In this document: positions 1 to 44,824 of the stretch, piece after piece
How the letters are laid out: each line of letters opens with the position of its first letter
Position numbering within the stretch: position 1 is the first letter of the stretch
Source of the DNA: an uncultured Pseudobutyrivibrio sp.
Lineage (GTDB): Bacteria; Bacillota; Clostridia; Lachnospirales; Lachnospiraceae
Direction: 5' to 3'
Length of the DNA: 44,824 nucleotides
Assembly (NCBI GenBank): GCA_902775195.1
Contig: CACYLQ010000018.1
Span: forward strand, 1 to 44,824
Notes under the pieces: model-generated
Seen by the model: only the letters and a program-made list of their open reading frames with translations
Databases searched by the model: none
Told to the model about the DNA's origin: nothing
Translations under genes and position numbers: made by a program

Positions 1-9
1 TCTTATTCA

Positions 10-354
10 TTATCTATTAGCCCAAATATACAAAAATGCTGTTGCAAACACATAAATAAATGCCATGAAAAGCATGAATGGAACCTGAGATGCCATGATT
101 CCACATACAATCTGTGCAATAAAAACAAGGCCGTGAATCCAAAGAGGAATCCTGTTAAGAGTAGCTGCAAGCGCTGCCTCTAAAATAACCATAACACAAG
201 CAATAACTGGATTAATGCTAAATGCAACTATCGAAACCACAATAGCAACAATAGCAAAAATACTTAAAAATATAAGTGACAAAAGAGGTAAATTCTCTCT
301 TGAAAAGAACTGATTTAAGTTAATTGATGATGCTTTTTTCTTCTTAGCTTCCAT
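10..354 (-). CDS. Small four-helix membrane protein, unknown function
   Basis: A 114-residue protein with a short lysine-rich cytoplasmic start (KKKK near residue 4) and four hydrophobic segments at roughly 23-44, 48-66, 72-90 and 93-111. There is no signal peptide and there are no recognisable catalytic residues. The start is supported by an AGGAG ribosome binding site about 8 bases upstream and by a near-consensus promoter at 396-424. It stands alone, diverging from the tRNA-Thr/pot unit. I do not recognise the family; it looks like one of the small membrane proteins often seen in Lachnospiraceae. No function is proposed. Confidence 0.75.
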   Translation of the reverse strand: MEAKKKKASSINLNQFFSRENLPLLSLIFLSIFAIVAIVVSIVAFSINPVIACVMVILEAALAATLNRIPLWIHGLVFIAQIVCGIMASQVPFMLFMAFIYVFATAFLYIWANR

Positions 355-395
355 TATATATTTCTCCTAAAATTTTCTTTTTATGTACAAGTGAC

Positions 396-424
396 ATTAT
401 AATAAAAACCCTGTTTTTTCTCAA
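396..424 (-). promoter_or_regulatory. Promoter of the small membrane protein gene
   Basis: On the minus strand TTGAGA (419-424), a 17-base spacer and a perfect TATAAT (396-401) form a near-consensus sigma-A promoter, placing the transcript start roughly 35 bases ahead of the start codon. Confidence 0.7.
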
Positions 425-432
425 CAATTTCG

Positions 433-461
433 TTGATTTTTTTTCCTTAATATATTAATAT
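433..461 (+). promoter_or_regulatory. Possible promoter of tRNA-Thr / pot unit
   Basis: TTGATT (433-438), 17 bases, TAATAT (456-461), about 20 bases ahead of the tRNA. Each hexamer matches the consensus at about four of six positions, so this is suggestive only. No better promoter is visible between the tRNA and potA. Confidence 0.35.
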
Positions 462-480
462 TCTTATGGTATTAAGATAT

Positions 481-553
481 GCTCCGATAGCTCAGTTGGT
501 AGAGCACCTCACTCGTAATGAGGGGGTCGTCAGTTCGAGTCTGATTCGGAGCT
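481..553 (+). tRNA. tRNA-Thr (anticodon CGU)
   Basis: A complete cloverleaf. Acceptor GCTCCGA (481-487) pairs with TCGGAGC (546-552), discriminator T is at 553, D stem GCTC/GAGC at 490-493 and 502-505, anticodon stem CCTCA/TGAGG at 507-511 and 519-523 with loop CTCGTAA, and T arm 529-545 with the TTCGAGT loop. Anticodon CGT at 514-516 reads ACG, so threonine. The CCA end is not encoded. A short T run (555-559) follows but has no hairpin of its own, and the pot operon begins 40 bases later. Confidence 0.97.
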
Positions 554-593
554 CTTTTTGTATATATTAATATGTTTTATGGAGGATACCACG

Positions 594-1661
594 TTGGAAT
601 TTATTCAATACGACCACGTATCAAAAAGCTACGGTAAACAGCTGGTTCTTGACGAACTAGACCTATCTGTTAAGGAAAACTCTTTTGTTACCTTACTTGG
701 TCCTTCTGGCTGTGGAAAAACAACTACACTTCGACTTCTAGGAGGATTCGAAAAGCCTGATTCGGGAAAGATTTACCTTAACGGCAACGACATTACAGCA
801 TTGCCTGCTAATCTTCGTCCAATCAACACAGTTTTCCAGAAATATGCCCTTTTCCCTCACATGACTATCGAGGAAAACATTGCATTCGGATTAAAAATCC
901 AAAAGAAATCAAAGGATTATATTTCTGACAAGATTAAGTACGCCCTTAAGCTTGTAAACCTTGATGGCTTTGAAAACCGTTCCATCAATTCACTTTCAGG
1001 TGGTCAGCAGCAGCGAATTGCTATCGCAAGAGCCATCGTTAACGAACCAAAGGTACTTCTTTTAGATGAGCCTCTTGGCGCCCTTGATTTAAAGCTTAGA
1101 CAGAGCATGCAGTACGAGCTTATGAAAATCAAGCAGGAGCTAGGCATTACATTTATATATGTAACACACGATCAGGAGGAAGCCCTTACAATGTCTGACA
1201 CTATCGTTGTTATGAATCAGGGCTACATTCAGCAGATAGGCACACCTGAGGATATCTATAACGAACCTGAAAACGCCTTCGTAGCTGACTTCATCGGAGA
1301 AAGTAACATTATCGAAGGTATCATGATTAAGGATGAGCTTGTTTCCTTCTTAGGTGTTCAGGTACCTTGCGTAGATAAGGGATTTGGAACAATGAAGCCT
1401 GTTGATGTTGTTATTCGACCTGAAGATGTAGAGCTTGATGCACCTGGCAAGGGCTTTATGGACGGTGTTATTACCGACTGCCTGTTTAAGGGTGTTCATT
1501 ACGAATTAGATGTTCAGTGTGGAGGTTATGAATGGTTAGTTCATACCACTAAATATTATGAAGTTGGACAACATGTTTCATTGAATGTAATACCATTTAA
1601 CATCCAGATTATGAATAAACCTGAGTCTGAAGATGAGGAGGTATTAAAGGAGGATGATTAA
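594..1661 (+). CDS. potA: Spermidine/putrescine ABC transporter ATP-binding protein PotA
   Basis: The ATPase of the polyamine importer; it hydrolyses ATP at the membrane to drive uptake through PotB/PotC. With the TTG start at 594 the protein has 355 residues: Walker A GPSGCGKT at 36-43, Q-loop at Q82, signature LSGGQQQR at 134-141, Walker B LLLDEP at 155-160, and a C-terminal TOBE-type domain from about 265. I chose TTG at 594 because GGAGG (581-585) sits eight bases ahead of it and the protein then starts just before the first strand of the ABC fold. The ATG at 579 overlaps that ribosome binding site and has none of its own. It overlaps potB by eight bases. Confidence 0.95.
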
Positions 1662-2481
1662 TAGGTTTCGCACAAGCTTCCTTGCTGCTCCCTATGCAAT
1701 ATGGGTATTAATATGCACCATCCTACCTTTGTTTTACATCCTAGGCTATGCAATTAATACTTCAGACGGAAGCTTTACACTTTCCAATTTGCTGGCTATT
1801 GCAGACCCAATCCATCTTAAATCACTTGGATTGTCTATTCAGGTTGCATTTATCACAACTGTCATCTGCCTTATAATGGCTTATCCAGTTGCCTTGATTC
1901 TTCACAATCTGAAAATCACAAACAAAGGCTTCATAGTATTTCTTTTCATCCTTCCGATGTGGATGAATTTTATGCTTAGAATCCTTGCATGGCAAAATAT
2001 CCTGTCCAATAACGGTATATTAAACGGAATCCTTTCAGCACTTGGGCTTCCTACTATTCATATTCTTTATACTAAAGTAGCCGTTATTCTTGGTATGGTA
2101 TATGACTTTTTACCATACATGATTTTGCCAATATATAATTCATTATCAAAGATTAATGACGAAGTAATAGAAGCCGCTTCCGACTTAGGTTCAAGCTGGC
2201 TTAACACATTCATTAAGATTACTATTCCACTTTCAAAGGATGGCATTCTTTCAGGAATAATCATGGTATTTGTTCCTGCACTTTCATCCTTTGTAGTTTC
2301 AAACCTACTTGGTGGTGGAAAGGTATTATTAATCGGAAATGTTATCGAGCAGGAATTTACTCTTGCAAGAAACTGGAATTTAGGCTCTGGCCTTTCTATC
2401 ATCCTTATGCTCTTTGTTCTTGCATCAATGAGCATTATGAATAAGGTTGATGATACTGAGAACGGAGGTATGCTGCTATGA
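1654..2481 (+). CDS. potB: Spermidine/putrescine ABC transporter permease PotB
   Basis: One of two permease subunits. It has 275 residues and about six membrane helices, with the EAA loop that contacts PotA visible at EAASDLG (around residue 174) followed by the ITIPLS stretch. Length is normal for the family. The ATG overlaps the potA stop and abuts an AAAGGAGG sequence with no spacer, so initiation is probably coupled to termination of potA. It overlaps potC by four bases (ATGA). Confidence 0.93.
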
Positions 2482-3263
2482 CAAAAATCAAAAAAGGCAC
2501 CTCTTACGCTTACCTTGGCCTAATATTTTTATTTTTATACGCTCCTATCCTTGTACTTATAGTTTTATCCTTTAATAATTCTATGTCACGTACTGTTTGG
2601 GGCGGGTTCACTTTGCAGTGGTATTTTAACTTGCCAAGTAACGATACTATTATGGATGCACTTTGGACTACTCTTCGCATCACATTATCATCTAGTATCT
2701 TAGCTACAATACTTGGTACGTCTGCAGCCATTGGTATCAATCGCATGAAGAAACGTCACGCAGCTATCATGCTCGGAGCAACAAACATACCTCTTTTAAA
2801 TGCAGATATAGTAACAGGTATCTCGTTAATGCTTTTGTTTACAAGATTTACATCACTTGGAGAATTTTCAGTGGTACTTGCACATATAGCATTTTCAGTA
2901 CCTTACGTAATATTTAATGTATTACCTAGACTTCAGTCTATGTCCGATGCCTGCCTTGAGGCAGCTATGGATTTAGGTGCTACACCTTGGTACGCCTTTT
3001 ATAAGGTTACCTGGCCAGAGATTTTCCCTGGAGTATTATCAGGATTTTTGATGGCATTTACTATGTCATTAGACGATTTCACCATCACCTACTTTACAAA
3101 GGGTGCTGGTGTAAACACACTTTCAACTATGCTTTATACAGAGCTTAGAAAAGGTATCCAGCCTGAGCTTTATGCCCTCTCTACTCTGCTATTCCTTTTA
3201 GCATTCTTAATGCTTATTGCAACTAACTTTAAAAGTATAAACAAAAAGGAGGTTGCACGATAA
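2478..3263 (+). CDS. potC: Spermidine/putrescine ABC transporter permease PotC
   Basis: The second permease subunit: 261 residues, about six membrane helices, and an EAA loop reading EAAMDLGATPWYAFYKV near residues 160-176. It overlaps potB by four bases and shares one base with potD, so the four genes are translationally coupled. It pairs with PotB to form the transmembrane channel. Confidence 0.94.
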   Translation: MTKIKKGTSYAYLGLIFLFLYAPILVLIVLSFNNSMSRTVWGGFTLQWYFNLPSNDTIMDALWTTLRITLSSSILATILGTSAAIGINRMKKRHAAIMLGATNIPLLNADIVTGISLMLLFTRFTSLGEFSVVLAHIAFSVPYVIFNVLPRLQSMSDACLEAAMDLGATPWYAFYKVTWPEIFPGVLSGFLMAFTMSLDDFTITYFTKGAGVNTLSTMLYTELRKGIQPELYALSTLLFLLAFLMLIATNFKSINKKEVAR

Positions 3264-4330
3264 TGAAAAAGAAATTAATTACATTTATCAGTATGACTTG
3301 CCTTACTCTTACAAGCTGTTTTTCATTTACAGCCTGTGGTAATGATGCAGAAAGCGCTGATACACTTGTAGTTTTAAATTACGGAAAATATATTGAAGCA
3401 GATGTTTTAAAACGTTTTCAGCAGGAAACTGGTATTACTGTTAAATATGAGGAATACGAATCCGTTGAGGATATGTATGCTAAATATAAGGCAGGCTCAA
3501 TCAATTATGATGTAGTATGCACTTCTGATTACATGGTTGAAACCCTTCGTAAGGAAGGAGAATTAATCCCAATCGATTACAACTCACTTACTAATTACAA
3601 AAACATTGATCCTACCATAATCGAGGCATCAGAATCCTTCGACCCTAACCACAAATATACCGTTCCTTATTTTTACGGTACTGTAGGAATCCTATACAAC
3701 ACCGAAAAAGTTGATGAAGAGACTGTTAGCTCTTGGAATTGTCTTTGGGACCCAGCTTACAAAAATCAAATCGTAATGATTAATTCTCAAAGAGATGCAT
3801 TTATGGTTCCACTTAAAATGCTAGGCTACGATATTAACACTTCAAATACTAAGGAATTAGATGAAGCATTTGATATGCTTTGTGATGAAAAGAAATATGT
3901 CTATGCATATTTAATGGATGAGACATACGAATGTATGGTTTCTGAAGATGCAGCAATGGCTGTCTGCTATTCCGGTGAAGCTGCTATGGGTATGGAATAC
4001 AACGATAAGTTAGCTTATACCGTTCCTAAGGAAGGTGGCAATCTTTGGATTGATTCCTGGTTTGTACCACGTACCTGCAAGCACTATGATGCTGCAATGA
4101 AATGGATTGATTTCATGTGTGAGGAAGAGGCAGCAACCGAAAACTTTGAATATGTTTGGTATGCTACCCCTAATCTAACTGTTGCCGCAAACGAGGATGC
4201 TGAAACACTTGCTGATGAAACTGTTTTCCCTACAAAGGAAACACTTTCCCGCTGTGATTTATACAGTGCCTACGATGACAAAACATTAGATTACACCACC
4301 ACACTATGGAAAAAGCTTAAGGCATACTAA
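3263..4330 (+). CDS. potD: Polyamine-binding lipoprotein PotD
   Basis: The substrate-binding subunit of the polyamine importer, 355 residues. A basic start and hydrophobic stretch lead to two candidate lipobox cysteines, LTSC (Cys19) and FTAC (Cys25); Cys25 is followed by a small polar tail typical of mature lipoproteins. The rest is a type-II periplasmic-binding fold with the family start LVVLNYGKYI and a central PYFYGTVGILYN segment. It is anchored outside the membrane and hands the polyamine to PotBC. Whether spermidine or putrescine is preferred cannot be read from the sequence. It ends directly against the convergent DUF5688 gene with no gap. Confidence 0.93.
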   Translation: MKKKLITFISMTCLTLTSCFSFTACGNDAESADTLVVLNYGKYIEADVLKRFQQETGITVKYEEYESVEDMYAKYKAGSINYDVVCTSDYMVETLRKEGELIPIDYNSLTNYKNIDPTIIEASESFDPNHKYTVPYFYGTVGILYNTEKVDEETVSSWNCLWDPAYKNQIVMINSQRDAFMVPLKMLGYDINTSNTKELDEAFDMLCDEKKYVYAYLMDETYECMVSEDAAMAVCYSGEAAMGMEYNDKLAYTVPKEGGNLWIDSWFVPRTCKHYDAAMKWIDFMCEEEAATENFEYVWYATPNLTVAANEDAETLADETVFPTKETLSRCDLYSAYDDKTLDYTTTLWKKLKAY

Positions 4331-4972
4331 TTAAGCAATGCTTAACACATTTGTATCCCTTGAATAAAAGTAAAGGCTGTTAGATAATACTTCAGCCTCT
4401 GGAAGGCTTGTATCATTAATATGAGCAATTAATTCCTTGAGGCCGTCAGTATCTATCTCACAGCCTTTTATTGATTTAACAACAATAACCTCATGAATTG
4501 AGCTAGGTATTATATATATATCAGATTTCAACTTAGCAGCTATTGCCTTTAACAAATCCTTATATAAAATAACCGAAGCCCCATTATAGCTATATTTGTT
4601 AGAAACAACATACAAAGGAATATAGTTATCTTCTTCCTCTGCTATTTCATACAAGGATACCTCATCTAGATATTCTGCAATAGTAGATAAAATACCTCTT
4701 ATCTTCACCCCTAATATTCTAGATGTGTTAGCTCCAGCAGCATTCATCAAATCCTCTACTGTAACGTCCCATAAAAATAATACTTCATTTCCAATAAGAA
4801 CTACTTCCTTTTCCTCTAAATCTACAGTCTCTGGCATTATCCTATAAAAAATAATTGCCAAATCCAAATAGTTTACATGTGGAACACCTGCCAGAAGTCC
4901 AATGTTGCTATCATGATTGACTACCTTGTATACAATATAGTCCTTTACCTTATTAAATTTTTCATTTGCCAT
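4331..4972 (-). CDS. DUF5688-family protein, N-terminally short
   Basis: 213 residues that match my memory of DUF5688, a family common in Lachnospiraceae: VKDYIVYKVVN near the start, VPHVNYLDLAIIFY, a YVVSNKYSYNGASVILY stretch, and the typical IIPSSIHEVIVVKS near residue 155. Family members usually carry roughly 80-100 more residues at the N-terminus. Here an in-frame TAA stands directly before the ATG, so that part is absent, and no convincing ribosome binding site is present. It lies downstream of the recN terminator and its stop abuts that of potD. It could be a functional short form or a decaying copy. Function unknown. Confidence 0.7.
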   Translation of the reverse strand: MANEKFNKVKDYIVYKVVNHDSNIGLLAGVPHVNYLDLAIIFYRIMPETVDLEEKEVVLIGNEVLFLWDVTVEDLMNAAGANTSRILGVKIRGILSTIAEYLDEVSLYEIAEEEDNYIPLYVVSNKYSYNGASVILYKDLLKAIAAKLKSDIYIIPSSIHEVIVVKSIKGCEIDTDGLKELIAHINDTSLPEAEVLSNSLYFYSRDTNVLSIA

Positions 4973-5009
4973 TTATTCTATTTGTATGAATATGGATTTA
5001 AAAAACGAT

Positions 5010-5042
5010 AAAAAAAGAATCCGCAATTCGTAATGCGGATTC
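5010..5042 (-). terminator. Rho-independent terminator after recN
   Basis: Stem GAATCCGCA (5017-5025) with TGCGGATTC (5034-5042), 8-base loop, followed on the minus strand by a run of six T. It closes the nusB-to-recN run. Confidence 0.88.
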
Positions 5043-5068
5043 TAATATACCAAACGTTATATATTTTG

Positions 5069-6748
5069 TCAAGATTGACTTTTGTATGTTTTTGCTAACT
5101 CTAGCATTTCTTTTGCATTATTAATTACTGCTTCTGTAATAGCACTACCACCAAGCATTCTTGCAAGCTCGTAGGCGGTTTCATCATTGTAAAGCTTTTT
5201 AATACCTGAAATAGTATGGCCATTCTCAACACTCTTTTCGATTAAGAAATGAGTATCAGCCATTGCAGCAATCTGTGGTAGATGTGTAATACAAATAACC
5301 TGATGGCTACCTGCTACAGTAGATAGCTTTTCTGAAACAGCCTGGGCTGTTCTACCTGAAATACCTGCATCAATCTCATCAAAGATAAGAGTATCAATGC
5401 CACCACGTGATGCAAGAACTGTTTTTATAGCCAGCATAATACGGCTCATTTCACCGCCTGATGCTATATCCTTAAGAGGTCTAAGTGGTTCTCCAGGGTT
5501 TGTACAAATGACAAATTCCCCTTCATCAAAGCCATCGGCTGTATAATGATCAAGCTTTCTAAGTTCAACATCAAATTCGCTGTTAAGAAAGTTCAGGTCA
5601 CTCATAGCAACCTTCATTTTCTCTGATAATTCCTTTGCCTTTTTCTTTCTAATATCAGAAAGCTTCTGGCACAATGCATCTAATTCCTTTGTAGCCTTAT
5701 CTACCTTAGCCTTAAGCTCTGATAAATACTCGTCAAAGGATTCGTATTTCTTTTTCTTTTCAAGGCGCTTATCCAGCTCTTCTAATATGAGTTCAATTGT
5801 AGAACCATATTTGTCCTTTAATCGATTAATTTCGTTAAGGCGAACCTCCACCTCATTAAATCGTTCAGCATCAAAGGATGCATCTGACATATAGCTAGAT
5901 AGTTCTCTGTTAAAATCAGATATAATGCTGTCTGCATCATTTAGCATAGATAAGAATTCAGAAGCCTTTCCATCAATACCTTCAATGTATCGAATATCAG
6001 ATATAGCAGAGCTGATTGCATCGGAAGCACCACCATCTCCTGCCATAGCTTCGTGGGCACGTCCAAAATATTCCATGGTTCTGCTGAAATTAGAAAGTCT
6101 TTTGTATTCGTCCTCTAATTCCTCATCCTCACCAACCTTTAATGCGGCTGCCTCTATTTCGTTAATTTCATGCTCAAGTAAGATTATTTCACGTTCCTTT
6201 GAAACATCACTTTGCTTTGCCTCTTCAAGCTCTGCCACAAGGGCTTTGTACTCTTTATAGCTTGCAGCAATCTTAGTTTTTAAATCACCTATTTCTGATT
6301 TAGCAAACTCATCTAAAAGCTCCATATGTCTTTTAGTATTAAGCAAAGACTGATGTTCCTTCTGACCATAAATATCAAGAAGTAATGCTCCTACTTCCTT
6401 CATCTTAGCTGCTGGAACCTGTTCGCCGTTGATTTTACCAACGCTTCTAGTGTCAGTGATACGACGACTCATAATTACTTCGTCATCATAAGGTTCCACA
6501 TCTAAAGCCCTAAGAGCCTCCTGTGTAGCCTTATCCTTAACCAAAAAAACAGCTTCAACGAAAGCCTCAGCATCAGCATCTCTTAAAAAATCCTTTGATG
6601 CTTTGTCTCCGAGACTTAGGTGTAAAGCTCCCAAAATAATTGATTTACCTGCTCCAGTCTCACCAGATAGGATGTTAAGCCCATTTGAAAACACTATCTC
6701 CTCTTCGTCAATAAGGGCTAAGTTCTTTACGTGCAAACTTGCTAGCAT
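5069..6748 (-). CDS. recN: DNA repair protein RecN
   Basis: An SMC-like ATPase for double-strand-break repair. It has 559 residues from the ATG at 6748, which has AGGAG about 8 bases upstream; upstream in-frame codons lack this. Walker A GETGAGKS lies near residue 29-36, a coiled-coil middle runs roughly from 150 to 360, and the C-terminal half-ATPase carries GGEMSRIMLAIK and DEIDAGISGRTA with ITHLPQIAA. Length is normal. It is the last gene of the nusB-xseAB-ispA-dxs-tlyA-nadK-argR-recN run, the same order as in Bacillus apart from nadK. Confidence 0.96.
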   Translation of the reverse strand: MLASLHVKNLALIDEEEIVFSNGLNILSGETGAGKSIILGALHLSLGDKASKDFLRDADAEAFVEAVFLVKDKATQEALRALDVEPYDDEVIMSRRITDTRSVGKINGEQVPAAKMKEVGALLLDIYGQKEHQSLLNTKRHMELLDEFAKSEIGDLKTKIAASYKEYKALVAELEEAKQSDVSKEREIILLEHEINEIEAAALKVGEDEELEDEYKRLSNFSRTMEYFGRAHEAMAGDGGASDAISSAISDIRYIEGIDGKASEFLSMLNDADSIISDFNRELSSYMSDASFDAERFNEVEVRLNEINRLKDKYGSTIELILEELDKRLEKKKKYESFDEYLSELKAKVDKATKELDALCQKLSDIRKKKAKELSEKMKVAMSDLNFLNSEFDVELRKLDHYTADGFDEGEFVICTNPGEPLRPLKDIASGGEMSRIMLAIKTVLASRGGIDTLIFDEIDAGISGRTAQAVSEKLSTVAGSHQVICITHLPQIAAMADTHFLIEKSVENGHTISGIKKLYNDETAYELARMLGGSAITEAVINNAKEMLELAKTYKSQS

Positions 6749-6797
6749 TTTATTCTCCTTTTCCGCCCAACTTACCAAAATAAAAGGATACTTGCAC

Positions 6798-7253
6798 TTA
6801 CCTTTTTTCTATAAGTCTCTTTAATTTCCCCATTAAAGAAACGGTGTCATCTAAGCTTCGGATGGCACACATAATAGTGTCATCGCCTGCAATAGAACCA
6901 ACGATTTCTGGAAAATCCATATGATCTAAAGCTGCTGCCACAGCCATGGCCATTCCAGAAACTGTCTTTACCACCAATATATTACCAGCATTGTCCATAG
7001 ATATAAAACCATCCAGGAAGATGCGGATATATTTTTCATTCATGTCATCGTCTGTAGACCTGTAGGCTACATAACGAAGCTTACCTGCACTATCTGCTAT
7101 TTTTGTAAGCTTCATTTCACGAATATCTCTTGAAATAGTAGCCTGAGTAGCATTAAAGCCTGCTTCTTCAAGCTTAGCTGTAAGCTCCTCCTGGGTACCT
7201 ATTTCGTTTTTAACAATCAATTCTAATATCTTTGCTTGTCTTTCAATCTTCAT
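6798..7253 (-). CDS. argR: Arginine repressor ArgR/AhrC
   Basis: Arginine-sensing regulator of arginine biosynthesis genes. In 151 residues it has the winged-helix DNA-binding part with the family sequence ATQATISRDIREMKL (about 36-50) and the C-terminal hexamerisation/arginine-binding part with the conserved GSIAGDDTIMC segment (about 120-130). It starts two bases after the nadK stop, with AGGAG upstream. Likely targets within this window are the ArgR-box-like palindromes between argC and argG. Confidence 0.95.
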   Translation of the reverse strand: MKIERQAKILELIVKNEIGTQEELTAKLEEAGFNATQATISRDIREMKLTKIADSAGKLRYVAYRSTDDDMNEKYIRIFLDGFISMDNAGNILVVKTVSGMAMAVAAALDHMDFPEIVGSIAGDDTIMCAIRSLDDTVSLMGKLKRLIEKR

Positions 7254-8099
7254 TTAAATCTCCTGCATTCGTGCTCTAATTCGCTCTAGGAAATTAACAT
7301 TTTCCAACATAACCATATGTGACGTTGATTTAGATTTGTATATATTTAAAACCTGATTTTTATGAAGCTTCTGTCTGAGAGTACCATCATAAATAACGTT
7401 AGCTATTGGTTCATCCTCTTCATGTCGAGCTTCAATAGAAACTTCAACCTCATCTGTGGAAGCTACTATAATACTTCTTGAATTAAGTGTATGAGGATTG
7501 ATTGGTGTAAGTATAATACAATCTGCATGAGGACTAACAATTGGTCCGTTCGCTGAAAGATTATAGGCTGTAGAGCCTGTAGGTGTTGATACAATCAATC
7601 CATCGCAGTTATGTGAGTATAGCTGAATGCCATTTACCTTTACAGTAATATTTAAAACATATAAGCCAGCAGCATCAGAAGCCACCACTATATCATTTAA
7701 TGCTTTAAAATGATTATTCTCATCTGTTGATAAATCACCCTCAAGCATCATTCTTTCATCTATTTTATAATTGTCGCTAAGCAGCTGATTAAGACAATGT
7801 TCAACATTATCTACTGTCATATCACATAGATAACCTAAGTGCCCGCAGTTAAGTCCAACAATTGGAACCTTTCTGTTAGTCACATTCTGGGCCACTCTAA
7901 CCACAGTACCATCGCCACCTACAGTAATGATGCATTCAATATCATCCTCAACTGTAACCTGATTTTCAGAGCTGTCTGGGCAGGTATCTAAATCAAGAAT
8001 ACACATGCCACCATGGCTAGAAATATAATCTCTGATAATGTTTATATATTTTTCATGTAAATCGCTAAAAGACCTTGCAACAATTAAAAACTTTTTCAT
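7254..8099 (-). CDS. nadK: NAD kinase
   Basis: Phosphorylates NAD to NADP. It has 281 residues, with the GGDGT motif at 61-65, the NCGHLGYL segment near 85-92 and the nucleotide-binding TPTGSTAYNLSANGP segment near 171-185. It shares one base with the end of tlyA (TAATG), so it is coupled, and runs on into argR. Confidence 0.96.
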   Translation of the reverse strand: MKKFLIVARSFSDLHEKYINIIRDYISSHGGMCILDLDTCPDSSENQVTVEDDIECIITVGGDGTVVRVAQNVTNRKVPIVGLNCGHLGYLCDMTVDNVEHCLNQLLSDNYKIDERMMLEGDLSTDENNHFKALNDIVVASDAAGLYVLNITVKVNGIQLYSHNCDGLIVSTPTGSTAYNLSANGPIVSPHADCIILTPINPHTLNSRSIIVASTDEVEVSIEARHEEDEPIANVIYDGTLRQKLHKNQVLNIYKSKSTSHMVMLENVNFLERIRARMQEI

Positions 8100-8896
8100 T
8101 ATTTGTCTAAGCTGTCGTGTGCCGCCTTTACAGTAGCAGCTACATCAATTGCTTCCCCCTGTTTTTCCTGTGTAGCAATATGAATAAGATATTCAATATT
8201 TCCTTCTGGTCCCTTGATTGGTGAATATTCAAGGTGAAGAACATAAAAACCTATTTCTGTAACAAAATCTATTATGGTATTAATAACCTCTTCGTGTACC
8301 GCTGGGTCTCTTACCACACCCTTTTTACCGACCTTTTCTCTTCCGGCTTCAAACTGTGGCTTAATAAGACATACCATTTCAGCGTCATCAGCAAGTAATG
8401 CCTTTGCTGGACCTAAAACCTTTGTAAGACTAATAAATGAAACATCAACTGAAGCAAAATCTAATGCTTCCCCGATATCCTCAGGTGTGACATATCTAAT
8501 GTTAGTCTTCTCCATGCATACAACTCTTTGGTCCTGACGAAGCTTCCATGCGAACTGGCCATATCCAACATCTACAGAAAAAACCTTGCTAGCGCCATTT
8601 TGGAGCATACAATCGGTAAATCCACCTGTAGATGCGCCAATGTCCATACAAACCTTGTCATCAAGTGTAATGCCAAAATGAGTCATTGCCTTTTCAAGCT
8701 TAAGTCCGCCACGGCTAACATATTTAAACTGCTGTCCGTGGATTTCAATATCAGCATCTACATCGATTTTGGTTCCGGCTTTGTCCTCTCTGTTGCCTTT
8801 TACAAAGACATTGCCTTCCATTATCATTGTTTTTGCTTTTTCTCTAGAAGGTGCAAACCCTCTATCTACTAAAACTACATCAAGTCTTTCTTTCAT
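8099..8896 (-). CDS. tlyA: TlyA-type rRNA 2'-O-methyltransferase (YqxC family)
   Basis: 265 residues. An N-terminal S4 RNA-binding domain (about 1-60, beginning RLDVVLVDRGFAPSREKAK) is joined to a Rossmann-like FtsJ methyltransferase with the SAM-binding segment DIGASTGGFTDCMLQ near residues 83-97. In characterised members the substrate is ribosomal RNA, with some reported to act as haemolysins; the rRNA role is the safer reading here. It sits between dxs and nadK, as in many Firmicutes. Confidence 0.92.
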   Translation of the reverse strand: MKERLDVVLVDRGFAPSREKAKTMIMEGNVFVKGNREDKAGTKIDVDADIEIHGQQFKYVSRGGLKLEKAMTHFGITLDDKVCMDIGASTGGFTDCMLQNGASKVFSVDVGYGQFAWKLRQDQRVVCMEKTNIRYVTPEDIGEALDFASVDVSFISLTKVLGPAKALLADDAEMVCLIKPQFEAGREKVGKKGVVRDPAVHEEVINTIIDFVTEIGFYVLHLEYSPIKGPEGNIEYLIHIATQEKQGEAIDVAATVKAAHDSLDK

Positions 8897-8897
8897 A

Positions 8898-10760
8898 TTA
8901 ATTTCCTAATGCTTTTAAAATTCTTTCTGTAATGGATTCAGCATCCATCTTGAGTTCTTTAAATAAAAGTGTAACACTGCCATGTCTAACGAATTCGTTA
9001 GGAACAGCAATCTTTAACACCTTACCTTTGTATCCATTGTCCGCTAAATATGCCTGTACCTGTTCGCCAAATCCACCTGTAAGCACATTCTCTTCCATAG
9101 TAACAATCATGTCGTACTGAGATTTGATACTATTTAAATAGTTTTCATCTAATGGTTTTGCGAATCTTGCGTTGCAGATTCCTGCATCAATACCATGCTT
9201 AGAAAGTAGCTCTGCAGCCTCTTCGGCCTTCTTAACCATAGAGCCGTATGCGAAAAGCATAACCTTAGAGCCTGATTTGATTTCCTCTGCCTTTCCAAGC
9301 TCAATAGGAGCTCTGTGTTCCTTAAGACCACAATATGCTTCACCTCTTGGGTATCTAATAGCAATAGGTCCTGTGTGCTCAGATACAGCATATTTCATCA
9401 TATCTGAAAGCTCCCATTTATTCTTTGGAGCCATAACAGTCATATTTGGCATAGATGTAAGGAATGAAACATCAAATACACCCTGATGTGTGCTTCCATC
9501 TGCACCTACAAGTCCTGCTCTATCTATAGCAAAAACTACGTGAAGATTCTGTAAGCAAACATCCTCTAATATCTGATCGTAAGCACGCTGGAGGAATGAT
9601 GAGTAAACAGCAAATACTGGTACTCTTCCGCCTAAAGCAAGGCCTGCCGCAAAAGTAACTGCATGCTCTTCAGCAATACCTACATCAAAAAATCTATCTG
9701 GGAACATATTTCTAAATCGTTTTAAGCCTGCTCCCTCTGCCATGGCTGCTGTAATAGCAACAACCTCAGGATTTCTATCTCCCATCTTACGCATAACAGT
9801 TGAGAAAACATCTGTATATCCTGGGTTAGGATTTCTCTTTGGCAGACCAGTTTCGATTTCGAAAATGTCAGTTCCGTGGAATCTGGATGGATGACGTTCT
9901 GCTGGCAAATAGCCATTACCCTTTTTGGTAATAACATGCACAAGCACTGGCCCTTTGATTTTAACGGCCATCTGGAAGGTCTCAACCATTGATTTGATAT
10001 TGTGACCATCAACTGGGCCTAAATACATAATTCCTAAATCTTCAAAAACCATGTTTGGAACCATTAATGATTTGATTCCATTTTTGGTGCTTCTGATTTT
10101 ACGAATCAATCGTTCTCCATTAGGCCATGACTCTAATGAGTTAAGAACATCATTCTTAAATCCAACATATTTTGAGCTAGTACGAAGTCTTTCAAGATTA
10201 GTAGACATACCGCCTACATTCTTTGAAATGGACATTTCATTATCATTTAAAATGATAAGCAAATTGGATTTTTTAAGACGCGATGCATTGTTTAATGCCT
10301 CGTATGCAAGACCACCTGTAAGAGCACCATCACCAATAACAGCCGCAACCTTGTAATCGTCACCAGACAAATCTCTGGCCATACAGTAACCAAGAGCTGC
10401 AGAAATAGATGTAGAGCTATGACCTGTGTCAAAGCTATCACAGTCACTTTCTGATCTTTTTGGGAAACCACTAATGCCACCATACTGACGTAGATGCTCG
10501 AATTCAGCTGCTCTTCCGGTAAGGATTTTGTGAGTGTAGGCCTGATGTCCAACATCCCAAACAAGCTTATCCTTAGGGAAATCCATAAGCAAATGAAGTG
10601 CTATAGTAAGCTCCACAGTTCCTAAGTTAGAAGCTAAATGTCCACCTGTCTTCGAAAGGTTTTCTATTAAAAATTCACGAATTTCATCAGGAAGAGCTTT
10701 TATCTCTTCCTCTGATAAATTCTTTATATCATTAGGTTGCTTTATCTTATCAAGAACCAT
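8898..10760 (-). CDS. dxs: 1-deoxy-D-xylulose-5-phosphate synthase
   Basis: First enzyme of the MEP isoprenoid pathway: pyruvate plus glyceraldehyde 3-phosphate gives DXP, with thiamine diphosphate. It has 620 residues. The ThDP-binding GDGALTGGLAYEALNNA motif lies near 142-158, the catalytic glutamate segment IAEEHAVTFAAGLALGG in the pyrimidine domain near 365-380, and the DRAGLVGADGSTHQG stretch near 413. Length is normal. It is directly followed by tlyA and preceded by ispA, which uses the pathway's product. Confidence 0.96.
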   Translation of the reverse strand: MVLDKIKQPNDIKNLSEEEIKALPDEIREFLIENLSKTGGHLASNLGTVELTIALHLLMDFPKDKLVWDVGHQAYTHKILTGRAAEFEHLRQYGGISGFPKRSESDCDSFDTGHSSTSISAALGYCMARDLSGDDYKVAAVIGDGALTGGLAYEALNNASRLKKSNLLIILNDNEMSISKNVGGMSTNLERLRTSSKYVGFKNDVLNSLESWPNGERLIRKIRSTKNGIKSLMVPNMVFEDLGIMYLGPVDGHNIKSMVETFQMAVKIKGPVLVHVITKKGNGYLPAERHPSRFHGTDIFEIETGLPKRNPNPGYTDVFSTVMRKMGDRNPEVVAITAAMAEGAGLKRFRNMFPDRFFDVGIAEEHAVTFAAGLALGGRVPVFAVYSSFLQRAYDQILEDVCLQNLHVVFAIDRAGLVGADGSTHQGVFDVSFLTSMPNMTVMAPKNKWELSDMMKYAVSEHTGPIAIRYPRGEAYCGLKEHRAPIELGKAEEIKSGSKVMLFAYGSMVKKAEEAAELLSKHGIDAGICNARFAKPLDENYLNSIKSQYDMIVTMEENVLTGGFGEQVQAYLADNGYKGKVLKIAVPNEFVRHGSVTLLFKELKMDAESITERILKALGN

Positions 10761-10766
10761 AATCTC

Positions 10767-11639
10767 TTAATTGTCTCTATAGACAAGGTACTGAAGTAAA
10801 TCCACTAAAAATTCATTTTCGTATGGAAGCTTCTTTAGTATCTCAATTGCCTCATCTGTAAGACGTTTTACCTCTTCTTTAGATTTTTCGATACCTTTGA
10901 ATGTAACATATGTAGATTTTTCATTTCGTTCATCTGAGCCAATTGGCTTACCAAGAACTGCCTCGTCTCCCTCTATATCAAGAATATCATCTTGAATTTG
11001 AAATGCCATTCCAATTTTGGATGCAACTGATTCTATCAGCTTAACCTGTTCATCGGTTGCTCCTGCTAAAATAGCACCTATTTCCATTGATGCCTCAATT
11101 AAGGCACCTGTTTTAAGTTCATATATGAAATCTATTTTTTCTTCAGTCATTTCTGACTGATTCTTTTCAGATTCAACATCTACCACCTGACCACCAATCA
11201 TGCCGTAAACTTTAACCTTAAGCTCTGTTGGTGTAGTAGTATCTTCAAATGATTTGAGAGCTGTTTCAAATGCATAATTTAAAAGTGCATCTCCTGCAAG
11301 GACTCCCATACCTTCCCCATATACTGCATGAGTGGTAGGCTTACCACGTCTTAGCATATCGTTATCCATTGATGGCAAATCATCATGAACAAGTGAATAT
11401 GTATGAATCATTTCCATTGCCGCCATAAAGCAATTAACAGCATCACCTTTGCCACCGAAAAGCTTGAAGGTTTCATTCATAAGCACTGGTCTAAGTCTCT
11501 TGCCTCCAGCCATAACAGAATATTTCATAGCATCAAATATGGTACGCTGCATGCCATAAACTTCTGGAAGGAATTTGTATATGATTTTTTCTGTTTCTGT
11601 TGCTCTGTTAGATAGTTCTGATTTTATGTCTAGTCCCAT
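10767..11639 (-). CDS. ispA: Polyprenyl diphosphate synthase (farnesyl-type, IspA)
   Basis: Condenses isopentenyl diphosphate with allylic primers to give farnesyl (or geranylgeranyl) diphosphate. In 290 residues it has GGKRLRP at 45-51, the first aspartate-rich motif starting DDLPSMD at 86-92 with the downstream RRGKPTTH, and the second motif DDILD near residue 217. Chain length cannot be fixed by eye, but length and context with dxs and xseB fit IspA. It starts two bases after the xseB stop. Confidence 0.94.
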   Translation of the reverse strand: MGLDIKSELSNRATETEKIIYKFLPEVYGMQRTIFDAMKYSVMAGGKRLRPVLMNETFKLFGGKGDAVNCFMAAMEMIHTYSLVHDDLPSMDNDMLRRGKPTTHAVYGEGMGVLAGDALLNYAFETALKSFEDTTTPTELKVKVYGMIGGQVVDVESEKNQSEMTEEKIDFIYELKTGALIEASMEIGAILAGATDEQVKLIESVASKIGMAFQIQDDILDIEGDEAVLGKPIGSDERNEKSTYVTFKGIEKSKEEVKRLTDEAIEILKKLPYENEFLVDLLQYLVYRDN

Positions 11640-11641
11640 AT

Positions 11642-11863
11642 TTATTCCTCTTCAAAAACCTGAAGACCGCCATCCTTGCTGATAGCCATAACAGCCTTTT
11701 TGGTTTGCTCGATTTTCTCGTTTGCTTTTTTTAATTCGTCCATTCCATTTTTATATAATGCAAAGGATTCATCTAAGGAAACATCCGAAGATTCAAGCTT
11801 TGATATGATTTCTTCAAGCTGTTCAAAGCTTTCTTCGATTGTCTTTGTATTGTTCTCTTCCAT
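11642..11863 (-). CDS. xseB: Exodeoxyribonuclease VII small subunit
   Basis: 73 residues with the family pattern SFEQLEEIISKLES and the SLDESFALYKNGM segment. It forms a helical hairpin that joins XseA. It lies between xseA and ispA with short gaps, as in most Firmicutes. Confidence 0.94.
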   Translation of the reverse strand: MEENNTKTIEESFEQLEEIISKLESSDVSLDESFALYKNGMDELKKANEKIEQTKKAVMAISKDGGLQVFEEE

Positions 11864-11871
11864 TTTTACTC

Positions 11872-13080
11872 CTACTTTGTAAAATCGATATCAGTAACCT
11901 CTGTCTTGATGGTTCCATCCTTTATTCTAACAACCATTGAATCACCAACTGATAACTGACTGACGCTATCTATTCTTTTGCCTGATGCATCTGTGACATA
12001 TCCGAAACCAGTGGCAAGCTTTTTAGCTGGAGATAATCCATCTAATCTGCCTGAAATAGATATAAGCCGATTTTCATATCTGGCTATTTTATTTTCCATA
12101 AGGTTTTCTAAGCGCTGATACAAAATCTTAATCTGTTCTTCATTTGCTTTGATTTTGTTTTCAGGTCTAAGTGCATTTAAGCGAAGCTTATAGTTCTCTA
12201 TAAGCTGCATAGCATTTGAAAGCTTGTAATCTAAGGCTCTATTCAGCTTATCCGAATATCTGTCTATGCTACCTGCGAAATCATCATAAACAAAATTAGC
12301 AAGCTCAGCTGCCTGTGAAGGAGTTGCTGCTCTTTTATCTGCAACGAAATCAGCTATAGTAAAATCAGTCTCATGTCCTACCGCTGAAATGATAGGTGTG
12401 CTTGCATTAAAAATTGCCCTTGCAACTATTTCTTCGTTGAAGGCCCATAAATCTTCTATGGAACCGCCACCTCGACCAACGATGATGACATCAAGTCCCA
12501 TTTGGTCCAAACAGTTAATACCAGAAACGATGGTAGCAGCTGCTCCTTCGCCCTGAACCTGAGCTGGGTATAAAATCAACTGAACATAAGGATTTCTGGT
12601 TTTGGAAACTCTGATAATATCGTGAACTGCCGCACCGGTTGAGGCTGTAACAATACCGATTTTCATAGCATGGGTAGGCAGTGGCTTTTTGTACATGGAA
12701 GCAAACATTCCGCTTTCTTCAAGCTCCTGCTTTAACGCTTCGAAACGCTGATATAAATCGCCTACACCAGCCAGCTCGATTTCACTGGCATAAACCTGAT
12801 ATCTACCTGTGGCAGCATATATACCAACATATCCACTGACAACTACCTGGTCTCCATCCTTCATAGGAAACTTCAGACCTTTGGCGCGTTTACCGGCAAA
12901 CATTACACAGCTAATGGCACTTTTTTCGTCCTTTAGTGTAAAGTAAATATGGCCTGTATGATTGTATTTACAATTAGAAACCTCACCACTAAGGGAAAGG
13001 TTTCCAAGCATAAAATCATCGGCAAACATACGCTCAATATATGTATTTACCTGTGATACACTATATATATTTTTGTTCAT
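11872..13080 (-). CDS. xseA: Exodeoxyribonuclease VII large subunit
   Basis: Catalytic subunit of the single-strand-specific exonuclease. In 402 residues it has an N-terminal OB fold (about 1-100), then the nuclease core with IVTASTGAAVHDI, the VIIVGRGGGSIEDLWAFNEE stretch and the SAVGHETDFTIADFVADKRA segment around residues 235-255, and a coiled-coil C-terminal part. It shares one base with nusB (TAATG). Confidence 0.96.
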   Translation of the reverse strand: MNKNIYSVSQVNTYIERMFADDFMLGNLSLSGEVSNCKYNHTGHIYFTLKDEKSAISCVMFAGKRAKGLKFPMKDGDQVVVSGYVGIYAATGRYQVYASEIELAGVGDLYQRFEALKQELEESGMFASMYKKPLPTHAMKIGIVTASTGAAVHDIIRVSKTRNPYVQLILYPAQVQGEGAAATIVSGINCLDQMGLDVIIVGRGGGSIEDLWAFNEEIVARAIFNASTPIISAVGHETDFTIADFVADKRAATPSQAAELANFVYDDFAGSIDRYSDKLNRALDYKLSNAMQLIENYKLRLNALRPENKIKANEEQIKILYQRLENLMENKIARYENRLISISGRLDGLSPAKKLATGFGYVTDASGKRIDSVSQLSVGDSMVVRIKDGTIKTEVTDIDFTK

Positions 13081-13502
13081 TATACTAGTTTAGCTAATGC
13101 TCCATTAACGAATCCAGCAGAACTATCTGAACCGAATTCATCAGCTAAAGATACAGCCTCATTAATAGCAACACCTACTGGAAGGTTTTCAAACTTAATC
13201 TCGTAAAGAGCAAGTCTGATAAGAGTTAAATCAACCTTAGCCATACGTGTAGTTTTCCAACCATCTACCGACTTGTTAATCATTTCATCAATTTCTGAAA
13301 GCTTTGAGATAATATCCTCAGCCTTGTTTTTGATGTACTCCTCATCCTCTTCAGTTTTGTTGTTCTTAAGAAGATCTTCCTCTTCTGCATTATCTCTTCC
13401 ATCAAGGAATGTTTTGATAACCTGATTCATTTCATCTGAATCATAGAATTCCTTCATAAATACAGCTTTGAATACTTCTTTTCTGATTTCGTGTCTATTC
13501 AT
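13080..13502 (-). CDS. nusB: Transcription antitermination factor NusB
   Basis: 140 residues, all helical, with the N-terminal IRKEVFKAVF and the C-terminal LPVGVAINEAVSLADEFG stretch typical of NusB. It works with NusE on rRNA antitermination. An acidic middle (DDxx-poor, EEDLLKNNKTEEDEEY) lengthens the central loop. AGGAG lies 8 bases before the ATG. Confidence 0.93.
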   Translation of the reverse strand: MNRHEIRKEVFKAVFMKEFYDSDEMNQVIKTFLDGRDNAEEEDLLKNNKTEEDEEYIKNKAEDIISKLSEIDEMINKSVDGWKTTRMAKVDLTLIRLALYEIKFENLPVGVAINEAVSLADEFGSDSSAGFVNGALAKLV

Positions 13503-13543
13503 AAATAATACTCCTGAAATTTCTATAACTTTAGACTAATATA

Positions 13544-13566
13544 GGGTGCTATCTAAAATAGCACCC
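13544..13566 (-). other. Intercistronic hairpin between asp23 and nusB
   Basis: Stem GGGTGCTAT (13544-13552) with ATAGCACCC (13558-13566), 5-base loop. There is no T run on the minus strand, so it is not a clear terminator; it may trim or stabilise the transcript or act as a weak attenuator. Confidence 0.55.
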
Positions 13567-13609
13567 CATAATTATACATTAATATGCATAAAAAATAAAT
13601 AACTGTAGA

Positions 13610-13987
13610 TTAGTTTGTACCTGCTACGCTAACTGTTGCTATACGTATATCAACAGCACTAACCTCAAGACCTGTCATTGTTTCAACAGCTGACTTAACT
13701 TTTTCCTGTACCATTCCTGAAACCTTTGGAATTTCGTATCCGTATTTCATGTTAATAGCCATGTGAACTGCTATCTTACCAGGCTCGTTGTCAACTACCT
13801 TTATAGCCTTTGCAAGCTTACCTGCACCTGCCTTTGAAATAGTATCAGATGTAAGGTTACCAGCAAGTGATTCAACACCTTCTACTTCAACAGCACCTAG
13901 GCCTGCAATAATTCCAATAACTTCTTCAGAGATGTTAACTCCACCATCTCCATTAACATTTATAACAAAATTCTTATTTTCTGCCAT
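13610..13987 (-). CDS. Asp23/Gls24 family envelope stress protein
   Basis: 125 residues of the Asp23 (DUF322) family: ISEEVIGIIAGLGAVEVEGV at the start, the AIKVVDNEPGKIAVHMAIN middle and the VQEKVKSAVETMTGLEVSAV part. A protein of this family (YqhY) precedes nusB in Bacillus too, often next to the acetyl-CoA carboxylase genes, which are not here. The exact role is unsettled; envelope stress or lipid homeostasis links are known for relatives. It has AGGAGG upstream and its own promoter at 14022-14050. Confidence 0.9.
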   Translation of the reverse strand: MAENKNFVINVNGDGGVNISEEVIGIIAGLGAVEVEGVESLAGNLTSDTISKAGAGKLAKAIKVVDNEPGKIAVHMAINMKYGYEIPKVSGMVQEKVKSAVETMTGLEVSAVDIRIATVSVAGTN

Positions 13988-14021
13988 ATCTGCCTCCTAA
14001 AATTCGTAAGAAACTAGATTA

Positions 14022-14050
14022 ATTATAGCAAAGAAGCATCAATTGGTAAA
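14022..14050 (-). promoter_or_regulatory. Promoter of asp23-nusB run
   Basis: On the minus strand TTTACC (14045-14050), 17 bases, and a perfect TATAAT (14022-14027), about 35 bases before the asp23 start. It probably drives the long housekeeping run down to recN. Confidence 0.7.
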
Positions 14051-14069
14051 CATATTTTATAATTCTAAA

Positions 14070-14789
14070 CTAAAATCCTATGTTGTTTACCACTCCCACA
14101 GAAACATAGTTATCTGTTATTGCTCTAAAATCTGTTTCGGGCTCATTTTCCTCGTTATAATGGCCATTTACCATATAACGTATTCCACCATCTTCAAGCT
14201 CTTCTACAACATCATAGGTATCCTTAAAGAACATCCCTCTGGATACCTTTCTGTCATAAAGAATGCCTTTACACTCTGATAATGTACATCCTGGAAAGTT
14301 CACATTGTGAACTAGGCCCATTTCAAGAGGCTTATCTAAAAGCTCTTTTAAAACCTGTTTAATATATTTGTCTGTTACCTCATGACAATCGCAGGCTCCC
14401 TCTGATAAAGCGATGGCATGATATCCCTGAAATGCAGCTTCAAATGCTGCACCGCATGTAGCGGAATACTGAATATCAGAAGCAACATTGTATCCGAAAT
14501 TAATTCCTGATAAAACCACATCTGGCTTTTGTGGCATCACATTAAGCCCGCCTACTCTTACACAATCTCCTGGAGTTCCGCTACAATAATATGCCTTTAC
14601 TCCATCAATAGGAAAATCATCGCATGGATAAATATCGATTGTGTCGTGAAGGGTAATGCTATGACTGGCAGCGCTTCGTTGGCTTTCAGGTGCCACCACC
14701 CATACTTCACCAAATTCTTTTGCGGCCTTTGCAAGTCGCACTATACCATCAGAATTAATCCCATCATCATTTGTAATTAGTATTCTCAT
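14070..14789 (-). CDS. surE: 5'-nucleotidase SurE
   Basis: Metal-dependent 5'/3'-nucleotidase acting on nucleoside monophosphates. In 239 residues it begins with the hallmark ILITNDDGINSDGI (metal-binding DD at about 7-8), has the APESQRSAASHSI segment near 35-47, and VVLSGINFGYNVASD near 90-104. Length fits. It follows the SDR gene with a 17-base gap, and GGGAGA precedes the ATG. Confidence 0.95.
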   Translation of the reverse strand: MRILITNDDGINSDGIVRLAKAAKEFGEVWVVAPESQRSAASHSITLHDTIDIYPCDDFPIDGVKAYYCSGTPGDCVRVGGLNVMPQKPDVVLSGINFGYNVASDIQYSATCGAAFEAAFQGYHAIALSEGACDCHEVTDKYIKQVLKELLDKPLEMGLVHNVNFPGCTLSECKGILYDRKVSRGMFFKDTYDVVEELEDGGIRYMVNGHYNEENEPETDFRAITDNYVSVGVVNNIGF

Positions 14790-14806
14790 TAAATTCTCCC
14801 AATATT

Positions 14807-15565
14807 CTAGCCTAGCTTCTTTTTCTGCTGACGTCCTGTCATCTTTATAAGAATTGGATAAGGAACCAGATGTAAGAAAACAGTTGCAAGCTTCATTGTA
14901 AATGAAGGAACAATGATAAGCTTACCCTTTTCCAATCCTCTAATAGCTTCATCAACACATTGATTAGCGCTAATTCCCTTTAAAGCAAATACAACATCTG
15001 CTGTATCATTAAATTCTGTATCTACAGGTCCTGGACAAAGAGCACTTACGCTTACTGGACTTCCAATTTCTTTAAGCTCTCTTGCCACTGCTCTTGTTAA
15101 GCTTGTTACATAGGCTTTGCTTGCATAATATGTAGCCATGTAAGGTCCTGCTGGAAGTAATCCTGCAGATGATGCTACATTTAATATCTGACCACGGCCT
15201 CTTTCATGCATCTTCTTAAGAATTCCCTTAAATAAAATATGCATAGCCATGTCGTTAACCTTAATCATGTTAACTTCTTTTTCTATATCAGTCTCAAGGA
15301 ATGCTCCAGCCAGACCGAAGCCTGCATTATTTATAAATATATCAATGTTCTCTTCCTTAAGAGCCTCTAACAATTCAAAGCACTGTTTTTTCTTACTTAA
15401 ATCATAAGTGTAAATATCTACAGGAACCTCTAGCTCATCCTTAAGCTGCTCTAGTCTGTCTGTTCTTCGTCCTGTGATAATGAGTCTGTAGCCCGCTGCC
15501 GCGTATCTCCTAGCAAACTCCATTCCTATACCTGATGTTGCCCCCGTAATAAGTACTGTTTTCAT
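14807..15565 (-). CDS. Short-chain dehydrogenase/reductase
   Basis: Classical SDR of 252 residues from the ATG at 15565, chosen because GGGAGG sits six bases before it and the protein then begins with the first Rossmann strand. It has the TGATSGIG nucleotide motif (about 7-14), NNAG near 80-83, catalytic Ser in NVASSAGLLPAG and the YYASKAYV motif (YxxxK) near 149-156, then CPGPVDTEF. Substrate not predictable. A C-terminal hydrophobic patch could touch the membrane. It lies upstream of surE as one unit, with array A ahead of it. Confidence 0.88.
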   Translation of the reverse strand: MKTVLITGATSGIGMEFARRYAAAGYRLIITGRRTDRLEQLKDELEVPVDIYTYDLSKKKQCFELLEALKEENIDIFINNAGFGLAGAFLETDIEKEVNMIKVNDMAMHILFKGILKKMHERGRGQILNVASSAGLLPAGPYMATYYASKAYVTSLTRAVARELKEIGSPVSVSALCPGPVDTEFNDTADVVFALKGISANQCVDEAIRGLEKGKLIIVPSFTMKLATVFLHLVPYPILIKMTGRQQKKKLG

Positions 15566-15601
15566 AACTACCTCCCTTTTTGTCGTTTTAACTAGTTTCA
15601 T

Positions 15602-16106
15602 ACTTATATTTTAAAGAATATGCTCTTATAAATCTACAGATTCTTTCAGTTGTTTCCATGTTTATCATCCTAAATATACCTAATTCCGCACATTAACACC
15701 GGGCTTAAGTTTATTTTTCAATAATCTATTTTCACTTAACAAAAATTTGCTATCAAGTTAAGTGAAAATACGTTTTTTATATCTTCACTTAAAATCCTAA
15801 TTACCTGTTAAGTTTTCTCATAAGAAATATTTTTTCACTTAACTTTTTCGACTGCTTTTTATGCCTAGTTAAGTGGATATTAAAAAAAGCCTTTTTCACT
15901 TAATCAGTTTTTAAGTGAAAAAGACCATCTTTCATATAAACTTAACTATAATTAAAAATATTTATGTAATCTTAAGTGAATTTATTTTTTTATTTCTCAC
16001 ACTTAACTCACTTTTGGATTTTTAAGTGGAATTTTCAAAATCAAATATTCACTTAACAATTCGGCCCAGTGCTACGTCTAATAGAATAATTCACTAGCTT
16101 CTATCA
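15602..16106. other. 505-base gene-free region holding array A
   Basis: No convincing gene. It holds an alternating inverted-repeat array (15705-16056) and, next to the SDR gene, about 100 AT-rich bases in which I see no strong promoter. A 23-codon open frame at 15588-15659 (minus) with a weak AGGA ahead of it is not supported enough to call. Confidence 0.8.
15705..16056. repeat. Array A: alternating inverted repeats TTAAGT / ACTTAA
   Basis: Fourteen copies of a short word in strict alternation. Forward TTAAGT starts at 15705, 15758, 15808, 15869, 15911, 15972 and 16022. Reverse ACTTAA starts at 15734, 15787, 15837, 15898, 15940, 16001 and 16051. Each forward copy is followed by its reverse copy exactly 29 bp later (23 unconserved bases between). 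The distance from reverse to next forward varies (24, 21, 32, 13, 32, 21). Better copies extend to GTTAAGTGAAAA / TTTTCACTTAAC, usually flanked by A or T tracts. Mean unit pitch is 317/6, about 52.8 bp. Not a known element to me. Confidence 0.93.
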
Positions 16107-16730
16107 TTATGACTGCATATCAAAGGTAGGCATGGCGTCTATCACATCCTGCAAAGGACTCCAAGCCATAGCATCAAAATCGTCATTATTATTTTCTGAT
16201 TCCAGCGAAACTATCTCATCTCCATCTTCTGTTTTTTTGTTTCCTTTCTCAGCCTTAGCCTTCCTGCCCTTTTCAATTTCTTCATTAGTGGCAGGCAATT
16301 TATTATATCCATCCGATTTTTTGAAATCCTTTATCACTTCATCTAGCGCGGCAACAATAGCTGCTTTATATGGATCTTTATCAGAAATACCATTCATGGC
16401 ATGAAAGATAATATCGTTTACTTCCTCTTTAGAATCAGCATTTTCAAGCTGATGTTCCAAGGCTTCAGCCATTCTTCTTATTCTTAAATATTGCATATAC
16501 AGCTCTTGATTGTGCTGTTTTAGATATGATTCTTCTCTGGAAGTCAGCTTTTTTCCACTTTTTATTTTGGCCTGGATTTTCTCCATCATTTTGGAATCAT
16601 CTTCTTTGTTAGCCCTAGTAGATTGTTCTTTAAGTCTTCTCACCATATCAGTGAGCTGATTTGATACATACTGCCCTGATTTACTCTCATTATTTAATTT
16701 CATTGTTCCTAAATCAAAAGATATCTGCAT
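16107..16730 (-). CDS. Hypothetical charged helical protein
   Basis: 207 residues, no signal peptide or membrane helix. A long, charged, mostly helical middle includes IQAKIKSGKKLTSREESYL and LYMQYLRIRRMAEALEHQL around residues 52-95, a pattern (basic residue, K-x-L-[ST]-x-E-E, Y-L, then L-Y) that I have a sense of from other Lachnospiraceae hypotheticals but cannot name. The C-terminal 50 residues are acidic and asparagine-rich and look disordered. It is separated from the upstream FliD-like gene by a terminator, and array A begins about 50 bases past its stop. Function unknown. Confidence 0.65.
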   Translation of the reverse strand: MQISFDLGTMKLNNESKSGQYVSNQLTDMVRRLKEQSTRANKEDDSKMMEKIQAKIKSGKKLTSREESYLKQHNQELYMQYLRIRRMAEALEHQLENADSKEEVNDIIFHAMNGISDKDPYKAAIVAALDEVIKDFKKSDGYNKLPATNEEIEKGRKAKAEKGNKKTEDGDEIVSLESENNNDDFDAMAWSPLQDVIDAMPTFDMQS

Positions 16731-16744
16731 AGCCTTCTCCTAAT

Positions 16745-16777
16745 AAAAAAGGTTCATGGAATTCATCCATGAACCTT
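16745..16777 (-). terminator. Rho-independent terminator after the FliD-like gene
   Basis: A 12-bp stem AAGGTTCATGGA (16749-16760) with TCCATGAACCTT (16766-16777), 5-base loop, followed on the minus strand by six T. It separates the two hypothetical genes. Confidence 0.88.
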
Positions 16778-16804
16778 AAACTTCCTTACATATTCAAATA
16801 ACTC

Positions 16805-17440
16805 TTACAACATTACCCCTTTTGCATTGTAATTACCAGAGCCCATTGCAAGTGCTTTATTTATGATTGTATCGATTGAATCCACTGCACTAGCAATGTT
16901 TTTATAATAGCTGGATGTGCTGCCAAGCAAAGCCTTTACATCCTCAGGCTTTGCTGCTGATAGCTTCTCCTGGTCTACGATAAGCTTGTTATCGCTTCCC
17001 ATTGTGATTCCGATATTTTCAAAATCAGCCTTTTTAGCCTTGAAGGCCTCCACAAACTCAGTCTGAAAGCTTTTATTTAACGCCCCTCCACATTTGGTTA
17101 GGTTTGTTATAGCACTGTTGTAGGCTGTTACAAAATTAGAAACACCCTTCAACAATCCAGCATTATCATATTCTTTTCCATTTTCAGCCTCGTATAAAGA
17201 TTTGTCATCCATTTTTGAAAGAGCATCTAATAGATTTGTTGCAGATTTATCCACTGTTTTGTATTTACTGTTAGAGCCCTTAGATGAAAGCCCCATAGAT
17301 TCCATCTTTCGCTGAAACTTCAAATCATTGCTTGAAATGATTTGGTCAATTAGAGCATTACCACTCTTTTTACTGTTTAGCATTGAAAGCAAGCCTTGAT
17401 TACTTTGATAATATTCCATTGAATTATGTATCGTACTCAT
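16805..17440 (-). CDS. Hypothetical protein with FliD C-terminal-like segment
   Basis: 211 residues from the ATG at 17440, which has AGGAGG six bases upstream. There is no signal peptide. The stretch from about residue 95 (helix LLKGVSNFVTAYNSAITNL), then FENIGITMGSDNKLIVDQ, LSAAKPEDVKALLG and a closing helix, follows the order seen at the C-terminus of the flagellar cap protein FliD (helix, IGI....G.L.vD...L..A......V..L). Known FliD is much longer, so this is a short relative or analogue. It could be a filament- or secretion-associated protein; no flagellar genes are in view. Resemblance judged by eye. Confidence 0.6.
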   Translation of the reverse strand: MSTIHNSMEYYQSNQGLLSMLNSKKSGNALIDQIISSNDLKFQRKMESMGLSSKGSNSKYKTVDKSATNLLDALSKMDDKSLYEAENGKEYDNAGLLKGVSNFVTAYNSAITNLTKCGGALNKSFQTEFVEAFKAKKADFENIGITMGSDNKLIVDQEKLSAAKPEDVKALLGSTSSYYKNIASAVDSIDTIINKALAMGSGNYNAKGVML

Positions 17441-17518
17441 CAAAACCCTCCTTACATCATTTGCTAAATCTTATATCGGAGAAGTAATGCCACAAATTAA
17501 CCCTTAATGGAAATAAAT

Positions 17519-20080
17519 TTATTTTGATTCTACAAGCTCGTCAAATTCAACCATAGCCTTAAACAAATCTCCATCTATCTCAAGCTTCAATGTACCGCCC
17601 ATGGATTCCACAAGATTTTTTGCAATAGAAAGACCAAGTCCATTGCCCTCTGTGTATCTGGATCTGTCTCCTCTTACAAAACGCTCCATAAGCTCATCCG
17701 CAGATATGTTAAGCTCGTTTTTAGATGTATTTCTAAAGGTAAATCTGATTTTGCCCTCTGTCTTTTTCAAATCGATGTAGGCTCTTGTGTCCGCCTGGGC
17801 ATATTTTACTATGTTAGACATAAGATTATCGAAAACTCTCCAAAGGTAGCGATTGTCAGCATTTAGATATATATCCTGGGATGGGAAATCAGTTACTACT
17901 GTAATCTTACCTGCCTCAAGTCTGTCAGTGAACTCACCTATAGATTGATTCAAAAGCACTACTGCGTTAATAGGTTCCATTGTAAATTTGATATTTCCAG
18001 TAGATGCCTTTGATGCCTCAATCAAATCTTCAATAAGCTTTTTAAGGCGGGCTGACTGGCGGCTTAATACCTCTAAGTATTCCTTTGCCTTAGCATTATC
18101 TATCTTCTCTTTTCCCAGCAAATCAACATAGTTGATTATAGATGTAAGAGGAGTTTTGATATCGTGAGATACATTTGTAATAAGCTCTGTCTTCATGCGC
18201 TCTGATTTGGTTCGCTCCTCTAATGCCACATTGATTCCTTCCTGAATCTGATTCATTGCCATGGCATGGTCTGCCATAAATAGCGGCATTCCTTTTAACT
18301 CTACCTTTGCGGATAAATCCCCTTCAGCAAGGCATGTGGCTGCCTCTTTAATTCTGGCATAGCTATATAAAATTTTGTAAAGAATAACGGCAAAAGCAAT
18401 TTTCTCTACAAACCAAAATGGAGCAATTCCTGTAGTATCAATGGACATCATTATTACGAAAAATTCTATTATCGTAATTACGATAAAGATAAACCAGATT
18501 CGTCTTGTCCATTTAATGTTCTTTCGAATATTAATTGAATGCTGATGAAAAATTACAAGCTTATCCTTGCCCCAGACAATAAATCTATATGCAAAAGTAT
18601 GCTTAAAGAAGCGATGTAGCTTTACATTTACTGCAAGGTTTGCTGACCACATAAGACCAACTGTCATCATGACTGCAGCAAATATTCCAAGTACAGCTAT
18701 TGTCATTCCAAGAGACATTCTAGTTTCACTCATATATTCCGTGAAGCAATATAAAATGGCAAACAGCATATATTCTATACAAACAAAGCACCAAAAAGCT
18801 GCGTCAGTCCATAGCTTTCCAAGCCAGTTTATATGAATATCCACCTCACCTTTTCTATGACCGATTGCGCACATATATAATACAAAGCATGCAATTGAAA
18901 GTATAAATGAAACTACTGCCACTAACGGAAATACGTATTTCAAATCCTGCGCCAGGCCTATAAGCCATTTTGCTTGAGCGTAATAATCGTTTGTACCATT
19001 AAATGTATCCTTAGGGAAGCATACAAAAGTATATTTCTCCATATCTGAGCTATATTCACTTACTCCAATAGTTGCTACAGAGTCAAATGAAGCCCCCTCA
19101 TTTTTTATCTTAGAAAGTTCGTCATGAATAGGTGTCAAATCTGCTATATATTGACCTGAAATTCCAACTGTCTCCCCAGAATCAGGGTATATTAGCATCT
19201 CATAATCAGGATACACATCAGCAATTGAGCCAAAAGCCACATCCTCTATATACAAATAATCCTCAGTTTGCTCAGCGGTATTAGGACTTATTGTTTCTAC
19301 AGGAAGATAATCCACTGTTGATTCTTCAGTATCATCATTATTCCCTGAAGCTTCTGCATCATCTTGCACTACATAATTTGTTACATCAGCTTCTTCGCTC
19401 TCATCAATTTCGTTTACAACATCTGGCGTATTATTTTCCCATATTTTCTTGTATACCGTATTTACGGATGATTTTATATTATTTGCTTTTGCTTCATCAT
19501 CAGAGTAGGAAACCTCACCAAATATATAATATTGTTCACTCAGAAGATAAAATTTTCCATTACTATATACATAGGCTTTATCACCTATTGAATCATATCC
19601 AATTCCTTCAACCCCATAGGTATTGTACTCTGTCAGGCTTGAGTAATTGTTAATCTGATTTCCGCCCCAGAGCTCAAAAAAATTATCGCTTAATTCAAAT
19701 TCTGTGTCAGGTGTGATTCTGTAATAACCCACATAGGCACTATCAGGTACAACGACATCAAAGTTTCTATATAAATATTCAGACTCATCATCTAAGTCTA
19801 CTTCATCACTACTCTTTCCTTTGATAATGCCATAGTAGCAGTTCATATTACTAAGCTTATCTTTGTTAAAATCATCTTGGTAATCCGAAAGAGCAAGTGT
19901 GGCATAGCTAGTGCCTGCAAATTTATTTACATAATCTGAAAAAGCACCTCTATCGTTGGAATATAATCTCCATTCTTGTAGGAAAACACTTACTATTGAA
20001 GATATGACACAGATAAAAGCAAACACTGAGCATCCAATGGCAAGCATTATTTTACTGAAATTGTTATACAGTGGTTTCAT
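17519..20080 (-). CDS. Large multi-pass sensor histidine kinase
   Basis: 853 residues from the ATG at 20080 (GGAGG six bases upstream; the ATG six bases earlier abuts that site). One helix at about 9-32 leads to a roughly 340-residue extracytoplasmic region rich in D, E and Y. Five more helices follow between about 380 and 580, then HisKA with VSHDIKTPLTS (His639), the N box DNLMSNIVKYA and the G box GNGLGLSIAKNL. It lies 18 bases after the remains of its response regulator gene. As that regulator has a disrupted output domain, this kinase may now lack its own partner. Signal unknown. Confidence 0.9.
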   Translation of the reverse strand: MKPLYNNFSKIMLAIGCSVFAFICVISSIVSVFLQEWRLYSNDRGAFSDYVNKFAGTSYATLALSDYQDDFNKDKLSNMNCYYGIIKGKSSDEVDLDDESEYLYRNFDVVVPDSAYVGYYRITPDTEFELSDNFFELWGGNQINNYSSLTEYNTYGVEGIGYDSIGDKAYVYSNGKFYLLSEQYYIFGEVSYSDDEAKANNIKSSVNTVYKKIWENNTPDVVNEIDESEEADVTNYVVQDDAEASGNNDDTEESTVDYLPVETISPNTAEQTEDYLYIEDVAFGSIADVYPDYEMLIYPDSGETVGISGQYIADLTPIHDELSKIKNEGASFDSVATIGVSEYSSDMEKYTFVCFPKDTFNGTNDYYAQAKWLIGLAQDLKYVFPLVAVVSFILSIACFVLYMCAIGHRKGEVDIHINWLGKLWTDAAFWCFVCIEYMLFAILYCFTEYMSETRMSLGMTIAVLGIFAAVMMTVGLMWSANLAVNVKLHRFFKHTFAYRFIVWGKDKLVIFHQHSINIRKNIKWTRRIWFIFIVITIIEFFVIMMSIDTTGIAPFWFVEKIAFAVILYKILYSYARIKEAATCLAEGDLSAKVELKGMPLFMADHAMAMNQIQEGINVALEERTKSERMKTELITNVSHDIKTPLTSIINYVDLLGKEKIDNAKAKEYLEVLSRQSARLKKLIEDLIEASKASTGNIKFTMEPINAVVLLNQSIGEFTDRLEAGKITVVTDFPSQDIYLNADNRYLWRVFDNLMSNIVKYAQADTRAYIDLKKTEGKIRFTFRNTSKNELNISADELMERFVRGDRSRYTEGNGLGLSIAKNLVESMGGTLKLEIDGDLFKAMVEFDELVESK

Positions 20081-20098
20081 AATCATCCTCCTGATGAA

Positions 20099-20730
20099 CT
20101 AATCATCAATCTTGTAGCCGTGCCCCCAGACAGCCTTTAGGTATCTTGGGTTGGCACTGTCGTATTCTAATTTTTCTCTGTGTCGCGGGGTGAGAGAACT
20201 TCCCCCTTATGGGTCATAAGAAGTTTTAAAATGTCAAATTCTAATGGTGTAAGATTTACCAGTTCTCCATCCAAGGTAACTTCCTTAGATTTATCGTTAA
20301 GCTCGATGCCACCAATTTTAAGAACACTATCATTGTCCTTAACTGTACCTGTAGATGCGCCAAGCAAAGTGTATCTTCTAATCTGAGATTTCACTCTTGC
20401 CATCAGCTCCACCGGATTAAAAGGCTTGGTTACATAATCATCAGCGCCAATAGTAAGTCCCATTACCTTATCAGCGTCCTCACTTTTTGCTGTAAGCATT
20501 ATGATTGGCACATTTGAAAAGGTTCTGATTTCTGCCATAGCTGCGATTCCATCCATCACTGGCATCATCACATCCATGAGAATCAGCTTTATATCTGTCT
20601 GCTCCTTTAATGTGTCTACCGCTTCTTTTCCATTTGCTGCGCTGATTACGTCAAAGCCTTCGCTCTTAAGATAAATCTGCAAAGCGGATACGATATCTGG
20701 TTCGTCATCACAAATAAGAATTTTGTTCAT
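20099..20730 (-). pseudogene. OmpR-type response regulator with internal deletion
   Basis: The receiver domain is intact (DD at 8-9, phospho-acceptor D53 in LILMDVMMP, K in VTKPFNP), then a linker and the start of the winged helix (LTPLEFDILKLL, MTHKGEVLSP). The open frame then ends as RDTEKN at 20167. In another frame (20099-20185) the normal end of such a protein resumes: REKLEYDSANPRYLKAVWG, then the GYKIDD end. The part in between, about 22-26 residues holding the recognition helix, is missing together with a frame change. The gene should make a receiver with a broken DNA-binding domain. It precedes the large kinase gene. Confidence 0.88.
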
Positions 20731-20845
20731 GTTGTCTCCCTGTATATGTAGTGGCTTATAGAAAAGCCTTATGATTAATCACAAATATATCTTATTGTAT
20801 ATTATCTTAAGTTCCAATAGGGTAAATTATTAAGATTTGTTTAAG

Positions 20846-20873
20846 AAAAAAGGGATTGCAGCTATGCAATCCC
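20846..20873 (-). terminator. Rho-independent terminator after hflC
   Basis: Stem GGGATTGCA (20852-20860) with TGCAATCCC (20865-20873), loop GCTA, then six T on the minus strand. Confidence 0.9.
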
Positions 20874-20887
20874 AAGCTAATCGTTAT

Positions 20888-21751
20888 TTAGAATAAAGAG
20901 CCGTTAAGAATACGTCCAAGCTCTGAGTTTTGGTCAAGGATAATTACATTGTCATCCCCAACTAATGAATCCAAGGAATCAAGGCTTCTCACGAAATTAT
21001 AGAAGCTTGCTTTCGCTGGATCATTGTAGGCCTCTGAAAGAATACGCATGTATTCAGATTCTCCTTCACCCTCTAGCACATCTGCCTGCTTTTTAGCCTC
21101 GGCAACAGTAACAGTTACCTGCTTATCAGTTTCATTTTTAATCTTTTGGGCATCTGCATCACCCTGAGCTTTGTAGCCTGCGGCGATATTATTTCTCTCT
21201 GAAATCATACGCTCATAAACAGCGTTCTTATTATCCTCAGGCAAATCAAGAGCCTTTATCTCAGCCTTTCCGATTGTAATACCATACTGGGAAATATCTG
21301 AGTTAGATTCCTCTGTTATCTTCTTAGTAAGGGCGCTTCCTCTTGATGCAATAATTTCATCCTGAGTCATTGATGATATAGTCTTTTTGGTTGCATTATA
21401 TACAGCCGCCTCTATACGCTCATCAGCCCTGCCCTGAACAGCATTAAGTGTCTGGTAATACTTAACCGGGTCTGAAACATACCATGTAACATAGTTATCT
21501 GCAATCATAGATTTTTTATCAGAGGTAATAACATCCGATGTAGGTATATCGTAAAGGATGTTTGCAGTATAAATTGACTTGGTAGACTGTATAAAAGGCA
21601 CCTTGAAATGAAGGCCTGGCTTATCCTCCACATACTGAACCTTTCCAAATTGGGAAATTAGAATAGCTTCATCCTCGCTAACGCTATAGGTTGATGAGCC
21701 AAGTATTATAAGTGCTGCAATAACAAGCACTACAGGTATAATCTTTTTCAT
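20888..21751 (-). CDS. hflC: HflC-like band 7 (SPFH) membrane protein
   Basis: 287 residues. An N-terminal membrane anchor (about 3-20) is followed by the SPFH/prohibitin domain (GLHFKVPFI near 50) and a long helix rich in A, E and K. The order HflK then HflC, ending with a short hydrophobic tail, fits HflC. In Escherichia coli HflK/HflC form a cage around the FtsH protease and modulate it; the role in Firmicutes is less studied. It starts directly after hflK (adjacent bases), so they are one unit. Confidence 0.88.
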   Translation of the reverse strand: MKKIIPVVLVIAALIILGSSTYSVSEDEAILISQFGKVQYVEDKPGLHFKVPFIQSTKSIYTANILYDIPTSDVITSDKKSMIADNYVTWYVSDPVKYYQTLNAVQGRADERIEAAVYNATKKTISSMTQDEIIASRGSALTKKITEESNSDISQYGITIGKAEIKALDLPEDNKNAVYERMISERNNIAAGYKAQGDADAQKIKNETDKQVTVTVAEAKKQADVLEGEGESEYMRILSEAYNDPAKASFYNFVRSLDSLDSLVGDDNVIILDQNSELGRILNGSLF

Positions 21752-22720
21752 TTATTCTCCCTCCGTCTCATCAGAAATAGCTGCATTCTTCGCAGATGTT
21801 CCATCGTTAAGAATAATCTTTGACTGACCATCTGTAATTATTACGCGAGTGTTAGGCAAAATTTCTTCTACCTTTTCAAAGAACATTCTCTTCTTAGTAA
21901 TCTCAGGATACATTGAATACTGCTCGTACATCTTGTTAAACTTAGAAGCTTCACCTGTTGCTTCTGCAATTCTTGCATCCTTAGATGCTGTTGCATTTTG
22001 AACAATCTTATCAGCCTTAGCCTCTGCCTTTGGAATCTGCTCGTTCTTGTACTGCAGGGCATTGTTCTTAGCTGTATCAGCACCTTGCTTAGCAGTTTCT
22101 ACCGCCTTAAATGCAGCAATAATATCTTCAGTAGGAGGTTCAGAATCCTGAATAGTGATATTCTGAACAGAAAGTCCTATCTTTGTATCCTCTAGTGATT
22201 TAATCATAGCTTCCTTAACTTCCTGCTCTATAAGCCCCTTGGCTGTAGTCATTGCCTCGTCAACAGTGTAGTTAGATACCACTGTTCTGATGTTAGCAAG
22301 AGCTATATTTTCTAAGATTTCTTCAGGAGTCTGAGAATTATATAGATAGGCCACTGGATCAGAAACCTTATACTCCATATAAAAATCAATATTAAGCAGG
22401 TTGAAATCAGATGTAATCATAATGCCATCTTCTTCAGATGCAATGTTCTGACCATCCTTTACATAGTATCCGATTCCTGTTCCATGAGTAGTAATATCCA
22501 CAGTCTGTAAGGATTGCCATGGTGCCTTAAAATGCATTCCTGCTGTATCCACCCTAACAACCTTTCCAAACTGGGTAACTACGCCATTCTTCTGTTCGGA
22601 AATAAAATAAACTGAACGAAATACTACAATAGCAACAACAAATACAATCAGAATTATTTTCCAATATGAAGACATATCTTTAATGCCGCCAGATAAATTG
22701 TCTTTAAACTTATTTCTCAT
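21752..22720 (-). CDS. hflK: HflK-like band 7 (SPFH) membrane protein
   Basis: 322 residues. A short cytoplasmic start, one membrane helix (about 20-42) and the SPFH domain with GMHFKAPWQSLQTVD near residues 60-75, a DPVAYLYN stretch, and a charged helix with repeated A/K/E before a C-terminal LPNTRVIITDG segment. It forms a hetero-oligomer with HflC. AAAGGA precedes the ATG, and an extended -10 promoter is seen at 22753-22761. Confidence 0.88.
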   Translation of the reverse strand: MRNKFKDNLSGGIKDMSSYWKIILIVFVVAIVVFRSVYFISEQKNGVVTQFGKVVRVDTAGMHFKAPWQSLQTVDITTHGTGIGYYVKDGQNIASEEDGIMITSDFNLLNIDFYMEYKVSDPVAYLYNSQTPEEILENIALANIRTVVSNYTVDEAMTTAKGLIEQEVKEAMIKSLEDTKIGLSVQNITIQDSEPPTEDIIAAFKAVETAKQGADTAKNNALQYKNEQIPKAEAKADKIVQNATASKDARIAEATGEASKFNKMYEQYSMYPEITKKRMFFEKVEEILPNTRVIITDGQSKIILNDGTSAKNAAISDETEGE

Positions 22721-22752
22721 ACATATATCCTTTCCCTTAAAATAATAAAACT

Positions 22753-22761
22753 ATTATAACA
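22753..22761 (-). promoter_or_regulatory. Extended -10 promoter of hflKC
   Basis: On the minus strand TGTTATAAT: a perfect TATAAT with the TGn extension. No good -35 hexamer lies 16-18 bases upstream, as is usual for extended -10 promoters. Confidence 0.55.
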
Positions 22762-22787
22762 AACCTAATTTCATACTTCCACAAAAA

Positions 22788-22826
22788 TACAAAACTGCCT
22801 AAATGTTACATAACACTTAGGCAGTT
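22788..22826 (-). terminator. Terminator after the EF-hand-like gene
   Basis: A long stem, AACTGCCTAA (22793-22802) with TTAGGCAGTT (22817-22826), continued inside by TGTTA/TAACA, followed on the minus strand by TTTTG and more T-rich sequence. Confidence 0.7.
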
Positions 22827-22862
22827 AATAGTTACATTAATTGACACTTTGATTATTTGTTA

Positions 22863-24053
22863 CTATAATGCTAAATCCACATGTGCTACAGTTCCTGCAG
22901 CTCCTGTGCTTTCCTTCAGATAGATTCCTGTCTTTCTAAGGACAGCATCAGTATTTCCCATACCATCCTTAAAGCTAAATTCCGTATCCAGATTTCCAAG
23001 ATAAATGGCGCCCACATCTGCTTCTTTAAGATTTAGCAGTTTATCGTTACCCTCCTCATCCTTGGTCCACACCTTTAGCTTATTAAAGATTACATCATTT
23101 TCATCTATCCAGCCATTTTTGTCGTCATCATATTCTGAAAGGTCCTTAAAACCATCCCCAGATTTAGTTCCGAATAGTTCTGAGCCATCGTTAATTTTGC
23201 CATCTTCATTTTTATCCAACGCCAAAAATCCACTTCCCTTTCCTGTAAATGAGATTTCATCCTCATCACCATCTGAATCAATATCAAATTTGAACTTTTG
23301 ATCCGATATAGACGTGGAATTTGTATCCATGTTAATAACAAGTGGATCTGTTAAAATCCTTGTGTAGGTTTCATCCTTTAAGGTATCAATCCTTTGAACA
23401 AGGCTTCTTCCAAGAGTTACCTCTACATTAAAGCTTAGGCTTCTTCCATCAGATGTCTGAACCTCACCTGTACTTGCAAAGGTGGTGTTTTCATATTCTA
23501 AGTGTGTGCCTGATGTAGCTGTAATTCTCTGCCATACCTGGGCACGAGATACTGACGCCATGGGCGTTAAATTCAATGTTTTTGCTTCAGCGCCATTTAC
23601 ACTGAACTTTACACCTTCAGCTTCACAGCTTCCTATAATCTTCCGTTGCCAAGCATTAAAGGATTTCAACTGGTCATACATTTTCTTTTCCACAGGACTG
23701 CGTTTTCCATTTAGCAAATCCAAAATCTTTTTAACCAGACTGATTTGCAAATCCTCCATGTCCCACTGACTCAAGCCTTCATTAGCTTCCCGAATCTGCT
23801 TATCATGTTCTGCCATTTTATTGAACATTTTCTGCAAATTCTCTTTCTGTCTTTCCTTAGCTGCCTCTTCTTCATTTTTCTTTAACTGTTCAAGTGATTC
23901 TTTGTAAGATTTTTCCCCTTCTTCCGAGAGCTTCAAAACTGCACCAAGCGTATCCACATTCGCTCGTTGTTCAATTGTCAGCTGCTCTACATGGGTACTA
24001 GAATAAGAATTGTGACTAGATGCCATGTTTACATGGCTGTTTTCAATCTTCAT
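22863..24053 (-). CDS. Protein with FrpC/EF-hand-like calcium-binding region
   Basis: 396 residues from the ATG at 24053 (AAAGGAG seven bases upstream). The first 30 residues are polar with no signal peptide. A charged coiled-coil-like part (about 45-100) and a middle domain follow. Then comes a C-terminal region with three Asp-rich loops, DSDGDEDE (about 257), DKNEDGKINDGSELFG (about 280-295) and DDDKNGWIDENDV (about 308-320). This series is the one I know from FrpC-like and other RTX-associated proteins, where it precedes nonapeptide repeats; none are present here. Calcium binding is inferred. How it could leave the cell, if it does, is unclear. The structured leader at 24086-24156 precedes it. 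Confidence 0.72.
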   Translation of the reverse strand: MKIENSHVNMASSHNSYSSTHVEQLTIEQRANVDTLGAVLKLSEEGEKSYKESLEQLKKNEEEAAKERQKENLQKMFNKMAEHDKQIREANEGLSQWDMEDLQISLVKKILDLLNGKRSPVEKKMYDQLKSFNAWQRKIIGSCEAEGVKFSVNGAEAKTLNLTPMASVSRAQVWQRITATSGTHLEYENTTFASTGEVQTSDGRSLSFNVEVTLGRSLVQRIDTLKDETYTRILTDPLVINMDTNSTSISDQKFKFDIDSDGDEDEISFTGKGSGFLALDKNEDGKINDGSELFGTKSGDGFKDLSEYDDDKNGWIDENDVIFNKLKVWTKDEEGNDKLLNLKEADVGAIYLGNLDTEFSFKDGMGNTDAVLRKTGIYLKESTGAAGTVAHVDLAL

Positions 24054-24085
24054 AGCGGACTCCTTTCCACAAATAAAGAATATAA

Positions 24086-24156
24086 AAAAGTGCCAAACGC
24101 TTGAAGACCTTTGCACGTCCCTATGCCTGGTCTTCTTTAAATGTATCGGCACTTTT
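24086..24156 (-). promoter_or_regulatory. Structured 71-nt leader or terminator before the EF-hand-like gene
   Basis: On the minus strand an outer stem AAAAGTGCC/GGCACTTTT (24148-24156 with 24086-24094) encloses a second stem GAAGACC/GGTCTTC (24129-24135 with 24103-24109) and a small inner GCA/TGC. A run of six T follows the outer stem. It lies between the 95-residue gene and the EF-hand-like gene, about 30 bases ahead of the start codon. It works formally as a terminator with a large internal loop; I could not match it to a known riboswitch class. Confidence 0.6.
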
Positions 24157-24194
24157 CATATCATTCTTTATAGCATAAAAGAATCTGCTATATT

Positions 24195-24482
24195 TTATTT
24201 TGATAATAATTCTATTACTCTTTTAATCCAATCAAGCTCCCACTTGATTCTCACATTTAAAATCTCAAGCTGCTGATTAAACAAGTTTTTAATTGTCTCT
24301 TCCTTTGAAGTCATAAGCTTCATTGTTTCACAGTTATCGTACATTTCATTGTACTGGGAAACCCTGTTGTTAAACTCATTTCTCAGCATGGATGGAATTC
24401 CCTCCTGACCATATACGGTCTGCGCTTTTTCATGAACCATGGTCATTTTACTATATAACTCTTCTAATTTTGTCTTCTCCAT
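24195..24482 (-). CDS. Small hypothetical coiled-coil protein
   Basis: 95 residues, charged and almost wholly helical, with a repeated tyrosine/methionine pattern (QYNEMYDNCETMKLM) and a W-rich end. No signal peptide or membrane helix. GGGGAG stands before the ATG, and it follows the LprI-like gene by 13 bases, so they are probably one transcript. Family not recognised. Confidence 0.68.
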   Translation of the reverse strand: MEKTKLEELYSKMTMVHEKAQTVYGQEGIPSMLRNEFNNRVSQYNEMYDNCETMKLMTSKEETIKNLFNQQLEILNVRIKWELDWIKRVIELLSK

Positions 24483-24495
24483 ATCGTCTCCCCTT

Positions 24496-25566
24496 CTAGT
24501 TAAAATACTTAAGTAGTTCCTTACAGCGGTCCATAGTCATTGTTGCATAGATATCATTATAGTCAACAGTTGCCATACTACCTCCGTCATGCTCAGCAGT
24601 TGCCTTTTCAGCACTAGCGTCTCTATCCTTGAGCCACTGTCTTTGCTCCTCAAGAGCTTTGTTAAATGTAGCTTCATCTGTGTTGTACTTGATTAAACGC
24701 CAAATATAATTAAGGCACTCATCCGAAACTCTAATCTGATTTGATGTAGCCTCTACCATATCTGCAGTAGTAGCTGCTTCTGAAAGCTGGTCTGCATAAT
24801 AATCATAGCTCTCTTTATATGTATTATAAGTACTCTCAGCATCTTCCTTAGGAGTCATTCTAGTATAGCTTGTAATACCCTGATTTTCATTAACATTTAC
24901 AAGCACAAGATTTTCCAAACTATCCTGTTGTTCCTGAGAACCAACGAAAATCCATGTCTTGATTTCATCGTCAATTTCTGAAACAGGCTTTCCTGGCATA
25001 TAGATTTCTATTTCATCTGCATTGTTAAGTGCATATGGGGTAACAGGAATGTATTTTACGCCATCTGCGATGTATTCATCATCATTATTTATAATGTTAA
25101 TATCCTTCATGTGCATTTTATATGTGAATTCATCAACCTTTTGGATATTTTCAAAATGGCCTTCGTATTCGCAATAATAACGTGTACCATCTGGATAACC
25201 ATCTCCACTATCACCCATATCTGAATCATGGTAACTGCCATGGAAGCTTCCGTCCTTTTCAATATAAAAATCATCTGACCATCCACCAGCACCGCTATAA
25301 AATGAATACCCATATTGGGCTAAATCAGCAAATGTTATTGTGGAATCATCTGCGACTTTTTCTAATTTGTTATCTTCAGCATTATTTGAATCCTTTGAAA
25401 CCGTTCCAACATCAATATTTTTTGTAGTGTTCTCAGTAATTTCATCTTTTGAATCACTATTTTTCACAAGATAATATACACCACATCCTGCCACCAACAC
25501 TAAAGCAACTATTATCAAAATAATGCTTATTCTTCTTTGCATTCTTTTCTTATGTCTTTTGCTCAT
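24496..25566 (-). CDS. Membrane-anchored protein with LprI/DUF1311-like C-terminus
   Basis: 356 residues. A basic start and one membrane helix (about 11-34, with a Cys at 28) anchor an extracellular part. The middle (about 75-200) has a GAGGWSDDF stretch and a DSDMGDSGDGYPDG loop and looks like a lipocalin- or beta-type domain I cannot name. The last ~85 residues, with ECLNYIWRLIKYN, EEQRQWLKDRD, GGSM and a final CKELLKYF, follow the LprI (lysozyme inhibitor, DUF1311) pattern. A lysozyme-protection role is possible but inferred. AAGGAG lies 8 bases ahead of ATGAGC. A terminator-like hairpin stands only about 25 bases upstream of its start. Confidence 0.72.
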   Translation of the reverse strand: MSKRHKKRMQRRISIILIIVALVLVAGCGVYYLVKNSDSKDEITENTTKNIDVGTVSKDSNNAEDNKLEKVADDSTITFADLAQYGYSFYSGAGGWSDDFYIEKDGSFHGSYHDSDMGDSGDGYPDGTRYYCEYEGHFENIQKVDEFTYKMHMKDINIINNDDEYIADGVKYIPVTPYALNNADEIEIYMPGKPVSEIDDEIKTWIFVGSQEQQDSLENLVLVNVNENQGITSYTRMTPKEDAESTYNTYKESYDYYADQLSEAATTADMVEATSNQIRVSDECLNYIWRLIKYNTDEATFNKALEEQRQWLKDRDASAEKATAEHDGGSMATVDYNDIYATMTMDRCKELLKYFN

Positions 25567-25976
25567 ACATTAATCTCCTTCCGGATGCTTAAAAAAGCAT
25601 CACCAAAATATTTTAATACAATGGTGATGCTTTTTCTACACTCATTCATTTTCTGGAGCATAATTAAAGGCCTATCTAGATATTTAATTCTTTATTCCAA
25701 TTGATATTACTATCTAGGAATCAATTATCATCGCAGGTAGTAGTCATTTTAAGATAGTCTACTATCTAAAAGCAATTTTGCTCTTACAGGTAGTAGCCCT
25801 ATCGCCTACAACTACTATCTATGCCATTTTTTTCTTCTCAGATAGTAGTCATCCAACTGGCCATTACTATCTGCAAAAGGAATTTATTCTATAGATAGTA
25901 ATCCTCTAAAAAAGCACTACTATCTATACAGCTATCTCTCCGTCTAGGTAGTAGTCGCTCCCAAAACCACTACTAT
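25567..25976. other. 410-base gene-free region: leader hairpin and array B
   Basis: No gene. From left to right it holds the ribosome binding site and terminator-like hairpin of the LprI-like gene (25584-25635), about 70 AT-rich bases without a clear promoter, and the alternating repeat array B, which runs on into the end of comEC. Confidence 0.8.
25584..25635 (-). promoter_or_regulatory. Terminator-like hairpin with alternative pairing (possible attenuator)
   Basis: Minus-strand stem AAAAAGCATCACCA (25622-25635) with TGGTGATGCTTTTT (25592-25605), 16-base loop, then a T run. Its 3' arm can instead pair with the next bases: GATGCTT (25595-25601) with AAGCATC (25584-25590), four-base loop. The AAGGAG of the LprI-like gene follows at once. 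There is no room for a promoter between hairpin and gene, so read-through would be needed for expression. On the plus strand the same stem also ends in five T. Confidence 0.65.
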
Positions 25977-26005
25977 CTATATTTCATTTTTAAGGCTCAG
26001 ATAGT
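25709..26005. repeat. Array B: alternating inverted repeats AGRTAGT / ACTATCT
   Basis: Reverse word ACTATCT starts at 25709, 25761, 25814, 25866, 25919 and 25972. Forward word AGRTAGT starts at 25735, 25788, 25840, 25893, 25946 and 25999. Forward to next reverse is exactly 26 bp in five of five cases; reverse to forward is 26 or 27 bp. Better copies extend to AGRTAGTAGTC / ACTACTATCTA. Unit pitch is 52-53 bp (mean 52.8), close to five turns of B-DNA. An extra AGATAGT at 25752 makes a tight palindrome with the copy at 25761. The last reverse copy overlaps the comEC stop codon and the last forward copy lies in its coding end. Confidence 0.93.
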
Positions 26006-28331
26006 ATTTTACGTATTCATCTACAACATCTGTGGTTACTTTTATACGGCCAGAATTCATGGTGTAATATACTTTGCCTGCCGCGGCTTCTAGTCGTTCG
26101 ATAGCTTCGGCAGATGGATGACCATAGCGGTTGCGCTTGGCACAGCTGATGACTGCCACATCAGGTGACAACACTGATAAAAACTGCTCGTTTGAGCTGT
26201 ATTTACTGCCGTGATGACTGACCTTTAGCAAATCAACGTGCCCAACCTGACCGCTAACTACTATGCCCTTTTCCTGTTCTGCACCGATATCGCCTCCGAA
26301 GAAGCCTGAGTAGTCACATTCTCCGTCGCAGTCTTTATCGTATTCCATTAAAAGAGACAGTGATAAAGCGTTAATATCATCAGAGGTAATTCCGTCAAAT
26401 GGATATAGGCATTTAAAGGATAAATGCTTGGTAACACAGATGTCGCCCTGACTCATGTAAACAATATTGGTACCATTAGCCTGAGCCAAAGCAATAAGCT
26501 GGTTCAAGGTATCTCCACTAGGAATCTCAGAAGAAAGTACGATATTATCAATTCTGTAGCCTGTGCTAAGAAGCTCTAGCACACCTGACACATGGTCCAA
26601 ATCCATATGAGACAAAAACCAATAGTCTATATGACCTGCCCCTTTGAATTTCAGAAATGGAAGCAGTGTATATTTTCCAACTGCATCAGAGCTGGTGCTG
26701 CCACCATCGATAAAAAATCTAGCACCATCTCCTGAACTGATGTAAATTCCATCGCCTTGTCCCACATCGAGAATATCAACCTCAAAGCCCTGCTTTTCAG
26801 GAATCAACCAAATCATCCCTGCAACAAAAAATAACACCATTACTACAACAAGCTGCCTTTTTGCTGTGCTAAGTAATATTCTTGGATTGGACTCCTCTTT
26901 AAGATTTGAATATATCTCTTTTATATATTTTCCAAGCTTAAACATATTACATATAAGAATAAGGACGATGTAATAGATAATCACAGCCCCTATGCTATGT
27001 CTTCCAACTACAGCATTTGCTGCAGGAAGCTCTGCGAATAATGTTGCAATCATTTCATACAGATAAATGATTAAATGAGTAAGCATTAAAACCCCCTGCC
27101 CAACAGGAAAAACTAATAATCCTACAAATCCACCAACAAGTCCAACCAAAAGAAGGACTGGCATTAATGGTAAAATCAGGGTGTTTAATATAACTGAATA
27201 TAAAGGTGCTTCGTAATAAAAATAAGTAACCAAAGGAAGCATGGACACGGTAATAGAAAAAGAAAAAATAATGCTAGAACCAAGCCACTGTTTAAATCTG
27301 ATAAAAACGGGTTCCTTTTCATTGTAATCAAATCCATTATCGCTTATACGTAGTCTCCTCTTTCTACTACAGAAGCTTGTATACATTTTGTTCAAAGGAG
27401 TAACCAAATGCACTATAACAAGTATTGCCCCAAAGGAAAATACAAAGCTGGCATTTGTTAAATATAAAGGATTCTCTAAAAGCAACAAGTCTGCCATAAC
27501 TGCAAGAGCCGTCAGGCTGTCGTAGCATTCTCCTAAAATATCAGCCAGGATATAAATCAAAAACATGCCTATAGCCCTAACTGAAGAAATACTTCCCCCA
27601 GTCAAAAGGCCATACATAACTGCTATTACCCCAGCAATAATTCCACTTGTCAAAAAGCTAATGCCTCTTGCCCTTAAGAACCTGTAAAAAGACATGCATA
27701 CAACTGATATATGTAATCCTGACACTGCCATGATATGAGCAATGCCAACAAGCTGAAACAATAATTTCAACTGACTATCTAAGTCACTTTTATTTCCAAG
27801 ACAAACACTGCCAAGAAAACCTGCCTCCTCGCCAGGAAGAGACCTGCTGTAAACTGACATCACATTCTTGTTTAATTTGTATAACAAATCAAGGCTAATG
27901 ATTCTACCAGCCTTAACCTCCTTCACATCTGCCCCATCAACCATAAGATAATAACCCAAGGAATTATAATAAGACCTTTCATCAAAGCCTCCTTCATTTC
28001 TAGGCCTTCTGAATAGTTTGGCAGTGCCTGCTATATTTACTTTACTTTTGTTTGGAATTTTATCGGAATCAAATTTAAATATGATAGAAATGTTTGTTAA
28101 AGTGCCTTTTTCACAATTAATAGTGGCATCCTTAACATAATAAATAGTTGAATCTTTTTTAATTTCCTTGCGGATAATATTACCATTTACATCTAACCTG
28201 TCTCCATCAGCAATCACTGATAAAACAGTATCAGCTTTTGTGTAGGCCCCTATAAAATCTAAGGGGCCATACACACTGAATGCAATAATAAAAATATAAA
28301 CCAAGGAAATTAAGCACAGCTTTCTTCGCAA
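25977..28331 (-). CDS. comEC: DNA uptake channel protein ComEC/Rec2
   Basis: 784 residues. It forms the membrane channel for single-stranded DNA during competence. Order: N-terminal helix and OB-like part, competence domain with many helices (about 190-470, with VSGLHISV), then a metallo-beta-lactamase-like domain with DVGQGDG (near 520), HMDLDHVSG (near 575) and VSHHGS (near 704). The start is a TTG with AGGAGG eight bases upstream; no nearby ATG fits better. It ends the comEA-regulator-kinase-GerMN-comEC run. Its last codons and stop lie inside array B. Confidence 0.94.
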   Translation of the reverse strand: MRRKLCLISLVYIFIIAFSVYGPLDFIGAYTKADTVLSVIADGDRLDVNGNIIRKEIKKDSTIYYVKDATINCEKGTLTNISIIFKFDSDKIPNKSKVNIAGTAKLFRRPRNEGGFDERSYYNSLGYYLMVDGADVKEVKAGRIISLDLLYKLNKNVMSVYSRSLPGEEAGFLGSVCLGNKSDLDSQLKLLFQLVGIAHIMAVSGLHISVVCMSFYRFLRARGISFLTSGIIAGVIAVMYGLLTGGSISSVRAIGMFLIYILADILGECYDSLTALAVMADLLLLENPLYLTNASFVFSFGAILVIVHLVTPLNKMYTSFCSRKRRLRISDNGFDYNEKEPVFIRFKQWLGSSIIFSFSITVSMLPLVTYFYYEAPLYSVILNTLILPLMPVLLLVGLVGGFVGLLVFPVGQGVLMLTHLIIYLYEMIATLFAELPAANAVVGRHSIGAVIIYYIVLILICNMFKLGKYIKEIYSNLKEESNPRILLSTAKRQLVVVMVLFFVAGMIWLIPEKQGFEVDILDVGQGDGIYISSGDGARFFIDGGSTSSDAVGKYTLLPFLKFKGAGHIDYWFLSHMDLDHVSGVLELLSTGYRIDNIVLSSEIPSGDTLNQLIALAQANGTNIVYMSQGDICVTKHLSFKCLYPFDGITSDDINALSLSLLMEYDKDCDGECDYSGFFGGDIGAEQEKGIVVSGQVGHVDLLKVSHHGSKYSSNEQFLSVLSPDVAVISCAKRNRYGHPSAEAIERLEAAAGKVYYTMNSGRIKVTTDVVDEYVKYYLSLKNEI

Positions 28332-28350
28332 GCTAATTTCCTCCTAAATC

Positions 28351-29361
28351 CTATTCCTCAGGAACTACTTCGTCTTCCACGTATTCCTCAGAATAATCTT
28401 CATCTAAATACATTTGCTCGTCATCATCATAATCAACTGGCTGTTCATTGATGATATCTTCATTTCTAGAAATGGCTTTTGTCAAATCCATATCGGTATT
28501 AGATAAATGAGGTGTCTCGCCATTAACCAAAATCTGAACCTGCTTAATGTTATCAAGCTCTGTAAGTGAATTTACAATTGAGTAAACAGTGACATTTTCC
28601 GTAATACCTGATACAGCAGTTTCAATAGCTCCATCAAAGTTTACAATACAAACGCCGTTTTCAGATACTGTAATTGAATTAAGCTTAGAACCACTAGGCA
28701 ATGCTGAAAGCAATCCTTCTGTTTCAGGTCCTTTTAGAAGCTGGTCAATAACAAGCTTTTCAAGGGTAACGTTTCTACTGTAATAAACCTCTCGTTTTTC
28801 AGGTACAATTGAAACTCCATCGGCACTGGCAAAATACAATGTAAGCTCTGTATGAAGTAAGGAATCTGTTTCTTGACCGAAATCCTCAATAAAGGTATCT
28901 GCAGTCATTGTGCCGATAGCCTCTCCATTTGAATCTGTAAGAGGTGAATCGTTCACGTAGATGGAAACAGAATTAACTCCCTTTATCTGAACCAATGTTT
29001 TTACAATAGCGGCTCTAACCAATATTTCAGTGTAGGTATCTAAGGATTCGTAATCGCCAACCAAATAAACATTTAAGCTCTTATTGCTAAGCTCCCAGTT
29101 TTTAACAGTAACCCCAACTGGAATTGTGTTAATGATATCAATATCGTCGGTATCCTTTGAAAGCTCCTCTAAAGCCTCTGAAATCAAATCATCAGTGTTT
29201 GTTTTTTCAAAGTTGTAATTAACAGCGGTAATTCCAGCCTTGTCTGCCCTTACATAATAAATCTTTCCATTTGAAATAGATGGCTTCTTTCCACATGCAG
29301 AAAATGAAAGTATAAGCACCAGTATCATCATAATAGAAAGCACACGATTTAATCTTTTCAT
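28351..29361 (-). CDS. GerMN-domain lipoprotein
   Basis: 336 residues. Signal peptide with lipobox FSAC (Cys23), then two GerMN domains (about 55-165, with VTVKNWELSNKSLNVYL, and about 175-275, with LPSGSKLNSITVSENGVC), and an acidic, tyrosine-containing tail. GerMN domains occur in GerM and in the actinobacterial LpqB. The gene directly follows the kinase (adjacent bases), so this lipoprotein may tune the kinase at the outer face, as LpqB does for MtrB. That parallel is inference. Confidence 0.88.
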   Translation of the reverse strand: MKRLNRVLSIMMILVLILSFSACGKKPSISNGKIYYVRADKAGITAVNYNFEKTNTDDLISEALEELSKDTDDIDIINTIPVGVTVKNWELSNKSLNVYLVGDYESLDTYTEILVRAAIVKTLVQIKGVNSVSIYVNDSPLTDSNGEAIGTMTADTFIEDFGQETDSLLHTELTLYFASADGVSIVPEKREVYYSRNVTLEKLVIDQLLKGPETEGLLSALPSGSKLNSITVSENGVCIVNFDGAIETAVSGITENVTVYSIVNSLTELDNIKQVQILVNGETPHLSNTDMDLTKAISRNEDIINEQPVDYDDDEQMYLDEDYSEEYVEDEVVPEE

Positions 29362-30798
29362 TTAGTGCACCTCCTTCTTGATATAGTTAAGAGGAACTCT
29401 AACATCAAATGTTGAGCCTTCCCCTAATGTAGAACGAACCTTGATTTCGCCATTATGCATAGCAATTGAGCTCTTAGTAATAGCAAGTCCGAGTCCTGTT
29501 CCACCTATTTCTCTTGAATGAGATTTATCTGCACGATAGAATCTTTCAAATATATGCTCTACAGAATCCTCTGGAATTCCAAGACCATTGTCCTCTACCT
29601 TTATGTAGAAGAATTGATGATCTGAGTTAAGAGATATATGTACCCATCCGCCCTGGTTGTTGTATTTAATAGCATTTTCAACAAGATTTGTAACAACAAG
29701 TGTAAACTTAACCTCGTCTACCTCTGCAACAACAGGTCTGAATGATTCGTAAACAACCTGAACATCTGCCTTTTCAGCAATAGGCTTAAGTCGTTTAAGA
29801 ATATGGTCAATAAGCTCATTGATATTAACAGCAGACACGTTAAGCTCTGCTCCACTCTTATCCATTCGAACCAAGCTTAAAAGGTCATTGATGATTTTTG
29901 TTTCTCTGTCGATTTCATCACCAATATCCAACATGAATTCCTTATACATTTCTATTGGCACATCCTCAGAACCATTTAAGGAATCAGCCAAAACCTTCAT
30001 AGAAGTAAGTGGTGTCTTTAATTCGTGAGACACGTTAGAAACAAATTCCTGTCTGGATTCATCAATAGAATGTAGCTTTCCAATAACCTCGTTAAACTTT
30101 GAAGAAATGCTTTCAAGTTCAATAAAGGATGTTTCCTCTGGAAGCAATGTATCGTATTCTCTAATGATTGAATCCAAAGAATTGGACATCTTTCTAAGAG
30201 GTCTTGAAAAATAAATCTGAGCAACTACAGCAATTATAATTGTAAGTGAAAAAATAATTACCGCTCCAATTAACATATAAGAAATAAAGGAATCCTCATT
30301 CTGTGTTAAATAATCCATGGATTTATTCATTACAAGAACTCCGACTATATCACCATCGGAATTAATAAGAGGCACTGACACAATCAGATAGTTAGTGGCC
30401 TTGTCGTAATAATAAAGGGATTCTCCCTGCATTGAGTAGATAATGTTCTCCCAAATTACAGTTTTACCTATGTCTGCCATAAATGAATCTCTAACGATTT
30501 TGAGGGCGGAATTGATAATGAGAATTCGACCATTATAGCTTTCTGCTACTGATTTTAATTCGTTGTCTAAGACCTTGTTATCTTCTCCAGTAGCATAACC
30601 ACTAGTAACTATTTGGTTATTATAGGAAATGGCCTGAGCCATAAGATTTGTGCCATCAGTATGAATGGATACTGATTCGTATGCACGCAAAGAAATAGGC
30701 ACACATACCATAAATGGTATGATGCCTACGAGAATTATAATTAATGCAATCTTAAAACCTATACTGCGAAAAAAACTTAAGCTTAATCTATTTTTCAT
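29362..30798 (-). CDS. Sensor histidine kinase (HAMP, HisKA, HATPase)
   Basis: 478 residues. A helix at about 12-32, an extracytoplasmic domain of ~130 residues, a second helix near 172-195 and HAMP to about 245. HisKA follows with FVSNVSHELKTPLTSMK (His258), then the ATPase domain with NAIKYN, DNGLGI and GGTGLGLAI. It is close to the WalK/PhoR type. It lies 11 bases after the regulator gene and directly before the GerMN lipoprotein. Confidence 0.94.
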   Translation of the reverse strand: MKNRLSLSFFRSIGFKIALIIILVGIIPFMVCVPISLRAYESVSIHTDGTNLMAQAISYNNQIVTSGYATGEDNKVLDNELKSVAESYNGRILIINSALKIVRDSFMADIGKTVIWENIIYSMQGESLYYYDKATNYLIVSVPLINSDGDIVGVLVMNKSMDYLTQNEDSFISYMLIGAVIIFSLTIIIAVVAQIYFSRPLRKMSNSLDSIIREYDTLLPEETSFIELESISSKFNEVIGKLHSIDESRQEFVSNVSHELKTPLTSMKVLADSLNGSEDVPIEMYKEFMLDIGDEIDRETKIINDLLSLVRMDKSGAELNVSAVNINELIDHILKRLKPIAEKADVQVVYESFRPVVAEVDEVKFTLVVTNLVENAIKYNNQGGWVHISLNSDHQFFYIKVEDNGLGIPEDSVEHIFERFYRADKSHSREIGGTGLGLAITKSSIAMHNGEIKVRSTLGEGSTFDVRVPLNYIKKEVH

Positions 30799-30809
30799 TT
30801 TAACTCACT

Positions 30810-31505
30810 TTACATATAGTAATATCCAACACCCCATTTAGTACGTACGTACTTTGGTTCCTTTGGATTAGGCTCAATCTTTTCTCTGAGTCTTCTAACA
30901 TGAACATCAACTGTTCTTTCATCTCCTGGATAGTCCTCTCCCCAAATCTTGTGAAGTAAGTCTTCTCTTGAGAATACCTTCTTTGGGTTAGTAACTAAAA
31001 GAAGAAGCATATCAAATTCCTTAGAAGTAAGATTGTACTCTTCTCCAAGAATTGTAAGTCTACGATTGCTCTTATCTAAAACTAAATCACCATTCTCGAT
31101 AACGTTTTCTTCAGTATGCTGCTGTACTGCTGGCTGACCAATAGCAGCTCTACGCATAATAGCCTTGATTCTGGCTTTAACCTCTAAAATGTTGAAAGGC
31201 TTAGTGATGTAATCATCAGCTCCGTATTCCAATCCTAAAATCTTGTCCATATCATCGCCCTTTGCTGTAAGCATAACGATAGGAACTGTAGAAAATTCTC
31301 TGATGCTTTGACATACCTCGAACCCATCAAGCTTTGGTAGCATAACATCAAGCAAAATCATATCGTAGTGATTTGCTGTTGCAAGATCCAATGCCTCCTG
31401 TCCATCATAGGCACAATCTACTTCCATGCCATCCTGCTCTAAGGAAAATCTGATTCCCTTTACTATGAGTTTTTCGTCGTCTACAACTAATACCTTCTTA
31501 GCCAT
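30810..31505 (-). CDS. OmpR/PhoB-type response regulator
   Basis: 231 residues: receiver with DD at 9-10, phospho-acceptor D53 (MILLDVMLP) and ITKPFN, then a complete winged helix with LTSKEFDMLLLL, DERTVDVHVRRLREKIE and the WGVGYYY end. It resembles WalR-type regulators. Partner of the kinase that follows. Unlike the regulator at 20099-20730, its recognition helix is intact. Confidence 0.95.
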   Translation of the reverse strand: MAKKVLVVDDEKLIVKGIRFSLEQDGMEVDCAYDGQEALDLATANHYDMILLDVMLPKLDGFEVCQSIREFSTVPIVMLTAKGDDMDKILGLEYGADDYITKPFNILEVKARIKAIMRRAAIGQPAVQQHTEENVIENGDLVLDKSNRRLTILGEEYNLTSKEFDMLLLLVTNPKKVFSREDLLHKIWGEDYPGDERTVDVHVRRLREKIEPNPKEPKYVRTKWGVGYYYM

Positions 31506-31525
31506 TTTTTTCCTCTATACCATTC

Positions 31526-32095
31526 TTAAATTTTAATATATGAATTAATTTGATTGAAAATGCCATCACCTATGCCAGATACGTTTTTAATATCCTCTAT
31601 AGAAGAAAATAATCCGTTGGCATCGCGATAAGCAATAATCTGATTGGCTTTTGACTGACCAATACCTGGTAAAGTCATAAGCTCTGTAGCGGTGGCTGTA
31701 TTAATATTAACAAGACCATCTTCTGCTTCCTTTGACTGTTCCTGTCGCTCAATATCGGCGATTTCTTCTTCAGTGTAAATGTAAAGCTTCTGACCGTCCT
31801 CTAAAAGAGCAGCTTGATTAATATCGCTGTCATCAGCTTCATCAAGCAGGCCACCTGCAGCTTCTATTGCTGCATAGACTCTGGAGCCATTTGGGAGCTC
31901 ATAAACATCAGGCTTAACAACAGCCCCTGCCACCTGAACGTAGATTGTAGTTGGAATTAAATTCTCCACAACCTTGCTTTCGTCAGTTTGTTCTTCTTTA
32001 GCTTCCACCAGCTCTGTTGATTGAAAATATGATGCTTTGCCGCAGCCTACAAACAAAAAAATGCTACAACAAGCAACACAAAAAAGTTTTTTCAT
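31526..32095 (-). CDS. comEA: Competence DNA-binding protein ComEA (SLBB + HhH)
   Basis: 189 residues. A lipoprotein-like signal with FVGC (Cys18) leads to an SLBB domain (about 48-110, with VQVAGAVVKPDVYELPNGSR) and a C-terminal double helix-hairpin-helix (about 128-189, with NINTATATELMTLPGIG and IKNVSGIGDGIF). It would hold incoming double-stranded DNA at the outer face for ComEC. It is the first gene of the run that ends with comEC. Its ribosome binding site lies inside a perfect 8-bp hairpin (32098-32125). Confidence 0.92.
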   Translation of the reverse strand: MKKLFCVACCSIFLFVGCGKASYFQSTELVEAKEEQTDESKVVENLIPTTIYVQVAGAVVKPDVYELPNGSRVYAAIEAAGGLLDEADDSDINQAALLEDGQKLYIYTEEEIADIERQEQSKEAEDGLVNINTATATELMTLPGIGQSKANQIIAYRDANGLFSSIEDIKNVSGIGDGIFNQINSYIKI

Positions 32096-32097
32096 TA

Positions 32098-32125
32098 AAT
32101 CTCCTTCTGAATTAACTAGGAGATT
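32098..32125 (-). promoter_or_regulatory. Hairpin covering the comEA ribosome binding site
   Basis: On the minus strand AATCTCCT (32118-32125) pairs perfectly with AGGAGATT (32098-32105) over a 12-base loop. AGGAGAT is the comEA Shine-Dalgarno sequence, two bases ahead of the ATG, so folding would block translation. Confidence 0.6.
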
Positions 32126-32142
32126 CCAATATCGTCTTGCTT

Positions 32143-32171
32143 ATTGTAGCGAATTTTTTTATATATTACAA
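32143..32171 (-). promoter_or_regulatory. Promoter of the comEA-comEC run
   Basis: On the minus strand TTGTAA (32166-32171), 17 bases, TACAAT (32143-32148), just past the argD stop. The -10 matches five of six. I see no terminator between argD and this promoter. Confidence 0.55.
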
Positions 32172-32176
32172 GAGTT

Positions 32177-33376
32177 TTACAAAAATGTGTCAAGTACTTT
32201 TTGAATTTTTTCCATAAACTCGTCTACATCCTTCTTGGTGATTACCAGTGGAGGAAGTAATCTGAGAACATCAGAGCCTGCAGATAATACTACCAAATGC
32301 TGTTCTAGCAATGCTTTTGTCACTACTTCCTTTACAGGAATGGTGAGAACCAAGCCCTGCATCAGGCCCATTCCTCTTTTTCCAACAACAAAATCATATT
32401 TTTCCACCAGCTTATCCAATGCTTCTGAAAAATAAGGTGTGATTTCATTTACATGGTCTATTATCTTGTAGTCTTCAAACATATCAAACACCTGGGATAC
32501 AGCTGCGGTACACAGTGGATTGCCGCCGTATGTAGTTCCGTGGTCTCCAGGAACCAAGGAATTGTCGGCAACCTCTTTAGAAACGGCGAATGCTCCAATA
32601 GGAACTCCGTTGCCTAGGGCTTTAGCAGTTGTAAGTATATCAGGCTTAATACCATACTTCTGATATGCGTACATGCTTCCTGTTCTTCCCATTCCGCACT
32701 GAACCTCGTCAAGAATTAGAAGGATTCCTTCATCATCGCAAAGCTCCCTTACCTTTGAGATAAAATCCTGTTCTGCTGGATATAGACCACCCTCTCCCTG
32801 AACAGTCTCCATGATTATGGCGCAGGTATTATCTGTAAGATTAGCAAGCACACTACCGAAATCATTGAAGGTTGCAAATTTGACTCCAGACATCAGTGGA
32901 TAAAATGGCTCTCTATAATGCTCGGTTCCAGTAACTGAAAGTGAGCCAACTGTACGGCCATGGAAAGAATTCTCCATAGCAATGATTTCATAATCTCCTG
33001 GTCCCTTTTTGTTGTATGCATATTTTTTGGCTGTCTTTAGGGCTCCTTCGATTGCCTCGGCGCCAGAATTGGTAAAGAATACCTTATCCATTCCAGAAGC
33101 CTTACACAGCTTTCCTGCTGCCTCTATCATAGGCTGATGATAATAAAGATTAGATGTGTGAGTGATTCTTTTTAGCTGAGTAATCAATGCATTTTCATAA
33201 TCTTCATTGCCATACCCAAAAGCCATTACACCAATACCCGATGCAAAATCCAAATATTCTTCATCCACCTCATCGTAAAGATGTACACCCTTTCCATAAT
33301 CAAAAACTACTGGAAATCTGTTATATACATGAAAGAGGCTTTCTTCTGCCTGTTCTATCATCTGCTTTTTATTCAT
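32177..33376 (-). CDS. argD: Acetylornithine aminotransferase
   Basis: PLP-dependent transaminase that makes N-acetylornithine in arginine biosynthesis. It has 399 residues with [19 protein letters not shown] near 97-115, the [13 protein letters not shown] stretch (Asp near 221), and the PLP lysine in [15 protein letters not shown] (near 250). Class-III aminotransferases can accept related substrates, but the arg cluster settles the call. It overlaps argB by eight bases. Confidence 0.95.
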
Positions 33377-34277
33377 TGTAATACCTCGTATCCTTGTCTC
33401 CTATGATTGCTGTTCCAATACCTTTGTTTGTAAAGATTTCAAGAAGTAAGCAGTGTGCAATTCTGCCATCCAAAATATGGACTCTTGAAACGCCCTGTTC
33501 AATTGCCTCAATACAATTGTTTAATTTAGGAAGCATTCCACCGCCAATAAATCCATCTCCAATTAAAGCCTTAGCCTCTTCCACTGAAAGCTCTGAAATT
33601 AATGTATCAGGATCATCCTTGTCCTTGTAAACGCCCTCGATATCAGTAAGGAATGCCAGCTTTTCAGCACTAACTGCTTTTGCAATGGCGCAGGCAGCAT
33701 CATCAGCATTGATATTGTAGGTTACGAAATTTTCATCCATACCGATTGGACAAACAATTGGAAGAAAATCCTTTTCAAGTAAATCCATAATAATCTTTGG
33801 ATTAACCTCAGTTATTTCTCCAACAAAGCCTATGTCCTTTCCATCAGATAGCTTCTTTTCAACCTTTAAAAGACCGCCGTCCTTTCCTGAAATACCAATA
33901 GCATTTACACCAAGGGACTGAACATTTTGAACCAGAGACTTATTAACCTTATTTAAAACCATTTCAGCGATTTCCATGGTAGGCTCATCTGTTTTTCTAA
34001 GACCATTTACAAATTCTGGTGTCATGCCAGTTTTTTCAACCCACTTAGAAATCTCCTTGCCACCACCGTGAACAATGATAGGCTTGAAGCCAACCAGCTT
34101 TAGAAGTGTTACATCCTGGATAACCTGCTTTTTCAGCTCCTCATCCACCATTGCACTTCCGCCGTATTTTACAACAATAATCTTGCGATTAAATCTTTGA
34201 ATATAAGGCAAAGCCTCAATCAAAACCTCTGCCTTGTCCATTGCCTTATCCATTACCTTTTGCATACTTACGTCCAT
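33369..34277 (-). CDS. argB: Acetylglutamate kinase
   Basis: Phosphorylates N-acetylglutamate. It has 302 residues with VVKYGGSAM (about 34-42), the HGGGKEIS motif (about 70-77), and the C-terminal [11 protein letters not shown] stretch (about 245-255). The N-terminal extension ahead of the kinase fold is common in arginine-inhibited forms. GGGAGG precedes the ATG. Confidence 0.95.
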
Positions 34278-34290
34278 AGCATCCTCCCTG

Positions 34291-35514
34291 TTAGCTGCGA
34301 TAATCAGCGTTAATCTTTACATAATCATAAGTTAAATCACAGCCCCATGCTGTAGCAGAAGCACTGCCTTCATGCATATCTACATAAACTGTAACTGTAT
34401 CTGCCTTCATAATCTTAAGAGCTTCATCCTCGTCAAATACTATAGGCGTGCCCTTATCAAAAACCTTTAATGTGCCATTAACACTCTTAAAGAAAAGCTC
34501 CACGTCCTCCTGGTTGAAATCAGCACCAGAATAACCCATGGCGCATAAAAATCTACCGAAGTTGGCATCACAACCAAATATTGCAGCCTTTGAAAGATTT
34601 GAACCTACAATGGCTCTTCCCAGGGTTTTCGCATCTTCCTTCGACTTCGCATTTACGATAGTAGCTTCAAACAGCTTGCTTGCACCTTCCCCGTCAGCAG
34701 CCATCTTCTTTGCAAGAGTTTCGCATACAAAGTACAAGGCTTCCTTAAAGGTATTGTAATCATCATCCTTTGCAGTAATCATTTTATTTTCTGCCAAGCC
34801 GTTAGCCATGCAAAGCAAAGTATCATTTGTAGATGTGTCACCATCAACTGTAATCATATTGAAGGTGTCTGCCACAACTTCGCTAACTGCTTCCTGTAAA
34901 AGGGATTTTTCGATAGATAAATCTGTTCCTAAGAAAGCAAGCATAGTACACATATTAGGATGAATCATGCCTGAGCCCTTGCTCATACCACCTAAATGAA
35001 CTGGCTTGCCACCGATTTCAAACTCTACTGCAATTTCTTTATTAACAGTATCTGTAGTCATAATAGCCTTTGAGGCGTCGCTGCCTGCAGCTATGCTTTC
35101 ATCCAGCTTTGGTGCCATTGCCTTTACACCAGCCACCAGCTTGTCCACTGGAAGCTGCATACCGATTACACCAGTGGATGCAACTGCAACAGTATCAAAT
35201 GGAATGTTAAGTGCTTCCTCTACACCTTTTGCTGTTGCCTCACATGCATCAAAGCCTTCCTTGCCAGTGCAGGCATTTGCGATTCCAGAATTGATAACCA
35301 CCGCCTGCATATTTTTATTTGATTTTACAATATTCATGTCCCACTGAACGCAAGCTGCCTTCACCACATTACTGGTAAAGGTTCCTGCGCATACACATGG
35401 CACCTCAGAATAAACCATTGCCATATCAGTACGTCCCTGATATTTAATCCCAGCTGCATGGCTTGCTGCCTTAAACCCCAATGCTGCTGTTATTCCACCA
35501 TTAATCTCCTTCAT
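34291..35514 (-). CDS. argJ: Bifunctional ornithine acetyltransferase / N-acetylglutamate synthase
   Basis: Recycles the acetyl group from acetylornithine to glutamate. It has 407 residues. Self-cleavage is expected before the threonine in [14 protein letters not shown] (near residue 190), giving the two chains; the residue before the Thr is Cys where Ala is more usual. The oxyanion segment [13 protein letters not shown] is near 110-122, and the end [13 protein letters not shown] fits the family. With ArgJ the pathway is cyclic, and no argA is needed. Confidence 0.95.
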
Positions 35515-35523
35515 AATTTGCTC

Positions 35524-36024
35524 CTATTTATTAAATGCTATTATATTTTCATCGTTCAGGGTAAAATCGTATACATTCAAATCCTTTCGTTCTACCCACT
35601 GTTCTGCCTGCCAAAAACTATTTCCAAGTTGATTGTCAGTAAAGGCAACCAGTTGAATCTTTGTGATTCCCTCAGATTTAAGTCGTACCATAGCAGATGT
35701 AGCCATAGCCCTGCCGATTCCGTTTTTACGATAATTTTCGTGAACACATACATGATAAAAGCAACCATGTCTTCCATCATGTCCTACTAATATGCTTCCA
35801 ACGATTTTGCCGTCTGCAACTGCAACAACAGAAAGACCTGGATTTCTGTCTAAGAAACGTTTTACACCTTCCTTAGAATCATCAATGCTTCGCATTGCAA
35901 ATCCATGAATGGTAGTCCATAAATCATAGACCTCATCATAATCGCTGATGTCCATAGTTCTGATTGTATAATCCATATGAACTCCTAAATCTAAAGTTAC
36001 GTTAAAAGAATCTTTTGTAATCAT
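35524..36024 (-). CDS. GNAT-family N-acetyltransferase
   Basis: 166 residues from the ATG at 36024, or 150 from the ATG at 35976. Both have good ribosome binding sites (AGGAGGG and TAGGAG), and the GNAT fold begins just after the second (DYTIRTMDISDYDEVYDL). The acetyl-CoA loop RKNGIGRAM is near residue 105-113. It lies between argC and argJ in the arginine operon. The target is not predictable; a link to arginine metabolism rests on position only. Confidence 0.82.
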   Translation of the reverse strand: MITKDSFNVTLDLGVHMDYTIRTMDISDYDEVYDLWTTIHGFAMRSIDDSKEGVKRFLDRNPGLSVVAVADGKIVGSILVGHDGRHGCFYHVCVHENYRKNGIGRAMATSAMVRLKSEGITKIQLVAFTDNQLGNSFWQAEQWVERKDLNVYDFTLNDENIIAFNK

Positions 36025-36048
36025 ATTAGGTCCCTCCTAATTGCCGTT

Positions 36049-37101
36049 TTATGGAAACATTGGTGCAAAATCAAGTCCTGTTTTTTCATCTAAATCAAAC
36101 AGTATATTCATGTTTTGAACTGCCTGGCCTGCAGCACCCTTAACTAAATTATCTAAAGCACCCATCATAATGATTCGACCAGTTCGTTCATCGATTTTAC
36201 AGCTAACATCTACAAAATTGCTTCCCTCAACCCATTTGGTCTCTGGGCACTCGCCATAATCTAAAACTCTTACGAAAAATTCATCATCATACATATCGTG
36301 ATATGCCTGCATCACATCCTCTTTTGTAGGAAGCTTGCCATCTTTTTTAGCAAGAGTTGCATATTCTGTAACAAGGATTCCTCTATTCATTGGAACAAGA
36401 TGTGGTGTGAAATTAATCATTATCTCCTTGCCACAGGCATAGCCTAACTGCTCTTCTATTTCTGGAGTATGTCTATGTGATGCAACTCCGTAGGCTTTTA
36501 TGCTTTCGTTTACCTCGCAATACAGATTAGGAAGCTTTGCTCCTCTTCCTGCACCGCTTGTTCCAGATTTTGCATCGATGATTAAAGTAGCTGGATCAAT
36601 TAAGCCTGCCTTAACAAGTGGATATGCTGTAAGTATTGAACAGGTTGTGTAGCAGCCAGGATTGGCAATAAGTCTTGCGCCCTTTTCTTTGTCTCTGTTA
36701 ATTTCGCAAAGACCATAAACTGCTTCTTCTATAAACTGTGGACTCATGTGCTTGATGCCATACCAATTTTCATATATAGAAACATCTTTTATACGATAGT
36801 CCGCTGATAAATCTATGACCTTACAATTATTTAATATTTCTTCTGTAAGTACCCCTGCCAAATATCCCTGTGGTGTTGCTGTGAAAATCACATCTACCTG
36901 TTTAGAAAGCTCTAAAATGTTATCGTCCAAACATTTATCTTCAACAAGTGTAAACATGTTCTTGTATATAGATGCAAATCTTTCATCTACATAAGATTTA
37001 GAACCGTACCACACTATCTCAGCTTCTGGATGACTATAAAGTAGTCTTACTATTTCTGCTCCAGCGTATCCAGTCGCTCCAATAATTCCAACTTTAATCA
37101 T
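36049..37101 (-). CDS. argC: N-acetyl-gamma-glutamyl-phosphate reductase
   Basis: NADPH-dependent reductase of arginine biosynthesis. It has 350 residues from the ATG at 37101, preceded by GGAGG; in-frame codons upstream belong to the leader. It begins VGIIGATGYAGAE (dinucleotide loop), has the catalytic cysteine in NPGCYTTCS near residue 150 and the SGTSGAGRGAK stretch near 180. First gene of argC-GNAT-argJ-argB-argD. Confidence 0.95.
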   Translation of the reverse strand: MIKVGIIGATGYAGAEIVRLLYSHPEAEIVWYGSKSYVDERFASIYKNMFTLVEDKCLDDNILELSKQVDVIFTATPQGYLAGVLTEEILNNCKVIDLSADYRIKDVSIYENWYGIKHMSPQFIEEAVYGLCEINRDKEKGARLIANPGCYTTCSILTAYPLVKAGLIDPATLIIDAKSGTSGAGRGAKLPNLYCEVNESIKAYGVASHRHTPEIEEQLGYACGKEIMINFTPHLVPMNRGILVTEYATLAKKDGKLPTKEDVMQAYHDMYDDEFFVRVLDYGECPETKWVEGSNFVDVSCKIDERTGRIIMMGALDNLVKGAAGQAVQNMNILFDLDEKTGLDFAPMFP

Positions 37102-37145
37102 AGCGAATTGTCCTCCAAATGAAATGTCATGAGTAAATTGTAGTA

Positions 37146-37171
37146 CAACACTTTCATGAAGTAAAGTGTTG
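37146..37171 (-). other. Hairpin in the argC leader
   Basis: On the minus strand CAACACTTT (37163-37171) pairs with AAAGTGTTG (37146-37154) across 8 bases, about 45 bases ahead of the argC start. No T run follows, so it is not a terminator; it may shape mRNA stability. Confidence 0.5.
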
Positions 37172-37195
37172 CAACGCAACTTTATAAATTAAATT

Positions 37196-37209
37196 TGCAT
37201 AAATATACA
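37196..37209. promoter_or_regulatory. ArgR-box-like operator over the argC -10
   Basis: TGCATAAATATACA is a near-perfect palindrome of the AT-centred ArgR/AhrC type (half-site TGNATA). It covers the argC -10 element, so bound repressor would block the promoter. Assignment by pattern only. Confidence 0.55.
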
Positions 37210-37230
37210 CCGTAATTCCATATAAATCAA
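37202..37230 (-). promoter_or_regulatory. argC promoter
   Basis: On the minus strand TTGATT (37225-37230), 17 bases, TATATT (37202-37207). The -10 matches five of six and lies inside the ArgR-box-like palindrome. A TTGACA at 37231-37236 has no partner at the right distance. Confidence 0.55.
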
Positions 37231-37257
37231 TGTCAATTTTAACAAATATCATTTTTA

Positions 37258-37282
37258 TGCATATATCTTGCATATATTTGCA
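37258..37282. promoter_or_regulatory. Overlapping ArgR-box-like operators upstream of argG
   Basis: Three TGCA-centred half-sites, TGCATAT (37258), TTGCATA (37268) and TTTGCA (37277), make two overlapping palindromes; the better is TGCATATATTTGCA (37269-37282). They abut the putative argG -35. Confidence 0.5.
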
Positions 37283-37283
37283 C

Positions 37284-37312
37284 TTGAATTTCAAACTTTA
37301 ATGTAGTAAAGT
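37284..37312 (+). promoter_or_regulatory. Putative argG promoter
   Basis: TTGAAT (37284-37289), 17 bases, TAAAGT (37307-37312); about four of six matches in each hexamer. It leaves a leader of about 60 bases ahead of AAAGGAG and the argG ATG. Confidence 0.4.
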
Positions 37313-37377
37313 ATGTATCAACAAGTCGAAAGGCTTACAGGGAGATTTTTATAAAACATAAATAAAGGAGATAAAAA

Positions 37378-38592
37378 ATGGCACAAGAAAAAGTAATTCT
37401 AGCTTATTCAGGCGGACTCGACACAACAGCCATCATTCCATGGCTCAAGGAAAACTACAATTATGAAGTTATCTGTTGCTGTATTGATTGCGGTCAGGGC
37501 GACGAACTGGACGGACTTGAAGAACGAGCTAAGCTTTCGGGAGCATCAAAGCTTTATATTGAAGATATTGTTGATGATTTCTGTGATAACTACATCGTTC
37601 CATGTGTACAGGCAGGAGCTGTTTACGAAAACAAATACTTACTTGGTACAGCAATGGCTAGACCTGGTATTGCAGCAAAGCTTGTAGAGATTGCCAGAAA
37701 AGAAGGCGCTACTGCAATCTGCCATGGTGCTACAGGTAAAGGAAACGACCAGATTCGTTTCGAGCTTGGTATCAAAGCACTTGCTCCAGATATTAAGATT
37801 ATTGCTGCATGGCGTAGTGACAAGTGGACTCTTCAGTCACGTCAGGATGAAATTGACTACTGCAAGGCTCACGGCATTGACTTACCATTTTCTGCAGATC
37901 AGTCCTACAGCCGTGACAGAAACTTATGGCACATCAGCCACGAGGGACTTGAGCTTGAAGACCCATCTGTGGAGCCAAACTATGATCACTTACTTATGCT
38001 TACTACTCCACCAGAGAAGGCACCTGAAACACCTGAATATGTAACACTCACTTTTGAAAAGGGTGTTCCTACATCTGTAAACGGAAAGAAAATGAAGGTA
38101 AGCGATATTATCAAAGAGCTTAATGTTATTGGTGGCCGCAACGGAATCGGCATCATAGACATTGTAGAAAACCGTGTTGTTGGTATGAAGTCACGTGGCG
38201 TATACGAGACTCCAGGCGGAACTATTCTTATGGAAGCTCACGAACAGCTTGAAGAGCTTATCCTCGACCGCGCGACATTAGAGGTTAAGAAAGAAATGGG
38301 TGCTAAGCTTGCACAGGTTTGCTATGAAGGCAAATGGTTCACACCACTTTGCGACGCTATCCAGGCCTTCGTAAAATCAACACAGGAATACGTTACTGGA
38401 GAAGTAAAAATCAAGCTTTACAAGGGCAACATCATCAAAGCAGGCACTACTTCACCATACTCACTCTACTCTGAGTCACTTGCATCCTTCACAACTGGTG
38501 ACCTTTACGACCACCACGACGCCGAAGGCTTCATCACACTCTGGGGCCTCCCACTAAAGGTTCGTGCCCTCAAGCTTCAGGAAAATAAGTAA
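37378..38592 (+). CDS. argG: Argininosuccinate synthase
   Basis: Joins citrulline and aspartate with ATP. It has 404 residues with the N-type ATP loop SGGLDT at 11-16 and the [13 protein letters not shown] stretch near 118-130. GAP-binding features later (the [15 protein letters not shown] segment, near 180) are complete. AAAGGAG precedes the ATG. Only major plus-strand gene in the right half; it diverges from argC. No argH is in the window. Confidence 0.96.
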
Positions 38593-38595
38593 AAT

Positions 38596-38635
38596 AAAAA
38601 CACTATGTAGCATAAAACCTACATAGTGTTTTTTT
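38596..38635. terminator. Bidirectional terminator between argG and thiN
   Basis: Stem CACTATGTAG (38601-38610) with CTACATAGTG (38619-38628), extended by A/T pairs, 8-base loop. T runs follow on both strands, serving the convergent argG and thiN transcripts. Confidence 0.88.
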
Positions 38636-39305
38636 AATCTCTAGACTCACATACGATTAGGTAGCCCTCGGCCACGTGGATGGTGGCGAAGTTGTCTACG
38701 ATTTCGTTGCTGACTGTGAGGGTGTTGAAGCCCTCTAAGGTGGCGCGATGAAGTGGATATTTGAAACCTTTCATAGTAACACCTGAGGCAATACCACCAT
38801 AAGGAAATACTGAAACGTATTTACCAAATTGACCAAATTTACCATCTTTTTCCAATTCTAGAGTCCAGCCTGGGGCTAACATCTGAATGTAGTTACGGTC
38901 ATCTACAAGAATAACCTCCCTATCATGCTTAAGACCTAGTCCTAATAGACTAATATTACCAAGAGTATGGTCTATACGGGCGCCAGTGCCTCCTAAGATG
39001 TATATTTCATCGGTATTTTTAGTACGTTTAAAAGCCAGGCGTAAAGCAAATTCGGTGTCTGTATCATCCTTGACAGGATTAAGCTTTATCACCTCAGCTC
39101 CTGTGTTTTCTATTTTCTTGTATGCATCATCTGAAATAGAATCAAAATCACCTACAACAATATCTGGATTAACTCCAAGGGATAGGCAGGATTCAAAACC
39201 ACTGTCGCAGGCAATAAATAAAGTCTTATCAAAAGAGTGGTCAGCTATAAATCCTTTGGCAAATTCAGGATTAAGCTTTCCTCCTGCTATTATAAAAACT
39301 ATCAT
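38634..39305 (-). CDS. thiN: Thiamine pyrophosphokinase
   Basis: Makes thiamine diphosphate from thiamine and ATP. It has 223 residues with IACDSGFESCLSLGVNPD and VGDFDSIS (about 50-57), DDTDTEFALRLA (about 80-91), and GGTGARIDHTLGNI (about 104-117). Last gene of the rsmB-to-thiN run; overlaps rpe by four bases. Confidence 0.94.
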   Translation of the reverse strand: MIVFIIAGGKLNPEFAKGFIADHSFDKTLFIACDSGFESCLSLGVNPDIVVGDFDSISDDAYKKIENTGAEVIKLNPVKDDTDTEFALRLAFKRTKNTDEIYILGGTGARIDHTLGNISLLGLGLKHDREVILVDDRNYIQMLAPGWTLELEKDGKFGQFGKYVSVFPYGGIASGVTMKGFKYPLHRATLEGFNTLTVSNEIVDNFATIHVAEGYLIVCESRD

Positions 39306-39964
39306 CTCATTTTCTCCAATAGTGCTTCGGCGTTAGCTTTTACATCACCCTTGAATACAGCAGAGCCTGCCACAATGATATTGGCACCTGCATCAAGTGC
39401 ATCATCAATGGTGTCTATGTTAATACCACCATCAACTTCAATATCAATCTTTGCTCCAACCTGATTGCAAAGAGCTGTAAGCTCACGAACCTTGTGTATA
39501 GTATAAGGTATCAGCTTCTGTCCACCAAAACCTGGATTAACTGTCATAATAAGAACCATATCTACCTTATCAAGCACATGCTTAATGGTAGAAACTGGTG
39601 TAGCTGGGTTGAGAGCAACACCAGCCATGGCACCACATGATTTAATTAAATCTATAGTGGCATCCAAATGCTTGCAGGCCTCGGCATGAACTGTGATTAT
39701 GTCAGCTCCAGCATCTGCAAAATCCTTAATGTATCTTTCAGGATCTACTATCATTAGATGAACATCAAATAACCTGTCAGTGTATTTACGAATGCTTTTA
39801 AGTACTGGCATTCCATAGCTGATACTTGGCACAAAAACCCCGTCCATTACATCAAAATGAACATATTGTGCGCCAGCCTCATCGATAAGCTCAAGCTGTT
39901 CCTTTAATACCCCAAAATCAGCCGATAAAATTGATGGTGCTAAGCATTTTTCCATATTAATCAC
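39302..39964 (-). CDS. rpe: Ribulose-phosphate 3-epimerase
   Basis: TIM-barrel epimerase of the pentose phosphate pathway, 220 residues. Metal/substrate residues are in SILSADF, HFDVMDGVFVP (His/Asp near 37-42), VHLMI, VNPGFGGQ and the closing EVDGGIN with GSAVF. It overlaps rsgA and thiN by four bases each, so it is tightly coupled. Confidence 0.96.
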   Translation of the reverse strand: MINMEKCLAPSILSADFGVLKEQLELIDEAGAQYVHFDVMDGVFVPSISYGMPVLKSIRKYTDRLFDVHLMIVDPERYIKDFADAGADIITVHAEACKHLDATIDLIKSCGAMAGVALNPATPVSTIKHVLDKVDMVLIMTVNPGFGGQKLIPYTIHKVRELTALCNQVGAKIDIEVDGGINIDTIDDALDAGANIIVAGSAVFKGDVKANAEALLEKMR

Positions 39965-40848
39965 CTATACTTGTTATTCCTTTCGTTTACCATTTCCCCA
40001 TAAATCTGTAAATAATTTTCGTATCTACTTGCTGCTATATCCCCACTTTCAACTGCGCTTTTAACTCCACAGCTTGGTTCCTTGTCATGAGCACAGCCAG
40101 TAAATTTACATCTGGATGCTGGCTCGATAAACTCTGGAAACAGTGTATATAAATCAACTGGCTCCAGCTTTGGTACAAACAAAGACGAAAAACCTGGTGT
40201 ATCCATAATGTATGTATCTTCCCCAAGATACAAAAGCTCTGAATGCCTGGTTGTATGCTTGCCTCGACCTATCTTTTCGGAAACCTCTCCAGTTTCCATT
40301 GATTGTCCTTCAGTAAGCATATTAACTATAGAGCTTTTTCCAACACCAGATGGTCCTGCAACAGTAGATGTTTTTCCCTGCAATACCTCTCTTATTATAT
40401 CAATTCCTGAATCCTGTTTTGCAGAGCAAAAGATAACCTTATAACCAGCTCTCTCATAGGTAGCTCGCATCCTATCCTCAAAGCCCTCATCGGCAATATC
40501 CTTCTTATTGAAGCATATTACTATTGGAAGGTCTTGCTCTTCCATCATGCATAAAAACCTGTCTAAAAGATTAAGATTAGGCTCAGGATTCTTAGTAGCA
40601 AAAATGAGCAATGCTTGGTCTACGTTTGCCACAGCAGGTCTGATAAGTTCAGACTTGCGAGGCAGTAGCTTTACTACATTGCCCGTTTTTTCTTCTTCAG
40701 AGATGACGTCTATTTCAACGTCATCTCCTACTAAAGGTTTTATTTTTTCTTTTCTGAAGGCTCCCTTTGCCTTACATTCGTAGATTCCTGAATCTACAAC
40801 GTAAACATAATAGAAGCCTGCAATTCCTTTGATAATCTTTCCCGTCAT
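39961..40848 (-). CDS. rsgA: Ribosome small-subunit GTPase RsgA
   Basis: Circularly permuted GTPase for late 30S maturation, 295 residues. OB fold (about 1-70), FNKKD (G4, near 118) ahead of GPSGVGKSS (G1, near 168) and DTPGF (G3, near 218), then a zinc-finger-like CKFTGCAHDKEPSCGV near 247-262. It starts three bases after the prkC stop. Confidence 0.96.
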   Translation of the reverse strand: MTGKIIKGIAGFYYVYVVDSGIYECKAKGAFRKEKIKPLVGDDVEIDVISEEEKTGNVVKLLPRKSELIRPAVANVDQALLIFATKNPEPNLNLLDRFLCMMEEQDLPIVICFNKKDIADEGFEDRMRATYERAGYKVIFCSAKQDSGIDIIREVLQGKTSTVAGPSGVGKSSIVNMLTEGQSMETGEVSEKIGRGKHTTRHSELLYLGEDTYIMDTPGFSSLFVPKLEPVDLYTLFPEFIEPASRCKFTGCAHDKEPSCGVKSAVESGDIAASRYENYLQIYGEMVNERNNKYR

Positions 40849-40851
40849 AGA

Positions 40852-42792
40852 TTAATTGGCTGTTCCTTGTACAGTCTGAGTCTGTGGTTCACCTGCTACT
40901 CCTTCAGCTGGTGTAAGAGTAACTGTAAGCTGAGCCTTTGTAACATCAGAAATATTGATTGCACCACTCTTTGGAATAGTACCTGACTTGTTTAATTCAT
41001 TGATTGAATATGTGCAGTCTCCCTCGAATGGGTTAGCAATTGTATAGTTATATGTTGTAGCCTTTGTTCCCTTGCTGATTACAAGTGTGATTGTTGTATT
41101 TGCAGCAACCATTTCACCTGGAGCAATTGACTGGCTGATAACCTGACCCTGTGGAACAGTATCAGAGTAATCTGTTGATGTGCTTGTAACAACGATGTTC
41201 TTGGCATCAAGTACAGTTGTTGCCTCTGCCTGTGTAAGACCAACTACGCTAGGTACTGCAACTGTTGCCTTGCTATCTGTTTCTGTAGCCTTGTTCTCAG
41301 TTGTAGTAGTAGTCTGAGTCTGCTGTGTAGTTGTGTTGCTCTTGTTTGAAGAAGAGCTTGAACTACTACTGCTATCCTTTGATTCAGACTGTCCGTTAGA
41401 ATCTGATGAGCTTGAATCGCTGCTTGTTTGCTCATCACCAGCAACTGTAAGTCTAAGTGTATCGTTTAATGAGAACTCATCGCCCTCTTTTGTAGACTGG
41501 CTCATAACTACGCCGTCTTCATAATCATCACTATCTTCGTAAGAAACTAAAATATTGTCATCCTCAAGACCTAAATCTGTAAGCTGTGTCTTAGCCTCTT
41601 CGTACTGAGTACCAACAACATTAATCATTGTTACCTTCTTAGAACCAAACTTAAATAATCCAACACGTGAGCCAAATATAGCAACAAGGATAACTACGAT
41701 TGCAATACCTGCAACGATTCCAGAGATTGTGATGATTTTATCCATCTTACCATCATCCTCTTCCTCGTCTTCATCATAGTATTCATCATCATAATATTCG
41801 TCATCATAGTACTCGTCATCATCGTAGTACTCTTCTTCATCCTGGTACTCATCATCAAAGATAAGTGCCTGTGCAGCCTTCTTTGTAAGTGAATCCTCCT
41901 GCTCTGGAGTGATACGAGGCATAACCTTTGTCTGGCCAAGCTCAGATTCTGAAATAACAACGAAATCCTCATTAGGGCTAACTAATGCCTTCTTTAAATC
42001 CATAAGCATGTCAGAGATAGTTCCATATCTTCTGTCTGGAGACTTCATTGTAGCCTTAAGGATAATTTTCTCTAATGAAATAGGAAGGTCAGGTGCGTAT
42101 GCACTAGGTGCAACCATTTCTTCCTGAAGATGCTGGATAGCAATGGCAACTGTGTTATCTCCATCGAAAGGAACACGGCCTGTAACCATTTCGTACATTA
42201 CAATACCAAGAGAGTAAATATCACTCTTACCATCAACGAATCCGTTTCTAGCCTGCTCTGGTGATGAATAATGAACTGAGCCCATTACATCAGCATGAAT
42301 TGTGTTTGAGCTAGCTGCTCTTGCGATACCGAAATCTGTAACCTTTACCTTTCCTTCTGTGGAAATGATAATGTTCTGTGGTTTGATATCTCTATGAATA
42401 ATGCCCTTCTGGTGAGCTGCTTCAATACCACGTCCCACCTGAATTGCGATTGAGATTGCTTCTTTAAAATTAAGCTGGCCCTTCTTTTCAATGTATGTCT
42501 TAAGAGTGATACCCTCAACATATTCCATTACAATGAAATACATTCCATTTTCAGAGCCTACATCATAAATGTTAACGATGTTTGGATGCTCAAGACCTGC
42601 TGCCGACTGAGCCTCTGTTCTAAACTTTGCTACGAAGGTTGCATCCTCTGAAAACTCCTGCTTTAAGATTTTGATTGCAACTTCTCTTCCTAAAATATGG
42701 TCCTTGGCACGGTATACATCTGACATTCCGCCTGCGCCAACTTTATCAATAACTTCATATCTGTCTGCAATAAATACGCCTTGTGTAATCAT
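40852..42792 (-). CDS. prkC: PASTA-domain Ser/Thr protein kinase PrkC
   Basis: Membrane kinase of the PrkC/Stk type, 646 residues. Kinase domain about 12-270 with GAGGMSDVYRA (near 18), VAIKILK, HRDIKPQN and VTDFGIA. Then an acidic, tyrosine-rich juxtamembrane tract (about 313-345), a membrane helix at 349-371, two PASTA repeats (from MINVVGTQYEEA and VPSVVGLTQAEA) separated by a Ser/Thr/Gln-rich linker, and a C-terminal extracellular domain. PASTA domains in relatives bind muropeptides or lipid II. The phosphatase gene precedes it by 15 bases. Confidence 0.96.
   Translation of the reverse strand: MITQGVFIADRYEVIDKVGAGGMSDVYRAKDHILGREVAIKILKQEFSEDATFVAKFRTEAQSAAGLEHPNIVNIYDVGSENGMYFIVMEYVEGITLKTYIEKKGQLNFKEAISIAIQVGRGIEAAHQKGIIHRDIKPQNIIISTEGKVKVTDFGIARAASSNTIHADVMGSVHYSSPEQARNGFVDGKSDIYSLGIVMYEMVTGRVPFDGDNTVAIAIQHLQEEMVAPSAYAPDLPISLEKIILKATMKSPDRRYGTISDMLMDLKKALVSPNEDFVVISESELGQTKVMPRITPEQEDSLTKKAAQALIFDDEYQDEEEYYDDDEYYDDEYYDDEYYDEDEEEDDGKMDKIITISGIVAGIAIVVILVAIFGSRVGLFKFGSKKVTMINVVGTQYEEAKTQLTDLGLEDDNILVSYEDSDDYEDGVVMSQSTKEGDEFSLNDTLRLTVAGDEQTSSDSSSSDSNGQSESKDSSSSSSSSSNKSNTTTQQTQTTTTTENKATETDSKATVAVPSVVGLTQAEATTVLDAKNIVVTSTSTDYSDTVPQGQVISQSIAPGEMVAANTTITLVISKGTKATTYNYTIANPFEGDCTYSINELNKSGTIPKSGAINISDVTKAQLTVTLTPAEGVAGEPQTQTVQGTAN
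41771..41833 (-). repeat. 15-bp in-frame tandem repeat in prkC
   Basis: Four near-identical copies of a 15-base unit (41771-41785, 41786-41800, 41801-41815, and 41816-41833 with one extra codon) that encode EYYDD-like blocks just inside the membrane helix of PrkC. As 15 bases are five codons, copy-number slips would keep the frame. Confidence 0.85.
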
Positions 42793-42807
42793 TTATTCTC
42801 CTTTTAG

Positions 42808-43527
42808 CTATTCAATAATTATTACTGATACATTATCCTTGCCACCATGTGCGTTAGCAAGTTCTATTAATCTATTACCACGGTTTACTATGGTGTTGTC
42901 TGAAGTGATAACAGAAAAGATTTCCTCATCCTCCACCATATTAGTTAATCCATCCGAACAAATAAGAATGTGTTCACTGCCACTTATAGCCACATCAAAA
43001 TAATCGGCAGCTATAGAGCTTTCAGCTCCAATGGCCCTTGTAATCATATTCTTACGCTTATCGTATTTAGCATCAATTGCATCTAATTCGCCTGTGCGAA
43101 CTAATTCTGCAACTACTGAATGGTCCTTTGTAATTTGCTTTAATCTGTCCTTTGTAGCTACATATAATCTGCTGTCTCCAACATTAGCTACATATAAATG
43201 ACCATCAAACACAGTTGCTAAAACAAGAGTGGTACCCATTCCTGCTTTTGAAGGATCCGACTGCGATTCGGTATAGATTTTATTGTTTGCAAGTTGAATT
43301 GCCTTTTCAAAAATTCTAACTGTCTCCAGCTCTGTAGAATTTTTAATTTCGTCTACAATAATCTCGACGCATTTAGCGGAAGCATAATCTCCTGCCAGTT
43401 CACCGCCCATACCATCTGCGACTATGTAAAGATTTGGCAATTTACCAACCTGTTTGTCAGAAGCAAAGATGCAGTCCTGATTGACGTGCCTCTTAATTCC
43501 GACATCTGTCTTTTCATAGCTTATCAT
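42808..43527 (-). CDS. PP2C-type protein phosphatase (PrpC/Stp)
   Basis: 239 residues. Metal-binding aspartates are in DVGIKRHVNQDC (near 7-18) and VADGMGGE (near 37-44), then NVGDSRLYV (near 116) and ICSDGLTN (near 190-197). It should reverse phosphorylation by PrkC, next door. It shares one base with rlmN. Confidence 0.95.
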   Translation of the reverse strand: MISYEKTDVGIKRHVNQDCIFASDKQVGKLPNLYIVADGMGGELAGDYASAKCVEIIVDEIKNSTELETVRIFEKAIQLANNKIYTESQSDPSKAGMGTTLVLATVFDGHLYVANVGDSRLYVATKDRLKQITKDHSVVAELVRTGELDAIDAKYDKRKNMITRAIGAESSIAADYFDVAISGSEHILICSDGLTNMVEDEEIFSVITSDNTIVNRGNRLIELANAHGGKDNVSVIIIE

Positions 43528-44597
43528 TAAATAGTCCCTTTCGAAGCGTCCATGTCTGCATGTCGCTTTCTCAGTTGTCCACAGGCCCCGTCAATATCGC
43601 GACCCATTTCCCTTCTAATAGTAGCATTATTCACATATTTTTCAATCTTTTTTTGGAATGAATAAGCCCTGTCCATAGAAGGTGACTCAAAATCCCTTTC
43701 CTTGATTGGATTAACTGGAATAAGGTTAACATGACAGTTCAAATGACCTATCAGCTGTCCCAATTCCTCTGCATCCACATCTCTATCATTAACACCTGCA
43801 ACAAGCGAATACTCAAAGGTAATTCTTCTACCTGTTTTATTGAAGTAATATTCGCAGGCTTCTATCAGCTCATGTATCTCGTACTTGTTTGCAACTGGCA
43901 TCAGCTCCTTTCTCTTCTCCTGATTAGGAGCGTGAAGAGAAATGGCAAGAGTGATTGTTAAATCCTCATCTGCAAGCTGCTTAATCTTTGGTACGATTCC
44001 ACATGTACTAACCGTAATGTTACGCTGAGAAATGTTTAGTCCATTCTCATCAGATAATAGTCTAACAAATTTTACGATATTATCATAGTTATCCATTGGC
44101 TCCCCAGTGCCCATAACTACAACATTTGATACGCGCTCGCCTGTATCTCTTTGGATGGCATAAATCTGTCCAAGCATTTCTGCTGGAGTAAGATTTCTAA
44201 CCCAGCCATCAAGTGTTGATGCGCAGAATCGGCATCCCATTTTGCAGCCAACCTGTGAGCTGATGCAAACAGAATTACCATGCTTATAGCTCATCCAAAC
44301 GCTTTCTACCATTTCCCCATCAAACAGCTCAAAAAGATATTTTCTGGTACCGTCGATTTTGGAAACCTGCAAATCGATTTGCTTAAGTGGTCTGTAATTA
44401 CAATTAGCCTTAAGCTTGTCCTTGAGAGAATTAGGAATGTTTTTCATCTCATCATAGTTGAGGGCCAAATGTTTATGCATCCACTCATAAAGCTGTTTTG
44501 ATCTGAATTTAGGCTCACCTAAATCCTTTGTAATATAATCTGTTAGTTCTATTAAATTAAGTGACCTAATGTCTACTAGTTCTTTTTCATTACACAT
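43527..44597 (-). CDS. rlmN: 23S rRNA / tRNA adenine-C2 methyltransferase RlmN
   Basis: Radical-SAM methyltransferase acting on A2503 of 23S rRNA and A37 of some tRNAs. It has 356 residues with the cluster motif CKMGCRFC (near 119-126), GTGEPMDNYDN (near 164), and the C-terminal catalytic Cys in GACGQLRKRH (near 342). It overlaps the rsmB end by 22 bases; the start codon lies in that overlap. Confidence 0.96.
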   Translation of the reverse strand: MCNEKELVDIRSLNLIELTDYITKDLGEPKFRSKQLYEWMHKHLALNYDEMKNIPNSLKDKLKANCNYRPLKQIDLQVSKIDGTRKYLFELFDGEMVESVWMSYKHGNSVCISSQVGCKMGCRFCASTLDGWVRNLTPAEMLGQIYAIQRDTGERVSNVVVMGTGEPMDNYDNIVKFVRLLSDENGLNISQRNITVSTCGIVPKIKQLADEDLTITLAISLHAPNQEKRKELMPVANKYEIHELIEACEYYFNKTGRRITFEYSLVAGVNDRDVDAEELGQLIGHLNCHVNLIPVNPIKERDFESPSMDRAYSFQKKIEKYVNNATIRREMGRDIDGACGQLRKRHADMDASKGTI

Positions 44598-44824
44598 ATA
44601 AAAAATCCATCATGTTCTTTATTAGGTAACAACTGTTCCATAGTCTCAATTGTAAACTCCTTATGTGAACTTAAGAAGTTTTCTACCTGATTTTCGTTTT
44701 CATCTTTGTTTATTGTGCAGGTACTGTAGCAAAGTGTTCCACCTGCCTTAACATACCTTGCAGCGTTTTTTAGTATCTTAGCCTGAAGCATAACCAGTTC
44801 ATCTAAAGATTCTTTTGTCTGGTT
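44576..44824 (-). CDS. rsmB: 16S rRNA cytosine-C5 methyltransferase RsmB (C-terminal part)
   Basis: Runs off the right edge of the window; the open frame continues to the last base (83 residues seen). It has ILKNAARYVKAGGTLCYSTC, where the TC holds the catalytic cysteine region, followed by NKDENENQV and a DGFFICVMKK end typical of RsmB/Sun. Order rsmB-rlmN-prpC-prkC-rsgA-rpe-thiN supports the call. Confidence 0.88.
   Translation of the reverse strand, partial: NQTKESLDELVMLQAKILKNAARYVKAGGTLCYSTCTINKDENENQVENFLSSHKEFTIETMEQLLPNKEHDGFFICVMKKN

Follow-up and report, generated by a model that had tools for sequence, protein, structure and literature searches.

Helically phased arrays of inverted words in Pseudobutyrivibrio and their linked family of PD-(D/E)xK nuclease-like proteins

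The alternating inverted words found behind a comEC-like gene in the window (the whole stretch analysed, 44,824 nucleotides from an uncultured Pseudobutyrivibrio sp., Lachnospiraceae), here called array B, are a member of a genus-wide set of arrays with a linked nuclease-like gene, and that gene is missing at the window's own site. The arrays are probably helically phased binding sites of a cognate nuclease-like protein, which would act by a logic like that of RAYT/REPIN systems with an unrelated protein and an unrelated repeat.

The earlier note on this DNA had described twelve inverted words alternating at steps of 26 or 27 bp, and a chain rule asking for at least four words recovered exactly these positions (Table 1), array B being the sole array of that rule in the window and none appearing in 200 shuffles. 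The steps in order are 26, 26, 27, 26, 26, 26, 27, 26, 27, 26 and 27, with forward-to-forward distances of 53, 52, 53, 53 and 53; the forward-to-reverse step is 26 in five of five cases, as had been stated, and the reverse-to-forward step is 26 or 27. Elsewhere in the window, a 15/18-bp tandem repeat (41771-41857) lies within the minus-strand frame 40852-42792 and probably codes for an acidic stretch.

Table 1. Features of the window, with positions counted from its first letter
Feature	Coordinates	Strand	Remarks
Array A	15705..16056	.	Words TTAAGTG/CACTTAA, layout as array B
Downstream neighbour	24496..25566	-	LprI domain; other flank of the site
Short terminator-like hairpin	25592..25635	.	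Between array B and the neighbour
Array B	25709..26005	.	12 inverted words (YAGRTAGTAR), alternating; 52.8 bp per pair
Array B word 1	25709..25715	-	
Array B word 2	25735..25741	+	
Array B word 3	25761..25767	-	
Array B word 4	25788..25794	+	
Array B word 5	25814..25820	-	
Array B word 6	25840..25846	+	
Array B word 7	25866..25872	-	
Array B word 8	25893..25899	+	
Array B word 9	25919..25925	-	
Array B word 10	25946..25952	+	
Array B word 11	25972..25978	-	
Array B word 12	25999..26005	+	Minus-strand reading is part of the comEC frame end
comEC-like gene	25977..28331	-	Competence and metallo-beta-lactamase domains
Putative deletion junction	26006..26007	.	By-eye comparison; the break abuts a word

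The three-word pattern could be found in 11 of 29 Pseudobutyrivibrio genomes (0 of 29 for the reversed control) and in 90 stretches of named genomes, of which 54 were from Pseudobutyrivibrio, 32 from Antribacter, three from Corynebacterium and one from Parafannyhessea. The window's genome contained five further AGRTAGT-type arrays, on contigs C6, C38, C49, C89 and C188. Anatomy, covariation and divergence were examined in 51 loci, comprising the window, five loci of its genome and 45 of the 54 named Pseudobutyrivibrio stretches. The conserved word of the 51 arrays is YAGRTAGTAR, which contains GTAG in its AGGTAGT form and agrees with the 10-11 conserved bases per word claimed earlier. Counts of steps, strands and gene contexts are not independent, because some of these loci are mutually orthologous; with this reservation, 242 of 262 forward-to-reverse steps measure 26 and another 14 are one helical turn shorter, at 15 or 16; of 296 reverse-to-forward steps, 229 measure 26 and 66 measure 27; and 36 of the 51 arrays begin with a reverse word and end with a forward one. 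The linkers (reverse to forward) carry an A-tract centred on their midpoint, whereas the cores have no tract so marked, and within one array the linkers are A-rich on the same strand in 255 of 279 cases. To the earlier statement that cores and linkers are all different, the A-tract adds that not every spacer is without features. In 15 related array pairs the words diverge three times more slowly than the spacers (0.046 vs 0.146 at other positions). Some arrays grow through tandem duplication of units, as seen in the self-similarity of the G004:C14 array at a shift of ~105 bp; decay of a longer tandem repeat, an objection raised beforehand, may therefore hold partly for the origin of the arrays, but the words are selectively kept.

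The pitches lie near whole numbers of helical turns (5, 6 or 7) and differ by the gain or loss of one turn. Two-step sums, which take pairs of single steps of 18-44 only and are not mutually independent within one array, could range from 36 to 88, and yet all 273 in the genus fall at 50-54 (209), 61-66 (25) or 71-76 (39) and all 141 in other genera at 51-54 (91), 61-64 (28) or 74-76 (22). The 51 per-array medians fall at 51-54 (37), 62-66 (7) and 72-74 (7), the scanner also having allowed a same-orientation step at 48-64 only, which favours arrays of that pitch. The helical period itself is not sharply resolved, with a resultant of 0.86-0.89 for 10 to 11 bp. Gaps between ACTTAA units (n = 27) are 15 (11), 26 (10), 17-18 (4) and 6-7 (2), and very long arrays of 21 and 23 words with a pitch of ~73-75 bp lie by other paralogs (L242 1-1500 and upstream of L335). 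The spacing rule, whose loss in orthologous loci had been named in advance as counter-evidence, survives there and in paralogous arrays; together with the pitches at whole turns in the wider set and the conservation of words against drifting spacers, this favours the earlier proposal of a scaffold on which proteins would bind in order.

Behind comEC in AD2017 (G004, the two corresponding at 7 of 7 compared regions), OR37 (L029; G024) and G011, two 14-word paralogous arrays bracket a 263-aa gene. Of the 14 words in the comEC-distal array of G004/AD2017, array B retains the counterparts of 12. The window lacks the first unit of array 2, together with array 1 and the nuclease-like gene, all of which G004/AD2017 has. 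Six of the window's 11 spacers are identical to those of AD2017 array 2 and the other five are 0.89-0.95 alike, while arrays 1 and 2 of AD2017, compared unit by unit, match at 0.75-1.0 in segments 2-10 and at 0.57-0.68 at both ends. The comEC frame runs into the array in the window and ends ..DEYVKYYLSLKNEI vs ..DEYVKPD, its C-terminal residues YYLSLKNEI being array-encoded in place of PD in G004. In other genomes the site keeps a single unit (G006) or nothing (G014). Given the missing gene and array 1, the spacers of AD2017 array 2 and the reduced or empty sites of G006 and G014, array B can be read as a solo remnant, in which the DNA half of a two-part system has probably been left behind as an orphan. 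Since the linked gene is gone, array B may have no cognate reader in the window's genome (assembly 87% complete), where the closest member of the family that was found is 45% alike, with a different word.

Upstream of most paralogs examined lies an array built on the paralog's own word of 6-10 bp. The scan accepted any inverted 6-letter word in alternating order, with at least four words, in the 900 bp upstream and downstream of the gene. Among 70 genus loci, a non-random set of 30 returned by the family search and 40 picked by hand from eight genomes (G000-G004, G020, G027, G028), an array was found upstream at 54, downstream at 10 and in shuffled upstream sequence at none. The corresponding counts for 31 loci of other genera (one per genus, several having <320 bp of upstream sequence) were 18, 1 and 0, and the exact-word scan found no upstream array at 16 of the 70 and 13 of the 31 loci. 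Nine of the 11 family matches of the window's genome are among the 70 loci, six of the nine having an upstream array, and five further G175 copies, outside the 31, have an array upstream in two and downstream in three. Words at paralogs include AGATAGTAG, AGGCAGTA, CGTGTC, CACGCA, ATGCATCC, CACTGTAA, TTACCACT and ACTTAA. Across the 68 members with a word (49 genus, 19 other), the word was shared by 11 of 11 pairs at protein identity of at least 80%, 56% of 41 pairs at 60-80%, 20% of 75 at 50-60%, 8% of 265 at 40-50% and at most 1% below 40%. Paralogs thus differ in their words, and the more alike two proteins are, the more alike are their words (Mantel r 0.424, 0 of 999 permutations), a correlation that is partly due to common descent of the DNA. 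A protein and its own word very probably form a cognate pair, the one binding the other.

The multicopy family could be found in 28 of 29 Pseudobutyrivibrio genomes, and no Pfam or NCBIfam match above noise was obtained for it. Its members, of ~263 aa, combine an N-terminal helical hairpin with a C-terminal nuclease fold, which the structure aligner, among the families on its list, assigned to the PD-(D/E)xK superfamily. E160, P190-D191-F192 and E206 are invariant in 26 of 26 paralogs and make up the E ... PD ... E motif of that superfamily. The ExK lysine is not at its usual place, the family having E206-H207-x-G209 there, with H207, K158 and K223 invariant instead in the 26 paralogs; known PD-(D/E)xK variants also differ at this lysine. 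The linked gene is PD-(D/E)xK nuclease-like, and its product could have metal-dependent DNA cleavage activity. The protein is under purifying selection, with dN/dS of 0.08-0.20 in six of seven pairs, the seventh being not computable.

Same-word satellites sit in 3' intergenic sites and co-occur with the gene. Array A belongs as a satellite to a different paralog, L218 (G000:C131), upstream of which its word recurs; further ACTTAA arrays lie at G000:C49:819-1182 and C5:16063-16414. Two co-occurrence tests were made on genomes that are not independent. With the ACTTAA gene class defined by protein only (E of 1e-60 or better to L218, 48% identity or more), the gene occurs in 10 of 29 genomes, the arrays in 10 and both in nine (Fisher 9.5e-6). 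AGRTAGT arrays at the searched spacing occur in 8 of 8 genomes with the gene vs 3 of 21 without it (p 3.8e-5), a test that is partly circular because this gene class is defined by the upstream array; when G021 and G028, which have AGRTAGT-like words at 51-bp pitch, are counted as gene-positive, arrays occur in 8 of 10 vs 3 of 19 (p 1.3e-3; alternative figure 3.0e-4). The array-positive genomes lacking the gene are G000, G006 and G014 for AGRTAGT and G008 for ACTTAA, and G026 has the gene with the array pattern unmatched. Under a strict scan, 400 kb sampled from the window's genome contained two ACTTAA-type arrays next to each other and 400 kb of AD2017 contained four arrays, one of them with the word CACGCA but without its gene alongside. 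In the window's genome, the AGATAGT array on C38 (L023 6810-9533) directly adjoins, at its 3' end, a gene for a helicase that has a DUF2726 domain.

Satellites are also gained and lost. The L364 array is cleanly absent in G024 (to within ~10 bp), where no target-site duplication was found at the empty site, and about one word is left in G006 and G011, remnants that make loss likelier than gain. By match coordinates, G024 lacks the L368 array and G006 has a shrunken form of it; in RGIG4783 (L064) this array runs to 21 words. Related satellites occur at different loci of one genome in OR37 (L028/L104), AD2017 (L089, two of L115) and P. xylanivorans. In P. xylanivorans DSM 14809, nine loci (L048, L071, L072, L075, L085, L093, L103, L111, L112) hold AGGTAGT-array copies inside a repeat of at least 0.5 kb, ~79-97% alike; L075 and L103, both at contig ends, are 100% alike over 343 bp and may be one copy. 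Lying as they do inside a larger repeat, these recent copies may have been moved by another agent. Among the six arrays of the window's genome, no likeness outside the words was found between any two, so that copying in trans is not seen there.

It is possible, though we consider it clearly the less probable reading, that the system is regulatory without mobility, the protein being an autoregulated DNA-binding factor, its array the operator and the satellites regulatory or architectural elements. The placement of arrays 5' of the gene at 54 of 70 loci, ending ~200 bp or less from its start in 44 of 53, would suit such a factor, as would the unrelated satellites of the window's genome and some satellite positions common to different species. 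However, a search for a common theme among satellite neighbours (20 proteins at 16 loci, 15 of the 20 with a Pfam family) returned ordinary and unrelated proteins, and the arrays lie behind genes rather than in promoters, with 33 tandem, 8 convergent and 1 divergent context among the 42 loci with both flanks known (the remaining 9 of 51 are without one flank, and neighbouring genes are longest-ORF calls). Moreover, a nuclease-fold motif invariant in all 26 paralogs would be odd for a pure regulator. Mobility in preference to pure regulation is, on this evidence, an evenly poised question.

It is unlikely that the arrays belong to an anti-phage system, storing or restraining a nuclease directed against invading DNA. 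All 26 scanned members show similarity to the PADLOC candidate PDC-S68 in its C-terminal part (best 3.8e-30) and the gene is often gained and lost, but the resemblance is to one end of a ~1,200-aa protein, and neither neighbour at the comEC site is a defence gene. Large proteins of other bacteria, with open frames of ~1,200 aa or, on plasmids, as AAA ATPases, end in a family-like domain (L260, L263, L265 and the plasmid hits H1-H5). Carriage of the family by plasmids or phages was considered and rejected: five plasmid records match only partially, over query 147-263 or less, four of them annotated as AAA ATPase, and three short unannotated phage records match, with no array found in MT839528 (the sole near-full-length match, 31%) or MT837260. 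Four viral contigs with a three-word pattern match were likewise set aside, being without an array of at least four words.

The other reading in the earlier note, a set of hairpins showing different loops, is not supported, and a role of the words as 3' UTR structures, formed by their pairing in RNA, is very improbable. Folding is better than in shuffles on either strand (z -5.9 minus, -7.9 plus strand), as it must be for any inverted array, and in 25 of 33 tandem contexts the linkers are A-rich on the strand that is sense for the gene. Covariation, however, is absent: at the one variable word position, which is what the within-array control covers (invariant positions lie outside its scope), pairs number 164 vs 160.4 in within-array shuffles (sd 4.0) across linkers and 146 vs 145.4 (sd 4.2) across cores, and A-C combinations (38 in linkers, 32 in cores) are as frequent as G-U (34 in each). 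The variable base correlates across arrays because some arrays prefer one word form. The first linker base outside the word pairs in 63 cases vs 89.7 expected, and core position 9 has a weak pair excess (97 vs 85.3, a figure without the within-array control). Clustering at whole helical turns has no obvious meaning for RNA, and no Rfam match was found at array B. RNA hairpins were therefore discarded as the principal function.

REP/BIME or REPIN elements moved by a RAYT (Y1/HUH) transposase, which alternating orientation, regular spacing and 3' intergenic placement might recall (PMC2817692, PMC3733652), are the least credible explanation of all, since Y1_Tnp (PF01797) is unmatched in 8 of 11 array-positive genus genomes and does not track the arrays, the conserved part is the words and not 20-40 bp palindromes, and the linked gene is PD-(D/E)xK-like.

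The pattern matches in Antribacter, Corynebacterium and Parafannyhessea were rejected as part of the system. No family match was found in five actinobacterial genomes with pattern matches (a search without a positive control), and the Antribacter units are, by eye, conserved palindromes, for which reasons these matches are taken as a separate thing. High-GC Antribacter (L030, L032, L036, L042, L083, L100 and others) has many AGGTAGT-19-ACTACCT palindromes with a GTCCGAC/GTCGGAC-like centre, often paired at the 26-bp step of the arrays. A search of two Antribacter genomes gave no match to the family, and the palindromes may be GTAG-type REPs. In Parafannyhessea umbonata (L101 4130-4430), alternating inverted words like ACTWTCTGACAG and its complement occur, some at the 26-bp step, and no family member matched in its genome.

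We therefore return to a cognate nuclease-like protein on helically phased arrays. As words of like orientation share one face of the helix and changes by whole turns are tolerated, the family protein may bind the words as repeated dimers, or as higher oligomers, along that face. The helical hairpin could bridge neighbouring words, and the A-tract could ease a bend. The upstream array would let the protein control or recognise its own gene, and the satellites could be non-autonomous copies of the array, kept or spread in trans as RAYT proteins keep REPINs. It is reasonable to lean, by a small margin, towards a new class of bacterial genome element, widespread in Lachnospiraceae, in which diversified PD-(D/E)xK proteins would each read their own word in phase-locked arrays and in trans satellites. 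If so, the proteins would recognise not an isolated site but a lattice in phase with the helix, and repeated changes of word specificity inside one genome would have produced a natural library of protein-word pairs. The system joins three things that were not met together in the open-access literature searched, a nuclease-like family without Pfam or NCBIfam match above noise, different words at different paralogs and spacing at 5, 6 or 7 turns; from its dozens of natural pairs it could be read how a nuclease fold changes DNA specificity, and its satellites could offer a second, RAYT-independent case for why bacteria keep dispersed repeats. No published account of these arrays or this family was found in the open-access literature, and what is apparently undescribed is the protein family, the conservation of words only, the phase-locking of the arrays and the multitude of paralog-word pairs in a genome, the logic itself being known from RAYT/REPIN.

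Compared with known systems, the arrays differ from CRISPR, with its direct repeats and unique spacers, in that the words alternate in orientation and the spacers are inherited between species unit by unit. The family differs from T7 endonuclease I, Bax1, Hjc and VRR_NUC in its N-terminal half, in having E-H-x-G where these have ExK, and in its linked DNA arrays. Unlike Tn7-type ends with TnsA, the arrays lie mostly on one side of the gene and their words invert every half pitch, and the immediate neighbours at the comEC site, to which this comparison is limited, are neither TnsB nor TnsC. BIME units (PMC2817692) also alternate in orientation at regular spacing, but here conservation is confined to words of ~10 bp, pitches cluster at whole turns and a PD-(D/E)xK gene is linked. 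The RAYT/REPIN system pairs a long-kept gene with same-type, non-autonomous inverted repeats in extragenic sites, which are more numerous in genomes with the RAYT gene (PMC8049555), and RAYT genes may be flanked by their own repeats (PMC3733652). The present arrays are likewise dispersed, extragenic and rarely between divergent genes, with the gene-linked words AGRTAGT and ACTTAA recurring elsewhere. Nevertheless, RAYT is an HUH/Y1 protein whereas the present one is PD-(D/E)xK-like, and a REPIN is built of conserved 20-40 bp palindromic REPs with a GTAG/CGTC head whereas the present words are of ~10 bp, with spacers free except for the A-tract; and here a single genome holds up to 11 family matches, with different words.
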